Positions 1 to 64,000 of a stretch of DNA of 64,000 nt are shown here, piece by piece. The position numbers and the translations under genes were made by a program. The stretch is from Exiguobacterium sp. s146 (GTDB lineage Bacteria; Bacillota; Bacilli; Exiguobacteriales; Exiguobacteriaceae): positions 248,001 to 312,000 of the forward strand of contig NZ_JACSMA010000001.1 in assembly GCF_018618415.1 (NCBI RefSeq), written 5' to 3'. The stretch's first letter is position 1, and the number at the start of each line of letters is the position of its first letter. The notes under the pieces are model-generated. The model did no database searches and was not told where the DNA came from. It was given only the letters and a program-made list of their open reading frames with translations.

Positions 1-167
1 ACACCTTTCATGATGGCGATACGACCGCGCGGGGAGGCCGACTCGTCTTTCGAGCGGATGTACGTCGGGCACGTCGGCAGGCAAAAGCCGCAGCGCATGC
101 AGCCGAGCATCTCTTCATAGTCGAGCTTGTCGGTCATGCGGGTGGCGAGTTCGGGCGACTGCTTCAT
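1..167 (-). CDS. glcF: Glycolate oxidase iron-sulfur subunit, N-terminal part only
   Basis: This is the first 55 or so codons of a reverse-strand gene that runs off the left edge. The visible protein has the ferredoxin-like signature [14 protein letters not shown], which is the first 2x[4Fe-4S] ligand set of GlcF/LutA-type subunits. This subunit normally passes electrons from the flavin subunit GlcD to the quinone pool. The start at 165-167 is preceded by a strong AAGGAGG ribosome site, and its ATG overlaps the glcD stop codon in an ATGA arrangement, so the two subunits are translationally coupled. The substrate could be glycolate, D-lactate or another 2-hydroxyacid; the fragment cannot decide. 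Confidence 0.85.
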
Positions 168-1573
168 GATTGGCCTCCTTGGACGATCCGTTTCTTCGCC
201 GCTTTGGCGAACATCTTCTGCGGGTTCATGATGCCGTGCGGGTCGAAGGCGAGTTTGATGCCTTTCATGACGTCGATTCCGGCCGGTCCGAGCTTCCATT
301 CCAGATACGGGGCTTTCATCGCCCCGACGCCGTGCTCGCCGGTGATCGTCCCGCCAAGGTCGAGCGCGGCGGCAAAAATATCGGCGAACGCCGCCTCGAC
401 GCGTTCCATCTCCTCATGATTCCGGGCGTCGGTCGCGACCGTCGGATGCAAGTTGCCGTCCCCGGCATGGCCGAACGTGGCGATTTGAATGTCATACGCC
501 CGTCCGATCGCTTCGATGCGTCGGACCATCTCGGCAATCTCGCTCCGCGGCACCGTCGCATCTTCTAAAATCGTCGTCGGACTGAGCCGGGCGAGGGCGG
601 ACAAGGCAATCCGTCGGGCGTAACGCAACGTTTCGGCGTGCGCTTCGTCACGGGCCACTTCGACCGATAAGGCGCCTTCGGCTAAACAGACGGCGTGCAT
701 CGCCTCGATATCTTGTCGGACGACGTCACGCGGGCCGTCCTGTTCTAATAGAAGGAGAGCGCCCACGTCTGTCGGCAATCCGATGTTCGCATATGCCTCG
801 ACGACCTCAATCGTCTTCTTGTCCATGAACTCGAGTGTCGCCGGAATGACGCGGTTCTCGATGATGCGGCTCACCGTTCGGGCCGCGCTGTCCAAGTCCT
901 CGAAATAGGCAAGCATCGTCTGTTTCATCTCGGGGAGCGGGATGAGCTTGAGCGTCGCTTGTGTAATGACGGCGAGCGTCCCTTCCGAGCCGACGAGGAG
1001 ACGGGTTAAATCATATCCGGCCACGTCCTTGGCGAGCTTTCCGCCCGTAAGGAGCACGTCGCCGTTCGGGAGCACCGCCTCGAGCGCGAGCACGTAATCG
1101 GCCGTCACGCCGTACTTCAACCCGCGTAACCCGCCCGAGTTCTCACTAATGTTCCCGCCAATCGTCGAGATTTTCATCGAGCTCGGGTCCGGCGGATAGA
1201 ACAGGCCTTGCGCCTCGACGGCTTGGGCCAAGTGGGCGGTGATGCAACCCGGTTCGACCGTGACCGTCAAATTCTTCTCATCGATCTCAAGGATGCGGTC
1301 CATATGCCGGAAGTCCATGACGACACCACCGGAGAGTGGCGTCGTCCCACCGGCAAGGTTCGTCGCCGACCCGCGGGGGACGACCGGGATGCGGTGTGCA
1401 TGGCACAATCGCAGTACGGCCTGTACATGTTCGGTCGAACGGGGAGCGACGATGGCATCGGGCATCGCTTGATAGTTCGGTGTCGCGTCAAACGAATAAG
1501 CGAGTCGGGTCGTCGGGTCTGTGAAGACGACATCGTCACCGATTTCCTCGCGTAATTGATTCATCCAGTCCAT
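164..1573 (-). CDS. glcD: FAD-linked oxidase, glycolate oxidase subunit GlcD
   Basis: A 469-residue flavoprotein that oxidises a 2-hydroxyacid (probably glycolate or D-lactate) to the 2-oxoacid. The N-terminal half is a PCMH-type FAD-binding domain with [11 protein letters not shown] near residue 62 and a NISENSGG segment near 140. The C-terminal FAD-oxidase domain contains [10 protein letters not shown] and the GEHGVG motif. Length matches the family. The start has an AGGAGG site a few bases upstream. It is followed by glcF with a 4-base overlap. A cre-like sequence about 80 bases upstream suggests carbon catabolite repression. A glycerate kinase lies at 21759, which could consume glyoxylate-derived glycerate, but it is far away and that link is only a guess. 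Confidence 0.9.
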
Positions 1574-1651
1574 GGTAGTTCCTCCTCACACGCATCAAAA
1601 TGCTCACGATGCGGGCGTCGGTTTCGAAAGTCACAAAATCGACACATTTTT

Positions 1652-1665
1652 AGATAGCGCTTACA
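1652..1665 (-). promoter_or_regulatory. cre-like CcpA operator upstream of glcD
   Basis: Read on the reverse strand the site is TGTAAGCGCTATCT, which matches 13 of 14 positions of the Bacillus cre consensus TGWAANCGNTNWCA; only the last base differs. It lies 79-92 bases upstream of the glcD start, where a repressor site would act. No convincing -35/-10 pair was recognised beside it. Confidence 0.55.
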
Positions 1666-2067
1666 TCGTAATCGTAGCCATTCGAACTGGTATTGTCCAC
1701 CCATTTCGGCTTGATGGGAAGGGATTTCCAGACGCGTGGACGGTCAAAAACGTCCTGTGAGATTCATCACTACAAATTCGTCAGAACCCCTCGACACGAC
1801 AAAAAGATAATCGGTATACTGATACAGGACGATGAAAACGATTTCAAAATCGGGTCAACGTTCGTTTCAAAACCTTTTGTGAACGTAAGCCGTTTTTCAT
1901 TGTGTTTTCCAAAACGTGGAGGTATAACTGAACTATTCTTCATCTGATTCGTAATATGAAATGTTATAAAGTCAACATTTTTATTTCACCGTTTCTTCAT
2001 ACTTTTTTAAAATTTAGCGATTTTAATTTAGTTTGTGAACTGCGTAAAAGCCTTGATACACCTTGAT
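1666..2067. other. AT-rich intergenic region between glcD and the atp operon
   Basis: About 400 bases with no believable coding sequence. Short reading frames exist but lack ribosome sites and recognisable protein composition. The second half becomes very AT-rich and leads into the atp promoter region. No RNA structure was recognised. Confidence 0.5.
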
Positions 2068-2081
2068 TTAAAGCGCTTTTA
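2068..2081 (+). promoter_or_regulatory. cre-like palindrome upstream of the atp promoter
   Basis: TTAAAGCGCTTTTA contains the perfect palindrome AAAGCGCTTT and matches 12 of 14 positions of the CcpA cre consensus. It sits 16 bases upstream of the proposed atp -35 element. Whether it binds CcpA or is simply an AT-rich palindrome cannot be told from the sequence. Confidence 0.35.
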
Positions 2082-2096
2082 TAATTGTGAAATTCA

Positions 2097-2125
2097 TTGA
2101 CTTCTTATGCCATTTCCAGTACTCT
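2097..2125 (+). promoter_or_regulatory. Probable SigA promoter of the atp operon
   Basis: TTGACT and TACTCT are separated by exactly 17 bases. The -35 is good (5 of 6) and the -10 is weak (3 of 6). It is 85 bases upstream of atpZ. An alternative TATAAT at 2080-2085 has no -35 at a proper distance. Confidence 0.5.
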
Positions 2126-2209
2126 GAACTTGTGTGACTTTTGATGGTCACGCGAGTGTGAATTCGATCAAGAAGATGGAAAGCACGGCAGCTCGAAAGG
2201 GGGATTTGG

Positions 2210-2437
2210 ATGACGAAAAAAGACAATCGTTACCTATCCTACGCCTCGCTCGCCTCTCAAATTTCGACCGCGCTCGCTGGACCGATCGTCATCGGTTATC
2301 TCGTTGGCCAATACGGGGCGAGACGTGAAATTTGGGGCACGTTCGGTTGGAATGTGTCGGTGTTTCTGGGCATGGCTCTCGGAATCACGGCGCTTGTTCT
2401 CACCCTTCGAAGTTTACTGACAGGAGAGGACGAATGA
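2210..2437 (+). CDS. atpZ: AtpZ, small membrane protein of the ATP synthase operon
   Basis: A 75-residue protein with two hydrophobic segments (about 17-35 and 46-66), the size and position of AtpZ/AtpI-family proteins at the head of Bacillales atp operons. Family members have been linked to Mg2+ or Ca2+ handling and to assembly of the c-ring; neither role can be read from this sequence. A GAAAGGGGGA ribosome site precedes the ATG. The stop overlaps the atpI start as ATGA, so the two are coupled. Confidence 0.8.
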   Translation: MTKKDNRYLSYASLASQISTALAGPIVIGYLVGQYGARREIWGTFGWNVSVFLGMALGITALVLTLRSLLTGEDE

Positions 2438-2862
2438 AGCTAGAACAAACGGAATTACAACAAGTGCAGGCAGACAGAAAAGCACAGAAGCAGTTGATGA
2501 AACGCTATACGAAGTGGTTTAGCGGATGGTTCGCCATTCTCCTAATCGGAGCGCTCATCGTTCCTATGTACAAACCGATGTTTCTCGGCTTGTTCCTAGG
2601 CGGGGTCGCCAGTCTCATTATTCTACATATGCAGAATCGAAGCGTCATACGGATGTATGATGTCATCGAACATGGACGACGCCCAAAGTCGCACGGGACT
2701 GTTTCAAGAATGGCAGTCGGTGCACTAGCCGTGATAGTCGGTCTCTTTTATGAGGATCGAGTATCGCTGATTGCGGTGGTAACTGGTCTAATCGCCGGCC
2801 ACATCATACAATTTGGCGAGTTCACACTTGCCCAGCTCAGCAGGAAAAGAGGTGAATACTAA
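2434..2862 (+). CDS. atpI: ATP synthase protein I (AtpI)
   Basis: A 142-residue membrane protein with about four hydrophobic segments after a charged N-terminus. It is a poorly conserved assembly factor that in Bacillus helps form the c-ring. The start at 2434 was chosen because it has a CAGGAGAGGA ribosome site and overlaps the atpZ stop; the frame is open further upstream but that part overlaps atpZ. The stop overlaps the atpB start by one base (TAATG). Confidence 0.8.
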   Translation: MKLEQTELQQVQADRKAQKQLMKRYTKWFSGWFAILLIGALIVPMYKPMFLGLFLGGVASLIILHMQNRSVIRMYDVIEHGRRPKSHGTVSRMAVGALAVIVGLFYEDRVSLIAVVTGLIAGHIIQFGEFTLAQLSRKRGEY

Positions 2863-3599
2863 TGGGTCATGAGTTTCCCACATATTCTCTACAACTCGGA
2901 GATTATACGTTATATGGGAGCTGGACGAACGTCATTACGGTGCTGATCGCATCACTACTCGTATTTACGTTTGCCGTTTGGGGAACGCGACGCTTGGCTA
3001 TGAAGCCGACCGGTAAGCAGAACTTAATGGAATTCTTCGCAGAATTCACACGCGGGATTATCTCGAGTGCGATGGACTGGAAGACAGGTGGCCGTTTCAT
3101 CGGGTTTGGAATGACGTTGATTTTGTTCATTCTCTTCTCGAACTTGATGGGTCTACCGTTTAACGTCATTTCTGGTCACTATCTATGGTTCAACTCACCG
3201 ACGGCCGATCCTTACGTCACGTTGGCATTGTCGACACTCGTCGTTGCAATGTCGCACTACTACGGCGTGAAGCTACACGGTTTGAAGCACTACTCGGCGG
3301 AATTCGTGAAGCCGGTCTGGTTCTTATTGCCGATCAAGCTCATCGAGGAGTTCGCGAACACCTTGACGCTCGGTCTGCGTCTTTACGGTAACATCTTTGC
3401 CGGTGAAATCATGATTACCATCATCTTGGGACTCGCAATTACCGCAGAAGGGGCACTTAACCCGCTCGGTGCTGTGTTCGCAGTTCTCCCAATGATTTTA
3501 TGGCAAGGCTTCTCAATCTTTATCGGGGTTATCCAATCCTACATTTTCCTGACGCTTGCAATGGTGTACATCGGGCATAAAGCTTCTGCCGAGCATTAA
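2862..3599 (+). CDS. atpB: ATP synthase Fo subunit a
   Basis: A 245-residue integral membrane protein that forms the proton half-channels beside the c-ring. The motif GLRLYGNIFAGE carries the essential arginine that faces the c-ring glutamate. The C-terminal segment (LWQGFSIFIGVIQSYIF) is typical of subunit a. Length and place in the operon (after atpI, before atpE) are standard. The ATG shares its first base with the atpI stop. Confidence 0.95.
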   Translation: MGHEFPTYSLQLGDYTLYGSWTNVITVLIASLLVFTFAVWGTRRLAMKPTGKQNLMEFFAEFTRGIISSAMDWKTGGRFIGFGMTLILFILFSNLMGLPFNVISGHYLWFNSPTADPYVTLALSTLVVAMSHYYGVKLHGLKHYSAEFVKPVWFLLPIKLIEEFANTLTLGLRLYGNIFAGEIMITIILGLAITAEGALNPLGAVFAVLPMILWQGFSIFIGVIQSYIFLTLAMVYIGHKASAEH

Positions 3600-3646
3600 T
3601 TCGGGCAGGTCTCGCCAAAGCGTTGAACAAAAAACTATTTACTTAA

Positions 3647-3889
<243 letters not shown>

Positions 3890-3900
3890 TTACGAGTTAA

Positions 3901-4487
<587 letters not shown>

Positions 4488-4488
<1 letters not shown>

Positions 4489-5021
4489 TGAACACATCGT
4501 TAGCAAAACGCTATGCCAAAGCGCTCTTCGACTTAGCGCGGGAACAAGGCACGCTCGACCAAGTCGAAGCGGAAGTGCGTCTGCTCGATGAAGTGCTCCA
4601 CGCGACTCCTGAACTTGCGAATCTCTTAGAGAATCCGGCAATCAGTGACAGCGAGCTTGCACAGCTTTTAACACATAGCTTTGGTGACATGACAGATATC
4701 GTGCTCAACACACTTCTCGTCATGGTCGAAAACGACCGTGCGAGCGAAGTTCGCGGCTTGTCGCGCTACGTCCTTGATTACATCAACGACTACCGTGGCA
4801 TCGCCGAAGGGTTCGTCACGAGTGCTTACCCGTTGTCGGCAACAGAGTTGAAAGAAGTCGAACTCGTCTTCGGTCAGAAGATGAACAAGACGCTTCAATT
4901 GAAGAACGTCGTCGATGAAGACGTCATCGGTGGACTCCGTGTCCAGATCGGCTACACGACGTATGATGACACAATCGAAAACAAACTAACACGCCTCGAG
5001 CGTGAATTGTTGAATGCGTAA
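4488..5021 (+). CDS. atpH: ATP synthase F1 subunit delta
   Basis: A 177-residue peripheral stalk protein that links the top of the F1 hexamer to the b dimer. The N-terminus (LAKRYAKALFDLA) and the C-terminal VDEDVIGGLRVQIG motif are typical. It is coupled to atpF by overlap of the stop and start codons. Confidence 0.93.
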
Positions 5022-6548
<1,527 letters not shown>

Positions 6549-6584
6549 TCCGGTGACGAGCGTCTATTAAGGTGGTGAATCGAA

Positions 6585-7442
6585 ATGGCATCATTACGTG
6601 AGATCCAGATGCGGATCACCTCGACCCAAAGCACGAAGCAAATCACGAAAGCGATGAACATGGTGTCGGCCTCGAAATTGAACCGCGCTCAAGGGAGCAA
6701 CGCCAACTTCAAGCCGTACATGACCAAGTTGCAGGAAGTCATCTCGTCGATTGCCGGCGGTACTTCAGGCGCAACACACCCGATGCTTCAAGTCCGTCCC
6801 GTCAAACGGACCGGCTATATCGTCATCACGTCAGACCGCGGACTTGCTGGTGGATACAACGCCAGCGTCCTTCGTGACGTGTATCGCGAGTTGAAAGCCA
6901 AACACGATTCAACAGACGAGTACCGTCTGTACGTGATCGGGAAGGTCGGCGTTCAGTTCTTCAAGGCCCGTAACATTCCGGTGTACAGTGCCATGACAGG
7001 ATTAAACGACCAGCCATCATTCGTTGAAGTCGCAGAGATCGTCAAACAGACGGTCGGCGCGTTCAGTGAAGGCGAGATTGATGAATTGAAGCTCTGCTAC
7101 AACTCATTCATCTCTGTCATCAGCCAAGAAGTGAAGATCGATCGATTGCTTCCGCTTGGGAATATCGAACAGACCGCATCCAATGTGATGTATGAATACG
7201 AACCAGAAGAAGAAACGATCTTAGCAGCGCTCCTCCCGCGTTACGCGGAAGGACTCATCTACGGCGCGCTCCTCGATGCGAAAGTATCGGAGCACGCGGC
7301 TCGGATGACGGCGATGTCGAACGCGACAGACAACGCGGATGAACTCATCCGTGGACTCAAGCTCAAGTTCAACCGCGCGCGCCAAGCGGCGATCACACAA
7401 GAAATCACAGAGATTGTCGGAGGTGCGGCTGCGCTTGAATAA
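6585..7442 (+). CDS. atpG: ATP synthase F1 subunit gamma
   Basis: A 285-residue central shaft protein that turns inside the alpha/beta hexamer. The N-terminal helix ([18 protein letters not shown]) and the C-terminal helix ([18 protein letters not shown]) are the conserved coiled-coil pair. The middle has the [11 protein letters not shown] motif. Ribosome site AAGGTGGTG precedes the ATG. Length is normal. Confidence 0.95.
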
Positions 7443-7464
7443 GCGCCCGTCCTCTAGATTGTAG

Positions 7465-8895
<1,431 letters not shown>

Positions 8896-8923
8896 GACCT
8901 ACACGGAAGGGGGAAACTAGACG

Positions 8924-9334
8924 ATGAATACTCTTCACGTCAACGTCGTCACCCCGGATGGTGCAGCCTACGAGGGCGAGGCACGGATGGTGATTGCCAA
9001 ATCGGTGACCGGTGAACTCGGTATCTTACCGAAACACATCCCGATGGTGACACCGCTCGATATCTCGGTCCTTAAACTGCGCCACGAAGATGGTGGACGT
9101 ACGCTGATCGCACTCAGCGGCGGTTTCATGGAAGTTCGTCCCGACACGGTGACGATCTTAGCTGAAACTGCCGAAATGGCGGAAACAATCGACTATGACC
9201 GCGCTTCTGCGGCGAAAGTTCGTGCCGAGCGTCGTCTCCAAGACACGAAGCTCTCGGACCTCGAATTCCGTCGTGCGGAACTCGCGCTCAAAAAAGCGAT
9301 TAACCGTCTGAGCATTCGCGATATCAAAGAATGA
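8924..9334 (+). CDS. atpC: ATP synthase F1 subunit epsilon
   Basis: A 136-residue subunit with an N-terminal beta-sandwich ([18 protein letters not shown]) and a C-terminal helical hairpin (residues about 90-136) that in relatives can inhibit ATP hydrolysis. It ends the operon and is followed 6 bases later by a clear terminator. A GAAGGGGG ribosome site lies upstream. Confidence 0.94.
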
Positions 9335-9340
9335 CCAAAC

Positions 9341-9371
9341 GCCTTTCCCGCATTTGCGGGGAAGGCTTTTT
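9341..9371 (+). terminator. Terminator of the atp operon
   Basis: GCCTTTCCCGC and GCGGGGAAGGC pair with one G-T wobble around a short ATTT loop and are followed by TTTTT. This is a classic intrinsic terminator directly after atpC. Confidence 0.9.
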
Positions 9372-9511
9372 CTATGCCATTAGACCGAATAAATCGCGTT
9401 CCTTCATTATATATGGGTCTAAAGCATCAAAAGTTTTACGCCCAAATAGTGGAAGATAGGCGCACCTTATCCGATAATATAGGTGGGAACTACGGTAAAG
9501 GAGACAATGGG

Positions 9512-10708
9512 ATGAAAGTTTATGTTGCGCGCCAACCGATCTTTGATCAAAAACTACGTATCTGTGGCTATGAACTGTTATATCGCCGCAGCGAGAAAAA
9601 TATATTTGAACACGTCGATGATGCACTCGCGACCGCCGATGTGATTCATAACGCCTATCTCGTCTTCAACTTTCGGGAATTGACGGAAGGGACGAGGGCG
9701 TTCATCAACTTTCCGCAAAACTTGATTGAGAGCGAGGTCCCGGCCTTGTTGCCGCGGCAGACGCTCGTCGTCGAGGTGCTCGAACATGTCGAACCGACGG
9801 AGAAAGTGTTGGCGGCGTTGCGCTCGTTGCGCCGGAAAGGCTATACGATCGCCCTTGATGATTTCGTGTTCGAAGAGAAGTATCGGCCGCTCATCGGACT
9901 TGCCGATATTATCAAAATCGATTACCAGGCGACACCTATCGACCAACAGAAGCGGCTCATCGACGCACTCGGTCACCGGGTCGAATTTTTAGCGGAGAAA
10001 ATCGAGACGCCGGCTGAATATGAGATTGCCAAGAAGCTTGGCTATCACATGTTCCAAGGCTATTTCTTCAGCCGGCCGACGGTCGTCCACGGCGCCGAGG
10101 TCCATCCGCTCCGGCATACGCTCACGGAAGTGTTGAAAGAACTCGATCGACCGGAACCCAACTTCCGACGCATCGCCAATCAAATCGAGCGAAGCGTCGA
10201 CTTGTCGTATAAGATGTTGCGCTCGGTCAATACGGTGTATCAAAAAGGACGTCACACGATTCAATCGATCGAACAGGCCGTCGCGCGCATCGGTCTCGAT
10301 GAGATGCGACGTTGGTCGTATTTGATGTTGCTGCGTGAGCTACAGACGTCCGAATCGAAAGAATTGATTAAACAGAGTGTCATCCGCGGCAAGATGATGG
10401 AACTGATTGCGGCCGAGACGCTGCCGAACGTGGCCGCGTTCGATGCGTTTATCACGGGCATCTTCTCGTCACTCGACGTCATTTTGGATGAGGCGATGCA
10501 GACGCTCGTCTCGGAGCTCCCGGTCGAACCAATCGTCAAGGCGGCGCTCCTCGGGGAAGACAACGAATTGCGCGGTTTGCTCGACACGGTACTCGCCTAT
10601 GAACAGTTGACGGTGGACGTCGATGAGACGATGCCGGACTTGTCTCGTTACTATGTCGAGGCCATCCGTTGGAGCCAAACTTATGATGCTGAAGTGAATA
10701 ATGTTTGA
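9512..10708 (+). CDS. EAL-HDOD domain signalling protein (YuxH-like)
   Basis: A 398-residue protein with an EAL-like domain (about 1-200) followed by a HDOD domain (about 205-395). The opening VARQPIFDQ and GYELLYR are the usual signature of this two-domain class. The EAL domain keeps a Glu in YELLYR and EVLEH and an Asp pair in LDDF, but the classical EAL tripeptide is replaced, so phosphodiesterase activity on cyclic-di-GMP is uncertain; many relatives are thought to be catalytically silent. The start at 9512 was chosen for the AAAGGAG ribosome site 8 bases upstream; a longer open frame lacks one. Nothing in the neighbourhood shows its partner. Confidence 0.85.
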   Translation: MKVYVARQPIFDQKLRICGYELLYRRSEKNIFEHVDDALATADVIHNAYLVFNFRELTEGTRAFINFPQNLIESEVPALLPRQTLVVEVLEHVEPTEKVLAALRSLRRKGYTIALDDFVFEEKYRPLIGLADIIKIDYQATPIDQQKRLIDALGHRVEFLAEKIETPAEYEIAKKLGYHMFQGYFFSRPTVVHGAEVHPLRHTLTEVLKELDRPEPNFRRIANQIERSVDLSYKMLRSVNTVYQKGRHTIQSIEQAVARIGLDEMRRWSYLMLLRELQTSESKELIKQSVIRGKMMELIAAETLPNVAAFDAFITGIFSSLDVILDEAMQTLVSELPVEPIVKAALLGEDNELRGLLDTVLAYEQLTVDVDETMPDLSRYYVEAIRWSQTYDAEVNNV

Positions 10709-10716
10709 AATGTTGA

Positions 10717-10768
10717 AGGGACGTCAATTACTGTACTAAGGCCATGCGCCGATTGACGTTCCTTTTTT
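10717..10768 (+). terminator. Terminator after the EAL-HDOD gene
   Basis: GGGACGTCAAT pairs with ATTGACGTTCC (one wobble) around a 22-base loop and is followed by TTTTTT. Confidence 0.8.
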
Positions 10769-10859
10769 GTATGCGGTTTTTGGAGAGAAAGCGAGTTGAT
10801 CGGATGAACCCATTCAGCCACTCATTTGAACGCTAAGTCTTTTTTTCTCTGACGCGTCG

Positions 10860-10868
10860 TGCTATGAT
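10860..10868 (+). promoter_or_regulatory. Extended -10 promoter for the DUF1146 gene
   Basis: TGCTATGAT is a TGN-extended -10 element 40 bases upstream of the DUF1146 start. The -35 region is only T-rich, which extended -10 promoters tolerate. Confidence 0.5.
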
Positions 10869-10907
10869 GAAAAATGGTACGAAATTTTGAAAAGAGGGGA
10901 ATCGTCG

Positions 10908-11126
10908 ATGCTGAACACCGTATTATCGCTCGTCATCTACGTCGTAGCGATCTACGTCGCTTGGTGGGCGCTCATGCCGGTCAAATGGGACCGCTTGCTC
11001 AATCAAGTGAGGAGTCCGCAAGCTGCTGTCTTGCGCGTCCTCGTCGCCGTCGTCTTCGGTTCACTGATCGCCCAGTTCTTCTTGGAGTATATCCGATTGG
11101 CTCAGGCACTCGCACCATTACAGTAG
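10908..11126 (+). CDS. DUF1146 family small membrane protein (YwzB-like)
   Basis: A 72-residue protein with two membrane helices (about 4-24 and 42-62). DUF1146 proteins of unknown function lie beside murA in Bacillus and many relatives, so position supports the call. The ATG at 10908 has an AAAGAGGGG ribosome site; an upstream TTG in frame is less likely. No function can be read from the sequence. Confidence 0.75.
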   Translation: MLNTVLSLVIYVVAIYVAWWALMPVKWDRLLNQVRSPQAAVLRVLVAVVFGSLIAQFFLEYIRLAQALAPLQ

Positions 11127-11146
11127 GTAGGGAAATGATTACTAAA

Positions 11147-11163
11147 CTGTAATCCTGCTGTAA
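11147..11163 (+). repeat. Two CTGTAA hexamers spaced 11 bp apart upstream of murA
   Basis: CTGTAA occurs at 11147-11152 and 11158-11163, so both face the same side of the helix. A weaker third element (CGTATA) follows at the same spacing. This is the layout of sites for OmpR/PhoB-type regulators, but no regulator can be named. The remaining 200 bases before murA are AT-rich with no gene. Confidence 0.35.
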
Positions 11164-11372
11164 CGTATCGTATATGTTTATCGTGATAGGATAAATTCGT
11201 CTGACATGACGATCTTTTTCATCAGAATTTTATGATTGCTTTTATTCTTATTTTTCTCTCTGATGAGGCGTCACGTGATACAAACCATCATAGTAATCGA
11301 CATAACCACATCCGGTAACGGATATCGACGTATAAAACAAAAAATCAACGAAGTTGGAGGACAAAGAGAGAT

Positions 11373-12674
11373 ATGAAGGATTTGATTGTAGTCCGTGGAG
11401 GACGTAAATTGTCAGGTACTGTGCGTGTTGAAGGAGCTAAAAACGCCGTACTCAAAACATTGGTTGCCACTCTTTTAGCAGGTGAAGGAAAGTCGGTACT
11501 TCAAAACGTGCCACGCCTCGCCGATGTGTACACGATTAACAAAGTGCTTCGTCACCTCGGTGCAGAGGTTTCATTTGACGAAGCGAGTAACGAAGTCACT
11601 GTCGATGCGTCGGGCACAATCAAAGACGAGGCACCACTCGAGTACGTTCGTAAGATGCGTGCTTCAATCCTCGTCATGGGTCCTCTTCTCGCTCGTCTTG
11701 GCCACGCACGTGTTGCGATGCCAGGCGGATGTTCAATCGGCTCACGTCCGATTGACCTCCACTTGAAAGGCTTCGAGGCGATGGGAGCGAAAACGGTCAT
11801 CGGCAACGGTTTCGTCGAAGCTTCGGTTGACGGTCGCTTGAAAGGTGCGAAGATCTACTTGGACTTCCCATCTGTCGGTGCGACAGAGAACATCATGATG
11901 GCTGCCGTCCTCGCGGAAGGCACGACAATCATCGAGAACGTCGCTAAAGAGCCTGAAATCGTTGACCTCGCCAACTTCTTGAATGGTATGGGCGCACACG
12001 TGCGCGGTGCCGGTACAGAAACGATTCGCATCGAAGGTGTCGACAAGCTTCATGGCGCTGAGCATTCAATCATTCCTGACCGCATCGAAGCCGGTACGTT
12101 CCTCGTCGCAGGAGCCATCACAGGCGGCGACATCGAAGTCATCGGTGCTGAGCGCGAGCACCTTCGCCCGCTCATCTCGAAGATGGAAGAAATGGGTGTC
12201 AAATTCGAGGATACAGCAGAAGGCATGCGTGTCATCGCACCGGACGAGTTGAAGCCGGTCGACGTGAAGACGATGCCACACCCTGGTTTCCCGACAGACA
12301 TCCAAGCACAAATGATGGCGCTCGTCTTGAAAGCTGGCGGCACATCGGTTATTACGGAAACAGTATTTGAGAACCGCTTCATGCACGTGGAAGAGTTCCG
12401 CCGCATGAACGCTGACATCAAAATCGAAGGCCGTTCGGCCATCATCAAAGGCGGCGTTCGCCTCCAAGGTGCTGAAGTCGTCTCGACGGACCTTCGTGCC
12501 GGTGCTGCGCTCGTCCTCGCTGGACTCATCGCGGACGAAGAGACACGCGTCGGCGATCTCTACCACATCGACCGTGGCTACGTTGACTTCCACAAGAAAT
12601 TGCAAGCTCTCGGTGCAGACATCGAGCGCATCCAAGGGAACGTCGAAGTTGCCGAAGAAATGGTTAAGAACTAA
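11373..12674 (+). CDS. murA: UDP-N-acetylglucosamine 1-carboxyvinyltransferase
   Basis: A 433-residue cytoplasmic enzyme that transfers enolpyruvate from phosphoenolpyruvate to UDP-GlcNAc, the first committed step of peptidoglycan synthesis. Cys120 in [11 protein letters not shown] is the catalytic residue targeted by fosfomycin, and Lys22 (GAKNA) is the conserved substrate lysine. Length is normal. The start follows a TTGGAGGAC ribosome site. It is followed by its own terminator and then by mbl, without the sporulation genes that separate the two in Bacillus. Confidence 0.96.
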
Positions 12675-12689
12675 TTAATAGACTCATAG

Positions 12690-12718
12690 GAGCGAGGAGA
12701 GACTCTTCTCGCTCTTTT
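12690..12718 (+). terminator. Terminator after murA
   Basis: GAGCGAGGAGA pairs with TCTTCTCGCTC (one wobble) and is followed by TTTT. Confidence 0.8.
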
Positions 12719-12751
12719 CAATGAAGTAACGAACGGAGGAACCTACACACC

Positions 12752-13738
12752 ATGTTTTCAAAAGATATCGGGATTGATTTAGGAACAGCAAACGTCGTCA
12801 TCCACGTCAAAGGTCGAGGCATCGTCCTCGACGAGCCATCGGTCGTTGCCATTAAGCGTTCGACAGGGAAAGTACTCGCTGTCGGGACGGAAGCGTATCA
12901 GATGGTCGGACGTACACCAGGTGACATCGTCGCCATCCGTCCACTCCGTGACGGCGTCATCGCCGACTTCGCGACAACCGAAGAGATGCTACGTCACTTC
13001 GTCGAGAAGATTCAGGTCCGCGGTTTCTTCGGCGGCATCCGTATGCTTATCTGTACGCCGGCGAACGTGACACCGGTCGAAGCGAAAGCGATCCGTGAGG
13101 CGGCCGAGAAGGCCGGTGCGAAAGAAGTCTTCCTCGCCGTAGAACCGAAAGCAGCAGCCGTCGGTTCGGGCATGGACATCTGGAAGCCGGTCGGTCATAT
13201 GATTGTCGACATCGGTGGCGGGACGACAGACGTTGCCATCCTCTCGATGGGCGATATCGTCTGCGGCGAAACGATTAAAATCGCCGGGGACCGTTTCGAT
13301 ACGGACATCCTCCGCGCCATCAAAGACAAGCATAAGCTTGTCATCGGTGAGCGGACGGCCGAGCAAATCAAGAAAGAGATTGCGACGGTCTTCCCAGGCG
13401 GACGTAACGAGACGATGGATATCCGAGGTCGTGACATGGTGCGTGGGCTCCCACGTACGGTAACCATCACGTCGGAAGAACTCCGTGAAGCGATGGCCGA
13501 ATCGGCGAACGAGATCGTCGAAGCGACGAAGCGCGTTCTCGAACAGACGCCTCCGGAACTTGCGGCCGATATCATCGACCGCGGCATCATCATGACAGGT
13601 GGCGGCTCGCTCCTCCACGGCATCGATCAGCTCGTCGCCGAGCGTGTCGGTTTGCCGGTCATGATCGCCGAAGAGCCGACGCTTAGCGTCGCGCACGGCA
13701 CGGGCATCATGCTCGAGCACTTGGATCGTTTGAAGTAA
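12752..13738 (+). CDS. mbl: Rod-shape determining actin homologue Mbl
   Basis: A 328-residue MreB-family actin that forms membrane-bound filaments and guides side-wall peptidoglycan synthesis. Phosphate-binding loops are DLGTANVVIHV near residue 9 and DIGGGTTDVAI near 154; the adenosine loop is MTGGGSLLHGI near 288. The N-terminus (MFSKDIGIDLGTANVVIHVK) is closer to Mbl than to MreB. Bacillus mbl also lies just upstream of flhO/flhP, as here after a 6-kb insert. Ribosome site CGGAGGAA precedes the ATG. Confidence 0.92.
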   Translation: MFSKDIGIDLGTANVVIHVKGRGIVLDEPSVVAIKRSTGKVLAVGTEAYQMVGRTPGDIVAIRPLRDGVIADFATTEEMLRHFVEKIQVRGFFGGIRMLICTPANVTPVEAKAIREAAEKAGAKEVFLAVEPKAAAVGSGMDIWKPVGHMIVDIGGGTTDVAILSMGDIVCGETIKIAGDRFDTDILRAIKDKHKLVIGERTAEQIKKEIATVFPGGRNETMDIRGRDMVRGLPRTVTITSEELREAMAESANEIVEATKRVLEQTPPELAADIIDRGIIMTGGGSLLHGIDQLVAERVGLPVMIAEEPTLSVAHGTGIMLEHLDRLK

Positions 13739-13747
13739 ACAGATGAA

Positions 13748-13782
13748 GAGGTATGGCGTCTACAGGCGTCATGCCTCTTTTT
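13748..13782 (+). terminator. Terminator after mbl
   Basis: GAGGTATGGCG pairs imperfectly (two wobbles) with CGTCATGCCTC and is followed by TTTTT. Confidence 0.75.
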
Positions 13783-13840
13783 GTGTTTAGGACTGTCCGA
13801 ATTTTCTGGAAATGGATAGACTAAAAGGGGAGGGGTATTG

Positions 13841-14266
13841 ATGAATCCATTGATTGAGCGATTGACGGCGAAAGGGGTCGGGGTCATCGAGTATGAGAAT
13901 CAAGGCGAGCAAGCACGACAAACATGGAGACGACGTTTCATATCGACGGGACAGCAAGGACGCCTATGGCCATATTTGTGGGAGCATCTCGGCAATGAGG
14001 CGCTCTGTGGGGAAGAGGCCGATCTTGCCATGCACCGCGCTGCAAAATGGACGTGTCTTGTGTTCTTTCAGCACTCGGACGATGTCCTCGAGCTCGACTT
14101 GACGCAAGCCAAACCGATTGCGAGAAAAGACTTGATTGTCGCAACGATGGATTATGCGGACGTCTATATCGTCGACCCGGCGTATACGTGGACGTACGTT
14201 ATCCCGCACCAAGCGGACTGGGGACCGTATTTTCTCACCAAATTAGGGATAAAAGGGGACGATTGA
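13841..14266 (+). CDS. DUF4275 family protein
   Basis: A 141-residue soluble protein. The segments VFFQHSDDVLEL, ADVYIVDPAYTWTYV and PHQADWGPYF fit my memory of the DUF4275 family found in Bacillales; the function is unknown. The ATG follows AGGGGAGGGG. Its stop is immediately followed by the ATG of the SDR gene, so the two probably form an operon. Confidence 0.7.
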   Translation: MNPLIERLTAKGVGVIEYENQGEQARQTWRRRFISTGQQGRLWPYLWEHLGNEALCGEEADLAMHRAAKWTCLVFFQHSDDVLELDLTQAKPIARKDLIVATMDYADVYIVDPAYTWTYVIPHQADWGPYFLTKLGIKGDD

Positions 14267-15028
14267 ATGGCACGACCACTCACACTCATCACCGGCGTCA
14301 GCCGGACGCAAGGCATCGGGGCGGCCGTCGCCCGAAAACTTGCCGGGGCAGGCCATGACTTGTATTTGACGCACTGGACCCCGTTTGACGGGACGGACGG
14401 GGTAGGAGCGGAGCCAGAATTCATCGACGGCTTCGTCGACGAATTAAAGGCCTCAGGGGCCCGTGTCGCGCATGAGTCGTACGATTTGGCGTCTGGAGAC
14501 GCAGAAGGGCTGCTCGACCGTGTCGAAGCGGCAATCGGTACTCCGAGCCGTCTGATTAACAACGCGACGTATGAGCGGCACGTGAGCGTCGATACGTTCA
14601 CGTCGGAAACGTTACGTCGCCATTATCTCGTCAATAACGAAGGGACGCTCTGTTTGACGTTCGCCTTCATCGAACGTTACAAACAAGCGGGACATACGGA
14701 CGGACGCATCCTGTTCATGGTGTCTGGGGGAGCGGATGCGTCCAACTTGGCCTATATCGCCACGAAAGGCGCCTTGATCGCCATCACGCCGGCACTCGCC
14801 AACGGGGCCGGGAAGTACGGGATTTCCGTCAATGCGCTCGACCCGGGGCCGACCGACTCGGGCTGGATCGATGACGCATTGCGGCAACAGCTCGAGCCAC
14901 TGTTCCCACATGGACGCGTTGGCACACCGGAGGATACGGCCCGTTATATCGCGTTCCTCATGGGACCGGATGGGGCGTGGGTCAATGGGCAGCATTTGCA
15001 CGTCGACGGCGGATTCGTCGGACGCTAA
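14267..15028 (+). CDS. Short-chain dehydrogenase/reductase
   Basis: A 253-residue classical SDR. The NAD(P)-binding motif is TGVSRTQGIG at residues 9-18, NNAT lies near 92, and the catalytic Tyr-Lys pair is in YIATK near 162. The C-terminal VNGQHLHVDGG resembles 3-oxoacyl-ACP reductases, but the substrate cannot be assigned. It follows the DUF4275 gene with no gap and is followed by terminator structures. Confidence 0.85.
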   Translation: MARPLTLITGVSRTQGIGAAVARKLAGAGHDLYLTHWTPFDGTDGVGAEPEFIDGFVDELKASGARVAHESYDLASGDAEGLLDRVEAAIGTPSRLINNATYERHVSVDTFTSETLRRHYLVNNEGTLCLTFAFIERYKQAGHTDGRILFMVSGGADASNLAYIATKGALIAITPALANGAGKYGISVNALDPGPTDSGWIDDALRQQLEPLFPHGRVGTPEDTARYIAFLMGPDGAWVNGQHLHVDGGFVGR

Positions 15029-15031
15029 AAA

Positions 15032-15060
15032 GAGCTTGTCCCACGAATTGGGACAAGCTC
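15032..15060. terminator. Perfect hairpin, left half of a probably split bidirectional terminator
   Basis: GAGCTTGTCCCA and TGGGACAAGCTC form a perfect 12-bp stem with a 5-base loop. A run of five A precedes it (a T-run on the reverse strand), but the expected plus-strand T-run is missing. The same GACAAGCTC followed by TTTTT occurs 262 bases further on, so the structure looks interrupted. Confidence 0.65.
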
Positions 15061-15075
15061 AACTTGTGAACGAAT

Positions 15076-15109
15076 CGATTCGCGAAACAGCGAGTCGGTT
15101 TGTTTTTTT
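15076..15109 (+). terminator. Plus-strand terminator downstream of the SDR gene
   Basis: CGATTCGC pairs with GCGAGTCG (one wobble) around GAAACA, followed by a T-rich tract with seven consecutive T. Confidence 0.65.
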
Positions 15110-15130
15110 GTATTCGATGCGAAAACACAG

Positions 15131-15165
15131 AAAAAACGAACAGCCACTCGGAAAGTGACTGTTCG
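15131..15165 (-). terminator. Reverse-strand terminator
   Basis: On the reverse strand CGAACAGTCAC pairs with GTGGCTGTTCG (one wobble) and is followed by TTTTTT. It would stop transcripts coming from the kinase and response-regulator pair to the right. Confidence 0.75.
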
Positions 15166-15172
15166 CTCGTGT

Positions 15173-15297
15173 CGCTCATCCGGAGCGCCGGAGACTCCTG
15201 AGGGATTAGCGAGCGAAGGGAGACCCAGCAGCGACGCGAGTCGTGATGCGGCTCCCTGCTCGCCCCTAGGAAAGCGGAGGCGCTAAAAGGATGAGCG
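15173..15297. repeat. 125-bp imperfect palindromic repeat element
   Basis: The element starts with CGCTCATCC and ends with its exact complement GGATGAGCG. Inside, AGCGCC pairs with GGCGCT, and further blocks (CTCCTGAGGG with CCCCTAGGA, GGGAG with CTCCC) continue the pairing, so the whole unit folds into one long hairpin. The GC-rich sequence with GCAGCGACGCGAGTCG resembles palindromic repeats scattered through Bacillales genomes as I remember them. There is no coding potential. Confidence 0.65.
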
Positions 15298-15326
15298 TTA
15301 TAAGATGATAGACGACAAGCTCTTTT

Positions 15327-16106
15327 TCAATGCCACGTATAGTCTTTATCGACAAATAGACGAGCGTTCAATTCCGTTTGTGGGAATGGCTTACGCTTCG
15401 CATCCAGCCAGTCATAATAATCGCAGACACACGCATCATCTAAGTGGAGCGAATAACCGTTATTGATCGTCTGGACGGAGATGCTCAAGTCATACTCGGC
15501 GAGCGTCTTCTTCAAGCGGTAAACGAGGTTGTAGACGTTGTGGAGCGCACGCTGCGGCTCATCAATCTCCGGATAGAGCGTCTCGGCGATGAGCCATTTG
15601 TTGACGACTTTATCGCGATGGAAAATCAAGTAGGCGAACAGCTCCTCCGTCTTTTGCGTCGGCTATTTGACGAGATCACCGTCTTGCGTCTTGACCGAGA
15701 AATGGTCGAGACATTGAATCGAGCACGTGCGGTGATGTTCAGTCGCAAGCGTCTCCGCATATCGTTTCGACACGCGCGGGATGAGATCGTGAATCATCTG
15801 TTCGGTGATCGGTTTGAGCAGATAATGTGTTGCTTGGATATCGAACGCCTCGACCGCATATTTGCTGTGGGCCGTCGTGAAGACGACTTGGGTCGTCGCG
15901 GGCAAGCGTTTCGCAAACTCGATACCGGTCATTTGCGGCATCTCGATATCGAGGAAGACGAGATCGACTTCCTGGTCGGCTAAAAATTCGAGCGCTTGGA
16001 GCGGATCGTGGAACGACCCCATCCATTTTAAATTCGGTTCACATTGGACGAGGCGTTCCATCATCCTCAAAATATGGTGTTCATCTTCAATCAAGATCGT
16101 GCGCAT
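15327..16106 (-). pseudogene. Response regulator with SARP-like C-terminal domain, interrupted by TAG and 3'-truncated
   Basis: The first 147 codons encode a receiver domain (LIEDEHH acidic pocket, Asp in VFLDIEMP, Lys in LLKPIT) plus the start of a DNA-binding domain. The frame then hits TAG at 15663-15665 and continues in the same frame for 111 more codons. The sequence around the stop reads QDGDLVK-stop-PTQKTEELFAYL; relatives carry a Trp exactly there (KWPT-type), so TGG has become TAG by one base change. The winged-helix part is otherwise intact, but the protein ends at DKDYTWH, well short of the usual BTAD-like tail. It overlaps the kinase gene by 20 bases. Alternatives are stop read-through or a sequencing error, but the truncation supports decay. 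Confidence 0.8.
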
Positions 16107-17904
16107 CTGACTCGTTCATCCTTTCTTGTTTCGGGAGGCGTATAAAGACGTGCGTGCCGGCCCCGGGTTCAGAATTTAATTTAAATATGGCTCCTGGTAA
16201 ATAGGCGATCCGATTTTTGACGTTCGGAATCCCGATTCCGCTAGGACGTTTTAAATGAGACGTTGGTTCGAAGCCGATGCCGTTATCGGCGATCCGGATT
16301 TCGATGGCATCGTCTGCCGACTGGACGGACAGCATGAGCCGTTTGACACCATCTTGCTTCATCAACCCATGCTGGACCGCGTTCTCGACGAGCGGTTGCA
16401 ACAACAGCGGCGGAATTTGAGCGTTTAACGTCGCCGGATCGATATCTTTCGTGATCGTCAAGGCATCGTTAAAGCGTGTCTGTTCAATCATCAAATAGGA
16501 GTCGATGACCTCAAGCTCTTGCCCGAGCGAGATATCGTTTTCCGTACGGCCGTTCTCGAAGATAAAACGGACGTATGTGCTCAAATGACTGAGCAGGCGC
16601 GCCGCTTCGGTCGGTGCCGTGTAACAGAGGGCGATGACGTTGCCGAACGTGTTGTACAGGAAGTGCGGTTTGATTTGCGCGTTGAAAAACGAGATTTCGC
16701 TTTTTTGAGCAAATGTCTGCACTTCTCGCTTTTGCCGTTTATCCGTCGACAAATGAATCGGGAGTAGCGTGAACATGAGCAGGAAGTAAATGAGCGATAG
16801 GATGCTCGTGTACAGTTCCTGGTCCGGGTGATCAATCAGGGCGTTTAAAATCTGACCGATATAACCGATGATGAGCGCCACCGTGAACACTAAAAACTCG
16901 AACGGATACCCGTCATCTTTTCGTTCGAACAGCCAGTTGATGTTGAGGCCGGTCCAAAAGAACGTGATGAACAGGACATAAATCCAAGCGAACTGGTCGA
17001 ACAGCTCATGGTAGCCGTAAGGCAATACAAGGGCAATCAGACTGAGCGCATAGAACGGGCACGAGACATATTTCAAGAAATACCGGAACGGGACACGCTC
17101 GAGTTTCAAGGCGAAATTGATGAGCATGGCGATGCTCAACAGCGCCGTAATCAAATTCAATTTATGGGCCGAGACATAAGTCATCCAAGGGATAATTTCG
17201 AATACAATCATCTGGTCGCTCGTCAAAAGGGAAACACTGACGAGCAAAAAGAAAGCGGCCCCGTACAGATAAAGCGCTTCTTTACGGTGGAACTGCCAGA
17301 CGATGGCGTAGAACGAGAAAATGAGTAGTGAAATGAGAATGATGACAAACTCATAACTAAAGTATTTATTGTGATATGTCATCATATTACTAGTCGGACC
17401 GATGAGCACGCTTTCGGCAATACCGGTCGCAAGTTCGTCGGTCGCGGTCGTCTGAATCGTCAAGCGGAACGTCGGGGTATGCGTATCTAGCAGAACGAGG
17501 TAAGCATGCCGAGGATTTTCATCTGTCGATGCGTAGACGGGTGAGACGGTATTCCCATTAATGAGGAGGTTGACATGGGGGTGGTTACGTGGGACGCGTA
17601 GTGCATATTGTCCCGGTGGCAAGGTAATGTCAGCTTCATAGGTCGCCGTTTTATGTGGCGTCACATGCGGGATTCGTCGATAGGACTCACGGTCGACTTG
17701 ATCGAGCAAGCTCGATTGAAATCGCCACGTGCCGTCGAGGCGCATGATTTGGTCGGTCACACTGGAATCGGTCAAATCGGCCGTTCCTTGTGAGACGGGG
17801 GCTGAATCGTCAATCGTTTGTCCTCGCGTCAAGGCTAGTCCGCCTCCGAGTACGAGAATCACCATCAACAGAATCAGCCCAATCGATTTAGGGGTCATCT
17901 GCAT
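16087..17904 (-). CDS. 7TM-type sensor histidine kinase (7TMR-DISM / His_kinase family)
   Basis: A 605-residue membrane kinase. A signal-anchor (about 8-26) leads to an extracellular domain of some 150 residues, then about seven membrane helices (190-385), then a LytS/YesM-type kinase module. The phosphorylated His is in IKPHFLYNTFGN near residue 415; the ATP site includes LLQPLVENAVQHG and ADNGIGF. Length is normal for the class. It overlaps the response-regulator pseudogene, its natural partner, so the pathway may be dead or the kinase may use another regulator. The extracellular domain suggests a ligand-binding 7TM receptor; the ligand is unknown. Confidence 0.85.
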   Translation of the reverse strand: MQMTPKSIGLILLMVILVLGGGLALTRGQTIDDSAPVSQGTADLTDSSVTDQIMRLDGTWRFQSSLLDQVDRESYRRIPHVTPHKTATYEADITLPPGQYALRVPRNHPHVNLLINGNTVSPVYASTDENPRHAYLVLLDTHTPTFRLTIQTTATDELATGIAESVLIGPTSNMMTYHNKYFSYEFVIILISLLIFSFYAIVWQFHRKEALYLYGAAFFLLVSVSLLTSDQMIVFEIIPWMTYVSAHKLNLITALLSIAMLINFALKLERVPFRYFLKYVSCPFYALSLIALVLPYGYHELFDQFAWIYVLFITFFWTGLNINWLFERKDDGYPFEFLVFTVALIIGYIGQILNALIDHPDQELYTSILSLIYFLLMFTLLPIHLSTDKRQKREVQTFAQKSEISFFNAQIKPHFLYNTFGNVIALCYTAPTEAARLLSHLSTYVRFIFENGRTENDISLGQELEVIDSYLMIEQTRFNDALTITKDIDPATLNAQIPPLLLQPLVENAVQHGLMKQDGVKRLMLSVQSADDAIEIRIADNGIGFEPTSHLKRPSGIGIPNVKNRIAYLPGAIFKLNSEPGAGTHVFIRLPKQERMNESDAHDLD

Positions 17905-18079
17905 ATTCCCTTCGTGTTTGTGAGTTTCTTGTGAGAAGTGAACGATATACTAACACTACTCACACACTAATGAAAGTGACGAATGTGTACTTATCGTACA
18001 TGAATTCGTCATTTTTGAATAGCAGAACCGTTTGAAAATGCCCCTGAAACTTATTTGACCTGTGGAAAGAAGGCCCGAT

Positions 18080-20011
18080 ATGAAGCGTTGGATTGAACAA
18101 CGAATTAGCCGGCAAGTGCTCACCGTATTCTACGTGTTAATCGCTTTAATCACGTTGACGTCACTTGGCACATACTTTTATACCCAGCAAGCAATCCGCG
18201 AAACAACTGTCGAACTCGAACGCATCAGTGAGCAGCGGGCCCGGGCGACTGACTTGTTCGAAACGTGGCAATCGATGCAGTACGAGATGCGCGGTCACGT
18301 CCTGCTTGGGGAGGACGCATTGCTCGCGGAAGTGAAGCGGGCGCAAGCGCGAATCGATGATCAGACGAGCTGGTTCGAACAGAATGCCGCATCGAAAGCC
18401 GAGACGACGTTCGCCGAAGACGCGCGTTTGTTGTTCAGCATCTACACGACGCGTGTCATGCCTGGCCTCGAGCGTTATGTCGTCGCCAAAGCGAACGGGG
18501 AGATCGATGAACCGTTCTTACAGATGGCCACCGTAGGCCAACTCATGCCGAAGAATGCGACCTCGACCCAGACCCGATTCAAACTGAATACGAAAAGTGC
18601 GGCCGATATGAGCGCGAGCATCGTCGACATGGAATCGGTGTTCACCGATTACCGAGCGGACCTCGATTTCCAAGAGACGAGTCTTCGAGAACAGCTGTCA
18701 GAGCAGCTCGCCAAAGCCCAGTGGATGTGGCTCCTCATCTTGCTCGGCGCGTTGTTCATCCTCTTTGTCAGCCTGCAACCGTACATCGTGCGCTTGACGA
18801 ATCAACTGCAGTCACTAATCACAAACAGTGAGCGGCTCGCCGTCGATCCACATGCGACACTCATTCCGATTGAGCCGATGAAAAACGAGGTCGGACAATT
18901 ATCGCAGTCGTTCATGGTCATGTCATCGTCACTAATTCATCAGCATGACGAACTTGAGAAAGAACGTGAGAAGACGGCGCGGATGATTCACACAATGCGG
19001 GACGCGATTGTCTTCGTCGAACTCGAGACGAACCACCGCTTCGGAAACGAGGCGTTGTTCGAATTGTATGACCAACCGTTCCCGTTCGGCGACCGTCAGA
19101 GCCTATATCCGATCGACGCGTTCTACGAGCCGTTCATGGAACAGATCGATGACCAGGACGGCCTCAATCGGTTCACGCATCGGGCCAAGAAGTGCGGAAT
19201 CTTCGATGAGACGTTTACGTATTCGATGCAAGGGGGAAGACGTATCATACGGATGTACGCCGAACCGATTGAACTGCAGGACGAACGTTTCGGCGTGATG
19301 TTTGTGTCGCGGGACATTACGAAAGAGATTGAGATTGACCGCTTGAAGACGGAACTCGTCGCGACGGTCTCTCACGAACTTCGGACCCCGCTCACATCCA
19401 TTCTTGGCTTTACCGAACTCCTTGAACATCGACACGTCGACGAAGAGAAGCGCAAACGCTACTTGAGCATGATTCATAGCGAGACGACCCGGCTCGAGCG
19501 GCTCGTCAGCAATTTACTCGACGTGCAGAAAATGGAGGCCGGTAAAGGTCAGCAAGACTTTAAAGTCGAGAGTTTGTTCGAAATGTTGTCCGATATTCTT
19601 GAGATTCATGCCGGTTCGACCGAGTTGCATGCGTTCCATTTCGATTGCGATGAAACGATTCGTGTTTCCGGTGACCCGGCGCAACTGCGTCAAGTGTTCT
19701 CGAATATCTTGAATAACGCCATTAAATACTCGCCCGACGGCGGTAATATTTCTGTCGACGTCTCGTGTGATGACGATGTCATCCGGATCGCCATCGAAGA
19801 CGAAGGCATGGGTGTGGCGCCCGCAGATGCCGAACGACTGTTTGAGAAGTTCTACCGTGTCCAAAACGAGCAGAGTCGCAATATTGGAGGCACCGGCCTT
19901 GGACTTGCAATCTGTAAGGAGATCATCGAATCGCACGGCGGAACGATCAGCGTCCGTTCTGAACTTGGGAACGGCACGACCATGACGGTCGAACTCCCGA
20001 TTGTCGCTTGA
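18080..20011 (+). CDS. Membrane sensor histidine kinase with HAMP, PAS and HisKA domains
   Basis: A 643-residue kinase. Membrane helices at about 14-36 and 214-236 flank an extracellular helical sensor, followed by HAMP, a PAS-like segment (about 310-415), the H-box VSHELRTPL near residue 430 and a HATPase domain with NNAIKYSP, DEGMGV and GGTGLGLAI. No response regulator lies next to it, so it is an orphan kinase. The start at 18080 follows GAAAGAAGG; a GTG 18 bases upstream is in frame but has no ribosome site. It is divergent from the 7TM kinase. Confidence 0.88.
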   Translation: MKRWIEQRISRQVLTVFYVLIALITLTSLGTYFYTQQAIRETTVELERISEQRARATDLFETWQSMQYEMRGHVLLGEDALLAEVKRAQARIDDQTSWFEQNAASKAETTFAEDARLLFSIYTTRVMPGLERYVVAKANGEIDEPFLQMATVGQLMPKNATSTQTRFKLNTKSAADMSASIVDMESVFTDYRADLDFQETSLREQLSEQLAKAQWMWLLILLGALFILFVSLQPYIVRLTNQLQSLITNSERLAVDPHATLIPIEPMKNEVGQLSQSFMVMSSSLIHQHDELEKEREKTARMIHTMRDAIVFVELETNHRFGNEALFELYDQPFPFGDRQSLYPIDAFYEPFMEQIDDQDGLNRFTHRAKKCGIFDETFTYSMQGGRRIIRMYAEPIELQDERFGVMFVSRDITKEIEIDRLKTELVATVSHELRTPLTSILGFTELLEHRHVDEEKRKRYLSMIHSETTRLERLVSNLLDVQKMEAGKGQQDFKVESLFEMLSDILEIHAGSTELHAFHFDCDETIRVSGDPAQLRQVFSNILNNAIKYSPDGGNISVDVSCDDDVIRIAIEDEGMGVAPADAERLFEKFYRVQNEQSRNIGGTGLGLAICKEIIESHGGTISVRSELGNGTTMTVELPIVA

Positions 20012-20015
20012 CGAA

Positions 20016-20043
20016 AATCACTTCATCGCGAAGTGGTTTTTTT
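20016..20043 (+). terminator. Terminator after the sensor kinase
   Basis: AATCACTTC pairs with GAAGTGGTT (one wobble) across a 5-base loop and runs into a T tract. Confidence 0.75.
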
Positions 20044-20062
20044 AGTTTTTTTCGAAAAACGG

Positions 20063-20090
20063 TAAACGAAACGTTCGTTTGGTACGATAT
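20063..20090 (+). promoter_or_regulatory. SigD-type flagellar promoter of flhO-flhP
   Basis: TAAA is followed after 16 bases by TACGATAT, compared with the SigD consensus TAAA-N15-GCCGATAT. It lies 40 bases upstream of flhO, whose Bacillus counterpart depends on SigD. Confidence 0.55.
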
Positions 20091-20129
20091 AGAAAGTGAA
20101 GACTTTGAACGACGAAAGGAAGACGAACC

Positions 20130-20903
20130 ATGCTACGCGGATTATATACGGCGGCGGGCGCGATGAACGCGCTCCAACGTCAACAAGAGATTTTGAGCAA
20201 TAACCTCGGCAACGTCCGGACACCCGGATTCAAGGCATCGAACGGCGTCGTCCGCTCGTTCCCGGAAATGTTGCTCGCCCAAGTGAGCCACTCGGGGAAT
20301 TCGGGCTCACGCGTCCAAGGCGAGGTCGGCACGTTGTCGACGGGCGTGTATTTGCAAGAGACGATGCCGCGTTTCTCGACGGGCAGCATCTCGGAGACGG
20401 GCAGCCCGACCGACGTATATATGAAAGTACCGGCTGACGCGACGGGGGCGGCCATGTTCGCCGTCGAGCAGAACGGCGAGACGCTCTATACGACGAACGG
20501 ACGCTTCGCGGTCGATGAGGAGCGCTTCTTGCGCTCAGCGGACGGCGGCTACATTCTCTCGGATGTCGGCGCACGGATTCAATTGCCGTCAAGTGAGTTC
20601 ACATTGTCTGGGGACGGCCAAATCACGTCGCTCGGTCAAAACGTGGCGACGCTCGGTACCGCCCAAATCGATGACTTGGCGACACTCGAGCAAGTCGGGA
20701 ACGATTATCGGGTCAATGGAGACGCCCCGCCTGCTGCGAACGTTCAGTTCCAGCAAGGGTTTATTGAAGAGGCGAACGTCGACCTCGACCGGACAATGGC
20801 CGATTTGATGACGACGTACCGTCAGTTCGAGGCGAACCAAAAAGTCGTCCAAGCGTATGACAAGAGTGCCGAGCGGGCCATTGAAATCGCTCGGATTCGT
20901 TAA
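20130..20903 (+). CDS. flhO: Flagellar hook-basal body protein FlhO
   Basis: A 257-residue FlgF/FlgG-family rod protein exported by the flagellar type III system. The N-terminal motif LLSNN is represented by EILSNNLGNVRTPGFKAS, and the C-terminal motif by QGFIEEANVDLDRTMADLM and ANQKVVQAYDK. Length is normal. The ATG follows GAAAGGAAG. It lies 11 bases before flhP. Confidence 0.9.
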   Translation: MLRGLYTAAGAMNALQRQQEILSNNLGNVRTPGFKASNGVVRSFPEMLLAQVSHSGNSGSRVQGEVGTLSTGVYLQETMPRFSTGSISETGSPTDVYMKVPADATGAAMFAVEQNGETLYTTNGRFAVDEERFLRSADGGYILSDVGARIQLPSSEFTLSGDGQITSLGQNVATLGTAQIDDLATLEQVGNDYRVNGDAPPAANVQFQQGFIEEANVDLDRTMADLMTTYRQFEANQKVVQAYDKSAERAIEIARIR

Positions 20904-20914
20904 GGAGGAAGCTT

Positions 20915-21694
20915 ATGCAATCGATTTATAACTCGGTCTCGTCGCTCACACAGCTGCAACGCCAACTCGATGTGACCGGTCACAATATCGCCAACGTCGA
21001 CACGGCCGGCTATAAACGGGAACAGACCCATTTCGCCTCGCTCTTGTCGCAGGCGTACGACAATCAACCGCGCGCCGAGCTCGAAGTCGGACGCGACACG
21101 CCGAACGGGATTCGCATCGGCGTCGGCGGCCATGTCGCCGACATTAGCCAACAGTTCAATATCGGCCAAATCCGCAAGACCGACCGTGGCCTCGACGTGT
21201 TCTTGAAAGCGAGCCGCCAGTTCTTTGCCGTCGAGACGGAAAACGGTGTCGGCTTGACACGGAGCGGGAACATGCAGCTCTCAGTCGGCGACACGACGAC
21301 ACTCGTCGACGTGAACGGCAACGCGCTCCTCGGTGCGGACGGCAACCCGATTGTCATGCCGAACGAGGCGACGGCGCATCGCGTCCGTCAAGACGGCATG
21401 GTCGTCGCCAGCGTGAACGGGGTCGAGCAAGAGTTCGGCCGCCTCGACATCGTCGAGGTGCGTAACACGTCGGCACTCCGTCCGCTCGGCGACAACGTCT
21501 ATGCGGCTGACTTAGGGGCGGACGTCGACCGTCCGCTCGGCAATCTGTTGATCGAAGGCACGCTTGAATCGTCAAATGTCGATTTGACGAAAGAGATGAC
21601 CGATATGACAATCACGCAACGCGCGTATCAGATGAACTCACGGGCGTTGTCGATGAGCGATCAGATGATGGGACTCGTCACGTCACTCCGATAA
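20915..21694 (+). CDS. flhP: Flagellar hook-basal body protein FlhP
   Basis: A 259-residue paralogue of FlhO in the same operon. The N-terminal GHNIANVDTAGYKRE and the C-terminal EGTLESSNVDLTKEMTDM and YQMNSRAL are typical of FlgG/FlhP rod proteins. It starts behind TAAGGAGGAA. Together FlhO and FlhP probably build the distal rod. The order mbl-flhO-flhP is shared with Bacillus. Confidence 0.9.
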   Translation: MQSIYNSVSSLTQLQRQLDVTGHNIANVDTAGYKREQTHFASLLSQAYDNQPRAELEVGRDTPNGIRIGVGGHVADISQQFNIGQIRKTDRGLDVFLKASRQFFAVETENGVGLTRSGNMQLSVGDTTTLVDVNGNALLGADGNPIVMPNEATAHRVRQDGMVVASVNGVEQEFGRLDIVEVRNTSALRPLGDNVYAADLGADVDRPLGNLLIEGTLESSNVDLTKEMTDMTITQRAYQMNSRALSMSDQMMGLVTSLR

Positions 21695-21700
21695 TCATGG

Positions 21701-21728
21701 ACCGTTCTTCTTCGGAAGGGCGGTTTTT
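21701..21728 (+). terminator. Terminator after flhP
   Basis: ACCGTTCTTC pairs with GAAGGGCGGT (wobbles only) across TTCG and is followed by TTTTT. Confidence 0.8.
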
Positions 21729-21758
21729 GCGTTACACTGAATAAGAGGAGGGATGGAC

Positions 21759-22856
21759 ATGCGGATCGTTGTGGCAATGGATTCATTCAAAGGATCGCTC
21801 ACGAGCGTGGAGGCAAATCGGGTGGTGCGCGAGGCGCTCGCTGGGCATGACGTCATTGAGGTGCCGATCTCAGACGGCGGGGAAGGTTTTTTGGACGCAT
21901 GGCTTTTGACGCACCCGCAAGTCGAGGTTGTCACGCAAGACATCATGTCTCTCGACGGGACGGTGCGACGGGCTCGGTATGGCTGGTCAGAGCTGGCGCG
22001 CGAGGCGGTCGTCGAAGTCGCCGAGGCGTCCGGGCTCACCTTGACCGACGTGCTCGACCCGTGGCGCTATAGCTCCTACGGGACCGGGATACAGATTAGG
22101 CATGCGCTCGAGCGCGGCGCGCAACGCATTACGGTCGGACTCGGAGGGAGCGCGACAATCGATGGGGGCAAAGGACTGCTTGAAGCGCTCGGCGTCCGCT
22201 TCTTCGATGAAAAAGGACGCGTCCTCGATTCGTTCCCGCATCAGCTCGAGCGCGTCGCTCGCATCGATTGGTCCGGCCTCATACCAGAAGCGCATGACAT
22301 CGAGTGGCGCATCGCTTCGGACGTGACGAATCCATTGCTCGGACCTAATGGCGCCGCGGCCGTATTCGGTCCGCAGAAAGGATTACCGCAAGCTGACGTG
22401 GCCCGTTATGATGAACAGCTCGCCGCGTATGCCCGTTGTTTCGAACACGACCTGATGAGGCTGCCGGGGGCGGGCGCAGCGGGCGGGATCGGTTTTGCGC
22501 TCTATCAGCTCGGAGCGACGTACGTGAGCGGAATCGAGGAAGCCGTAAGGTGGTCGAACCTAGAGAAGGCGTTACGGACGACCGATTGGCTCATCACAGG
22601 GGAAGGTCGGTTCGATGACCAGTCGCTTCACGGGAAAGCACCGTACGGGTTGGCCCGTCTCGCGCATACACATGGCGTGCCGACGCTCGTCTTCGCTGGA
22701 CAGACGGACTTGGTGGCGCTCCCGGACGTCGGCATCGAGGCTGTGTTCCCGATTGTTTCCCGGGTGATGTCGCTCGAGGAAGCGATGCAACAAGCCGCGC
22801 CGCTGTTGACGGCTACCGTCAGCCGAGCGTTCCGTTTAATCGACAAAGACGCCTGA
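21759..22856 (+). CDS. glxK: Glycerate kinase
   Basis: A 365-residue enzyme of the GarK/GlxK family that phosphorylates D-glycerate. Key segments are AMDSFKGSL near the N-terminus, VPISDGGEGF near residue 43, GLGGSATIDGG near 130, GAAGGIGFAL near 246 and TGEGRFDDQS near 284. The ATG at 21759 is preferred over one at 21753 because AGGAGGG ends directly at the latter. It interrupts the usual flhP-fabZ neighbourhood and could serve glyoxylate or glycerate metabolism. Confidence 0.88.
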   Translation: MRIVVAMDSFKGSLTSVEANRVVREALAGHDVIEVPISDGGEGFLDAWLLTHPQVEVVTQDIMSLDGTVRRARYGWSELAREAVVEVAEASGLTLTDVLDPWRYSSYGTGIQIRHALERGAQRITVGLGGSATIDGGKGLLEALGVRFFDEKGRVLDSFPHQLERVARIDWSGLIPEAHDIEWRIASDVTNPLLGPNGAAAVFGPQKGLPQADVARYDEQLAAYARCFEHDLMRLPGAGAAGGIGFALYQLGATYVSGIEEAVRWSNLEKALRTTDWLITGEGRFDDQSLHGKAPYGLARLAHTHGVPTLVFAGQTDLVALPDVGIEAVFPIVSRVMSLEEAMQQAAPLLTATVSRAFRLIDKDA

Positions 22857-22881
22857 ACCGAAAGGGGGTTCAGGCGTCTTT
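22848..22881 (+). terminator. Terminator after glxK
   Basis: GACGCCTGAACC pairs perfectly with GGTTCAGGCGTC and is followed by TTTT. The stem contains the last codons and stop of glxK and also faces the convergent mscL end. Confidence 0.85.
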
Positions 22882-22884
22882 TGG

Positions 22885-23262
22885 TCATGGGCGTTCTTTC
22901 AACAGGTCGCGAATTTCGGAGAGGAGCTGTTCTTCACGAGACAGTTCCGGTTCCGGCGTCTCTTCGACCGCTTTTTCGCGTTTCAGACGGTTCAACACTT
23001 TGACCATCATGAACAAGGCGAAGGCGATGAGGAAGAACTTGACGACTTCTTGTAAGAAGTTGCCGTACATCACCTTCACACCGAGCACCGACACCGCGAG
23101 CGCCGAGAAGTCGATGCCACCGATGAGGATGCCGAGGAACGGCATGAAGATGTCATTGACGAGTGACGTGACGATGGCCGTGAAGGCGGCACCGAGGATA
23201 AAGGCGACGGCGAGGTCGATCACATTGCCTTTGATTGCAAACTCTTTGAACTCTTTCCACAT
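22885..23262 (-). CDS. mscL: Large-conductance mechanosensitive channel
   Basis: A 125-residue channel that opens under extreme membrane tension to release solutes after hypo-osmotic shock. The first helix GNVIDLAVAFILGAAF lines the pore, the second membrane helix is at about 68-88, and a charged C-terminal helix follows. Length is normal. An AGGAGGT ribosome site lies upstream. In Bacillus mscL also lies near fabZ. Confidence 0.93.
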   Translation of the reverse strand: MWKEFKEFAIKGNVIDLAVAFILGAAFTAIVTSLVNDIFMPFLGILIGGIDFSALAVSVLGVKVMYGNFLQEVVKFFLIAFALFMMVKVLNRLKREKAVEETPEPELSREEQLLSEIRDLLKERP

Positions 23263-23419
23263 AAAATAATACCTCCTAAACGATGAATACTCTTATGGTA
23301 GCACAGGATGAACGGAGGCAGACAGTATTTTTCACAGAAGCATCGCTCGTGCCCTAGGCCGGGCGCTTGTTCGACCGATGGTAGATACGTTACACTTATA
23401 TAGAACTCATGCAATTGTT

Positions 23420-23447
23420 TTATTACCAGGTACTAATATGTTATGAT
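23420..23447 (+). promoter_or_regulatory. FapR-like operator and promoter of the epuA-fabZ operon
   Basis: TTATTACCAGGTACTAA (23420-23436) matches 15 of 17 positions of the FapR palindrome as I remember it (TTAGTACCTGGTACTAA). A good -10 TATGAT follows at 23442-23447, with TTTATT as the only -35 candidate at 23419-23424. The operator therefore covers the promoter, as at known malonyl-CoA-controlled lipid genes. The downstream operon contains fabZ, which fits. Confidence 0.6.
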
Positions 23448-23467
23448 TAATTCAGCTGAAAGGATGT

Positions 23468-23719
23468 ATGGACGTGGCGAACGAAGAACAGAACGGCTCG
23501 GAACAGACCGAGTCTAAAGAGCGGACGGAGCGGAAGCGATTATCGAACCATCGACGTTTCCCGATCTTGTTACGCGTCATCGTTGTCCTGCTGTTGGCTT
23601 TCGTGATGCTTGCGATTGGGGCCATCATCGGGTACAGCGTAATTGGCGGAGGCGAGTGGAAGGACGTGTTCAACATCGACACGTGGCGCCATATCACCGA
23701 TTTTTGGCTAACATCATAA
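23468..23719 (+). CDS. EpuA family small membrane protein
   Basis: An 83-residue protein with a charged N-terminus, one membrane helix (about 34-57) and the C-terminal pattern [15 protein letters not shown] and WRHITDFW typical of the EpuA family, often mislabelled as an RNA polymerase beta subunit. The function is unknown. A GTG at 23474 is an alternative start with better spacing to AAAGG. It is 13 bases before fabZ and very likely co-transcribed with it under FapR control. Confidence 0.75.
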
Positions 23720-23732
23720 GGGTGGTGGAACC

Positions 23733-24155
23733 ATGTACACGATTGAACAGATTAAAGAAGTGATCCCGCATCGGTATCCGTTCTTGCTCATCGACCGAAT
23801 TCTTGAGGTCGAAGAAGGCAAGCGGGCCGTTGGATTAAAGAATGTGACGGCAAATGAGGAGTTCTTCAACGGACATTTCCCGGACTATAACGTCATGCCT
23901 GGCGTTTTGATCGTCGAGGCGCTCGCACAAGTCGGCGCGTTCGCGATGCTCAAGCAAGAGTCGAACCGCGGCAAGCTCGCGTTCTTCGCAGGCATCGATA
24001 AATGTCGCTTCAAACGTCAAGTCGTCCCGGGCGATCAATTGCGCCTCGAGGTCGAAATCTTGAAAGTGCGTGGACCAATCGGTAAAGGACGCGCCGTAGC
24101 GACAGTCGACGGAGAAGTTGCTTGTGAAGCGGAACTCACTTTCGCCTTGAAGTGA
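23733..24155 (+). CDS. fabZ: 3-hydroxyacyl-ACP dehydratase FabZ
   Basis: A 140-residue hot-dog-fold enzyme that removes water from 3-hydroxyacyl-ACP in fatty acid elongation. His48 in FNGHFP and Glu62 in LIVEALAQ are the catalytic pair. The N-terminus [12 protein letters not shown] is diagnostic. AGGGTGGTG serves as ribosome site. It sits between epuA and a lipoprotein gene in one short operon with a FapR-like box upstream. Confidence 0.95.
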
Positions 24156-24167
24156 GGAGAGGACGAG

Positions 24168-24617
24168 ATGCGCGTATTGGTGATTGCCTTGATTCTCGGA
24201 TTAGCGACCATCGTCGGTTGCCAACAAGTGCAAGATGACCCGGCTGAAGAGAACGTCGTATTCGAACAGGACGTCGATGATGCGATGATTGACAAGCGGG
24301 CCGGTCAATCGGAATCGATTGCCGTCTCGCTCGAGCGGACGAACAGCTCGACGATGCTGTACACGATTCGGATGCTCGAAGACCGTCGTCTCGATCCGAC
24401 GACGATCATCAGTTACGAAGTCGACGGCACGCGCGTCCCGATTCCGTTCGGTGAACTCGTCGCAGAACGCGAAGGGGACGTGCGGACGTACGTCTATCAA
24501 GCGGATTTGAACCCCGATCTATTCGTCACCGAGACGCTGCCGCTCTTCCATATCGGAGAAGAAGGCGAGGCCGAGGTGTCGATCCCGCTCGAGGTTGTGA
24601 ATTCGACAAATGAATGA
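24168..24617 (+). CDS. Predicted lipoprotein of unknown function
   Basis: A 149-residue protein with a hydrophobic signal sequence ending in the lipobox IVGC (Cys18), so it is probably anchored outside the membrane. The rest is an acidic beta-rich domain without a family I recognise. It starts 13 bases after fabZ behind GTGAGGAGAGG and is followed by a terminator, so it is the last gene of the epuA-fabZ operon. Confidence 0.75.
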
Positions 24618-24621
24618 ACAG

Positions 24622-24656
24622 ACGGATGATTTTGTCGAAAATCATCCGTTTTTTTT
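24622..24656 (+). terminator. Terminator after the fabZ operon
   Basis: ACGGATGATTTT and AAAATCATCCGT form a perfect 12-bp stem with a GTCG loop followed by a run of T. Confidence 0.92.
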
Positions 24657-24714
24657 GTGCAGTTTTTTTGGAAATCGTCCGATACATACAATAAGGACGA
24701 TTGGAGGGAACCAC

Positions 24715-26454
24715 ATGAAAAGAAATCAACCACAGTCACTGCAGACGCGAATTTTGACGATGATGTTGGCGTTCATCACGCTACTCATCGTCATGTTCGG
24801 CGTGTTGCAGTACGTCAGTACGAAGCATACGGTGCAGAGCTCGATGCAAGCCGTCCTGTTGGCGGACGGAGCGCGCATCAGCGAGGCGATTGATGCAGAG
24901 GCATATGCGGCCTTCATGCAAAATCCGACGAAGGATGAACGGTTCGAGCAGTTTCGGGAACAGCTCGACACGTATCGGACGCAAATCGGGGCGATGTACG
25001 TCTATACGCTCGCAGCCGACGGGGAAGAGCTTCAAATCATCGTTGACGGTATGAGCGCGAGCGATGCGGTCGAGATCGGCACACCGACGACAGCGACGTC
25101 GTTCGAGGATGCCAAACCGGCGTTTGAAGGTGAGACCGTCACAACACCGATTGTCGAGGACCCGGAATATGGGGACTATATGACGGTGCTCGTGCCGATT
25201 AAACGAGGCGGGGACGTGATTGGTGTCCTCGGCATCGATAAAGGAGCGAGCGATGTCGCCGCGGTGACGGAAGACGTGCTGCAAGAGAGCTTGCCGCCGA
25301 TTTTGATTGGACTCGTCATCTTGCTCGGTCTTGCCTCGGTGCTCATTTGGCGCTATCTCGGTTGGAAACTCCGACCGCTCCGTGAACTTGAGCGGGTCGC
25401 GACGCATATCGCGAGCGGCGACTTGGCGACGGCAGCCAAGGAGATGGATCACATCCAGTTGAAGGCGAATGACGAGATCAAGCGGTTGACCGCCTCGATG
25501 GACCAGATGACGAAGATGCTCCGGGACTTGATTTCCGGATTACAGGCGTCCGCTCAGACCGTGCGCGATGAGAGCGGCAACGTGGCGAGCATCTCGGAAG
25601 AAGTGAACGACGCCTCGCGTCAAATCGCCTACACGATGGAAGAAATCGCGGGCGGCGTCGAGAACCAGAGCGTGCTCACGATGAAACTGTACGGGCATAT
25701 GAACGAGTTTTCGGGACTCGTCGACCAGACGGCACACGACGGCAACGGCGTGAGCGAACAGGCGGAAGTCGTCAGCCGGGTGACAGCCGAAGGACTCCTC
25801 CTCATGGAGGATGCCGTCGGCAAGATGACGAACATCCACCTGCAAGTGCGCGAGTCGCAAGGCCAGGTGAAAGATTTCGAGCAACAAGCGGACGAAGTGA
25901 CCGCGCTCGTCACGATGATTCGTCAAATCTCGGAACAGACGAATTTGCTCGCCTTGAACGCGGCCATCGAGGCGGCCCGAGCTGGCGAGCACGGGAAAGG
26001 CTTCGCCGTCGTCGCTTCCGAGATTCGAAAGTTGTCGGACAGTGTCGCCCATTCGGTCAGTGAGATCTCTGAGATTGTCGGTAGTGTCAAACGCAATTCG
26101 ATTGCGCTCGGTGAGACGTTCACGGACAGCATGGATGCCGCCGAGGACGGCAAGCGGACACTCGAAGCGACAAAGCGTGCGTTTAACGAGATTGAGCAGA
26201 GTGTGCGGGAGATGCAGCGCCTGACGAACTCGATGCAAGGACAACTCGGACGCGTCAAAACGAACCAGGAAGACATTAAGCGCGGTTTGTCGGATATCGC
26301 GTCCATCTCGGAAGAGAGTACGGCCGGGAACGAGGAAGTGGCCGCCTCGACCGAACAGATGTCGGCGACGAGCGAGACGATGAACCGACTCGTCAAAGAC
26401 TTGTCGCATACGGCCGAGGACATGCAACGCATGAGCCGACAGTTCAAGTTGTGA
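24715..26454 (+). CDS. Methyl-accepting chemotaxis protein
   Basis: A 579-residue chemoreceptor. Membrane helices at about 13-34 and 196-216 enclose a ligand-binding domain of some 160 residues, followed by HAMP and a long coiled-coil signalling domain. The hairpin tip ([20 protein letters not shown]) that binds CheA/CheW is intact. The ATG at 24715 follows TTGGAGGGAA; an open frame upstream overlaps a terminator and is not coding. The ligand is unknown. A second receptor lies at 54422. Confidence 0.92.
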
Positions 26455-26517
26455 GCAGTCTCAAGTCAGACAGACCTTCGTTGCGTCCGTTATACTAGGC
26501 GCAAGGGAGGTTTTTTC

Positions 26518-27567
26518 ATGCAACGTGTCTCTAGTGAACTCACACAATTCCGCGGCAGTCATTACGATTTTGGCCGTTTCCAAGGCAAATACATCAAGCG
26601 CAGCAAACTGCTCGAGAACCGGACCGACCAGTGGAAGCTCCGCGTCCCGCGCTTTGAGATTGACGAGCGCGAGGCGAAGCAGGCGTTCGACCGGTTCGCC
26701 CCGAAGATTTGGGAGGAACTGCTCGGTCTGCAGGACGAACTCGAGTTGACGCTCGCCGATACGCTCCTTCACTTCGGTCATTTCCGGGTCAATAACCCGG
26801 TCAGCGGCTGTTCGATTTTGACGGGGGACAACTTCCTCGTCCGCAACTATGACTATCACCCGATGACGTACGATGGACGCTATAACGTGTTCCAGCCAGA
26901 TGAGGGTTACGCCGTTATCGGTCCCGTCTCACGTGTCACCGGCCGGATGGACGGGATGAACGAGAAAGGGCTCGCCATGGGTTATAACTTCATCAACCGC
27001 CGACGGCCCGGGGACGGTTTCGTCTGTCAGATGATTGGCCGAATGATTCTCGAGACGTGCGCCACGGTCGAGGAGGCGGTCGATTTGCTTCAAGAGATTC
27101 CGCACCGCGGCTCGTTCACGTATGTCGTCCACGACAAGTCGTCGAAGACGCGTGTCATCGAAGCGACACCGCGCGACATTCGCGTCCGCGAGTCGAATAT
27201 CTGTACGAACCATTTCGAATTGCTACAACACGAGAACCGTTACCATCTTGATGATTCAACACGCCGGATGATGGAAATCAAGATGTATCAACATATCGTC
27301 CAGGACGCCGAGAGTGCATTCCGGCTCATGAACGACTCGGACAAAGGCGTCTTCTCGGAGCTGTACAAGAGCTGGGCCGGCACAATCCATACGGCCGCCT
27401 ATTTCCCGGAGACGCTCGAGACGTGGTTCGCCCTCGGCGGCGACCGCGACCCGGTCATCTTCGATTTTCAGGAGTGGCTCGACGGCAAGGATTTCGATTT
27501 ACATGCCCTCGATGGGGAAATTGCGACCGACATCGAGTTCGCGAACACGGTCCAACTGTGGCGCTAA
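26518..27567 (+). CDS. C45-type autoproteolytic acyltransferase/hydrolase
   Basis: A 349-residue protein of the isopenicillin-N acyltransferase-like Ntn hydrolases. Cys97 in VSGCSILTGDNF, followed by VRNYDYHP, is the expected nucleophile exposed by self-cleavage, and NEKGLAMGYNFINRR lies near 150. The substrate is unknown; relatives act on amide bonds of acylated amino acids or bile salts. There is no signal peptide. AAGGGAGG precedes the ATG. It is a single-gene unit ended by a shared terminator. Confidence 0.8.
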   Translation: MQRVSSELTQFRGSHYDFGRFQGKYIKRSKLLENRTDQWKLRVPRFEIDEREAKQAFDRFAPKIWEELLGLQDELELTLADTLLHFGHFRVNNPVSGCSILTGDNFLVRNYDYHPMTYDGRYNVFQPDEGYAVIGPVSRVTGRMDGMNEKGLAMGYNFINRRRPGDGFVCQMIGRMILETCATVEEAVDLLQEIPHRGSFTYVVHDKSSKTRVIEATPRDIRVRESNICTNHFELLQHENRYHLDDSTRRMMEIKMYQHIVQDAESAFRLMNDSDKGVFSELYKSWAGTIHTAAYFPETLETWFALGGDRDPVIFDFQEWLDGKDFDLHALDGEIATDIEFANTVQLWR

Positions 27568-27570
27568 CAC

Positions 27571-27607
27571 AAACAAGCAGCGGCTCATGAAGAGTCGCTG
27601 CTTGTTT
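27571..27607. terminator. Shared convergent terminator
   Basis: AACAAGCAGCGGCTC pairs with GAGTCGCTGCTTGTT (one mismatch). It ends the C45 gene on the plus strand; on the reverse strand it contains the last codons and stop of the acetyltransferase gene. T-runs are short on both sides. Confidence 0.7.
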
Positions 27608-28055
27608 CGTTGAATCGGATCACATGACTTGTAGTCGAGGTATCGTATGGGATGAAGCTAAGCGATTCATAGAACTGTGCCCCTTGTGTCGTATATGTCC
27701 GGAGAACGACGGTGAGGAAGGTCCGTTTCGCTTCGAGCAACAATGCGTTCGCGAGACGTCTCCCGATGCCTTGTCTACGATGAGCCGGCGAAATATAAAA
27801 TCGTCTCAACCGCCCGACCGGATGTCCAGGAGAATATGGATCTTGATTCAATCCTCCGATGCCGACTAGATGGCCAGAGGCGTCAAACACTCCGAGTAGA
27901 CACTCGCCGGGTTGATTGAACCGGTTGCGTCCGTCGTGAAAGTCATCCACCAACCGGTCGAGCATGCGAAAGCCTTCTTGACGACTGGCGACAAGCAAGT
28001 CGGTCAAATCGACATAGTTGAGGTCAAAAATGTGTCGAATCGAATAGGGGGTCAT
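27585..28055 (-). CDS. GNAT family N-acetyltransferase
   Basis: A 156-residue acetyl-CoA-dependent acetyltransferase. The acetyl-CoA loop is visible as RRQGIGRRLANALL near residues 93-106, with a preceding beta strand VGRLRRFYISP. The substrate is unknown. The start at 28055 has GGAGATGAG at good spacing; the frame is open further upstream but would run into the promoter area of the divergent lipoprotein gene. The C-terminal codons lie inside a terminator hairpin. Confidence 0.8.
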   Translation of the reverse strand: MTPYSIRHIFDLNYVDLTDLLVASRQEGFRMLDRLVDDFHDGRNRFNQPGECLLGVFDASGHLVGIGGLNQDPYSPGHPVGRLRRFYISPAHRRQGIGRRLANALLLEAKRTFLTVVLRTYTTQGAQFYESLSFIPYDTSTTSHVIRFNETSSDSS

Positions 28056-28131
28056 GGTCTCATCTCCATTCGCGTGTCGGGCGGTACAGTTTTCTGTAAA
28101 ACCGGGAATACTCATAGCAGGAGGGATTCAT

Positions 28132-28410
28132 ATGAAACGAATCGGATTATTGGCCATCATGCTCAGTTTGATACTCGTCCTCGGCGGCTGTGTGCCGGGC
28201 GACGGCACGTACACGACCGACCCGGCCGGCTTCTTTTGGGGGATTTGGCACGGTTGGATCGCACCGGTGTCACTTATCTTAGGCTTATTCAATGACACGT
28301 ATCGCGTCTATGAGGTGAACAACACCGGTTGGTTCTATGATTTGGGCTTCTATATCGCCATCATCAGCGGGTTCGGTGGGATTGCCGTGACACGGAAGAG
28401 CCGGGGATGA
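28132..28410 (+). CDS. Small lipoprotein with two membrane segments
   Basis: A 92-residue protein with a lipobox LGGC (Cys20) after a hydrophobic leader, then the segments FFWGIWHGWIAPVSLILGLF and WFYDLGFYIAIISGFGGI. This aromatic-rich pattern occurs in a widespread family of small proteins whose function I do not know. GCAGGAGGGA precedes the ATG. It ends two bases before the convergent methyltransferase gene. Confidence 0.7.
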   Translation: MKRIGLLAIMLSLILVLGGCVPGDGTYTTDPAGFFWGIWHGWIAPVSLILGLFNDTYRVYEVNNTGWFYDLGFYIAIISGFGGIAVTRKSRG

Positions 28411-28412
28411 TT

Positions 28413-29039
28413 TTAAACTGGCTTCCGTCCTGTCACCGCGACCGTATGATAATCGCGCGAGTCAGGTCCGCGGCGTTCATGGACATCAATGAACCCGAGC
28501 GCAGAAGCGGCGGGGATGAACTGTTCGCGCACGATTGCCGCGATCCCGTCCCAGTTCACGTCACCTTTCCCGTCACAGTACGTGATGACGAATGACCCGC
28601 CTGGTTTGAGGACACGTTCGATATCGGCAAGCACCGCGGGCACGTCTTCCCAAAAGTAGAGCGTGTGGATGCTGAAGACGCGGTCGAACTGTTCGTCTTG
28701 GAACGGAATCTTCCCGATGTTTCCTTCGACGACATCAGCCCGCTGTTCCCGGACGGCCGCACGGTTTCGTCGGAGCGCCGAGCGGACGATAGTCGCGGAA
28801 CGGTCGAGCCCGGTCACATGTACCGTGTCATCCTTCTGAAGCAGCCGAGCCAGTGCGTCGCCGGCGCCGCATCCGAGGTCAAGGATGCGGTCGTTTGGTT
28901 GAATCTGAAGTTGCTCAATCGTCCAATCGACCTCGACGCGATGTTGGCGGACCATCTTCTCGCCGATGTAAGTCCCGACGATGCCGCGCGGGTTCTCGTA
29001 TTGACTGTCAATCCATGTTTGCAGACGTTTCGGGCGCAT
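28413..29039 (-). CDS. SAM-dependent methyltransferase
   Basis: A 208-residue class I methyltransferase. Motif I is ILDLGCGAGDAL near residue 53 and the acidic residue closing the second strand is in VTGLDRSA near 76; VLKPGGSFVITY is the post-III motif near 143. The acceptor is unknown. The ATG at 29039 directly follows an in-frame TTG that could also serve as start. Confidence 0.8.
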   Translation of the reverse strand: MRPKRLQTWIDSQYENPRGIVGTYIGEKMVRQHRVEVDWTIEQLQIQPNDRILDLGCGAGDALARLLQKDDTVHVTGLDRSATIVRSALRRNRAAVREQRADVVEGNIGKIPFQDEQFDRVFSIHTLYFWEDVPAVLADIERVLKPGGSFVITYCDGKGDVNWDGIAAIVREQFIPAASALGFIDVHERRGPDSRDYHTVAVTGRKPV

Positions 29040-29113
29040 CAAACCATTCCTTTCTGTTCGGACCAGATGTAAATTGAGTGTAGCATAACCATTTTAGGAG
29101 GGGAGTTGAATCG

Positions 29114-30601
29114 ATGCGTTCCTTTTGGATTTTCGGCAATCAGTTGTCGCACGAGCTCGAGCTATTCAGACACATCGAGGAGGATGACGTCATTGTGATG
29201 ATCGAGGCGACATCCCGGGCGATGTGGCGCAAATATCATAAACAAAAGCTCGTCCTCATCTTCTCGGCGATGCGTCACTTCGCCGACGAGTTGCGCGACA
29301 AAGGCTACACGGTCGATTATCACGAGGCAGATTCGTTCCAAGACGCGTGGGACGACCACTTCACACGATATGAACCGAACGAGATTCATTACACCGCCGT
29401 CACCGACGCCGCGATGGAGAAGAAGTTGCAACAGTTCGGGAAAAAGCATAAGCTTGTCGAACATTCGGACGTCCCACTCTTCTACTTAACGAAACAGGAG
29501 GCCGTCGACACGATTGGTGACGTGCCGTGGCGGATGGACCGGTTTTATCGTCAGATGCGGAAACGGTTCGAGGTGTTGCTCGAGGATGGGAAACCGCGTG
29601 GTGGGAAATGGTCGTTCGATGCGGACAACCGCCAGCCGCCGAAAGACGGGCTGACGTTTCCGGCACCGATTCACTTCCGACCGGACGCGATCACAAAAGA
29701 CATCATTGAAAAAGTAGAACGAGATTTCGCCGACCATCCTGGAGACATCACGCCATTCGTCTGGCCGGTGACGCGCAGTGAGGCGCGCCGGGCACTGAAA
29801 CGGTTCATCAAGGAGCGGCTCGAGACGTTCGGTCCGTATCAAGACGCGATGCTGACAGACAATCAGGACATGTCGCATAGCCTGTTATCGTCTTCAATCA
29901 ACATCGGACTGCTGACTCCGGATGAAGTCGTCCAGGCAGCGGTGGAGTCGGACGCGCCACTCGCCTCGGTCGAAGGGTTCGTCCGTCAAATCCTCGGCTG
30001 GCGAGAGTATATGCGCGCCGTCTACATGGCCTCGATGCCGGGATATGAGTCGGTCAACACGTTCAAGCATGAGCGCGACTTGCCACACTATTTTTGGGAC
30101 GCCGAGACGGACATGAACTGCATCCATCAGAGCGTGAAACCGGTCATCGAGAAGGCGCACAATCATCACATTCAACGGCTCATGGTGCTCGGCAACTTCG
30201 CGACGCTGTTCGAGGTGTCGCCGCAACAGACGAGTGACTGGTTCAACGAGTTGTATATCGACGCTTATGACTGGGTCGTGCTACCGAACGTACTCGGGAT
30301 GGCGCTCCATGCCGATGGCGGAAAATTGGCGACCAAGCCGTATGTCGCTTCGGGCAAGTATATCGACAAGATGAGCGACTACTGTAAAGGTTGCAAATAT
30401 AACCCGAAACATACGACCGAAGAGGACGCGTGTCCGTTCAACGCCCTCTATTGGAATTTCATCGACAAGCACGAGGAGCGGTTCGCGAAGAACCAGCGCA
30501 TGAAGATGATGGTTCGTAACTGGCAAGGGCGGGACGATGCCGTCAAAGCGGATATCTTGGCGAAGGCGAGACAAACACTCGACGACACCGACTCTTTATG
30601 A
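29114..30601 (+). CDS. Fe-S cluster photolyase/cryptochrome (PhrB / FeS-BCP type)
   Basis: A 495-residue cryptochrome/photolyase-related protein of the iron-sulfur bacterial class. Opening residues FWIFGNQLSHE form the N-terminal antenna domain; the FAD domain contains FVRQILGWREYMR near residue 293 and the HHIQRLMVLGNFATLF segment. Four Cys are in the expected places: MNCIHQS near 336, then CKGC near 424-427 and EDACPF near 440. Family members repair (6-4) photoproducts or act as blue-light sensors. AGGAGGGGA precedes the ATG. It is a single-gene unit. Confidence 0.88.
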   Translation: MRSFWIFGNQLSHELELFRHIEEDDVIVMIEATSRAMWRKYHKQKLVLIFSAMRHFADELRDKGYTVDYHEADSFQDAWDDHFTRYEPNEIHYTAVTDAAMEKKLQQFGKKHKLVEHSDVPLFYLTKQEAVDTIGDVPWRMDRFYRQMRKRFEVLLEDGKPRGGKWSFDADNRQPPKDGLTFPAPIHFRPDAITKDIIEKVERDFADHPGDITPFVWPVTRSEARRALKRFIKERLETFGPYQDAMLTDNQDMSHSLLSSSINIGLLTPDEVVQAAVESDAPLASVEGFVRQILGWREYMRAVYMASMPGYESVNTFKHERDLPHYFWDAETDMNCIHQSVKPVIEKAHNHHIQRLMVLGNFATLFEVSPQQTSDWFNELYIDAYDWVVLPNVLGMALHADGGKLATKPYVASGKYIDKMSDYCKGCKYNPKHTTEEDACPFNALYWNFIDKHEERFAKNQRMKMMVRNWQGRDDAVKADILAKARQTLDDTDSL

Positions 30602-30612
30602 GTCGGTTTTTT
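30587..30612 (+). terminator. Terminator of the photolyase gene
   Basis: ACCGACTC pairs with GAGTCGGT around the last codons and stop, followed by TTTTT. Confidence 0.8.
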
Positions 30613-30631
30613 ACGTTGTCTTCACAAACTT

Positions 30632-30660
30632 TTGCATGCCCTTCACGACCGCTTTACATT
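30632..30660 (+). promoter_or_regulatory. SigA-type promoter of the glpP-ugp operon
   Basis: TTGCAT and TACATT are separated by exactly 17 bases, 140 bases upstream of glpP, leaving room for a regulatory leader. Confidence 0.6.
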
Positions 30661-30728
30661 CATTCGGTACAATATGACTTGTGAGACCCCTCATGCCAAG
30701 TGAATAGCAACCGGTAGAACATTCGAGA

Positions 30729-30782
30729 GACCAACAGAAGACCGTACGTCGATGACGTTCTGTTTCTGTTGGTCCTTTTTTC
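30729..30782 (+). promoter_or_regulatory. glpP leader: Leader terminator, probable GlpP antitermination target
   Basis: GACCAACAGAA and TTCTGTTGGTC form a perfect 11-bp stem followed by TTTTTT, ending 18 bases before the glpP start and inside the transcript. An intrinsic terminator in front of an operon whose first gene is the glycerol-3-phosphate-responsive antiterminator GlpP points to autoregulation: with glycerol-3-phosphate bound, GlpP would let transcription continue into the uptake genes. Confidence 0.75.
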
Positions 30783-30800
30783 TAGGGAAGGATGATTCAA

Positions 30801-31384
30801 GTGAATGAAACGCTCCGCACGATCGGACAAGAGAAGATGATCGCCTCCATCAAATCACCGAAACAACTCGAGACATTCCTTCAGTCGGATGTGACGACGA
30901 CGTTCCTCATGATGGGGACGCTCAGCACGCTCGACCGCTATGTCGCCCATTTGAAGCGGGAGAAGCGGACCGTGTTCTTGCACGCCGAACGGATCAACGG
31001 CATCAGCCTCGACCGGGACGGCATTGACTATTTGGCGAAACGTGTCGGTGCCGATGGCATCGTGACGACGAAGGCGTCTGTCATTCAACACGCCAAACGG
31101 GCCGGCCTGATGACGGTGCAGCGTCTGTTTCTCGTCGACTCGGACGCCATCTCGTCGGGCATCAAGATGGCGAAGGAGCAACAGCCGGACGCGCTCGAAC
31201 TGATGCCGGGTCTGATTCCGAGCGTCATCGAACACGTTGCCGAACACATCTCGCTCCCAATCGTGACGGGTGGGATGATCCGGAAGCCGATTCACGTGCA
31301 TGAAGCACTGTCCCACGGGGCGTTCGCCGTCTCGACCGGAGACGAGCGGCTCTGGGCGTCTCAAGGAATGAAGGAGGATGTCAT

Positions 31385-31388
<4 letters not shown>
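30801..31388 (+). CDS. glpP: Glycerol-3-phosphate responsive antiterminator GlpP
   Basis: A 195-residue TIM-barrel-like RNA-binding protein. Diagnostic segments are VFLHAERINGISLD, DGIVTTKASVIQHAK, LMTVQRLFLVDS, LELMPGLIPSVI and VTGGMIRKPIHV. It senses glycerol-3-phosphate and prevents termination in leader RNAs. The GTG start was chosen for AAGGA 8 bases upstream; an ATG 9 bases earlier is too close to it. The stop overlaps the ugpC start (ATGA), which ties regulator and transporter into one operon. Confidence 0.88.
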
Positions 31389-32472
<1,084 letters not shown>

Positions 32473-32476
<4 letters not shown>

Positions 32477-33378
32477 CGGTCGCCTTACCGAGACAGCGCG
32501 TCCGGACCCGATTGTCGGACGCGGCGAGCGGACTGCTTTACTTATCCCCATCGATTGCGCTATTCGGCATCTTCCTCGTCTATCCGCTGTTCCGGACGAT
32601 TTACTTGAGCTTCTTTCAAACGGACACACAAGGAACGCCACTTAGCTACGTCGGCGGCGAGCATTACGCCAAGCTGTTCACGAGCGCCTCGTTTTGGCAG
32701 AGCATTCAGGCGACGGTCGGCTTCGTTCTGTTGACCGTCCCGCTCACAATCATCATCGCGCTCGGTCTGGCGCTCCTCGCCAACGAGAAGCTGCGCGGCA
32801 TTGGCATCTTCCGGACGGCATTCTCGGCGACGATGGGGATGAGCGTCGCGGCCTCATCGGTCATTTGGATGTTTATGTACAACCCGTCCATCGGCATCTT
32901 CAACCGTTTCTTGGAAGCGGTCGGAGCGAGTGAGGTGCAGTGGCTCCTCGACCCGCAGTACGCGCTCCTATCCGTGTCGCTCGCGACCGTCTGGATGAAC
33001 ATCGGCTTCACGTTCTTGATTCTTCTCGGCGGGCTGCAAAACATCGACCGGACGCTGTATGAGAGTGCGGACATCGCCGGGACGAATTACTGGACCCAGC
33101 TCCGGGCCATCACGATCCCAATGCTGTCGCCGACGCTATTCTTCGTCGGCATCATCTCGCTCATCAATGCGTTCCAGACATTTGGGCAAATCGACTTGCT
33201 GACGAAAGGCGGGCCGACGAACTCGACGAACGTCATCGTCTACGCCATCTATAAGGACGCGTTCATCAACTATAACGTCGGCGGGGCGAGCGCGCAGGCT
33301 GTGCTCTTGTTCCTCGCGGTGCTCCTGTTGACGTGGCTCCAGTTCAAGCTCGTCGAAAGGAAGGTGCATTACCAATGA
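32473..33378 (+). CDS. ugpA: ABC transporter permease UgpA
   Basis: A 301-residue MalF-like permease with six membrane helices. The EAA loop that contacts the ATPase is YESADIAGTNYWTQLRAITIP near residue 195. It overlaps ugpC and ugpE by ATGA junctions, so the three are translated together. Confidence 0.88.
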
Positions 33379-34184
33379 CGCTCCGGAAAATCATCACGTA
33401 TGCGCTTCTCATCTTGAGTGCGGTCGTCATGCTGTTCCCGATTGCCTATGCCTTCTCAATCAGCCTGATGGATGGGAGCGAGGTGTTGAAAGGGAAGCTC
33501 ATCCCGCGTGACGTCACGTTCGACAACTATATTGCCGCGTTCGAGCGCATCCCGCTCCTGACGTACTTATGGAACAGTCTCGTCGTCGCGCTTCTCGTCA
33601 TGGTCGGTCAGGTCGTCTTGTCGAGCCTCGCCGCCTTCGCGTTCGTCTTCATCGACTTCAAAGGAAAAGGGCTCATCTTCATGCTCTTCCTCGCGACGAT
33701 GATGGTGCCGTGGGAAGCGACGATGGTACCGAACTTTTTGACGATTCAGTCGCTCGGCTGGCTCAACTCGGTGTGGGGGCTGTCGGTGCCGTTCTTCGCG
33801 CTCGCGTTCGGGACGTTTTTGCTCCGGCAACAGTTCAAGACGATTCCGTACGAGATGTACGAGGCGTCGCAAATCGCCGGCATCAGCCGCTTCCGCTTCT
33901 TTTGGAACGTCGTCTTGCCGGTATCGAAGACGCCGCTCGTCACGTTGTCGGTATATAGCTTTTTGACGACATGGAACATGTACTTATGGCCGCTCCTCGT
34001 CACGAACACGGAGCAGGCGCGGACGGTGCAGATCGGGATTAAACAGATGCAGTCGAACGAGGTCGCCTCGGATTGGGGCGTCGTCATGGCGGCGGTCATC
34101 CTGATTATCATCCCGACGCTACTACTGTTATTCGCAGGACAAAAGCAGTTACAAGAAGGTCTGACGCAAGGTGCAATCAAATAA
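33375..34184 (+). CDS. ugpE: ABC transporter permease UgpE
   Basis: A 269-residue MalG-like permease with six membrane helices; the EAA loop is YEASQIAGISRFRFFWNVVLP near residue 161. The start at 33375 overlaps the ugpA stop and has AAAGGAAGG upstream; a longer open frame inside ugpA is not real coding. Confidence 0.88.
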   Translation: MTLRKIITYALLILSAVVMLFPIAYAFSISLMDGSEVLKGKLIPRDVTFDNYIAAFERIPLLTYLWNSLVVALLVMVGQVVLSSLAAFAFVFIDFKGKGLIFMLFLATMMVPWEATMVPNFLTIQSLGWLNSVWGLSVPFFALAFGTFLLRQQFKTIPYEMYEASQIAGISRFRFFWNVVLPVSKTPLVTLSVYSFLTTWNMYLWPLLVTNTEQARTVQIGIKQMQSNEVASDWGVVMAAVILIIIPTLLLLFAGQKQLQEGLTQGAIK

Positions 34185-34199
34185 TAGGGGGAAACGTTC

Positions 34200-35510
34200 A
34201 TGAAAAAGACAGCATTATTCGCAGGGTTGGCCAGTTCGGTGTTATTGCTCGGGGCATGTGGCAGTCAAGAGGCGGAAGAGGCCGCGGCGACCACGACGAC
34301 GGATGGGAAGACGGAAGTCATCTTCTGGCACGCGATGAGCGGGGACTTGGAGACGGCGCTTAATGATCAAGTCGACGCCTTCAACGAGTCGCAAGAAGAG
34401 TATGAAGTGAAGCCGGTGTTCCAAGGCACGTATGAAGAGGCGCTCACGAAGTTCAACGCCGTCGCAGGGTCACCGGACGCACCGGCCATCATGCAGACGT
34501 TCGAGGTCGGCACGAAGTATATGATCGACTCGAACAAAATCACGCCGGTCCAAGAGTTCATCGATAAAGAGGACTTCGATACGAGCGTTTGGGAAGAGAA
34601 CATCTTGAGCTATTACCAAGTCGACGGCAAGCAGTACTCGATGCCATTCAACTCGTCGACGCCGGTGCTCATCTACAACAAGGACGCGTTCGAGAAAGCG
34701 GGCCTCGACCCGGAAAAGGCGCCGCGGACATATGACGAGTTGAAGCAAGCGGCGAAGGCGCTGACGACCGATGGCCAGACCGGCTTCACGATGCTCAACT
34801 ATGGCTGGTTCTTCGAACAGCTCGTCGCCGCGCAAGGCGGGTTATATGTCGACAACGACAACGGCCGTAGCGGGGCACCGACGAAAGCCGTCTTCGATGG
34901 GGCAGAAGGGCAGAATGCCTTCAACTTGATTAAAGAGATGTACGACGACAAGACATTCATGAACGTCGGTCAAAACTGGGATGACATGCGCGCCGCCTTC
35001 CAATCAGGGAAAGTCGCGATGTATCTCGACTCATCGGCCGGGATTCGTACCGTAGCGGACAACGCCGATTTCGAGGTCGGGGCGTCGTACTTGCCGGTCC
35101 CGAACGAAGCCGATCGTGAAGGTGTCATCATCGGTGGGGCCTCGCTCTGGATGGGTGACGGCATCGCCGACGAGACGAAGCAAGGCGCGTGGGAGTTCAT
35201 GAAGTATGCGGCCTCGAAAGAAGCACAGGCCAAATGGCACGTCGACACCGGCTACTTCGCAATCAACCCGGACGCGTATGACGAGCCGGTCGTTAAAGAG
35301 ATGTGGGCCGAGTACCCGCAACTGAAAGTGACGGTCGACCAATTGAGTGAGACGAAAGCGTCACCGGCGACACAAGGCGCGCTCATCTCGACGTTCCCGC
35401 AGTCACGCCAGAGCGTCGTCAATGCGATGGAGAGCCTGTATCAAGGTGTCTCGGTCGAAGAGGCGTTGAAGCGCGCAGCTGACGAGACGACTTCCACCTT
35501 GGGGCAATGA
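34200..35510 (+). CDS. ugpB: Glycerol-3-phosphate binding lipoprotein UgpB
   Basis: A 436-residue extracellular solute-binding protein with lipobox LGAC (Cys20). The mature start EVIFWHAMSGDLETALN and FQGTYEEALTKF are typical of UgpB-like proteins that capture glycerol-3-phosphate or glycerophosphodiesters. TAGGGGGAAA precedes the ATG. It follows ugpE by 15 bases and precedes ugpQ by one base. Confidence 0.88.
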   Translation: MKKTALFAGLASSVLLLGACGSQEAEEAAATTTTDGKTEVIFWHAMSGDLETALNDQVDAFNESQEEYEVKPVFQGTYEEALTKFNAVAGSPDAPAIMQTFEVGTKYMIDSNKITPVQEFIDKEDFDTSVWEENILSYYQVDGKQYSMPFNSSTPVLIYNKDAFEKAGLDPEKAPRTYDELKQAAKALTTDGQTGFTMLNYGWFFEQLVAAQGGLYVDNDNGRSGAPTKAVFDGAEGQNAFNLIKEMYDDKTFMNVGQNWDDMRAAFQSGKVAMYLDSSAGIRTVADNADFEVGASYLPVPNEADREGVIIGGASLWMGDGIADETKQGAWEFMKYAASKEAQAKWHVDTGYFAINPDAYDEPVVKEMWAEYPQLKVTVDQLSETKASPATQGALISTFPQSRQSVVNAMESLYQGVSVEEALKRAADETTSTLGQ

Positions 35511-35511
35511 C

Positions 35512-36195
35512 ATGTTGATTTACGCCCATCGCGGCTATAGCGCCAAATATCCAGAGAACACGATTAGCGCGTTCGAGGCGGCGCTCCCACACGTCGACGG
35601 CATTGAACTCGACGTCCAATTGACGCGCGACGGCCGCCTCGTCGTCATCCATGACGAGACGGTCGACCGGACGACGAACGGGAGCGGTTATGTGAAGGAC
35701 ATGACACTCCGGCAGCTCCGCTTGCTCCGGACGGAGAGCGGGGAACGCATCCCGACGCTCGAGGAAGTGCTGCTTCTGATTGAAAAATCCGACGTCACGC
35801 TCAACATCGAGTTGAAGACGGATCAATTTGACTATGATGGCATTGAATATCTCGCCTGGCTCGCCGTTACCGAGTTCAAGCTAGAAGAGCGCGTCGTTTT
35901 CTCCTCGTTCAATCTGGACACGCTCGTCCGGTTGCGGGACGTCGCCCGAGACGCGAGAATCGCCGTCTTGACCGGCGACGGTCATCCGCAACTGATGGAG
36001 CTCGTCGAACGGGTGGGGGCCGAGGCGGTCCATGCCCAGCCCGAGTTCGTCGGGACGGCAGATGCGAAGACGATCCGGGATCAAAATCGCTTGCTCCGTC
36101 TGTATACAATCAATGACCCGCATGAGCTGCCGGACATGACCGGTATCGACGCCATCATGACGGATGAGGTCGAGTTATTTCAACGTATCAACTGA
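35512..36195 (+). CDS. ugpQ: Glycerophosphodiester phosphodiesterase
   Basis: A 227-residue GDPD that splits glycerophosphodiesters into glycerol-3-phosphate and an alcohol. The catalytic start YAHRGYSAKYPENT, the metal pair ELDVQLTRDG and the HDETVDRTT motif are intact. There is no signal peptide, so it works in the cytoplasm on imported diesters. It is the last gene of the glpP-ugp operon and would supply the inducer of GlpP. Confidence 0.92.
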   Translation: MLIYAHRGYSAKYPENTISAFEAALPHVDGIELDVQLTRDGRLVVIHDETVDRTTNGSGYVKDMTLRQLRLLRTESGERIPTLEEVLLLIEKSDVTLNIELKTDQFDYDGIEYLAWLAVTEFKLEERVVFSSFNLDTLVRLRDVARDARIAVLTGDGHPQLMELVERVGAEAVHAQPEFVGTADAKTIRDQNRLLRLYTINDPHELPDMTGIDAIMTDEVELFQRIN

Positions 36196-36236
36196 ACGAA
36201 CCCCTTGAGAGACGTCTCTCAAGGGGTTCGTTTCTG
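36196..36236. terminator. Perfect 36-bp palindromic terminator shared by convergent genes
   Basis: The 18 bases from 36196 (ACGAACCCCTTGAGAGAC) are followed directly by their exact reverse complement, then TTTCTGTTCTTC. It ends the ugp operon and, on the other strand, contains the last codons of the convergent 56-residue gene. Confidence 0.88.
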
Positions 36237-36389
36237 TTCTTCTTTCTTCGGTGCATCACTAAAAGCGAAATACAACCCGACGCCAATCGCGAGCCCAATC
36301 AAATAGTTGTCGAGGGCGATGGCCAGCGAGACGCCGATGGCGAGGGCGAGCGGAAAGGCGCTGCTACCCGTCGTCTGTTTGTTGGACAT
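36219..36389 (-). CDS. Small two-helix membrane protein, 56 residues
   Basis: This short gene reads MSNKQTTGSS then LALAIGVSLAIALDNYLIG and LAIGVGLYFAF, ending in a charged tail KKEEQKRTP. Two hydrophobic stretches flank a DN turn. A GAAAGGAGG ribosome site lies upstream of the ATG at 36387-36389. The stop falls inside the shared terminator. It resembles the neighbouring 48-residue gene and is probably its paralogue. The function is unknown. Confidence 0.65.
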   Translation of the reverse strand: MSNKQTTGSSAFPLALAIGVSLAIALDNYLIGLAIGVGLYFAFSDAPKKEEQKRTP

Positions 36390-36438
36390 GGAGACTGCCT
36401 CCTTTCTCCACTTTCTACGGGTGTCACCGCAAAAAGTT

Positions 36439-36585
36439 TCACGCTTTCTTCTTCGTCCCTTGGAACGCGAAGAACATCGCGATACCGATGCCGAGCCCGA
36501 GCCACCAGTTATCGAACAACAGCCCGAAAATGAGGATAAAGGCGACGGCGACCGGAAGTGCCAAAAAGCCGCGTTGACGTTTCAT
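36439..36585 (-). CDS. Small two-helix membrane protein, 48 residues
   Basis: The protein begins MKRQRGFLALPVAVAF and has a second stretch WLGLGIGIAMFFAF after a DNWW turn, ending GTKKKA. The ribosome site AAAGGA lies upstream. The pattern LPVA-hydrophobic-DN-GLGIGIAMFFAF parallels the 56-residue gene downstream, so the pair looks like a tandem duplication. No family name is known to me. Confidence 0.65.
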   Translation of the reverse strand: MKRQRGFLALPVAVAFILIFGLLFDNWWLGLGIGIAMFFAFQGTKKKA

Positions 36586-36651
36586 CGGAATCCATCCTTT
36601 CTGACTTTCTCACTTTGACTGTTCCCGCTTTGCAGGTCGTTCATGCCGTAC

Positions 36652-36677
36652 AAAAAAAGACTGGCGTATGGCCAGTC
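36652..36677 (-). terminator. Terminator of the PAS kinase gene
   Basis: On the reverse strand GACTGGC pairs perfectly with GCCAGTC across a 5-base loop and is followed by seven T. Confidence 0.85.
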
Positions 36678-36679
36678 GC

Positions 36680-37846
36680 TTAGTCAGTCATTTCCTGTTC
36701 GGTGAGCAGCGTCGTGCTCGTCGTACTATGCGCGTACAAATAGATGGAAAACGTCGTCCCTTCCCCGTACACCGAGTCAGCGTGGATGCCCCAGCCATGC
36801 GCTTCGGCAATCCGTTTGCAAATGCGGAGGCCGAGACCTGTCCCTTTGATCGGGCGGTGCGCATCGGAATTGACGCGGTAATATTCGTCGAACACGTAGG
36901 GGATGGCGTCGCTCGGGATGCCGATGCCGGTATCACGGACTGATAACACATTCGTGTCACCCTCGCTTCCGACCTCGACTGTGACAGTCCCGCCTTCCGG
37001 CGAGTACTTGATGGCGTTCCCAATCAAGTTATGGAGCAACTGGAGCAGTTTCTCCTGGTCCGCCTCGATGGAGACGTCAGAAGCCGACAAGACGACGTCG
37101 TGGTTCGGGGAAGTCGCCTGATAGTGGGCGACGAGATCTTCGAGCACCGGTGTTAATTTGAACGTCGACAGCGTCAAGATGTCCTCGGAGTAGTTGACGC
37201 GCTGATAGTCGAGGAAGTTGTCGACGAGCCGTTCGAGCCGTTCGGCCTCGCGTTTGACAAGCGTCAACATCCCGTGCGTCTTGTCGTCGTCGTGATGTTG
37301 ATACATGAGCAGCTCGGCGTAGCCGTTGATGGCCGTGAGCGGGGAGCGGAACTCGTGCGACAGTTCGGCGAGGAAGGCGTCCTTTTGCTCCTCGAACCGG
37401 ACGGCGTCGGTGATATCTCGCCACATGAGAAAGGCACCGCGCGGCGTATGCGTAAAGTTGACGATGACTTGCATCGTCCGTTCACCGATGCGGAGTGATT
37501 TCGCCTCCATGCTCGGGCAACAGCCGTACCGATTCGTCATGAGCTCGTCCCAAAACACGGTCACGTCGGTCATGTCCGCGCCGTTCCGCTCAAACGCATG
37601 ATAAAAGAACCGGGTCATGTCTTCCGAACGCGAGAAACGCTGGCTGACCATCGACGGACAGATGGCACGAAGCTCATCGTTCGTATACAGATGGTTCCGG
37701 GTGAAGTCGATGTAACAGACCGCATCCTGAGCCTCTTCGACGATCGAGTGAATCGGTAACGTATGAGGAACGTGAAGCCGATGCATTCGCTTGGCCGTCG
37801 AACGACCATGGTACCGACGAGCCGGATAGAATGACTTGCGCTTCAT
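36680..37846 (-). CDS. Soluble PAS-domain sensor histidine kinase
   Basis: A 388-residue kinase with no membrane helix. A PAS-like domain (about 30-145, ending GAFLMWRDITDAVRFEEQ) is followed by the H-box LSHEFRSPLTAING near residue 166 and a HATPase domain with NLIGNAIKYSPEGG, RDTGIGIP and GTGLGLRICK. The N-terminus is rich in Arg and His. There is no response regulator next to it. The signal is unknown; the soluble form suggests a cytoplasmic cue. Confidence 0.85.
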   Translation of the reverse strand: MKRKSFYPARRYHGRSTAKRMHRLHVPHTLPIHSIVEEAQDAVCYIDFTRNHLYTNDELRAICPSMVSQRFSRSEDMTRFFYHAFERNGADMTDVTVFWDELMTNRYGCCPSMEAKSLRIGERTMQVIVNFTHTPRGAFLMWRDITDAVRFEEQKDAFLAELSHEFRSPLTAINGYAELLMYQHHDDDKTHGMLTLVKREAERLERLVDNFLDYQRVNYSEDILTLSTFKLTPVLEDLVAHYQATSPNHDVVLSASDVSIEADQEKLLQLLHNLIGNAIKYSPEGGTVTVEVGSEGDTNVLSVRDTGIGIPSDAIPYVFDEYYRVNSDAHRPIKGTGLGLRICKRIAEAHGWGIHADSVYGEGTTFSIYLYAHSTTSTTLLTEQEMTD

Positions 37847-38009
37847 AAGAACAACCTCCCTTCCTAATAGAGCTATATATAAACAAAAGTAGTATTCGAC
37901 ATACTCTTTTATTATACGCCATTTGGCAATGAATCCCCATCCCCCCGATAGACCTAGCTAGGAATGGACCGCAACCGGGATAATCGGTCAAAATACGCAC
38001 ATTTCTAGG

Positions 38010-38044
38010 AAAAAACACCTTCCTCGTGGGTTAGAGGAAGGTGT
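38010..38044 (-). terminator. Terminator of the SH3b-M23 gene
   Basis: On the reverse strand ACACCTTCCTC pairs with GAGGAAGGTGT and is followed by TTTTT. Confidence 0.9.
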
Positions 38045-38049
38045 TAGCA

Positions 38050-38766
38050 TTAGAACAACGTGTATGGGTTGACGCTATTGGCAGCCGTCGAGCTGCTGTA
38101 GACGTATTTATCTTTATGGATTTCGAAGTGGAGGTGGCTTCCGTACGAGTTGCCGGTGTTGCCGACCGTACCGATTCTCCCACCCTTGGCGATTTTCTGT
38201 CCTTTGACGACGTTCAAGCGGTCCAAGTGAGCGTAGACGGTCGTGTAGGCTTGACCGTCAACGGTATGTGTGACCATGACGTGGTTGCCGTAGGCACCAT
38301 AGTTACGGGCGACGATGACTTGACCGTACGCGGCGGATTGGACGGTCGTGCCTTTCGCGGCCGCCAAATCGATGCCGTTATGGAACGTATAGCCGTATTT
38401 GCCGCTCGCCGGGCCATAGCCTTGTGTCAGCGTGCCTTTCGTCGGAATCAAGAATTTGCCGGCTGTCGCCGTTTGTAGGGATGTGCTGCTATATTTTTTG
38501 ACATATGTACTCGAGACGTATTTGGTGCTGCCGTTATAATTGATTTTTGTCCATGATCCGGTCGCGCCGAGATACGTGAACGTTTGGCCGAGTTTGGCAC
38601 TGCCGACTTTTTGATAAGACGTCGATGGGCCGCTCCGCACGTTCAAGACGTTCGTCGTGACTTTGACTTTATACGATGTAGCTGCCTCTACCGGTGTCGA
38701 AGCGGGAATGGCCAAGCCGGAAACAAGAAGAGCGCCTAATGTGATCGTCATCAGTTGTTTTTTCAT
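38050..38766 (-). CDS. Secreted SH3b and M23 peptidase (cell wall hydrolase)
   Basis: A 238-residue exported protein. A signal peptide ends near TPVEAA; a bacterial SH3 domain (about 32-92, with LNVRSGPSTSYQKVG) is followed by an M23 metallopeptidase domain. The zinc ligands are present: HNGIDLA (HxxxD) and HLHFE (HxH), with the active-site His in TTVYAHLD. It should cut peptide cross-bridges of peptidoglycan. The ATG at 38764-38766 gives a proper signal peptide; a longer open frame adds an unlikely extension. Confidence 0.9.
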   Translation of the reverse strand: MKKQLMTITLGALLVSGLAIPASTPVEAATSYKVKVTTNVLNVRSGPSTSYQKVGSAKLGQTFTYLGATGSWTKINYNGSTKYVSSTYVKKYSSTSLQTATAGKFLIPTKGTLTQGYGPASGKYGYTFHNGIDLAAAKGTTVQSAAYGQVIVARNYGAYGNHVMVTHTVDGQAYTTVYAHLDRLNVVKGQKIAKGGRIGTVGNTGNSYGSHLHFEIHKDKYVYSSSTAANSVNPYTLF

Positions 38767-38844
38767 GATATGGTAAATCCTTTCAATTATGTAACAATGC
38801 GACAGAACAATGATAATTACCTTACAAAAAAATTTTACCATCAA

Positions 38845-39109
38845 AAAATAGATCCTAATATGTCATTTATATTTCAAAAAAGTATAATCGCTATGAAAAC
38901 GAGGATGTGTTGTTGAAAGTCTAGTTATATCAACGAAAATAAGATGTTCAACGTTTTGCTGGTAAACGAATATATGCCTAAAATTCAAAAAAAATCCGAT
39001 TTATCGCTGTTTAGCTTTTGAAAAACAGGGAAATATAAATTGTTTTGGAGAAAATCAAAAACCTTAAGAAAATCAGGTTTTCCTTACCACACCTCGTCTC
39101 AACAAAAAG
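38845..39109. other. AT-rich intergenic region
   Basis: About 265 bases (over 400 counting both flanks) that are far more AT-rich than the neighbours, with many A and T runs. No coding sequence or recognisable RNA was found. It probably holds the promoter of the SH3b-M23 gene, but no clear element stands out. Confidence 0.5.
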
Positions 39110-39136
39110 GAAAAACCGAGGCATCGGCCTCGGTCT
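39110..39136 (-). terminator. Terminator of the copL-mco unit
   Basis: On the reverse strand ACCGAGGC pairs with GCCTCGGT across a 4-base loop and is followed by TTTT. Confidence 0.75.
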
Positions 39137-39180
39137 AGCCTGTCTGCTTATAAGGAGAAGGTTGCATATTACCGTTTCAA

Positions 39181-39762
39181 TCAAGGTGTCGACAGTTCTT
39201 CTTCGGTGACCCATTTATGGTTCGTCACTTCTTCCCCGGATTCTAACGAGAAATCGACCATATAGACGGTCGTCTCTTCGACGGAATCGATGGTAGCGGT
39301 CGTGCCACCCATCCCGCTCATATGCTCGGCGTTGACTTCGACCTCGTCATCGACCTCATACGGGGCATCCTGTGCACCTTCAATCTCTTCATGGATAATC
39401 CATTTATGGTCTTTGACGCGCTCGCCGCCGTGCATCGGATCGTACGAGATACTGTAGGCGACCGTGTCGTAGGCGCCGACAATCGTCGCTTCCGCGCCTT
39501 CCATTCCTGGCATGTGAGCTTCCGTAATGACGGCTTTGTCCCCGACCGCGAACGTCGGGTTCTCTGCTGACTTCAAGCCTTCCGGGACATCACCCGAACC
39601 GGACATATCCATCCCAGAATGGTCGTTCCCGTCCATCGTCTCTTCCATCTGATTGTCCATGTTCGTGTCGTTATTCGCTGTATCGTCTTCACCGCAAGCG
39701 ACGAGCAATCCGCTCAGTGAGAGCGCCATTGTCATCATGCCAAGTTTCTTATTCCATCTCAT
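39181..39762 (-). CDS. copL: Copper-binding lipoprotein CopL-like (YdhK, two DUF1541 repeats)
   Basis: A 193-residue lipoprotein with lipobox LVAC (Cys23), a Met/His/Asp-rich linker (NDHSGMDMSGSGD), then two repeats of DUF1541: each has a D(K/E)V or DKA opening, an AEHM or EAHMPGM motif and a closing NHKW or DHKW. In staphylococci the CopL protein of this family binds copper at the cell surface. Its place 26 bases behind a multicopper oxidase and close to a CopB-type ATPase supports the copper role. TGGAGGGA precedes the ATG. Confidence 0.85.
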   Translation of the reverse strand: MRWNKKLGMMTMALSLSGLLVACGEDDTANNDTNMDNQMEETMDGNDHSGMDMSGSGDVPEGLKSAENPTFAVGDKAVITEAHMPGMEGAEATIVGAYDTVAYSISYDPMHGGERVKDHKWIIHEEIEGAQDAPYEVDDEVEVNAEHMSGMGGTTATIDSVEETTVYMVDFSLESGEEVTNHKWVTEEELSTP

Positions 39763-39788
39763 TCATATTCCCTCCAAACAAAATATCG

Positions 39789-41156
39789 TTAGTTGACTCG
39801 TAATTGGCCCATCATCCCGTTTTCTTCATGTTCGAGGATGTGGCAGTGGTACATGAACGTCCTGGTCTCTCGAAACGTCATTTCAATCTTCACTTTTTCG
39901 CCCGGGGCGACGGCGACCGTATCTTTCCAGCCACGTTCGTTGTCAGGCGGCGGATTGCCGTCCCGTTCCAGGATACGGAATTGGACGCCATGGACGTGGA
40001 ACGGGTGGGTCATCCCGCCCATCATGTCCTCCCGGTTATAGATCTCCCACACCTCGGTCGACCCTTGCCGAACGTTGATATCGATGCGATCGGGATCGAA
40101 TTGTTTGCCGTCGATCGTCACCATATTGCCCATCCCGAACAACGTGAGCCGGCGAGCGGTCTCGCTCGATTTGTGAGCGACAGGGGCCTCCGTGAAAGCA
40201 TCGGTCCAGTCGCCATCTTGCTCGGTGAGGTCGCGCACCGTGAACGTCGTGAACGGAATCCCGTCCGCTTGAAGGGCAAGGCGGTATCCGGTCGCCATGC
40301 CTGAGAAGTCGATGATGATCTCGGCGCGCTCGCTAGGTGAGAGCGTCAACGTCTTAAGCGAAACCGGTTGGTCGAGCATACCGCCGTCGGTCGCGATTTG
40401 CGTGAGCGCCTCTCCGTTCGATAAGGAGAAGTCGAGATTTCGCGCGTTGGAACCGTTGACGAGGCGGACGCGCAACGTATTCGTCGTCACGTCGAACGTC
40501 GTATCGATCGCCCCGTTCGCGAGGAGCGTATCCCCGACCGTCCCGTCGACGTTCATCTGGCGGTCGTAGTCGAGCCGTCCGTCATCCGTGAAGAGGCGGT
40601 CTTGGACGATGAGCGGGATGTCATCGACACCGTACTCATTCGGCAACTCGTTCTCCGTTTCGTCCGTCACGTACAACAGTCCGGCCAGGCCAAGATAGAC
40701 TTGTTCGGCCGTCGCGCCCATCGGATGCGGGTGGAACCAGAGCGTGCCCGGTTCTTGGTCGACATCGAGACGGACTTGTCTTTGTTCGCCCGGTTCGATC
40801 GCTTGGTGGGGTCCACCGTCCTCGGCTGCCGGAATGACGAGACCGTGCCAATGGAACGAGGTCGGTTCATCCAACTGATTGATCGTATTAATATAGACGG
40901 TCTTTCCAGTCGGCAATTCAATCATCGGCCCTAATAAATTCCCGTTATAGCCAAGCGTCTCCGCGCTGACACCTTGATCGAAGAATCGATGCTCGCCACG
41001 TTCGGTGCGAATCGTATAATAGAGCGCCTCGTCCGTGACGCGGTCGGGTTGTAGCCGTTCCGGGATGGGGAGGGGGTGGCTCGGTTCGTTCGACGAGACG
41101 AGCTCGACGATGCCTCCGCGTCCCATCCCGATGACCCATTTCATCGTGTGGTTCAT
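39789..41156 (-). CDS. mco: Multicopper oxidase
   Basis: A 455-residue laccase-like oxidase with three cupredoxin domains. All copper motifs are present: HWHG near residue 102, HPHP near 142, HPFHVHG near 389 and HCHILEHE near 440. It probably oxidises Cu(I) to the less toxic Cu(II). Unlike CueO it shows no Tat or Sec signal at the N-terminus, so it appears cytoplasmic unless the start is wrong. The GAAAGGATG site supports the chosen ATG. It shares a transcript with copL. Confidence 0.9.
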   Translation of the reverse strand: MNHTMKWVIGMGRGGIVELVSSNEPSHPLPIPERLQPDRVTDEALYYTIRTERGEHRFFDQGVSAETLGYNGNLLGPMIELPTGKTVYINTINQLDEPTSFHWHGLVIPAAEDGGPHQAIEPGEQRQVRLDVDQEPGTLWFHPHPMGATAEQVYLGLAGLLYVTDETENELPNEYGVDDIPLIVQDRLFTDDGRLDYDRQMNVDGTVGDTLLANGAIDTTFDVTTNTLRVRLVNGSNARNLDFSLSNGEALTQIATDGGMLDQPVSLKTLTLSPSERAEIIIDFSGMATGYRLALQADGIPFTTFTVRDLTEQDGDWTDAFTEAPVAHKSSETARRLTLFGMGNMVTIDGKQFDPDRIDINVRQGSTEVWEIYNREDMMGGMTHPFHVHGVQFRILERDGNPPPDNERGWKDTVAVAPGEKVKIEMTFRETRTFMYHCHILEHEENGMMGQLRVN

Positions 41157-41244
41157 ATGGCATCATCCTTTCGCATAAAACGTGAGCCTATTCTGTTATA
41201 CCAACAAGTTGTGAATTTTTTGTTAAACGAAAAACAAGTTTTTA

Positions 41245-41271
41245 TATACTGTATAGGGGTATATGGTATAC
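41245..41271 (+). promoter_or_regulatory. Promoter and CsoR-like operator of copB
   Basis: A -10-like TATACT (41245-41250) is followed by GTATAGGGGTATATGGTATAC (41251-41271), which has GTATA/TATAC arms and a GGGGTATA core reminiscent of CsoR sites. It precedes the copB ribosome site directly. No csoR gene is in the window. Confidence 0.4.
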
Positions 41272-41287
41272 ATAGGAGGTGGTCAAC

Positions 41288-43294
41288 GTGGAACATTCAC
41301 ACCACGCGTCATCTCATCATGGACACGGAGAGATGCATGACTCGCATGCCGGAGGACATGAAGGGATGATTGAAGAGTATAAGCGTCGATTTTTCGTCTC
41401 TTTAGGGCTGACGATCCCGATTCTGATTTTGTCGGACATGATTCAAGAGTGGGCCGGTTTTGAACTGACGTTTCCTTATGAGAAGGAGACGTTATTCGTG
41501 TTGGCGACGATTGTGTACGTCTACGGCGGGTGGCCATTTTTGAAAGGTAGCCTCGACGAATTACGTCAACGAAATCCGGGGATGATGATGCTCATCGGCC
41601 TCGCCATCAGCGTCGCGTACTTTTATAGCGTCGCCATCGTGTTCGGCTTCGGGCACGGCCATGACTTCTTCTGGGAATTGGCGACGTTAATCGTCATCAT
41701 GTTGCTCGGGCACTGGATTGAGATGCGCTCGATTATGGGCGCGTCGAACGCGTTGCAACAGCTCGTCCGTCTCCTCCCGAGCGTGGCACACCGAATGAAT
41801 GGGGAGGCGGTCGAAGACGTTCCGGTCTCTGATCTCCATGTCGGGAATTTGATTCTCGTTAAACCGGGCGAACAGATCCCGGTCGACGGGGAGTTGCTCA
41901 AAGGGCGGACGACGGTCGATGAATCGATGTTGACCGGTGAATCGATGCCTGTCGAAAAAGAGACGGGCGACGTCGTCATCGCCGGGTCGATCAACCAAGA
42001 AGGCAGCATGACGATCAAGACGACGAGCACGGGGGAGAGCACGTACTTGTCGAAAGTCATCGAGTTGGTGAAAGAGGCACAGGAGTCGAAGTCGAAAACA
42101 CAAAACTTGGCCAACCGGGCTGCGAAGCTTCTGTTCTACGTGGCGGTCGGGGCGGGCGTCTTGACGTTCGTCATCTGGCTCGCACTCGGATATCCCGTCA
42201 GCATGGCCGTCGAACGCATGGTCACGGTCATGGTCATCTCCTGTCCGCATGCGCTCGGTCTCGCCTCGCCGCTCGTCGTGGCGGTCTCGACGGCGTTGTC
42301 GGCGAAACGCGGCCTGCTCATCCGGAATCGGACCCAGTTCGAGGAGGCCCGTCGTCTCGACGCGGTCATCTTCGATAAGACCGGGACGTTGACACAAGGC
42401 GACTTCGGGGTGACCGACATCGTGGCTGCGGCCACGCATTCCGAAGACGAGGTGTTGCGTCTCGCGGCGGCGGTCGAGACGGCGTCGCAACATCCGCTCG
42501 CGCGCGGCGTGCTCCGGGAAGCAGAGCAGCGCGGATTGAAACTGCCAGAAGTCGTCGATTTCGCTTCGATTACCGGCGTCGGGCTAGAAGGACAGGTCGA
42601 AGGCGCCCGAGTCCGAGTCGTCAGCCCGCGTCATGTACGTGACCAGCACATCACCATCGACGAGGCGGCGTTCGAGACGTTGTCCAATGCCGGCAAAACG
42701 GTCGTCTTCACGATTCGGGACGGCGAATTAATCGGCATGATCGCCTTGGCGGACATGGTCCGCGATGAAGCGAAAGAGACGGTCCGAGCGTTGAAAGACC
42801 GGGGTGTCCGCTCCATCATGCTCACCGGGGACAACCGGAAAGTGGCCGACTGGGTCGCGTCGCAACTTCACATCGATGAAGTGTATGCCGAAGTATTGCC
42901 AGACGACAAGTCACGGCAAGTCCAAACCATCCAAGCCGATGGCAGCAAAGTGGCGATGGTCGGGGACGGCATCAATGATGCACCGGCCTTGGCCCAAGCG
43001 GACGTCGGCATCGCCATCGGCAGCGGGACCGACGTCGCCGTCGAGACGGCCGATATCGTCCTCGTCCGGAGCAACCCGAAAGACGTGCTGTCGATTCTCG
43101 ACTTGTCTCGCAACACGTATAACAAGATGATTCAAAACTTGTGGTGGGCCGCCGGTTATAACATCGTCGCCATCCCGCTCGCGGCGGGTGTGTTGGCCCC
43201 GATCGGCATCCTCTTGTCGCCAGCCGTCGGTGCGGTGCTCATGAGTCTCAGTACGGTCATCGTCGCCTTGAACGCACGGACGCTCAAACTTTAA
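41288..43294 (+). CDS. copB: Copper-exporting P-type ATPase CopB
   Basis: A 668-residue P1B-type ATPase. The N-terminus is a His-rich tail (HSHH, HHGHG) instead of CxxC metal domains. The transmembrane metal motif is CPH near residue 319, which defines the CopB (P1B-3) group; the phosphorylation site is DKTGTLTQ near 363, with TGES, TGDN and GDGIND in place. CopB proteins export copper, usually as Cu(II). The GTG at 41288 is preferred because AGGAGGT overlaps an earlier in-frame GTG. It is divergent from mco-copL. Confidence 0.92.
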   Translation: MEHSHHASSHHGHGEMHDSHAGGHEGMIEEYKRRFFVSLGLTIPILILSDMIQEWAGFELTFPYEKETLFVLATIVYVYGGWPFLKGSLDELRQRNPGMMMLIGLAISVAYFYSVAIVFGFGHGHDFFWELATLIVIMLLGHWIEMRSIMGASNALQQLVRLLPSVAHRMNGEAVEDVPVSDLHVGNLILVKPGEQIPVDGELLKGRTTVDESMLTGESMPVEKETGDVVIAGSINQEGSMTIKTTSTGESTYLSKVIELVKEAQESKSKTQNLANRAAKLLFYVAVGAGVLTFVIWLALGYPVSMAVERMVTVMVISCPHALGLASPLVVAVSTALSAKRGLLIRNRTQFEEARRLDAVIFDKTGTLTQGDFGVTDIVAAATHSEDEVLRLAAAVETASQHPLARGVLREAEQRGLKLPEVVDFASITGVGLEGQVEGARVRVVSPRHVRDQHITIDEAAFETLSNAGKTVVFTIRDGELIGMIALADMVRDEAKETVRALKDRGVRSIMLTGDNRKVADWVASQLHIDEVYAEVLPDDKSRQVQTIQADGSKVAMVGDGINDAPALAQADVGIAIGSGTDVAVETADIVLVRSNPKDVLSILDLSRNTYNKMIQNLWWAAGYNIVAIPLAAGVLAPIGILLSPAVGAVLMSLSTVIVALNARTLKL

Positions 43295-43353
43295 CAAATC
43301 TTTCATCTTTAGTTTTTATACTAGGGAAGATGCTAAAGATGGAGGGATTTTAA

Positions 43354-44310
43354 ATGAGACGAACATTACTCGTACCAACGCTCACGATGACGATATTCCT
43401 TGCCTCGTGTGGCGGGGCGACGCCGGCGAACGAGCCGACGACACCGGTCACGGAAGAAAAAGAGACGTCGACGGAACAGGTGCCGGACCGCTGGACATCG
43501 ACAGAAACAGGCACCGCGGTCTCCCATATTCACGGTGCCGGCTTTTGGCCAGACGGGCGTCCGGTCATTGCGACGCATACGGGACTGATGGAATTCAGGG
43601 AAGACGGCTGGTACGAATTGTCGTCGAACCGTCACGATTATATGGGCTTCGAGCTCGTCGCGGACGGGTTTTATGCGAGTGGTCACCCGGCACAGGATTC
43701 GCCTTATGAGAATCCGCTCGGCGTCGTCCGTGGGACCGATAAAGGCGAGACGCTCGAGATTCGCTCGCTAGAAGGCGAGGCCGATTTTCACTACATGAGT
43801 GCGGGCTTCGAATCTGAGAGCCTCTACGTGTATTTAGAAACGGCGACGAGCGAACTCGAACCAGGATTTTATCGGTCGCTCGATGGCGGGAAGACGTTTG
43901 AGCCGATGAACATGAACGGGATTGATGGTGCGGGTATCGCTGGAATCATGGCGGACGCGAGCGAACCGAAACGTGTCTTCGTTTATGGGCCGGACGGCAT
44001 CCTCGTCTCGAACGACGGCGGAGACACGTTCGAGCTGTTCATCGATGGAACGAGCGTCGTGACGATGGCGTCAACGAACGGTTCGGTCGCCTACATCGGG
44101 CAAGCCGATACATCGTTCGAGCTGATTGTCCGTGAACTCGGAAAAGAGACGGAGACGTCGCTGCCGCTCCCTGAGCTCGCGGCGGGTGATCTTCCAATCG
44201 AACTCGTAATCGAGGAAGATCGCCTCTTGCTGGCGACGTCAGGCAATAGCGTCTATATGTATGAGGACGAGGAATGGACGCAGCTGTTGCAAGATGGGAA
44301 AGTGAACTAA
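43354..44310 (+). CDS. F510_1955-type BNR-repeat lipoprotein
   Basis: A 318-residue lipoprotein with lipobox LASC (Cys19). The domain begins VSHIHGAGFWPDG and contains BNR/Asp-box-like repeats (SLDGGKTF, SNDGGDTF), matching a family annotated as F510_1955 glycosyl hydrolases, often found with copper genes. Enzymatic activity is unproven. It starts 59 bases after copB on the same strand and ends at a shared terminator, so it probably belongs to the copper operon. Confidence 0.8.
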   Translation: MRRTLLVPTLTMTIFLASCGGATPANEPTTPVTEEKETSTEQVPDRWTSTETGTAVSHIHGAGFWPDGRPVIATHTGLMEFREDGWYELSSNRHDYMGFELVADGFYASGHPAQDSPYENPLGVVRGTDKGETLEIRSLEGEADFHYMSAGFESESLYVYLETATSELEPGFYRSLDGGKTFEPMNMNGIDGAGIAGIMADASEPKRVFVYGPDGILVSNDGGDTFELFIDGTSVVTMASTNGSVAYIGQADTSFELIVRELGKETETSLPLPELAAGDLPIELVIEEDRLLLATSGNSVYMYEDEEWTQLLQDGKVN

Positions 44311-44347
44311 AAAATTCCGGCCCCTGACTCAGGTGCCGGAATTTTTT
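44309..44347. terminator. Bidirectional terminator
   Basis: AAAAATTCCGGC pairs perfectly with GCCGGAATTTTT; A and T runs on both sides let it serve the lipoprotein gene and the convergent kinase. Confidence 0.88.
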
Positions 44348-45741
44348 CATTGGAGCGGAAGCTTGATCGTGAACGTCGTCCCAGATGGAGTGGAGACAAC
44401 GGTCAACGACCCGTCATGCAATCGGATGATTTGATGGGCGATAGCAAGGCCGAGTCCGCTGCCGCCCGTGCGACGGGAGCGTGATTTTTCGACCCGATAC
44501 AGGCGGTCGAAGATGTAAGGCAGGTCCTCTTCAGGAATACCTTTCCCATCGTCTTGAATCGTGAAGTGAAGGGCTTCATCCGTTAGTTGCATATCGAATC
44601 GGACTCGACCGGCCTCACTATGTTGAATCGCATTGTGGGCGATGGAGCGGAACACTTGTAAAATGCGATGTCGATCCAACTGTAAGACGACGTCCTGGGA
44701 AGAACAGTCGGTGCTGCTATCGAACGCAATCGGTGTCACCCGGAACATCGTGGCGAGCACGCGTTGTAAATCGTCACAGAGCGCATCGACCGCCACAGGT
44801 TCGAGATGCAACGTGAACGTGTTCTCATCCAACTGGGCGAGCTGGAACGCGTTCTCGACGAGCTCGGTGAGCGCCTGACTCTCCTCGAGAATCGTCTGAA
44901 TCGACTGCTCTCTCAACGAGACGGGCGTCTGCGGTTTGGAGGCGATTTCGGCATAGCCCTGCAAATACGTGAGCGGCGTCTTAATCTCGTGGGAGAGGTC
45001 GGACAAAAATTGATTCCGTTCTTTCCGGAGACGAACCAGTTCAAGTGACATCGCTTCAATCGAACGGGCCAACTCTCCGATTTCATCCTCTCGGGACGTG
45101 GGGAGCGTTAACGTCTCGGGATTCGTTAAGACGTCCTCAGTCGCGCGGCGCAACAGCTGAATCGGGTTGGAAATCAAGCGGCTCAACAAAACGAACGTCA
45201 TGATGGTGATGACGAGGGCGATGCCGGTGATATACAGAAACCGGAGTTGGAGCCGATGGCTGATTCCGTGGATAATCTCGGTAGGCAAAAACATATATAC
45301 ATACCCGTAGCGGGTGTCGTCTTCCATCGCATCGATCGGGGTGCGGACGGCGAGATACGGCTCATTCTCCCAATCGTCTTCGAGGACGGTCGTCACATTG
45401 GCATCGCCTCGGTTCGCTTCCGTTTGGACGAGCATCGAGAGCGGATTGGGAAAGCGGTTGGACGTTTGTAGTATCGAGTGGTCAGGAGCGGTGATGGCGA
45501 CTTTCGTATCGGTCTCGCTCTCCATCGTCGCGACGTGGTCGATCGTCTCCTCGTCAAAACTCATCGCGAGTACGCTCGCATGACTTTCCGCCCTCGATTC
45601 GAGCCGATCGATTTCTTCGATGACGCGCTCTCCGAGGAGCGTATGGTAAAGCAATAAGAACAAGACACCTTCAATCAATAACGTCGTCAATAAAAAGATC
45701 AGGCTGATTCGGAATGGGAGACTGTTGCGTCGGAATGTCAT
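44347..45741 (-). CDS. Two-component sensor histidine kinase
   Basis: A 464-residue kinase with membrane helices at about 12-34 and 162-185, an extracellular domain of about 125 residues, HAMP, the H-box LSHEIKTPLTYLQG near residue 251 and a HATPase domain (HNAIQHSE, DDGKGIP, GGSGLGLAIAH). It overlaps its response regulator gene by 4 bases. It borders the copper cluster, but the sensor domain shows no obvious metal motif, so the stimulus is open. Confidence 0.88.
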   Translation of the reverse strand: MTFRRNSLPFRISLIFLLTTLLIEGVLFLLLYHTLLGERVIEEIDRLESRAESHASVLAMSFDEETIDHVATMESETDTKVAITAPDHSILQTSNRFPNPLSMLVQTEANRGDANVTTVLEDDWENEPYLAVRTPIDAMEDDTRYGYVYMFLPTEIIHGISHRLQLRFLYITGIALVITIMTFVLLSRLISNPIQLLRRATEDVLTNPETLTLPTSREDEIGELARSIEAMSLELVRLRKERNQFLSDLSHEIKTPLTYLQGYAEIASKPQTPVSLREQSIQTILEESQALTELVENAFQLAQLDENTFTLHLEPVAVDALCDDLQRVLATMFRVTPIAFDSSTDCSSQDVVLQLDRHRILQVFRSIAHNAIQHSEAGRVRFDMQLTDEALHFTIQDDGKGIPEEDLPYIFDRLYRVEKSRSRRTGGSGLGLAIAHQIIRLHDGSLTVVSTPSGTTFTIKLPLQ

Positions 45742-46415
45742 GAGTCCGATCGCTCCTCAATCCAGCGATAGCCGCGGCCCCATACCGTCTTCAAATAGTC
45801 GTCAATCGGGAAGCCGGCCTCGCCGAGCTTGTCGCGAATCATCCGGATGTGGGCGTCGACCGTGCGCGGGTCCGACTCGGACGAGTAAGGCCAGACCAAG
45901 TCGTATAAATCCATCCGGTTGTAGAGTCGATTCGGGTGTTGCAGGAACAGCTTCAAGATGGCCGTCGCTTTTGGGGTCAGCACGATCTCCTGCTCTTGAT
46001 AGAGGATCCGGCCGCTCGCCTCGTCATAGCGCAACGCACCGTAATCCACATTCGTGACACGGCTCCGTCGCAACACCGCACGAATCCGGGCCAGGAGCAC
46101 GTTCCCTTCGAACGGCTTCGTCACGTAGTCGTCCGCCCCTGCGTCAAGTCCGCGAATCGTCGTCTCGCTGTCCGACCGGGCCGTCAACAAGACGACGGGC
46201 AGTTCGGCATCGAGCGCCTTGATTTGGCGGCACAACGTGATTCCGTCGACACCGGGCATCATGATGTCGAGCATCACCAAGTCCGGACGTTCGGAAATCC
46301 GTTCCATCGCTTCTCGTCCGTCTGCGGCCTCGATACAGGTATAGCCGTCGCCTTCTAAGAATAGGCGGAGCAAACGTCTCATTTTCATTTCGTCATCGAC
46401 AATCAAAATTTTCAT
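45738..46415 (-). CDS. OmpR-family response regulator
   Basis: A 225-residue regulator: receiver domain with acidic pocket DDE, phospho-Asp in VMLDIMMPG near residue 51 and Lys in TKPFEG near 101, followed by a winged helix (about 125-222) ending VWGRGYRWIEE. It is the first gene of the pair and overlaps the kinase by ATGA. Target genes are unknown; the adjacent copper genes are candidates. Confidence 0.9.
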   Translation of the reverse strand: MKILIVDDEMKMRRLLRLFLEGDGYTCIEAADGREAMERISERPDLVMLDIMMPGVDGITLCRQIKALDAELPVVLLTARSDSETTIRGLDAGADDYVTKPFEGNVLLARIRAVLRRSRVTNVDYGALRYDEASGRILYQEQEIVLTPKATAILKLFLQHPNRLYNRMDLYDLVWPYSSESDPRTVDAHIRMIRDKLGEAGFPIDDYLKTVWGRGYRWIEERSDS

Positions 46416-46491
46416 ATGTGGTCCTCCTATGATTCTGAACCGTCTCGTCTACGTAACGGTTTCGAGAGACGGGGAACGTTCTCCTTGTCCA

Positions 46492-47946
46492 TCAGAGTAG
46501 TTCGGGCGATTGAAGAAATTGTCGGACGAGTGCGGGTTCATCAAACGGAACGGTCTTGTCTCCGATGCGCTCGACGCGGTCATGACCCTTTCCGAATATG
46601 ACACCGCAGTCGTAGTTCGTCATCTGGTCGCAAAAGAACCGGATGGCTGCTTCGCGTTCAGCGAATTGCATCAGTTCGGCAGATGACCCGGCCGCTAAAT
46701 CGTCGAGGATGTGCTGTGGATCTTCATGACGTGGGTCATGGATGGTCAAGATGACATCCGTGCCTGAAGCAACGACGACTTCCGTCATGATGCTGCGCTT
46801 CAGTCGGTCACGTTCGCCGGCAGCACTGAGCAGTACGAGCACACGAGGATAGCAGGCCGTCAATGACGTTACGACTTGTTTGATGGCGTCCGGTGTATGT
46901 CCATAATCAATATAGACCGATTGATTGATTCCGGTCACGCGTTCGCGGCGTCCGCTCGGTAACGTCAACGTCTTAACATGAGGAACAATCTCTGCCAACG
47001 GCATCCCGGTTTGCAGGACGATGCTGATGGCGCATAACGTGTTATCGAGATTATAGTCCTCATGGAACGGAAGGGACGATTGTGTCGCCTCGTCGCCCAA
47101 CTGGAGCATGAACTTCTCGTCTTTCCGATGTCCGATCAAGTTTGCGGTAGTCGAGTGACGACCGAATGAAAAGGTGTCGGCGACGGATGGTGCCAGCGAC
47201 AGCATGAGCGCGTGATGCGAATCCTCCTCATTGACGATGCCACACCCTGAATCCCTCAACTGGGCAAACAACTGGGCTTTCGTATAGGCGTACGTCACCA
47301 TCGTCCCGTGATAGTCCAAATGGTCGTGGGACAGATTGAGGAAGGCGGTCGTCTCGAACTCCAAGCCGGCAATTCTTGATTCCGCGATGGCTTGAGAGGA
47401 GACTTCCATCAAACAATCGGTGACACCGGCCTCAACCATGGCGTGAAGGTGGCGATGAATCGTCAACGGGTCAGGCGTCGTATTTGGTGTTTCGAACGTT
47501 TGGCCGGCGTACGTGATACCGAGTGTGCCGATGAGTCCGGCTGACATCCCGATGTGTTCGAACAATTGATGGGCGAGTGCCGTCGTCGTTGTTTTCCCGT
47601 TCGTCCCGGTGACGCCGTGCAGGCGCAGCCTCGTTGAAGGATGATCGTAAAACGCTCCGGCGAGTTCGGCCAACGCTTGTTTCGTGTCCTTACAATAGAT
47701 GATGGGTACCCGGGCCTCGATTGGACGTTCGGCGATGATGGCGACCGCTCCGTTATGAATCGCTTCGTTCACGTAGTCATGGCCATCGTGGCGATAACCC
47801 GAGATGCAAACGAATAAAAAATTTTGTTTAATTTCTTTGGAAGAGAAGGAAATGCCCTCAATCATCGTTTCGGCAGGGTTGTCCAAATACGTCCATGTCA
47901 CGAGCTGTTTCAGCTCCATCAACAGGTCTTGCAATGCTTTTACCAC
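46492..47946 (-). CDS. MurE-family UDP-N-acetylmuramyl-tripeptide synthetase
   Basis: A 484-residue Mur ligase. The ATP loop is GVTGTNGKTTTT near residue 110, the carbamylated-Lys region and NLSHDHLDYHGTM follow, and the C-terminal domain has SGRRERV and FGKGHD. The substrate-selecting loop, DNPR in mDAP enzymes, reads HDPRHEDP here, so amino acid choice (Lys, mDAP or other) is unclear. It stands alone, not in a mur or dcw cluster, so it may be a second, specialised MurE. The GTG start is about 10 bases after AAAGGAG; an ATG nine codons later would give a more standard N-terminus. Confidence 0.82.
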   Translation of the reverse strand: MVKALQDLLMELKQLVTWTYLDNPAETMIEGISFSSKEIKQNFLFVCISGYRHDGHDYVNEAIHNGAVAIIAERPIEARVPIIYCKDTKQALAELAGAFYDHPSTRLRLHGVTGTNGKTTTTALAHQLFEHIGMSAGLIGTLGITYAGQTFETPNTTPDPLTIHRHLHAMVEAGVTDCLMEVSSQAIAESRIAGLEFETTAFLNLSHDHLDYHGTMVTYAYTKAQLFAQLRDSGCGIVNEEDSHHALMLSLAPSVADTFSFGRHSTTANLIGHRKDEKFMLQLGDEATQSSLPFHEDYNLDNTLCAISIVLQTGMPLAEIVPHVKTLTLPSGRRERVTGINQSVYIDYGHTPDAIKQVVTSLTACYPRVLVLLSAAGERDRLKRSIMTEVVVASGTDVILTIHDPRHEDPQHILDDLAAGSSAELMQFAEREAAIRFFCDQMTNYDCGVIFGKGHDRVERIGDKTVPFDEPALVRQFLQSPELL

Positions 47947-48109
47947 TTCATTCTGTCTCCTTTATGTCGAAAGTCCATTTTGACAGTATAGCCGTCGTTT
48001 GTGAAAAAGAAGTGAAAGCGTCGACGGCGGCAAGACGAGCGGGTTTGAACGCCTGGCACATCGGTAACATGATTGATGAAACATAACAAAATGAAAAAGG
48101 AGTGAGACG

Positions 48110-48607
48110 ATGAAACCTTACGCAAAATTTGGAGTGATGATTCTCGTATCGACATTTCTCATGTATTGGCTCATGTATTTGAACGTGTTCCAACTCGACC
48201 ATATCTTCTTCAGTCAGACGCGTCTGTACATGGCGCTCATCATGGGCTCGGTCATGGCGTTCGTCATGTTGCTGTTCATGTGGGGCATGTACAAAAACAA
48301 AAAGCTGAACGCCGTCATCTTAGGCGTGAGCGCGCTCGTGTTCGGACTCTCACTGTGGCTCGTCCGGAGCCAGACGACGGTCGATGACGTCAGTTGGATG
48401 AAGGCGATGATTCCGCACCACTCCATCGCCATCTTGACGAGCGAGCGGGCCGAAATTGAGGACCCACGCGTGAAGCAGCTGTCAGAAGACATCATCGAAG
48501 CACAACGACGTGAAATCGAAGAGATGAAGCGGTTGATTGAAGAGTTAGAAAAAGAAAAAGAGGAAGCGGCGAAAGAGGCTGAATCGACAACAACAGCGAC
48601 CGAGTGA
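48110..48607 (+). CDS. DUF305 family membrane protein
   Basis: A 165-residue protein with three N-terminal membrane helices (about 8-28, 41-61, 67-86) and an outer helical DUF305 segment containing WMKAMIPHHSIAILTSERAEIEDPRVKQL. The MxxHH pattern resembles metal- or copper-associated DUF305 proteins, which are often near copper genes; the copper cluster ends 1.7 kb away. The C-terminus is a Glu/Lys coiled coil. AAAAGGAGTGAG precedes the ATG. Confidence 0.82.
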   Translation: MKPYAKFGVMILVSTFLMYWLMYLNVFQLDHIFFSQTRLYMALIMGSVMAFVMLLFMWGMYKNKKLNAVILGVSALVFGLSLWLVRSQTTVDDVSWMKAMIPHHSIAILTSERAEIEDPRVKQLSEDIIEAQRREIEEMKRLIEELEKEKEEAAKEAESTTTATE

Positions 48608-48621
48608 TGCGGTCGCTGTTT
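48592..48621. terminator. Hairpin between convergent DUF305 and 67-residue genes
   Basis: AACAGCGACCG pairs perfectly with CGGTCGCTGTT and encloses the DUF305 stop codon. T-runs are short, so termination may be partial. Confidence 0.65.
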
Positions 48622-48622
48622 G

Positions 48623-48826
48623 TCACGTGTCGGGATGCAGTTGGGCCACAATCAATTCGACGGCAATCGTCAGCGCCTGAATGCGCCGATTGGCGAGTGT
48701 CAATTGTGACTTGTAGCGCTCAGGGGAGTCTTTTGCCTCGAGCGTTTTCACCGTCTCTTTCAATTTATGGAGAATCGAATCGAGTTGCCGCTTCGCCTCC
48801 GTCAGATCTGTCGCTGAATAATCCAT
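48623..48826 (-). CDS. Small helical protein of unknown function, 67 residues
   Basis: A charged, probably all-helical protein (SATDLTEAKRQLDSIL, ERYKSQLTLANRRIQALTIA) with heptad-like spacing. CTAGGAGGACGC precedes the ATG, which makes it a believable gene. I recognise no family. It lies upstream-tail to tail with the DUF305 gene. Confidence 0.65.
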   Translation of the reverse strand: MDYSATDLTEAKRQLDSILHKLKETVKTLEAKDSPERYKSQLTLANRRIQALTIAVELIVAQLHPDT

Positions 48827-48887
48827 GCGTCCTCCTAGATGGTTTTCCTCCAGTATACATAAGAAAAACCGAGGCGATGGCCCCGGC

Positions 48888-49061
48888 TTAGCGTATTTGC
48901 GGTATATATTTTCTAGTACGGCGGTTTGTCGAGCGCGGTGCGACGAGGAAGAAGATTCCTAACATCACGCCGACTCCAAGTCCCCAAAGACTGTTGAACA
49001 GAAGCATCAACACAATCCCGAAGACGAGTCCAATACTCACATCACCCATACGGTCAAACAT
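48888..49061 (-). CDS. Small membrane protein, 57 residues
   Basis: The protein starts MFDRMGDVSIGLVFGIVLML, then has a second hydrophobic segment WGLGVGVMLGIFFLVAP and a basic tail (NRRTRKYIPQIR). AAAGGTGG lies 6 bases upstream of the ATG. A GC-rich hairpin with TTTTT follows the stop on the reverse strand (48862-48890). Its two-helix layout with a GLGVGV segment recalls the pair at 36219-36585. Confidence 0.6.
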   Translation of the reverse strand: MFDRMGDVSIGLVFGIVLMLLFNSLWGLGVGVMLGIFFLVAPRSTNRRTRKYIPQIR

Positions 49062-49151
49062 TCGTAACCACCTTTTCTGTGTTTGCTAGACTAAAGGTTT
49101 ACCCACAATTGAGAAGTGATACACCTGGGAGGCTAGCACGTCTCCCTTTTG

Positions 49152-50072
49152 TTATACGTGATTTTTCTGACCAGGTTTCGTTTTGTAGAAACTATAGACG
49201 ACACTGATTAAGATGACGAGGACGATTGCACCAAGTGACATCCAAATCGGCATCTTGTAGACGTCGCCCAATACCATTTTCGCTCCGATGAACACGAGCA
49301 TGAAGCTGAGCCCGTGCTTCAAGTAGTAGAAGCGGTCAATCAAGTTGGCGAGGACGAAGTAGAGGCTACGCAAGCCAAGGATCGCCATGATGTTCGCGTA
49401 GAAGATGATATACGGGTCACGTGAGTAGGCGAAGCTGGCCGCGACCGAGTCGACGGCGAAGACGATATCCGACAGCTCGATAAAGATGAGCGCGATGAAG
49501 AGCGGCGTGAAGAACAGTTTGCCGTTGATCCGTTTCGTGAACTTCCCAGACGAGATGTCTTGCGTGATCGGCAAGCGGCGCTCGAGCCAACGGATCGTCT
49601 TGTTCTCTTCGAGCGACTCGTCCTTGCCGATGTTTTTGTACATCATCCATCCGGTATAGATGAGGAAGGCGCCGAACACGTAATAGACCCAACCGAAGTT
49701 CTCCAAGAGCGACACACCCGCGACGATGAAGACGGCCCGGAAGAAGATGGCTCCGAGAATGCCCCAGAACAACACCTTATGCTGATACTTGAGCGGAATC
49801 GCGAAATAGGCGAACACGAGCGAGAAGACGAACACGTTATCGATGGCGAGTGCCTTCTCGATGAAGTAGACGCTCGCATATTCGGTCGCGACCGTGCTGC
49901 CTTGCGAGTAGAACAACCAACCACCGAACGCGATGGCAATCCCGATCCAGACGAACGTCCATGTCCACGCCTCGCGGAGCGAGACTTCGTGTGCCTTGCG
50001 GTGGAACACCCCGAGGTCAAGCGCGAGCATGAAGATGACGAGTGCCAAAAAGGCGATGAGTAGGGTCAACAA
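49152..50072 (-). CDS. TerC family integral membrane protein
   Basis: A 306-residue protein with about nine membrane helices. The motifs DLGVFHRKAHEVSLREA, EKALAIDNVFVF and ELSDIVFAVDSVAA carry the conserved acidic residues of the TerC/Alx family, which is linked to Mn2+ or Ca2+ export and metalation of secreted enzymes. AAAAGGAGGAATC precedes the ATG. The promoter region carries two palindromes, so a repressor probably controls it. Confidence 0.88.
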   Translation of the reverse strand: MLTLLIAFLALVIFMLALDLGVFHRKAHEVSLREAWTWTFVWIGIAIAFGGWLFYSQGSTVATEYASVYFIEKALAIDNVFVFSLVFAYFAIPLKYQHKVLFWGILGAIFFRAVFIVAGVSLLENFGWVYYVFGAFLIYTGWMMYKNIGKDESLEENKTIRWLERRLPITQDISSGKFTKRINGKLFFTPLFIALIFIELSDIVFAVDSVAASFAYSRDPYIIFYANIMAILGLRSLYFVLANLIDRFYYLKHGLSFMLVFIGAKMVLGDVYKMPIWMSLGAIVLVILISVVYSFYKTKPGQKNHV

Positions 50073-50087
50073 TGATTCCTCCTTTTA

Positions 50088-50140
50088 AGTTCATATGAAC
50101 TCTATATAATTAATTTAAGGTCATAAGAACTTAAAGTCAA
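50088..50140 (-). promoter_or_regulatory. terC promoter with two palindromic operators
   Basis: On the reverse strand TTGACT (50140-50135) and TAAATT (50117-50112) are 17 bases apart. A palindrome AGTTCTTATGACCT sits between them, and a perfect copy AGTTCATATGAACT lies at 50088-50101. The two copies are 30 bp apart, about three helical turns, so a dimeric repressor could bind both cooperatively. Confidence 0.55.
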
Positions 50141-50161
50141 GAGGTCAAATTGCGATTCTAC

Positions 50162-50192
50162 AAAAAAACACTCCGAATCGATTTCGGAGTGT
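50162..50192 (-). terminator. Terminator of the dedA gene
   Basis: On the reverse strand ACACTCCGAA pairs with TTCGGAGTGT and is followed by TTTTTT. Confidence 0.88.
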
Positions 50193-50198
50193 GCACAC

Positions 50199-50822
50199 TT
50201 AACGCTGTTCAGAGCGGCGTGACCAGATGACGCGGACGATGAAAGCGCCTAGCCCGAGCAGGATGACGGCGAGGACGCCGTACATGACATGGGAATACGT
50301 CTCGATGTGGCCGAGCCACACTTGCCAATTCTCCCCGACATACACGCCGACGAAGATGAGCACCGTGTTCCAAATGAGCGTGCCGAGCGTTGTCAGTGTC
50401 AAGAATTTGACGAACGGCATATTCGACATGCCGGCCGGGATTGAGATAAGGCTGCGGACGACGGGGACGAACCGACCGAAGAAGACGAGCTTCGGTCCGA
50501 AGCGGTCGAACCAGCGATCGGCCATATGGACATCATCCACTTTCAAATAGAGACGTTTCCCGTAACGCGCGACCCATGACTCGAGACGCTCTTTGTCGAA
50601 GAACAACCCGACACTATATAAGACGATGGCCCCGATAACGGCACCGGCAGTCGCGGCGAGTATCATCCAGACAGGCGTAAGCGTGGTCGTCGTCGTGAAG
50701 AAGCCGCCGAATATTAAAATGAGCTCGGACGGGATGGGCGGGAAGACGTTCTCGATGAAGATAAGGAAGAGCACGCCCCAATAGCCGAACTGCTCAATCA
50801 TTTGTTGAATCCATTGTTCCAT
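50199..50822 (-). CDS. DedA family membrane protein
   Basis: A 207-residue protein with about five hydrophobic segments. The motifs FIENVFPPIPSELIL and FFGRFVPVVRSLISIPAGMSNM carry the Glu and Arg residues conserved in DedA proteins, which act as lipid scramblases or flippases; some recycle undecaprenyl phosphate. The exact lipid here is unknown. It is a single-gene unit. Confidence 0.88.
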   Translation of the reverse strand: MEQWIQQMIEQFGYWGVLFLIFIENVFPPIPSELILIFGGFFTTTTTLTPVWMILAATAGAVIGAIVLYSVGLFFDKERLESWVARYGKRLYLKVDDVHMADRWFDRFGPKLVFFGRFVPVVRSLISIPAGMSNMPFVKFLTLTTLGTLIWNTVLIFVGVYVGENWQVWLGHIETYSHVMYGVLAVILLGLGAFIVRVIWSRRSEQR

Positions 50823-50899
50823 GAATCGGGTCTCCTTGCGTATATGACATCTCTGTCTACTTTACCCGACGGCAAGGAGCACGCCTATACGGCTTGAGG

Positions 50900-50928
50900 T
50901 TGAATTTGATAAGATCGAGCGGTATGCT
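50900..50928 (+). promoter_or_regulatory. SigA promoter of the RAT-controlled HAD gene
   Basis: TTGAAT and TATGCT are exactly 17 bases apart. Transcription would start near 50935, about 17 bases before the RNA antiterminator. Confidence 0.65.
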
Positions 50929-50951
50929 TGAGGGGAAAACGACATACATCA

Positions 50952-51020
50952 GGATTGTTACTGGATTGGCAGGCAAAACCTAAATCGGGCGCATTTGTTG
51001 CGTCTGGTCTAGGTTTTTCT
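50952..51020 (+). promoter_or_regulatory. RAT: BglG/LicT-type ribonucleic antiterminator (RAT) and overlapping terminator
   Basis: Positions 50952-50980 read GGATTGTTACTG, GATTG, GCAGGCAAAACC; this agrees with the E. coli bgl RAT at all but two loop positions as I remember it. The 3' part (AAAACCTA) also forms the left arm of a terminator closed by TAGGTTTTT at 51010-51018. The two structures exclude each other, the hallmark of antitermination by BglG/SacY/LicT proteins under PTS control. Confidence 0.85.
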
Positions 51021-51048
51021 TGTATTCAGGACAAAAAAGGAGGATATT

Positions 51049-51885
51049 ATGCGACACATCATCTTTCTAGACGTCGACGGCACCCTCGTCGATGACCATG
51101 GCAACATCCCGGAATCGGCGAAGGAGGCCGTCCGGAAAGCGCGACAGAACGGCCATCTCGTCTTCTTGTCGACGGGACGCTCGAAGGCGGAGCTGTTCCC
51201 GGACATTCTCGACGTCGGGTTTGACGGGATCATCGGGGCGGCCGGTGGTTATATCGAGCTCGAAGAGGACGTGTTGTACCATCAACAAGTGTCGACGGAC
51301 GACTTGAGCCACCTCATCTCGTTCTTCACGGAACACGGCATCGACTTCTATCTCGAGTCGAATGACGGCCTGTTCGCCGGCGGTAACGCCAAGGCGCGCG
51401 TGGCGACGATGATTGACGAGTTGATGGCGAACAATCCGGAGGCGAGTGCGACAATCGAGCGCGGGTTAAAGCCGTTCCATGACGCGATGAGGGAAGGGGT
51501 CGACCTCGTCCGTCCTGATGTCAACAAAATCTCGTTCCTCGGCTCATCTGTCCCGCTCGACGTTATCCAACAAGAGTTCGCCTCCCGTTTCACCGTCATC
51601 CCGAGCACGGTCGCCGTCTTCGGGGCCAACAGCGGCGAGCTGTCGATCCCAGGCGTCAACAAAGCGACGGCGATTGCGACGTTGCTCGAACATCTAGGGC
51701 TCGAGCGTTCGCAGACGTTCGCCTATGGGGACGGGTTGAACGACATCGAGATGCTCGAATACGTCAACGTCGGTGTCGCCATGGGCAACGCCAAACCCGA
51801 GGTCAAGCGTGTCGCCGACGACGTGACGGACGCCTGTGATCAGGACGGGCTGGCCAACAGCTTCAAAAAGTATCGACTCATCTGA
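51049..51885 (+). CDS. Cof-type HAD hydrolase (sugar phosphatase-like)
   Basis: A 278-residue HAD phosphatase of the Cof/YidA class. Motif I is DVDGTLVDDHG at residues 7-17, motif II is FLSTGRSK near 44, and motif IV is AYGDGLNDIEML near 224, with a C2 cap between. It probably dephosphorylates sugar phosphates or other small phosphates. AAAGGAGGAT precedes the ATG. Its leader carries a LicT-type antiterminator, which ties it to PTS sugar use (possibly beta-glucosides), although no PTS gene is in the window. Confidence 0.88.
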   Translation: MRHIIFLDVDGTLVDDHGNIPESAKEAVRKARQNGHLVFLSTGRSKAELFPDILDVGFDGIIGAAGGYIELEEDVLYHQQVSTDDLSHLISFFTEHGIDFYLESNDGLFAGGNAKARVATMIDELMANNPEASATIERGLKPFHDAMREGVDLVRPDVNKISFLGSSVPLDVIQQEFASRFTVIPSTVAVFGANSGELSIPGVNKATAIATLLEHLGLERSQTFAYGDGLNDIEMLEYVNVGVAMGNAKPEVKRVADDVTDACDQDGLANSFKKYRLI

Positions 51886-51925
51886 AAAAAAGCCAAGCAA
51901 CCTTTTTTCAGGTTGCTTGGCTTTT
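51884..51925. terminator. Bidirectional terminator
   Basis: AAAAGCCAAGCAACC pairs with GGTTGCTTGGCTTTT. It serves the HAD gene and the convergent Rrf2 gene, whose last codons lie inside it. Confidence 0.88.
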
Positions 51926-52342
51926 CGTGGCGACATCGTTGACGACATCGGCAAGGGTCACGTGCTTCAATACCGACTCCATCGCCGATTGGGCATGGAT
52001 GAAAATCGGTTCGATTGTGGCTTGGATATGTTGGCCGACGGGGCACGCCGGGTTCGGGTTGTCATGGATGCTGAACAGCTCGTTCTCCTCGACGACACTG
52101 ACGGCGCGATAGACGTCATAGAGCGAAATCTCGGTCAAGTCTTTCGTCAGTTTGGCTCCGGCGACACCGGGCTTCACTTCGATTAAGTCGGCTTTCTTCA
52201 ACATGGCCATGATTTTTCGGATCAAGGCCGGGTTCGTGTTGACACTGCCGGCCAAAAAGTCAGACGAGGTGACGCCGTCCTTGTTGACCTCGATCAACGT
52301 CAAGATGTGAATGCCGACCGCGAAACGGCTACTGATGGACAT
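51908..52342 (-). CDS. Rrf2 family regulator (YwnA-like)
   Basis: A 144-residue winged-helix regulator. The N-terminus FAVGIHILTLI and the recognition region VNTNPALIRKIMAMLKKADLIEV are typical. It has a single Cys (NPACPVGQH) instead of the three needed for an Fe-S cluster, as in redox-sensing YwnA. It is divergent from an NAD(P)-binding reductase gene, matching the ywnA-ywnB arrangement of Bacillus. It probably represses that gene. Confidence 0.85.
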   Translation of the reverse strand: MSISSRFAVGIHILTLIEVNKDGVTSSDFLAGSVNTNPALIRKIMAMLKKADLIEVKPGVAGAKLTKDLTEISLYDVYRAVSVVEENELFSIHDNPNPACPVGQHIQATIEPIFIHAQSAMESVLKHVTLADVVNDVATKSQAT

Positions 52343-52412
52343 AGGCTACCACCTTTCTGCACAGTCGTGTAAGCGAATTGGTTACATCCTTAGTATAACA
52401 GGGAACAAACAA

Positions 52413-52473
52413 TTGACAAACGAAGGTGCTGTAACTATGATGATTACATGTAACTGATTTAATTACAGGTTAA
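52413..52473 (+). promoter_or_regulatory. Promoter and operators of the NmrA-type reductase gene
   Basis: TTGACA (52413-52418) and TATGAT (52436-52441) are 17 bases apart: a near-consensus promoter. Just downstream lies the perfect palindrome TTACATGTAA (52444-52453) and, 20 bp on, a related TTACAGGTTAA (52463-52473). These are likely sites for the divergent Rrf2 regulator. Confidence 0.65.
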
Positions 52474-52489
52474 AGGGAGGAAATGATTC

Positions 52490-53350
52490 ATGAAATACTT
52501 AGTCACAGGTGCGACCGGGAAACTCGGATCGAAAATTGTCGATGTGTTGCTCAAATCAGTACCCGCAAGTGAACTCGCGGTCAGTGTCCGCAACCCGGAG
52601 AAGGCAGAAGCACTGAAAGCGAAAGGCGTCGATGTGCGACACGGCGACTTCGACAAGCCAGAGACACTCGATGAAGCGTTCAAAGGTGTTGAGCGTCTGC
52701 TCATCATCTCGGCGGACGGGGACAATGACACACGTATTCGCCAACATGCGAACGCCGTCGAGGCGGCCGAGCGGGCCGGTGTCTCGTTCATCGCCTATAC
52801 GAGTCTCGCCGACGCGACAGAGAGTCAAAACCTGATGGCACCGCCGCACGTCGAGACGGAAGGCGCGATCGAACGGACGGGAATCCCGCATGCGTTCTTG
52901 CGCAACAACTGGTACTTAGAGAACGAACTCGGCAGCATTCAAGGCGTGCTCGCCGGTGCCCCTTGGGTGACGGCAGCACGTGACGGCAAAGTCGGTTGGG
53001 CGCTCCAGGATGATTATGCCGAAGCGGCAGCGAACGTGCTCCTCGCTGATGATTTCGAGCAAGACATTTTCGAATTGTCAGGCCCACTTCATACGCAAGC
53101 CGAGCTCGTCGAGGCGCTCAGCGATGTGCTCGGCCGTGAGGTCACTTTGCAGGAAGTGAGCTTGGATGCTTACGCCGGCGTCATGCGTGGCGCTGGGGTG
53201 CCGGAAGGGGCGATTCCGATTGTCGTCGGTATTCAAGACAGCATCCGCAACGGCTCGCTCGAAGTCGAGTCGAACGATTTCGAGTTGGTACTCGGTCGTC
53301 CGGTGACGCCGCTCAAAGAGGCGCTTCAAAAATTGATTGCCACATTATAA
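52490..53350 (+). CDS. NmrA/QorB-type NAD(P)-binding oxidoreductase
   Basis: A 286-residue atypical SDR with nucleotide-binding motif TGATGKLGSKIV at residues 6-17 and the segments ISADGDNDTRIRQHANAVEA and LRNNWYLEN, as in quinone reductase YtfG/QorB and YwnB-like proteins. It probably reduces quinones or related electrophiles with NADPH. It lacks a classical YxxxK active site. AAGGGAGGAA precedes the ATG. Control by the neighbouring Rrf2 protein is likely. Confidence 0.83.
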   Translation: MKYLVTGATGKLGSKIVDVLLKSVPASELAVSVRNPEKAEALKAKGVDVRHGDFDKPETLDEAFKGVERLLIISADGDNDTRIRQHANAVEAAERAGVSFIAYTSLADATESQNLMAPPHVETEGAIERTGIPHAFLRNNWYLENELGSIQGVLAGAPWVTAARDGKVGWALQDDYAEAAANVLLADDFEQDIFELSGPLHTQAELVEALSDVLGREVTLQEVSLDAYAGVMRGAGVPEGAIPIVVGIQDSIRNGSLEVESNDFELVLGRPVTPLKEALQKLIATL

Positions 53351-53387
53351 AACCAGACCGCGAATCCACATTCGCGGTCTGGTTTTT
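53349..53387 (+). terminator. Terminator after the reductase gene
   Basis: AAAACCAGACCGCGAAT pairs perfectly with ATTCGCGGTCTGGTTTT, followed by T. Confidence 0.92.
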
Positions 53388-53535
53388 AGTGGGTTTGGGC
53401 TTCGAGCTGACCGGTCACGTCTACTAACGTGCTTGCGGTCGAAGCGAGGCGGTCCGACATGTGGCTCAACTCTTTTTGAATGGCGGCTACTTGATTATCA
53501 TCCGATTGACCCGAATGTTTATCGAATTTACACAT
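53386..53535 (-). CDS. Possible small coiled-coil protein, 49 residues
   Basis: A short open frame reads MCKFDKHSGQSDDNQ, then a helical segment VAAIQKELSHMSDRLAST and TLVDVTGQLEAQTH. Codon use resembles real genes here and the composition is protein-like. There is no ribosome site before the ATG and a terminator lies directly upstream, so it may be a gene remnant. Confidence 0.4.
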   Translation of the reverse strand: MCKFDKHSGQSDDNQVAAIQKELSHMSDRLASTASTLVDVTGQLEAQTH

Positions 53536-53540
53536 CGAGG

Positions 53541-53571
53541 CAAAAAAAAGAGAAGCTGATGTGCTTCTCTA
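53541..53571 (-). terminator. Terminator of the TVP38 gene
   Basis: On the reverse strand AGAGAAGC pairs perfectly with GCTTCTCT and is followed by eight T. Confidence 0.88.
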
Positions 53572-54216
53572 GTCGTTCGTGAGACCGAGCCACCGTTTGA
53601 CCGATTCGCGGAAATAATACGTGACGCCGATCAATGTGACGAAGACGAGGGCAGCGATGAAGAACAAGGTGATGCTTCCCGAGGCGAGGCTCGCACCGAG
53701 AAAGCTATAGGCGAGCGTCCCTGGCATCATACCGAGGACGGTCGCAAGGAGAAACGACTTGAATTTGACCTTGGCAATGCCGCCTGCGTAACTGAGCAAA
53801 TCGAAGCTGACGAGCGGGATGAGCCGCAAGACGAATACGTACAGAAAACCGCGTTGCTCCATCTGCGTGAACAGTTTCTCCGACCATGGGTAGCTCTCGA
53901 CCTTGAGCACGGACCGTCCGAAAAAGCGGGCCATGACGTAACCGGTCACGGCCGCGGCCGTCGCCCCGAACAAGATATAGAGGACACCCGGCCATACCCC
54001 GAATGCGAGACCGGCGCCAAGTGATAACACAGACGTCGGCAAGAAGATGATCGGGCCGACCGCATAGATGAGGAAGAAGACGACCGGCCCCCACCAGCCG
54101 AACGACAAGACGATGTCGCGGACGTCGGATGGACGGAGCTCATACTGAAAATGGGTGATATAGAAGATGCTCCCGAACAAGGTGAGCATGAGACTCAATT
54201 TGAGCCAGTGGGGCAT
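53569..54216 (-). CDS. TVP38/TMEM64 family membrane protein
   Basis: A 215-residue membrane protein of the SNARE-associated/DedA superfamily with about five helices. Diagnostic parts are YAVGPIIFLPTSVLSLGAGLAFG, RFFGRSVL and LRLIPLVSFDLLSYAGGIAKV. These proteins are thought to move lipids across membranes. It is a single gene behind GGAGACGT. Confidence 0.85.
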   Translation of the reverse strand: MPHWLKLSLMLTLFGSIFYITHFQYELRPSDVRDIVLSFGWWGPVVFFLIYAVGPIIFLPTSVLSLGAGLAFGVWPGVLYILFGATAAAVTGYVMARFFGRSVLKVESYPWSEKLFTQMEQRGFLYVFVLRLIPLVSFDLLSYAGGIAKVKFKSFLLATVLGMMPGTLAYSFLGASLASGSITLFFIAALVFVTLIGVTYYFRESVKRWLGLTND

Positions 54217-54421
54217 AGCGGACGTCTCCTTTTCATCAGTTCTTTTGTTTATCGTATCGCATCACATTCCTAAATGAAGATGAACCGGCTTACACGATAC
54301 GTTCACAATGTACGATTGGACACAATAAAGTGGCTGAAAACGGAAAAAAAGGTCAACACTTATATAAACAGACTTTATTTTAGTCCTCTCCCCTACGATA
54401 AATAAAGTGGGAGGGATTGCC

Positions 54422-56131
54422 ATGAAAAATTTAAAAATGTCAAAAAAATTAGCAGTACTTATTAGTGTCTTCATCACGATGCTTGTGCTCGTGGCCACAC
54501 TTAGTCATGTCTTCATGGGACGCATGGCCGATGCGGGAGAATCGATTTATGAAGACAGGTTATTGCCGATTCGCGCGCTCGGTCAAATTCGGACGGATAA
54601 CCGTGCCTTGGACGGGTATATGCTCGAATTAATGTTGGCGACCGATTCGAGTCGGAATGAAGAACTACAGGCAAGTATCACCGAACGTCGTGACAGCATC
54701 GGGACGAACCTGGCGCTGTTCAATGAGACGTTCGCCTCGATCGATACCGAGATGCAAGGACGTGTCGACGATTTGAACACTGAGATTGCGGATTACTTGG
54801 AAGGGACGGAACTCGTGCTCCAGCCGGCGTTACGTGGTGAGAACGCCGCAGCGTATCGCATCTATTTGAGTGACTTGCGACCGATCCGTCAAGACCTCGT
54901 CGAGACGGCGACGGTCGTCATGGATGGGATCAACCAAGAGGCCGAGACGGCCAGCAAAACGATGCAGAACGATCGAACCGAATCCGTTACGTGGTTCTGG
55001 GTGCTCGTCGCCATTGGGGCATTCGTCTCGATTGGGCTCGGCGTCTACATCACGCGCCTCATCGTCCGTCCAATTCGAGAATTGAATGGACTCATGAGCC
55101 GTGCCGGGGCCGGTGATTTGAGGGTCGACAGTACGTACACCTCGCGCGACGAGATTGGTTCTCTCGCTAACTCGTTCAACGAGATGAAAGACAGCTTGCG
55201 TGACTTGATTGGAAACGTCACGACGACAGCGGGACGCGTCGCGACGTCATCAGATGATTTGAAATCGAACGTCGAAGAGACGACAAAAGCGACTGAGATG
55301 GTCGCTGTGACGATGGAGGAGATCGCCTCCGGTTCGGTCCGTCAATTGACGCGTGTGAAGGAATCGAGTAGCACGCTCACTGAACTGACGAACGGGATTC
55401 ATCACGTCTCGGACAGTGCCCAGCATATGACTGAACTGTCGGACGGGGCACTTCAAAAAGTCGGGACCGGCAACGAGTTGATTGTGACGCTCGAGTCCCA
55501 ACTCGAGGCGATGAACGAGAAAGTGAAAGCGTTGCAGACGGTCATCGGTCAACTCGATGTTCGTTCGCAAGAAATCGGCAGCATCACCGGTACGATTTCT
55601 GGCATCGCCGAACAGACGAACTTGCTCGCCTTGAACGCGGCCATCGAAGCAGCCCGGGCCGGCGACCACGGACGCGGCTTCGCCGTCGTCGCCTCAGAAG
55701 TCCGGAAACTCGCCGAAGAGTCGGCTGTCGCGACGAAACGAATCTCAGGGTTGATTGGAGACACACAGACGGAGACGAAACAAGCCGTGCAGACGATGCA
55801 CGTCGTCGAGAGCGAGATGGACCACAGCGTCACGAACGTCCAACAGGCTGGGCTAGCATTCGAAGACATCAAGCGGGCGATTGAAGAGGTCGGTCAAAAA
55901 GTCGAGGAAGTGTCAGGCGCTGTCCAAGAGATGGCAGCCGGGGCGACCGAGATTTTACAATCGGTGAACGAGATTCAAGGAATTACGGAGACGACGGCGA
56001 CCGACACCGAGAACACGTCGGCGGCGACGGAAGAACAGATGGCGTCGATGGAAGAGATCACGGCATCGGCCCAAGAGCTGTCGAACATGGCAGACGAGAT
56101 GCGCCAAATGACAAAACGATTCCACGTATGA
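54422..56131 (+). CDS. Methyl-accepting chemotaxis protein
   Basis: A 569-residue chemoreceptor with membrane helices at about 12-33 and 189-210, a four-helix-bundle type sensor between them, HAMP and a signalling domain. The tip [20 protein letters not shown] is intact. GGGAGGGA precedes the ATG. The upstream CTACGATAA resembles the -10 seen at flhO, so SigD control is possible. The 3' terminator marks the left edge of the AT-rich cassette. Confidence 0.92.
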
Positions 56132-56135
56132 CGGA

Positions 56136-56169
56136 CAGGCAGGTCGCCCATCGACCTGCCTGCTTTTTT
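56136..56169 (+). terminator. Terminator after the chemoreceptor, left copy of a duplicated hairpin
   Basis: CAGGCAGGTCG and CGACCTGCCTG form a perfect 11-bp stem with a 5-base loop, followed by CTTTTTT. The identical stem recurs at 59513-59538. Confidence 0.92.
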
Positions 56170-56344
56170 AGATTGAACTCCGTTTTATAGAATCGTAGCA
56201 ACTTAGGGACCCTAGGCGTTAGTCACATTAATCTATCAGGCGAGGGTCATTGAGTGGATGAATTTACCATAGGTAGTTCGTCATAATCGACTGAATACTT
56301 TTTATGTAAAATGAATCAAATTGTAATAATCTGTTATCGGATTG

Positions 56345-56372
56345 TTGAATTTAATGTGAACTATGCTAGATT
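56345..56372 (+). promoter_or_regulatory. Promoter of the secreted-peptide gene
   Basis: TTGAAT and the extended -10 TGCTAGATT are separated by 16 bases, 57 bases before the peptide start. The region 56172-56344 upstream is AT-rich with no gene. Confidence 0.5.
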
Positions 56373-56428
56373 TTATGTGTATCAACTCTTTGAATTTCAA
56401 AAATTTAACAAGAAAGAAGGAATGTGTG

Positions 56429-56758
56429 ATGAACAAGAAGACAAAACGATTTGCGAGTTCAGCTTTAGTGGTCGGCGCGCTTTTAGTAGGCGCAGGGTCT
56501 GCCTCGGCAGCGACGTTCGGTACGGCATCTAGTGGGGCGTCTACAGTAGAATCATTCCAGATCAAGTACAATGGTGCGGCTTGGAACTACAGTAATTCAA
56601 AATACAAATCTACTTCGTTCAAATATACGCGCAACGGTAGAACGTTGTTAAGCAAAGTAGCCTACAGCACAAAAGTGACAGGCTCTGTTTGGGACGATTT
56701 GAGATGGGGAGACAAGTACACAACGAAGTTCAGCTGGGCTCGAGGCGCACTGAAATAA
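56429..56758 (+). CDS. Secreted cationic Trp/Tyr-rich peptide, candidate bacteriocin
   Basis: A 109-residue precursor with a Sec signal (MNKKTKRF, hydrophobic core, cleavage near ASA-A at 27/28). The mature chain of about 82 residues has 13 Lys/Arg against 4 Asp/Glu, four Trp, many Tyr and no Cys. It contains YNGAAWNYSNSKYKSTSFKY and ends SWARGALK. Size, export type and charge resemble lactococcin 972-like bacteriocins, but the typical motifs are not clearly present, so this may be a new family. AGAAAGAAGG precedes the ATG. Membrane and ABC genes follow. Confidence 0.7.
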   Translation: MNKKTKRFASSALVVGALLVGAGSASAATFGTASSGASTVESFQIKYNGAAWNYSNSKYKSTSFKYTRNGRTLLSKVAYSTKVTGSVWDDLRWGDKYTTKFSWARGALK

Positions 56759-56785
56759 GTCTTCTGGTGAAGGTAGAGGGTGTGA

Positions 56786-56825
56786 ATCAGACCCGATAGG
56801 TATGTTCCTACAGGGTCTGAATTCA
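56786..56825 (+). other. Stem-loop between the peptide gene and the transporter genes
   Basis: TCAGACCC pairs with GGGTCTGA, with a further inner AGG/CCT pairing and flanking GAA/TTC. No T-run follows, so it may stabilise the peptide mRNA or reduce read-through into the transporter genes. Confidence 0.5.
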
Positions 56826-56922
56826 TGTCTACATGATGTGATGGATTTCTATGTTTAATGGAGTGGCAGCTTACTTTTTTAACTCATAAATTATAACTTA
56901 CTGTTTTTTTTAGTTAGGTAGT

Positions 56923-56964
56923 TGGCATTTATTCATACGTGTTACCATAAATTTATAAATGCCA
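56923..56964 (+). promoter_or_regulatory. 10-bp inverted repeat in front of the transporter genes
   Basis: TGGCATTTAT at 56923 and ATAAATGCCA at 56955 are perfect complements with 22 bases between, ending just before the AAGGAG ribosome site. It could be an operator or an RNA hairpin that controls translation of the 4-TM protein. Confidence 0.45.
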
Positions 56965-56981
56965 TCTGTAAGGAGTAGGTC

Positions 56982-57422
56982 ATGAAATATTCTTTATTTA
57001 GATTTAATGATGTGTTTGAAGCTTCTGCCATCTATCTCTTCTGTTTTGTCTCAAATTTGATATTGATGTATGTGCAGACTGTAGATTTAGAAGGTTCGTT
57101 TATCTTAATGTCATTCATTGAGAGCATTGTTGACTATCAATTGATCATCAGCATTCTTCTCACGTTTATCATGATGATCTTCCATTATCAATTTTTAAAT
57201 CGGAGAAAAACAGAGATTTCTTGCCGCATCCTTGTCGGAGACACGAAACAAAAAGTGATTCGTCGCTACATGTTAAATAGTCTAGCGATCTTGGGGTTCA
57301 GTTTTTTATTATCCCTTTCATTGAACTTTTACTTAGATTTGAATGTAACCAGCAACCTTTATCTCGTCTTGCTGTTTATCGTATATATATTAATTAGTGC
57401 AGGTCAGGTGAAAAGAGAATGA
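56982..57422 (+). CDS. 4-TM membrane protein with FtsX-like loop
   Basis: A 146-residue protein with four membrane helices (about 13-33, 52-71, 95-116, 123-142). The cytoplasmic loop RRKTEISCRILVGDTKQKVIRRY looks like the coupling loop of FtsX/MacB permeases. It may be one half of a split permease or an immunity protein. GTAAGGAGTAGG precedes the ATG. Its stop overlaps the next start (ATGA). The DNA is markedly more AT-rich than surrounding genes. Confidence 0.7.
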   Translation: MKYSLFRFNDVFEASAIYLFCFVSNLILMYVQTVDLEGSFILMSFIESIVDYQLIISILLTFIMMIFHYQFLNRRKTEISCRILVGDTKQKVIRRYMLNSLAILGFSFLLSLSLNFYLDLNVTSNLYLVLLFIVYILISAGQVKRE

Positions 57423-58639
57423 GAATTTTACACTTTTTTATAACAAGAATATTTTTGAAGCGATGGATCCTTGTTCTGGGAATGATCTTATTACTTTTCC
57501 TAGCGAATTACCTCTCTTTTAGTGCCACGCGTTCCATTATTTCGACTGCTCAAGGCTATCAAGAAATTGAAACGTTCAATCGAGAAGGGAATTATATCGC
57601 CAATTTAAATCCAGAGAGTGAAGCCGATTTTGATCGAATCGACATCAAGGAAACGCGAAAGCTTTATGAGTATTTAAATAACAATCATACATATGCCTTA
57701 CAAGCTGACGGCTTTACGACCTCTTTAGAGAATGAACATGATATGGAAGTGTCGTTTAATTACATCAATGAAGAGGCGTACCAACTCAATCAATTCAAGT
57801 TGGCGCAAGGCGATCAGTTGAACTTTGATTATCAATTTAAACAAGATGACATTCCGGTTCTGATAGGTGGAGGTCTGGCTTCAACGTATCCGGTAGGATC
57901 TAAAATCGAAATCACGGATCCGGTCACCCAACAAGCGGTTGATTTGAGAGTGCAAGGGGTCTTGGAGAAAAATACGCACCGCTCGAACTTTTATGCACCG
58001 AATTCAAAGAACTACTATAACTTTTCAGTCATCGTCCCCGTCAACGAGCCGTTTATTCAAAGTGCGGGTCTTGACCTCCACTTGAACGGTTTGATGGACA
58101 TCGTGTTGCTCGATTCGACGAAAGAAGAAGCAACGAAGTTGAATGAACAGATTCAGAACAATCTAGGGTTGGACTTTAACTTTTTTAGCCAACAAGAAAA
58201 CTTTAATTACTTTGAAGATTATTATGTAAGCTCTTTGAAGATGATTAGTGCGATTACGCTCGTGTTACTCGTCGTCATTGTGTGTCTGGCGACTTGGAAT
58301 ACATTAATCAGTGTTCGGCTCATGATTAAAGATTTTACGGTCAATTTATTAGTGGGATTAAGTTACTCCAAACTGAGAACCATTTTTTATAGCTACTTTG
58401 CGATTTTGTTCTCGATCAACCTCGTCATCTTATTCGCAATCACCGCCTTCAATCGATACGGTTTTTGGATGAGGAAAGATTCGATTTTTGCCACGTATGG
58501 GGTATTTGGCTTAATCAGTATGGATTGGATCGCTTTCTTAGGTGTTCTATTGATTGACGTGATCATAGGGGTGATGATTGTGGAACTGGCGCTCAAAAAA
58601 ATCAAGGGTATTCCAATCTCGGTGGGGGTTTTGCAATGA
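57419..58639 (+). CDS. MacB/FtsX-like ABC transporter permease
   Basis: A 406-residue permease with one N-terminal membrane helix (about 14-34), an outer domain of about 240 residues and three C-terminal helices (about 275-300, 322-345, 365-390), the MacB topology. Such permeases export or sense peptides rather than import nutrients. The outer domain has no family I know. It overlaps both neighbours by 4 bases, so it is translated with the ATPase. Codon use is AT-rich. Confidence 0.8.
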   Translation: MRILHFFITRIFLKRWILVLGMILLLFLANYLSFSATRSIISTAQGYQEIETFNREGNYIANLNPESEADFDRIDIKETRKLYEYLNNNHTYALQADGFTTSLENEHDMEVSFNYINEEAYQLNQFKLAQGDQLNFDYQFKQDDIPVLIGGGLASTYPVGSKIEITDPVTQQAVDLRVQGVLEKNTHRSNFYAPNSKNYYNFSVIVPVNEPFIQSAGLDLHLNGLMDIVLLDSTKEEATKLNEQIQNNLGLDFNFFSQQENFNYFEDYYVSSLKMISAITLVLLVVIVCLATWNTLISVRLMIKDFTVNLLVGLSYSKLRTIFYSYFAILFSINLVILFAITAFNRYGFWMRKDSIFATYGVFGLISMDWIAFLGVLLIDVIIGVMIVELALKKIKGIPISVGVLQ

Positions 58640-59298
58640 GTAGCATCATCAAGTTAGAAATTCAGAAAAAAGCGTTCGATAAGAAAGGATTTTCCATCCT
58701 GCATGATTTTGAATTAGAGGTTCAACCGGGGGAAAAGCTCTCGATAATAGGGGAGTCTGGCGTCGGGAAGACCTCGTTGCTCAATATCATCGGGTTGCTG
58801 GATACACGCTACCAAGGGAGCTATGAGCTATTTGATTCATCTGTTCAGGGGCTGTCACGGGATACATTAGCGAAATGGCGTAATCAAAAGATTGGATTCG
58901 TGCTTCAGGAATCGGCACTCATTGATTCGCTGACCATCGAGGACAATATTAAGTTACCGCTCATGTATGCCAATCTCGAAAGAGACCCACGCGCCCAGGA
59001 ACACTTCAAGCGGATTGTAAGTAAGATTGGAATCGAGTCCATTTTGAAGAAGAAACCGTTGGAATGTTCGGGCGGACAACGGTCGCGAGCTGTTTTTGCG
59101 AGGGCTGTCATTATGAATCCCCAAATCATTTTATCCGATGAGCCGACTGCGTCACTAGACCCGGAAAACAAAGAGCGTATCATCGATTTATTGTTTGAGA
59201 TGAATCGCGAGTTCAATACGACAGTGATTACCGTGACACATGATTTGGACGTGGCCAATCGTCACGAGCGAATCATTAAGCTGAAAAGGAGCGAATAA
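58636..59298 (+). CDS. ABC transporter ATPase (MacB/LolD type)
   Basis: A 220-residue ATPase. Walker A is GESGVGKTS near residue 39, the Q-loop is FVLQESALIDSLT near 92, the signature is CSGGQRSRAVFARA near 141, and Walker B ends in LSDEPTASLDPEN with the switch His in VTHDLD. It pairs with the overlapping permease gene to form a peptide exporter or self-protection pump. Confidence 0.88.
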   Translation: MSSIIKLEIQKKAFDKKGFSILHDFELEVQPGEKLSIIGESGVGKTSLLNIIGLLDTRYQGSYELFDSSVQGLSRDTLAKWRNQKIGFVLQESALIDSLTIEDNIKLPLMYANLERDPRAQEHFKRIVSKIGIESILKKKPLECSGGQRSRAVFARAVIMNPQIILSDEPTASLDPENKERIIDLLFEMNREFNTTVITVTHDLDVANRHERIIKLKRSE

Positions 59299-59299
59299 A

Positions 59300-59455
59300 A
59301 TGGGATTCATCGCAATGGTCTTGTCCTTCCTATTCGGTATCTTCTTTACCGTGATTGGTGTGGTTCGTAGAAAACAAAACATGTTTTACAAATTGTTGAT
59401 TGTCTTAGGGGTAGCTCTCCTCGTTGTAGCAGTATATCTGGCAAGGCCGCAATGA
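59300..59455 (+). CDS. Two-TM protein of 51 residues, candidate immunity protein
   Basis: The frame reads MGFIAMVLSFLFGIFFTVIG, then VVRRKQNMFYKLL and a second hydrophobic segment IVLGVALLVVAVYLA. It starts right after the ATPase stop behind AAAAGGAGCG and ends before the shared terminator. Small two-helix basic membrane proteins often give immunity to bacteriocins; that role is an inference from position. Confidence 0.6.
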   Translation: MGFIAMVLSFLFGIFFTVIGVVRRKQNMFYKLLIVLGVALLVVAVYLARPQ

Positions 59456-59512
59456 GGACGGACTCAATCCGTTTCCGACTATGGGGAGGCGGGGAAAATA
59501 AGGAATGCCAAA

Positions 59513-59538
59513 CAGGCAGGTCGCCATCGACCTGCCTG
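59513..59538. terminator. Terminator at the right cassette edge, second copy of a duplicated hairpin
   Basis: CAGGCAGGTCG and CGACCTGCCTG form the same 11-bp stem as at 56136, here with a 4-base loop and followed by TTTT. It serves the cassette and the convergent DUF1801 gene. Confidence 0.85.
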
Positions 59539-59540
59539 TT

Positions 59541-59963
59541 TTAACGTGCTTCGTACGCCGCAATCCATTGCTCCGGCGTCATCTTCGAGACGAGCTCGCC
59601 AATCAACTCGTACGGGATGTGCTTGACGTTGCCGAAACGGATACAGCTCTTGCCCATGTTCAATTTCGTCGGCACTTGGGCGGCGTAGGCCTCCTCGAAC
59701 CAGCGGAGCAGTTCCGGGTCGCTATAGACGCCCATATGATACAAGGCGACGTGGTTCTTCTGGGCGATGACACTCAAAAACGGGAGCGGGCTGCCCGGCG
59801 TGACGTGATAGCCGGACGGATACGTCGATAGCGGGACGGCATAATGGATGCCGTTCCCGTCGGTCGTCTTCTCGAACCCGGCCGGCAAGTTCGTATCGAT
59901 GACGTCAATCAAATGGATGAAGGCGTCGAGACGTTTGTCGTCGACGAGTGTCGTATAGTCCAT
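59541..59963 (-). CDS. DUF1801 family protein
   Basis: A 140-residue soluble protein with the DUF1801 pattern: GIHYAVPLSTYP, LPFLSVIAQKNHVALYHMGVY and LNMGKSCIRFGNVKHIP. The fold is related to YdhG-like proteins; the function is not established. Its start overlaps the stop of the DUF2200 gene by one base, so the two form an operon. Confidence 0.78.
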   Translation of the reverse strand: MDYTTLVDDKRLDAFIHLIDVIDTNLPAGFEKTTDGNGIHYAVPLSTYPSGYHVTPGSPLPFLSVIAQKNHVALYHMGVYSDPELLRWFEEAYAAQVPTKLNMGKSCIRFGNVKHIPYELIGELVSKMTPEQWIAAYEAR

Positions 59964-60319
59964 TACTGTTCGCCTCCCCGCAAAATCTTCGTCATCGCCT
60001 TGCCTTTGGCGAGCTCATCGATGAGCTTATCCAAATAGCGGATCTCGCGCATGAGCGGCTCCTCGACGTTCTCGACGCGGACGCCGCAGACGACGCCTTT
60101 GATGAGGGAGCGATCCTCGTTCATATGAGGTGCCGTGGTGAAGAACGTGTCAAAGTCGACCTCGGCAGCGAGTTGACGCTCGAGCCCAGCCTCGTCATAA
60201 CCGGTCAGCCAGCGGATGATCGTATCGACTTCGTCTTTCGTCCTGCCTTTCCGTTCGGCTTTCGAGACGTAGAGCGGATAGACGCTCGCAAAGCTCGTTG
60301 TGTAAATACGGTGTGCCAT
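59963..60319 (-). CDS. DUF2200 family protein
   Basis: A 118-residue protein with [26 protein letters not shown] and [14 protein letters not shown], which match the DUF2200 family of unknown function. It is divergent from a MarR gene and shares the intergenic operators with it, so MarR may repress this operon as well. Confidence 0.78.
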
Positions 60320-60392
60320 GAAATCCCCTCGTTTCGTGGAATGATACCTTCATTTTCTCACATAATCATAATGTGTACCTAAAAGTTTTTTT

Positions 60393-60446
60393 GTTGCAAA
60401 TGCAACTAAATCAATTATACTGAATATAACGTATTGCAAATACAAC
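60393..60446 (+). promoter_or_regulatory. MarR promoter with two palindromic operators
   Basis: TTGCAA (60394-60399) and TATACT (60416-60421) are 16 bases apart. GTTGCAAATGCAAC (60393-60406) is a palindrome over the -35, and GTATTGCAAATACAAC (60431-60446) is a second, related site downstream of the start point. This layout fits autorepression. Confidence 0.65.
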
Positions 60447-60461
60447 AATCAGGAGGATTGT

Positions 60462-60914
60462 ATGAGAGACCAGTTGCGTGAAATCGGGATGATCGCCCGT
60501 GCCCTCGACTCGATCAGCAATATCGAGTTCAAGGAGCTCGAGCTGACGAAAGGGCAATATTTGTATTTGGTCCGGATTTGTGAAGAGCCGGGCATCATCC
60601 AAGAGAAGCTCGCCGAACTGATCAAAGTCGACCGGACGACGGCGGCGCGGGCGATTCAAAAGTTGGAGACGAACGGGTTAATCACCAAACAGGACGACCC
60701 GTACAACAAGAAAATCAAACGGCTCGTCCCGACCGAACAGGGGCAGGCGCTGTACCCGGTCATCATCCGCGAACACGAGCATTCGACGGATGTCGCGCTC
60801 GCCGGGCTGAGCGATCAGGAAGCCGAGCAGCTACTCCGGCTGTTGAAGCGGGTCCGCCACAATATCGAAGGGGACTGGGATGCCGTGAAAAAAGGGAAGA
60901 AACGAGACTACTAG
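60462..60914 (+). CDS. MarR family transcriptional regulator
   Basis: A 150-residue winged-helix regulator: KGQYLYLVRICEEPGIIQEKLAELIKVDRTTAARAIQKLE is the HTH region (about 27-66) and DDPYNKKIKRLVPTEQG the wing (about 75-91). AGGAGGATT precedes the ATG. It lies 11 bases before a PaiA-like gene, so both may respond to the same signal. The ligand is unknown. Confidence 0.88.
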   Translation: MRDQLREIGMIARALDSISNIEFKELELTKGQYLYLVRICEEPGIIQEKLAELIKVDRTTAARAIQKLETNGLITKQDDPYNKKIKRLVPTEQGQALYPVIIREHEHSTDVALAGLSDQEAEQLLRLLKRVRHNIEGDWDAVKKGKKRDY

Positions 60915-60925
60915 GGGGAACAATC

Positions 60926-61444
60926 ATGATCACCATCAAAGCTTGTACAATCGAAGACGTTGACGCACTTCGCACCATCAGCATCGAGACGTTCACGGAG
61001 ACGTTCGAATCTGAGAATGACCCGGCGCATTTAGCCGCGTATCTCGAGCGGGCATACAACGTAGCGCAACTTAAAAAAGAGCTTTCGAATTCGGACTCAC
61101 AGTTCTTCTTCGCCATACTTGACGGGGAAGTCGCCGGATATCTAAAAGTGAACGCCAACAACGCCCAGACCGAGGCCATGGGCGAGGAGGCGTTCGAACT
61201 CGAACGGATTTATGTGCGTCGTGCCTTCCAAGGAAGCGGTGTCGGCAAGGCGTTGTATGACCAGGCCATCACATGCGCGAACGAACTGAACAAGCGTGAG
61301 ATTTGGCTCGGCGTCTGGGAACATAACCAGAAGGCACTCGCCTTTTATAAGAAGCATGGCTTCGTCCAAACTGGGGCGCACACGTTCTATATGGGCGATG
61401 ACGCCCAAGTCGATTTGATTATGGCCAAGCCGCTTCGTCCGTGA
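60926..61444 (+). CDS. paiA: Spermine/spermidine N-acetyltransferase PaiA
   Basis: A 172-residue GNAT enzyme closely resembling Bacillus PaiA throughout: LRTISIETFTETFES near the N-terminus, LSNSDSQFFFAILDGEVAGYLKVN, FQGSGVGKALYDQA for acetyl-CoA, and KKHGFVQTGAHTFYMGDDAQVDLIMAK at the end. It acetylates polyamines and so controls their level. It probably shares a transcript with the MarR gene. Its last 26 bases overlap the convergent dehalogenase gene. Confidence 0.88.
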   Translation: MITIKACTIEDVDALRTISIETFTETFESENDPAHLAAYLERAYNVAQLKKELSNSDSQFFFAILDGEVAGYLKVNANNAQTEAMGEEAFELERIYVRRAFQGSGVGKALYDQAITCANELNKREIWLGVWEHNQKALAFYKKHGFVQTGAHTFYMGDDAQVDLIMAKPLRP

Positions 61445-62105
61445 CCCATTCTAAGATTCCAGACAAGTCCTCGTAGACGGCATCCGGAGCCAGGTCGGGC
61501 ATGTCGAGCGGTTTGGCGTCGCGGTTGATCCAAGCGGTATGGAAGCCGAAGTTCTTCGCACCGGCGATGTCCCAGCCGTTCGAGGACAGGAACAGTACCT
61601 CGTCCCGTTTCAGCCCGCTTTTTTTGAACCAATGCATGTACGCGGCCGGTGATGGTTTGGCTTGTTTGATGCCGTCGATGCTGACGAGTTCATCGAACAA
61701 ATTGGTGAATCCGGCGTTGTGGATGAGCGCCTCGAGCATCGCATCCGTCCCGTTCGAGAGAACGACGGTCCGTTTATGATGCAGCTGGTGCAACACATCC
61801 GCGACCTCTTCGTATGGCGACAGCTCGGCATACGTGGCGATCAATGCGTCCTCCGTCTCGGTTGTCCACGTCACTTCGGCCGCCGCCAAGGCGTATCGCA
61901 GGGCATCGCGCGTGACGACGGAGAAGTCCTCGTAACGCCCCATAATGTGGCGGGTGAAGAAGTAGTCGAGTTGTTTCGTCCGCCACGTTTGACTGATATG
62001 GTCACCTTTTCCGGGGAACTGTTCGTCACACGCCGCCTTAACGGAATGGACGTCGAACAAGGTCCCGTATACATCGAACACGAATGCTTTAATCGTCGGT
62101 TTCAT
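61419..62105 (-). CDS. Haloacid dehalogenase type II (HAD superfamily)
   Basis: A 228-residue HAD protein. Motif I is FDVYGTLFDVHSV near residue 9, the LSNGT motif II is near 114, and SSNGWDIAGAKNFGF marks the L-2-haloacid dehalogenase branch. It may hydrolyse 2-haloacids, or another small substrate. GGAGGGATC precedes the ATG at 62103-62105; a longer N-terminus is possible. It overlaps paiA tail to tail and separates paiA from paiB. Confidence 0.83.
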   Translation of the reverse strand: MKPTIKAFVFDVYGTLFDVHSVKAACDEQFPGKGDHISQTWRTKQLDYFFTRHIMGRYEDFSVVTRDALRYALAAAEVTWTTETEDALIATYAELSPYEEVADVLHQLHHKRTVVLSNGTDAMLEALIHNAGFTNLFDELVSIDGIKQAKPSPAAYMHWFKKSGLKRDEVLFLSSNGWDIAGAKNFGFHTAWINRDAKPLDMPDLAPDAVYEDLSGILEWVTDEAAWP

Positions 62106-62212
62106 AGAGATCCCTCCTTGGTTGAATCGCGTCATCTACTCTTTACCCTAGTTGGCATGAATTATACAGGAGGGCCAGTCAGTTGATGAACGAACCAGAC
62201 AGGAGGAATACG

Positions 62213-62809
62213 ATGTACGTCCCAAAACTTTACGCCGTGAACGATCCGAAAGAAGTGCACGATTTCTTGAAGGCGCATCCGTTCGGCACCATCGTCACGT
62301 ATGATGGGCAAAAACCGATCGCGACGCACGTGCCACTCCGTTTCCATAAGGAAGAGGGCCGCGTCTGGTTCACGACCCACATCGCCAAAAACAATCCACA
62401 ATGGCAAACGATTGAAGACCAGACCGTGCTCCTGATCGTCCAAGGTCCGGACGCCTACGTCTCGGCATCGTGGTACGGCCATGAGGACGTGTCGACGTGG
62501 AACTATCAGGCCGTCCATGCATACGGACAGGCGACTATCCTGAATGCGGAACAACTCGAGGAAGACTTGGCCGGACTGCTTCAAGACCATGAAGGGGACC
62601 GAGAGCACGCTGTCGTCTGGGAGGAACTGTCCGAACCGGTGCAGCGGCAGAAATATGGCGTCGTCGGGTTCCGCATCGACATTTCGGAGGTGCAGGCGGC
62701 GTTCAAGCTGAGCCAAAATCGAAACGAAACGGATTATGCACGCATCGTCTCCGAACTCAAACAGGCGGGGTGTCCGATGGCAGATGTGATGCGAGCACAT
62801 AAAAAATAA
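62213..62809 (+). CDS. paiB: PaiB, FMN-binding negative regulator
   Basis: A 198-residue split-barrel protein close to Bacillus PaiB: MYVPKLYAVNDPKEVHDFL, FGTIVTYDGQ, ATHVPL, PQWQTIEDQTVLLIVQGPDAYVSASWY and VSTWNYQAVHAYG. PaiB works with PaiA in Bacillus, where the two are adjacent and affect sporulation and degradative enzymes. AGGAGGAATACG precedes the ATG at 62213. The gene is cut off from paiA here by the dehalogenase on the other strand. Confidence 0.87.
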   Translation: MYVPKLYAVNDPKEVHDFLKAHPFGTIVTYDGQKPIATHVPLRFHKEEGRVWFTTHIAKNNPQWQTIEDQTVLLIVQGPDAYVSASWYGHEDVSTWNYQAVHAYGQATILNAEQLEEDLAGLLQDHEGDREHAVVWEELSEPVQRQKYGVVGFRIDISEVQAAFKLSQNRNETDYARIVSELKQAGCPMADVMRAHKK

Positions 62810-62858
62810 CCCTTCCCTCGTCTGCGTGACTTAATCGCAGATGGAGGAAGGGTTTGTT
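62808..62858 (+). terminator. Terminator after paiB
   Basis: AACCCTTCCCTC and a TCTGCG/CGCAGA inner stem pair with GAGGAAGGGTTT, followed by GTTT. It also faces the convergent yesL gene. Confidence 0.8.
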
Positions 62859-63479
62859 TCATGAAGACTTGATGTCGACATGACGGTTCATGATGGCGCG
62901 GTCTAACTGGTGGAGGTACAGTTTCGTCATTAAAAACACGATGAACGAAAAGCCGAACAACAAATAGAGCGGAGAGCGATACGCGAGCATACCAAGCGCT
63001 GTGAATAACAAGAGCGCGAGCACGACAATATAGCCATATCGCATGATGCTGAATAACGCCAACTTCAAGGCATCCATCGTCTTCATCTCGTAGTGCGTCA
63101 AAATCGGAAACAGGAATAACGATAGGGAGGTGAAGACAAATCCGATCACGAACAGACCGGTGAAGAGAATCGTTTGCCCGGTATCGATTTGACGAATGAG
63201 CAAAAAGTCGATCAATAAGACGAATACAAACAAGGTCCAGGCTACACCTAGCTTATAATGACGGCGCACTCCTTCATTAAAGAAGCGGAAGTAGGCGCGG
63301 AACACGCTGTAATCTTGGTTGACCGACCATTGCCGTGTGACGGCATGTAAAGCGTACAAGGCCGGGAACAACGTGATGACAGGCAGAATGCTCAGTAAGA
63401 AGACCACGTTCAGTTGCACCAGGCTGGTGACAAATTCGAGCGCTTGGAATAGCTTGTTGTGTTCATGTTTTAAATTCAT
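62859..63479 (-). CDS. YesL/DUF624 family membrane protein
   Basis: A 206-residue protein with about six membrane helices. The N-terminal ALYALHAVTRQW and the overall layout match DUF624 (YesL), found beside carbohydrate genes in Bacillus; its role is unknown. GGAGGTCCTC precedes the chosen ATG. It follows the araR-like gene on the same strand with a short gap. Confidence 0.78.
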   Translation of the reverse strand: MNLKHEHNKLFQALEFVTSLVQLNVVFLLSILPVITLFPALYALHAVTRQWSVNQDYSVFRAYFRFFNEGVRRHYKLGVAWTLFVFVLLIDFLLIRQIDTGQTILFTGLFVIGFVFTSLSLFLFPILTHYEMKTMDALKLALFSIMRYGYIVVLALLLFTALGMLAYRSPLYLLFGFSFIVFLMTKLYLHQLDRAIMNRHVDIKSS

Positions 63480-63506
63480 GAGGACCTCCAAGAAGTTAGC
63501 AGAGAA

Positions 63507-64000
63507 TCAGCCTAATTTAGATTCGAGACGATTATAGGGTGCGGTCGAGTTACGAACGATCAATTCAGGTTCATACGTATGTGACGGTGGCGTATCCTTT
63601 TTCTCGACAGCCGCGATAATCCACTCGGCTGCGGCACGGCCTAATTCTTGCTTCGGGTGGATGATTGAAGTCAGTTTCACCTCTGTCGCGACGGCAAGCA
63701 CCGAGTCGTCATATCCGACGAGTGAGACGTCTTGCGGGACAGAGAGGCGCAGATTTCTCAACTGGTCCAACACGTTAAGGGCGAGTTGGTCGTTATAACA
63801 GACGATAGCACTCGGCCGTTCGTCCGCGTTCTCGAACACTTGATGAATCACGTCATAAAAAGAAGGCACAAGTTCTTCTGTCGTATACGTTATAATTAAT
63901 TCTGGCTCTAGGGGGAGATTGTATTCTCGGAACGCACGTATAAAGCCGCGCATCCGATGGACCCCTTGAAGATCATCTGTTTTGAAGAGTCCCATGATGC
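63507..64000 (-). CDS. araR: AraR-like transcriptional repressor, C-terminal part
   Basis: The visible 164 residues are the end of a LacI-type effector domain: GLFKTDDLQGVHRMRGFIRAFRE, AIVCYNDQLALNVLDQLR, VSLVGYDDSVLAVATEVKLTSIIHPKQELGRAAAEW. This matches AraR, the arabinose repressor that joins a GntR HTH to a LacI domain, better than other LacI proteins. The DNA-binding part lies beyond the right edge. If correct, arabinose genes should follow outside the window. Confidence 0.8.
   Translation of the reverse strand, partial: IMGLFKTDDLQGVHRMRGFIRAFREYNLPLEPELIITYTTEELVPSFYDVIHQVFENADERPSAIVCYNDQLALNVLDQLRNLRLSVPQDVSLVGYDDSVLAVATEVKLTSIIHPKQELGRAAAEWIIAAVEKKDTPPSHTYEPELIVRNSTAPYNRLESKLG

Follow-up and report, generated by a model that had tools for sequence, protein, structure and literature searches.

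A mobile five-gene cassette of Exiguobacterium encoding a candidate Sec-secreted bacteriocin and a probable ABC immunity transporter

Five same-strand, AT-rich genes that are conserved in other genomes were located at positions 56429-59455 of the window, the 64,000-nucleotide stretch of Exiguobacterium sp. s146 analysed here as a whole. In the reading that we favor, with a probability of about 0.66, these genes form a horizontally moved cassette encoding a new family of Sec-secreted bacteriocin together with its ABC immunity transporter; the antibacterial activity, target and mechanism given below are inferred. The cassette is best read as similar to the lactococcin 972 loci in plan and dissimilar in sequence. 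The coordinates of all features are collected in Table 1.

Table 1. Features of the cassette and of its borders (window coordinates)
Feature	Position	Strand	Basis or remarks
Terminator hairpin, left border of the inserted block, 3' of a methyl-accepting chemotaxis gene	56136..56162	+	11-pair stem, followed by a T-run
Secreted cationic peptide precursor, 109 aa (gene 1)	56429..56758	+	signal ~56429-56509, mature region from 56510
Conserved RNA hairpin between the peptide gene and the transporter genes	56787..56820	+	covariation, fold z
Shared segment directly 5' of the transporter genes	56919..56981	+	alignment of 7 loci
Four-TM membrane protein, 146 aa (gene 2)	56982..57422	+	hydropathy; no notable family match
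MacB/FtsX-type permease with large extracellular domain, 406 aa (gene 3)	57419..58639	+	profile and tblastn link to a Pfam FtsX permease
ABC ATPase of the MacB/LolD/BceA kind, 220 aa (gene 4)	58636..59298	+	ABC_tran match
Two-TM protein, presumed accessory, 51 aa (gene 5)	59300..59455	+	hydropathy; recurrence across loci
Repeat of the terminator hairpin, forming the right border of the block ahead of a convergent DUF1801 gene	59512..59539	.	hairpin repeats at block ends

The open reading frames confirmed the original prediction of five AT-rich genes in one direction with the last four packed or overlapping: 4-bp overlaps are found between genes 2 and 3 and between genes 3 and 4, and genes 4 and 5 are spaced by 1 bp. 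The predicted start of the locus at 56345 lies a little too far upstream: the peptide has its conserved start codon, with a ribosome-binding site, at 56429. The G+C content per kb is 0.375-0.42 in the block versus 0.50-0.57 in the adjoining kb. The window itself is Exiguobacterium-like and E. chiriqhucha is the closest named relative. In the four Exiguobacterium genomes that carry the block (4/4), each of its ends bears the border hairpin, and the site is empty in 7 of 19 Exiguobacterium genomes, where a single hairpin lies within the 38-48 bp separating both flanking genes.

The N-terminus of the peptide resembles a Sec-type signal, with a basic start and a hydrophobic segment at residues 8-26 in the hydropathy profile. 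Cleavage after A27, at an ASA-A site judged by eye, would leave a mature peptide of 82 residues. The cationic, Cys-free character and the four Trp announced by the original prediction were all recovered, with a computed charge of about +8.8 at pH 7 and a pI of about 10. The peptide cannot credibly be assigned to any Pfam or NCBIfam family: no family was obtained from Pfam at E<=1 or from NCBIfam at E<=10, and nine relatives compared to Pfam at E<=10 yielded three chance-level families, PF09683 not included, with a best E of 0.12 (DUF4179). Two other candidates were rejected. PHROG 11880 gave a weak match (E 0.009), most of its genome matches covered a short N-terminal portion of a longer frame, and it was dropped because the window's genome was unmatched and two real members read differently. 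UPF0312/YceI appeared in PDB sequence matches (E 0.006 and 0.1) over residues 10-69, corresponding to the signal and the start of the mature peptide, and faded when a profile was used (E 1.2). The structure model displays six strands at low confidence (pLDDT 60, pTM 0.54), and comparison of this weak model to solved folds using Foldseek and VIA-align returned weak rows and nothing specific; lactococcin 972 (2LGN) is not among the rows shown, which excludes nothing. No description of the peptide was recognised among the open-licence PMC papers listed; one paper, PMC8851196, presents a BAGEL4 survey of E. profundum.

Hydropathy analysis places four segments in gene 2, one N-terminal and four C-terminal segments in gene 3 and two in gene 5. 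The relationship of gene 3 to the MacB/FtsX permeases rests on a permease of genome G199, which matches Pfam FtsX and is matched by the gene 3 profile at residues 102-238 (E 3.1e-7), an alignment extended by tblastn to residues 85-401 at 22% identity; unlike it, the window protein has no direct FtsX match in Pfam. The structure model of the permease was too poor for use (pLDDT 45). The permease may be divided over two genes, as originally predicted, with separate proteins of 146 and 406 aa; profile comparisons of gene 2 with FtsX-type halves were not convincing, and this gene gave no notable Pfam or NCBIfam match. We infer a permease split over genes 2 and 3, the 146-aa four-TM protein being the likely partner half devoid of the large outer domain.

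The ATPase encoded by gene 4 matches ABC_tran (E 2.6e-26), and its PDB relatives include MacB, BceA (1.3e-37), PsdA (4.8e-37) and LolD, MacB and LolD scoring like BceA and PsdA so that BceAB is not singled out. Its best NCBIfam match is TIGR03608 with 193 bits, under the cut-off of 254.85. The name of this best match is uninformative, since a generic MacB-type ATPase used as a control gave the same one (233 bits); one true lactococcin 972-type ATPase reached 285.5 bits. Padloc matches were restricted to the ATPase and generic. The 51-aa protein is a presumed accessory; its gene is present in all 11 loci with an intact peptide and in 7 of the 12 others.

The recurrence of the five genes, proposed originally as a check, was found in other genomes. 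The full order of peptide, 4-TM protein, MacB-type permease, ATPase and 51-aa protein is observed in 11 of the 23 transporter loci examined, i.e. in every locus with an intact peptide (11/11). The carriers are Exiguobacterium, Bacillaceae and relatives, and plasmids of Mammaliicoccus, Enterococcus and Macrococcoides. The count of 23 leaves out a remote MacB-type relative (L071), weak peptide matches in unrelated frames (L002, L009-L016, L063 and L064) and L072, as well as duplicates of the window (L001, L003, L073), G008 (L007, L017, L066, L074), G007 (L008, L065, L078), G016 (L075), G178 (L060), G223 (L061) and G369 (L062, L120). No two of the 22 longest loci share the same permease DNA, the closest pair (L026-L030) being 98.8% identical. 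A full-length peptide was detected in 5 of 398 class genomes, the window's own counted, with the permease about 1 kb away in all five, and the permease was also nearby in the three plasmids carrying a full-length peptide (3/3). One viral contig (L072) contains a diverged peptide and the 4-TM gene and ends before the permease; no match was found in the viral contigs scanned with the permease or in the phage records scanned with the peptide. The block is mobile, as indicated by the three plasmids, the viral contig and the empty sites mentioned above. It has spread recently: L018, L019, L020, L022 and L023 belong to four genera, yet the best pairs among them reach 93-94% identity in permease DNA; the intact peptide is missing in three of these five loci.

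Transporter relatives devoid of an intact peptide, which the original prediction had named as an argument against itself, account for 12 of the 23 loci. Five of these display a visible remnant or deletion of the peptide gene, and in the other seven, two of which also have a broken transporter, it is absent. The transporter was kept in Neobacillus L019, where the peptide start is lost and a stop codon is present, in L023 (5' deletion in the peptide gene), in L025 (peptide gene missing, its upstream region still there) and in G369 (inverted peptide fragment). In Macrococcoides goetzii L026, about 430 bp including the peptide gene are missing relative to plasmid pSD607, the other four genes being about 97% identical to the plasmid copy; this difference could in principle correspond to a gain in the plasmid. 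A full-length peptide separated from the transporter genes was not found in the peptide-led searches, which included the 398 class genomes and the plasmids. Since most loci were retrieved by means of the permease, those having lost the transporter had a lower chance of detection; the peptide-led searches are the control and found few peptides. The permease tree, with 22 rows, has poor resolution: its labels are scattered (for the intact label, 212 of 500 shuffles reach a value as low), and its starred branches force only two changes, L026 being labelled 'absent'. As the tree does not fix how many losses took place, their independence rests on their different forms.

These losses make an immunity role likelier and do not sink the bacteriocin reading. 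Immunity fits better than export because the transporter persists without the peptide and the peptide has a Sec-type signal of its own; the 'own ABC exporter' of the original prediction is thus probably wrong. There is little probability that the transporter exports or processes the peptide, as the tight gene linkage in all peptide-intact loci would allow, given the signal-like N-terminus, the retention of the transporter after several different forms of peptide loss and the lack of a peptidase domain among the Pfam matches of the ATPase; according to PMC11796350, Sec export is also assumed for Lcn972-like peptides. It is improbable, too, that a general antimicrobial-peptide resistance module travels by chance with an unrelated secreted envelope protein: the 12 loci without an intact peptide would suit such a module, which is opposed by the constant presence of the transporter genes beside the full-length peptides found and by the traces of a former peptide gene in five peptide-less loci.

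In other genera the frames are found again, most of their synonymous sites being saturated and nonsynonymous change low; they are therefore more than chance open reading frames. Relative to E. chiriqhucha, where synonymous sites are unsaturated, the peptide has a dN/dS of 0.047 and the permease one of 0.084; gene 5 is less tightly conserved, with values up to 0.34 in other pairs. The permeases of peptide-less loci display a dN/dS of 0.05-0.08 versus the window, a value resting on near-saturated dS and on the time before the loss, and those of L026 and L030 differ by 6 synonymous and 9 nonsynonymous changes (pN/pS 0.37); neither comparison demonstrates selection after the loss. The mature peptide is 74-84% identical between the window and the Mammaliicoccus, Enterococcus and Macrococcoides plasmid copies, the Enterococcus copy reaching 80% versus 63% for its permease; in one close pair, L020-L021, the permease has diverged more slowly than the mature peptide.

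Bce-type transporters can sense peptides, and the peptide could accordingly be a signal or sensed ligand with the transporter as its sensor. We consider this very unlikely: the long-range conservation of the mature region would agree with it, against which no histidine kinase or response regulator was found among the neighbour genes checked (chemotaxis receptor and VTT-domain genes upstream, DUF1801, DUF2200 and MarR genes downstream), and the shared block contains no regulator. BceB has one large outer domain and the BceAB permease is a single chain with ten TM segments. The cassette shares with BceAB and PsdAB the ATPase class, one large outer domain and, likely, target protection, and differs from them by its two-chain permease (146 + 406 aa) traveling with a peptide gene and by the lack of a kinase-regulator pair among those neighbours. 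Target protection by BceAB is described in PMC7038271.

Lactococcin 972 is a beta-sandwich of two three-stranded sheets, and lipid II binding is a criterion for its family. The lcn972-orf2-orf3 and streptococcin B (scbABC) loci resemble the cassette in that permease and ATPase genes come after the gene of an unmodified peptide of the Sec type, and the predicted lactococcin 972-like plan without a family motif stands, the Pfam, NCBIfam and profile comparisons being negative. Membership in the family was rejected on sequence: in the hhalign profile comparison with lactococcin 972 peptides, 86 of 200 shuffles were at least as good, and the PF09683 search of G000 returned nothing. A divergent true member hidden from sequence models, which would overlap with our favored reading as a bacteriocin plus immunity of an old family, is unlikely. 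The common plan and the six strands of the low-confidence model speak for it, the family being said to form a beta-sandwich in PMC11796350. Besides the shuffle-level comparison, it is opposed by the lactococcin 972-type permease, which in six loci is a single chain of 661-768 aa carrying two outer domains, whereas the first permease protein here lacks a large outer domain, and by an ATPase that stays under the TIGR03608 cut-off, passed by that of one true lactococcin 972-type locus. The 51-aa gene is an additional difference.

The transporter is probably an immunity device, judging from the one-sided loss, the transporter class and precedent. PMC4055356 proposes orf2-orf3 of Lcn972 as putative immunity genes, and PMC11796350 reports strains without a functional scb peptide and states that the roles assigned to genes two and three of lactococcin 972 loci await experimental verification. 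Mr10EFGH and the AS-48-type immunity transporters are comparable as ABC transporters that give immunity, adjacent to a bacteriocin gene and common to several clusters; PMC10598978 describes ABC immunity as common to several enterocins and the corresponding peptides as saposin-like in fold.

The proposed mechanism can be summarized as follows. The peptide, judging from its N-terminus, would be exported by Sec. Once released, this cationic protein of ~9 kDa, rich in Trp and Tyr and probably all-beta, would attack the envelope of nearby Gram-positive bacteria. The products of genes 2 to 4 (four-TM protein, permease with its large outer domain, ATPase) would assemble into a MacB/Bce-type transporter which, instead of exporting the peptide, would free the membrane or cell-wall precursor of the producer from it, the 51-aa protein acting as a presumed accessory. 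Strains with the transporter and without the peptide would be resistant non-producers. A wider and more tentative proposal is that of a separate class of Sec-secreted protein bacteriocins, kin to no described family, whose mature region would be conserved by binding to a hard-to-change Gram-positive target (e.g. a lipid II cycle intermediate) and whose two-chain, one-outer-domain immunity transporter would spread as orphan resistance, also on phage. If antibacterial, the peptide would be a compact protein bacteriocin free of Cys, whose recombinant production should be easy, accompanied by a matching immunity transporter and natural peptide-less loci for comparison, and would offer a direct way to study protection by a MacB/Bce-type ABC transporter against a protein acting at the cell surface.

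The segment directly upstream of the transporter genes is perhaps their own promoter and ribosome-binding site, as suggested by its alignment; its last part is missing in two of the seven aligned loci (L020 and L060), and the consensus promoter scan, in which no excess was observed (11 vs 8.0, sd 3.1), did not call it. The RNA hairpin following the peptide gene has no match in Rfam up to E 1. In 10 sequences, 94.1% of its cells are paired, with a covariation score reached by none of 500 shuffles and a fold z of -4.3; two pairs are changed on both sides, a level reached by 28 of 500 shuffles (397 of 500 for pair types). It is a possible attenuator and may determine how abundant peptide transcripts are relative to those of the immunity genes.

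The five open reading frames of the block, all located on one strand, are bordered by a methyl-accepting chemotaxis gene (Pfam MCPsignal) on one side and by a convergent DUF1801 gene on the other. The AT richness described in the original prediction is borne out by the base composition, the G+C content being 0.375-0.42 in the block and 0.50-0.57 in the adjoining kilobases. The ATPase, which falls in the MacB/LolD/BceA/PsdA group, is the sole block protein recognized by Pfam and NCBIfam. The peptide, the gene 2 product, the permease and the 51-aa protein yielded chance-level or zero matches in both collections; a LolCE trace was found there in 9 of 16 permease relatives (best E 1.2e-4), well under the cut-off. 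The cassette is best read as a new family, the wider kind of system being already known.

Coordinates of the cassette, its insertion spot and related features (window positions unless a locus is named)
Feature	Position	Remarks
Five-gene block	56429-59455	five ORFs, one strand
RNA hairpin	56787-56820	3' of peptide gene; conserved in ten loci
Chemotaxis-DUF1801 gap	56130-59540	insertion spot in Exiguobacterium (loci L073-L091)
Viral contig	L072:3525-5797	peptide and gene 2 relatives
Mammaliicoccus sciuri plasmid	L028:417-5160	cassette and surroundings

Scanning of genome contigs with a permease pattern retrieved 11 loci, supplemented by three plasmids from a protein search and by further loci from whole-genome searches; 23 transporter loci were counted after removal of repeats and of one remote relative. 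The five-gene synteny does recur: the peptide is intact in 11 of the 23, always accompanied by the other four genes in unchanged order. Three of these loci are plasmid-borne (M. sciuri, Enterococcus casseliflavus and Macrococcoides canis); the others are the window's own, one each in Pseudalkalibacillus, Terribacillus and Cerasibacillus, two more in Exiguobacterium, and two in other genomes. The best match of the window's permease in a named species (90%) belongs to Exiguobacterium chiriqhucha, the window's genome being Exiguobacterium-like. The architecture, conservation and linkage of the cassette were observed directly. The 47 kb viral contig encodes a diverged peptide (58% identical), in whose frame no obvious start codon yielding a full signal was found, and then a gene 2 relative, where the contig stops. 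Genes next to this end encode a helix-turn-helix protein resembling a repressor and an IrrE-like protein (Peptidase_M78). The surroundings on the M. sciuri plasmid are defence-like, with annotated DncV-like nucleotidyltransferase, PemK/MazF toxin and AbiH genes near the cassette.

The cassette is mobile. Among 19 Exiguobacterium genomes, the block lies between the flanking genes in four, with a border hairpin at both ends in every carrier (the two copies are identical in genomes G007 and G008), and the site is empty in seven, the flanking genes being 38-48 bp apart with one hairpin. The flank examined did not include the chemotaxis gene in the remaining eight, two genomes (G011 and G015) having different DNA at the site. 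Recent transfer is suggested by the permease DNA of Pseudalkalibacillus, Neobacillus, Terribacillus and Metabacillus, the best pairs among them sharing 93-94% identity.

The peptide has repeatedly been lost while the transporter was kept. An intact peptide is missing from 12 of the 23 transporter loci, with a visible route of loss in five and no credible trace in seven (G016, L022, L024, L027, G019, G473 and G421; the transporter is also broken in the last two). The start was lost and a stop codon acquired in Neobacillus (L019), a 5' deletion left the final 16 codons in L023, the gene is absent and its upstream region retained in L025, and an inverted 34-codon fragment persists in G369. Compared with plasmid pSD607, Macrococcoides goetzii (L026) lacks about 430 bp holding the peptide gene and its margins, and the next 3.1 kb (genes 2-5) are 97% identical; we read this difference as a loss in L026, a gain in the plasmid being less likely. 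No full-length peptide without transporter was found: all five peptide-bearing genomes among 398, the window's own included, carry both, as do 3/3 plasmids, and the weaker matches in the 398 are the G369 fragment and two chance-like ones (G133, G003). Intact and peptide-less loci are scattered over a poorly resolved permease tree of 22 rows. A small HTH-regulator gene precedes gene 2 in the peptide-less L022 (Pfam HTH_26), L024 and L027 (both identified by eye, the L027 copy broken).

The mature peptide (82 aa, no Cys, four Trp, six Tyr, charge about +8.8) displays 29 invariant positions in an alignment of 11 sequences, the viral one included. Between the window and plasmid copies it is 74-84% identical and the permease 61-63%; the order is reversed in the close pair L020-L021 (83% versus 88%). 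Its predicted structure is all-beta at low confidence, with no specific match among solved folds. We infer Sec export of the peptide, as well as its antibacterial action and target. At the membrane, the transporter would remove or release the peptide and in this way confer immunity. Precedents are the lactococcin 972-type loci (PMC4055356, PMC11796350), BceAB (PMC7038271) and the enterocin transporters (PMC10598978).

The permease profile matched a G199 permease, which carries Pfam FtsX, over residues 102-238 (E 3.1e-7), and tblastn covered residues 85-401 at 22% identity. The gene 2 product has a conserved RILVGD loop. Compared with lactococcin 972-type permeases, it scored 24.7 (top of 30 shuffles 24.2) and the permease 27.0 (top shuffle 23.1), both with a probability <5%, and the two did not match each other. 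Since these comparisons sit near shuffle level, we infer rather than show that the gene 2 product resembles one half of a permease, devoid of a large outer domain. The lactococcin 972-type permeases (six loci) are, in contrast, single chains of 661-768 aa with two outer domains.

The RNA hairpin (fold z -4.3; no Rfam match) may restrict the read-through that reaches the transporter genes from the peptide gene. In the ten loci, two of its pairs have changes on both sides, a count not clearly above shuffles (28/500); the paired cells and the covariation score each exceeded 500/500 shuffles. The 5-U run immediately 3' of it is missing in 9 of 10 aligned copies, and the plasmid cassettes display, by eye, different hairpins at the corresponding place.
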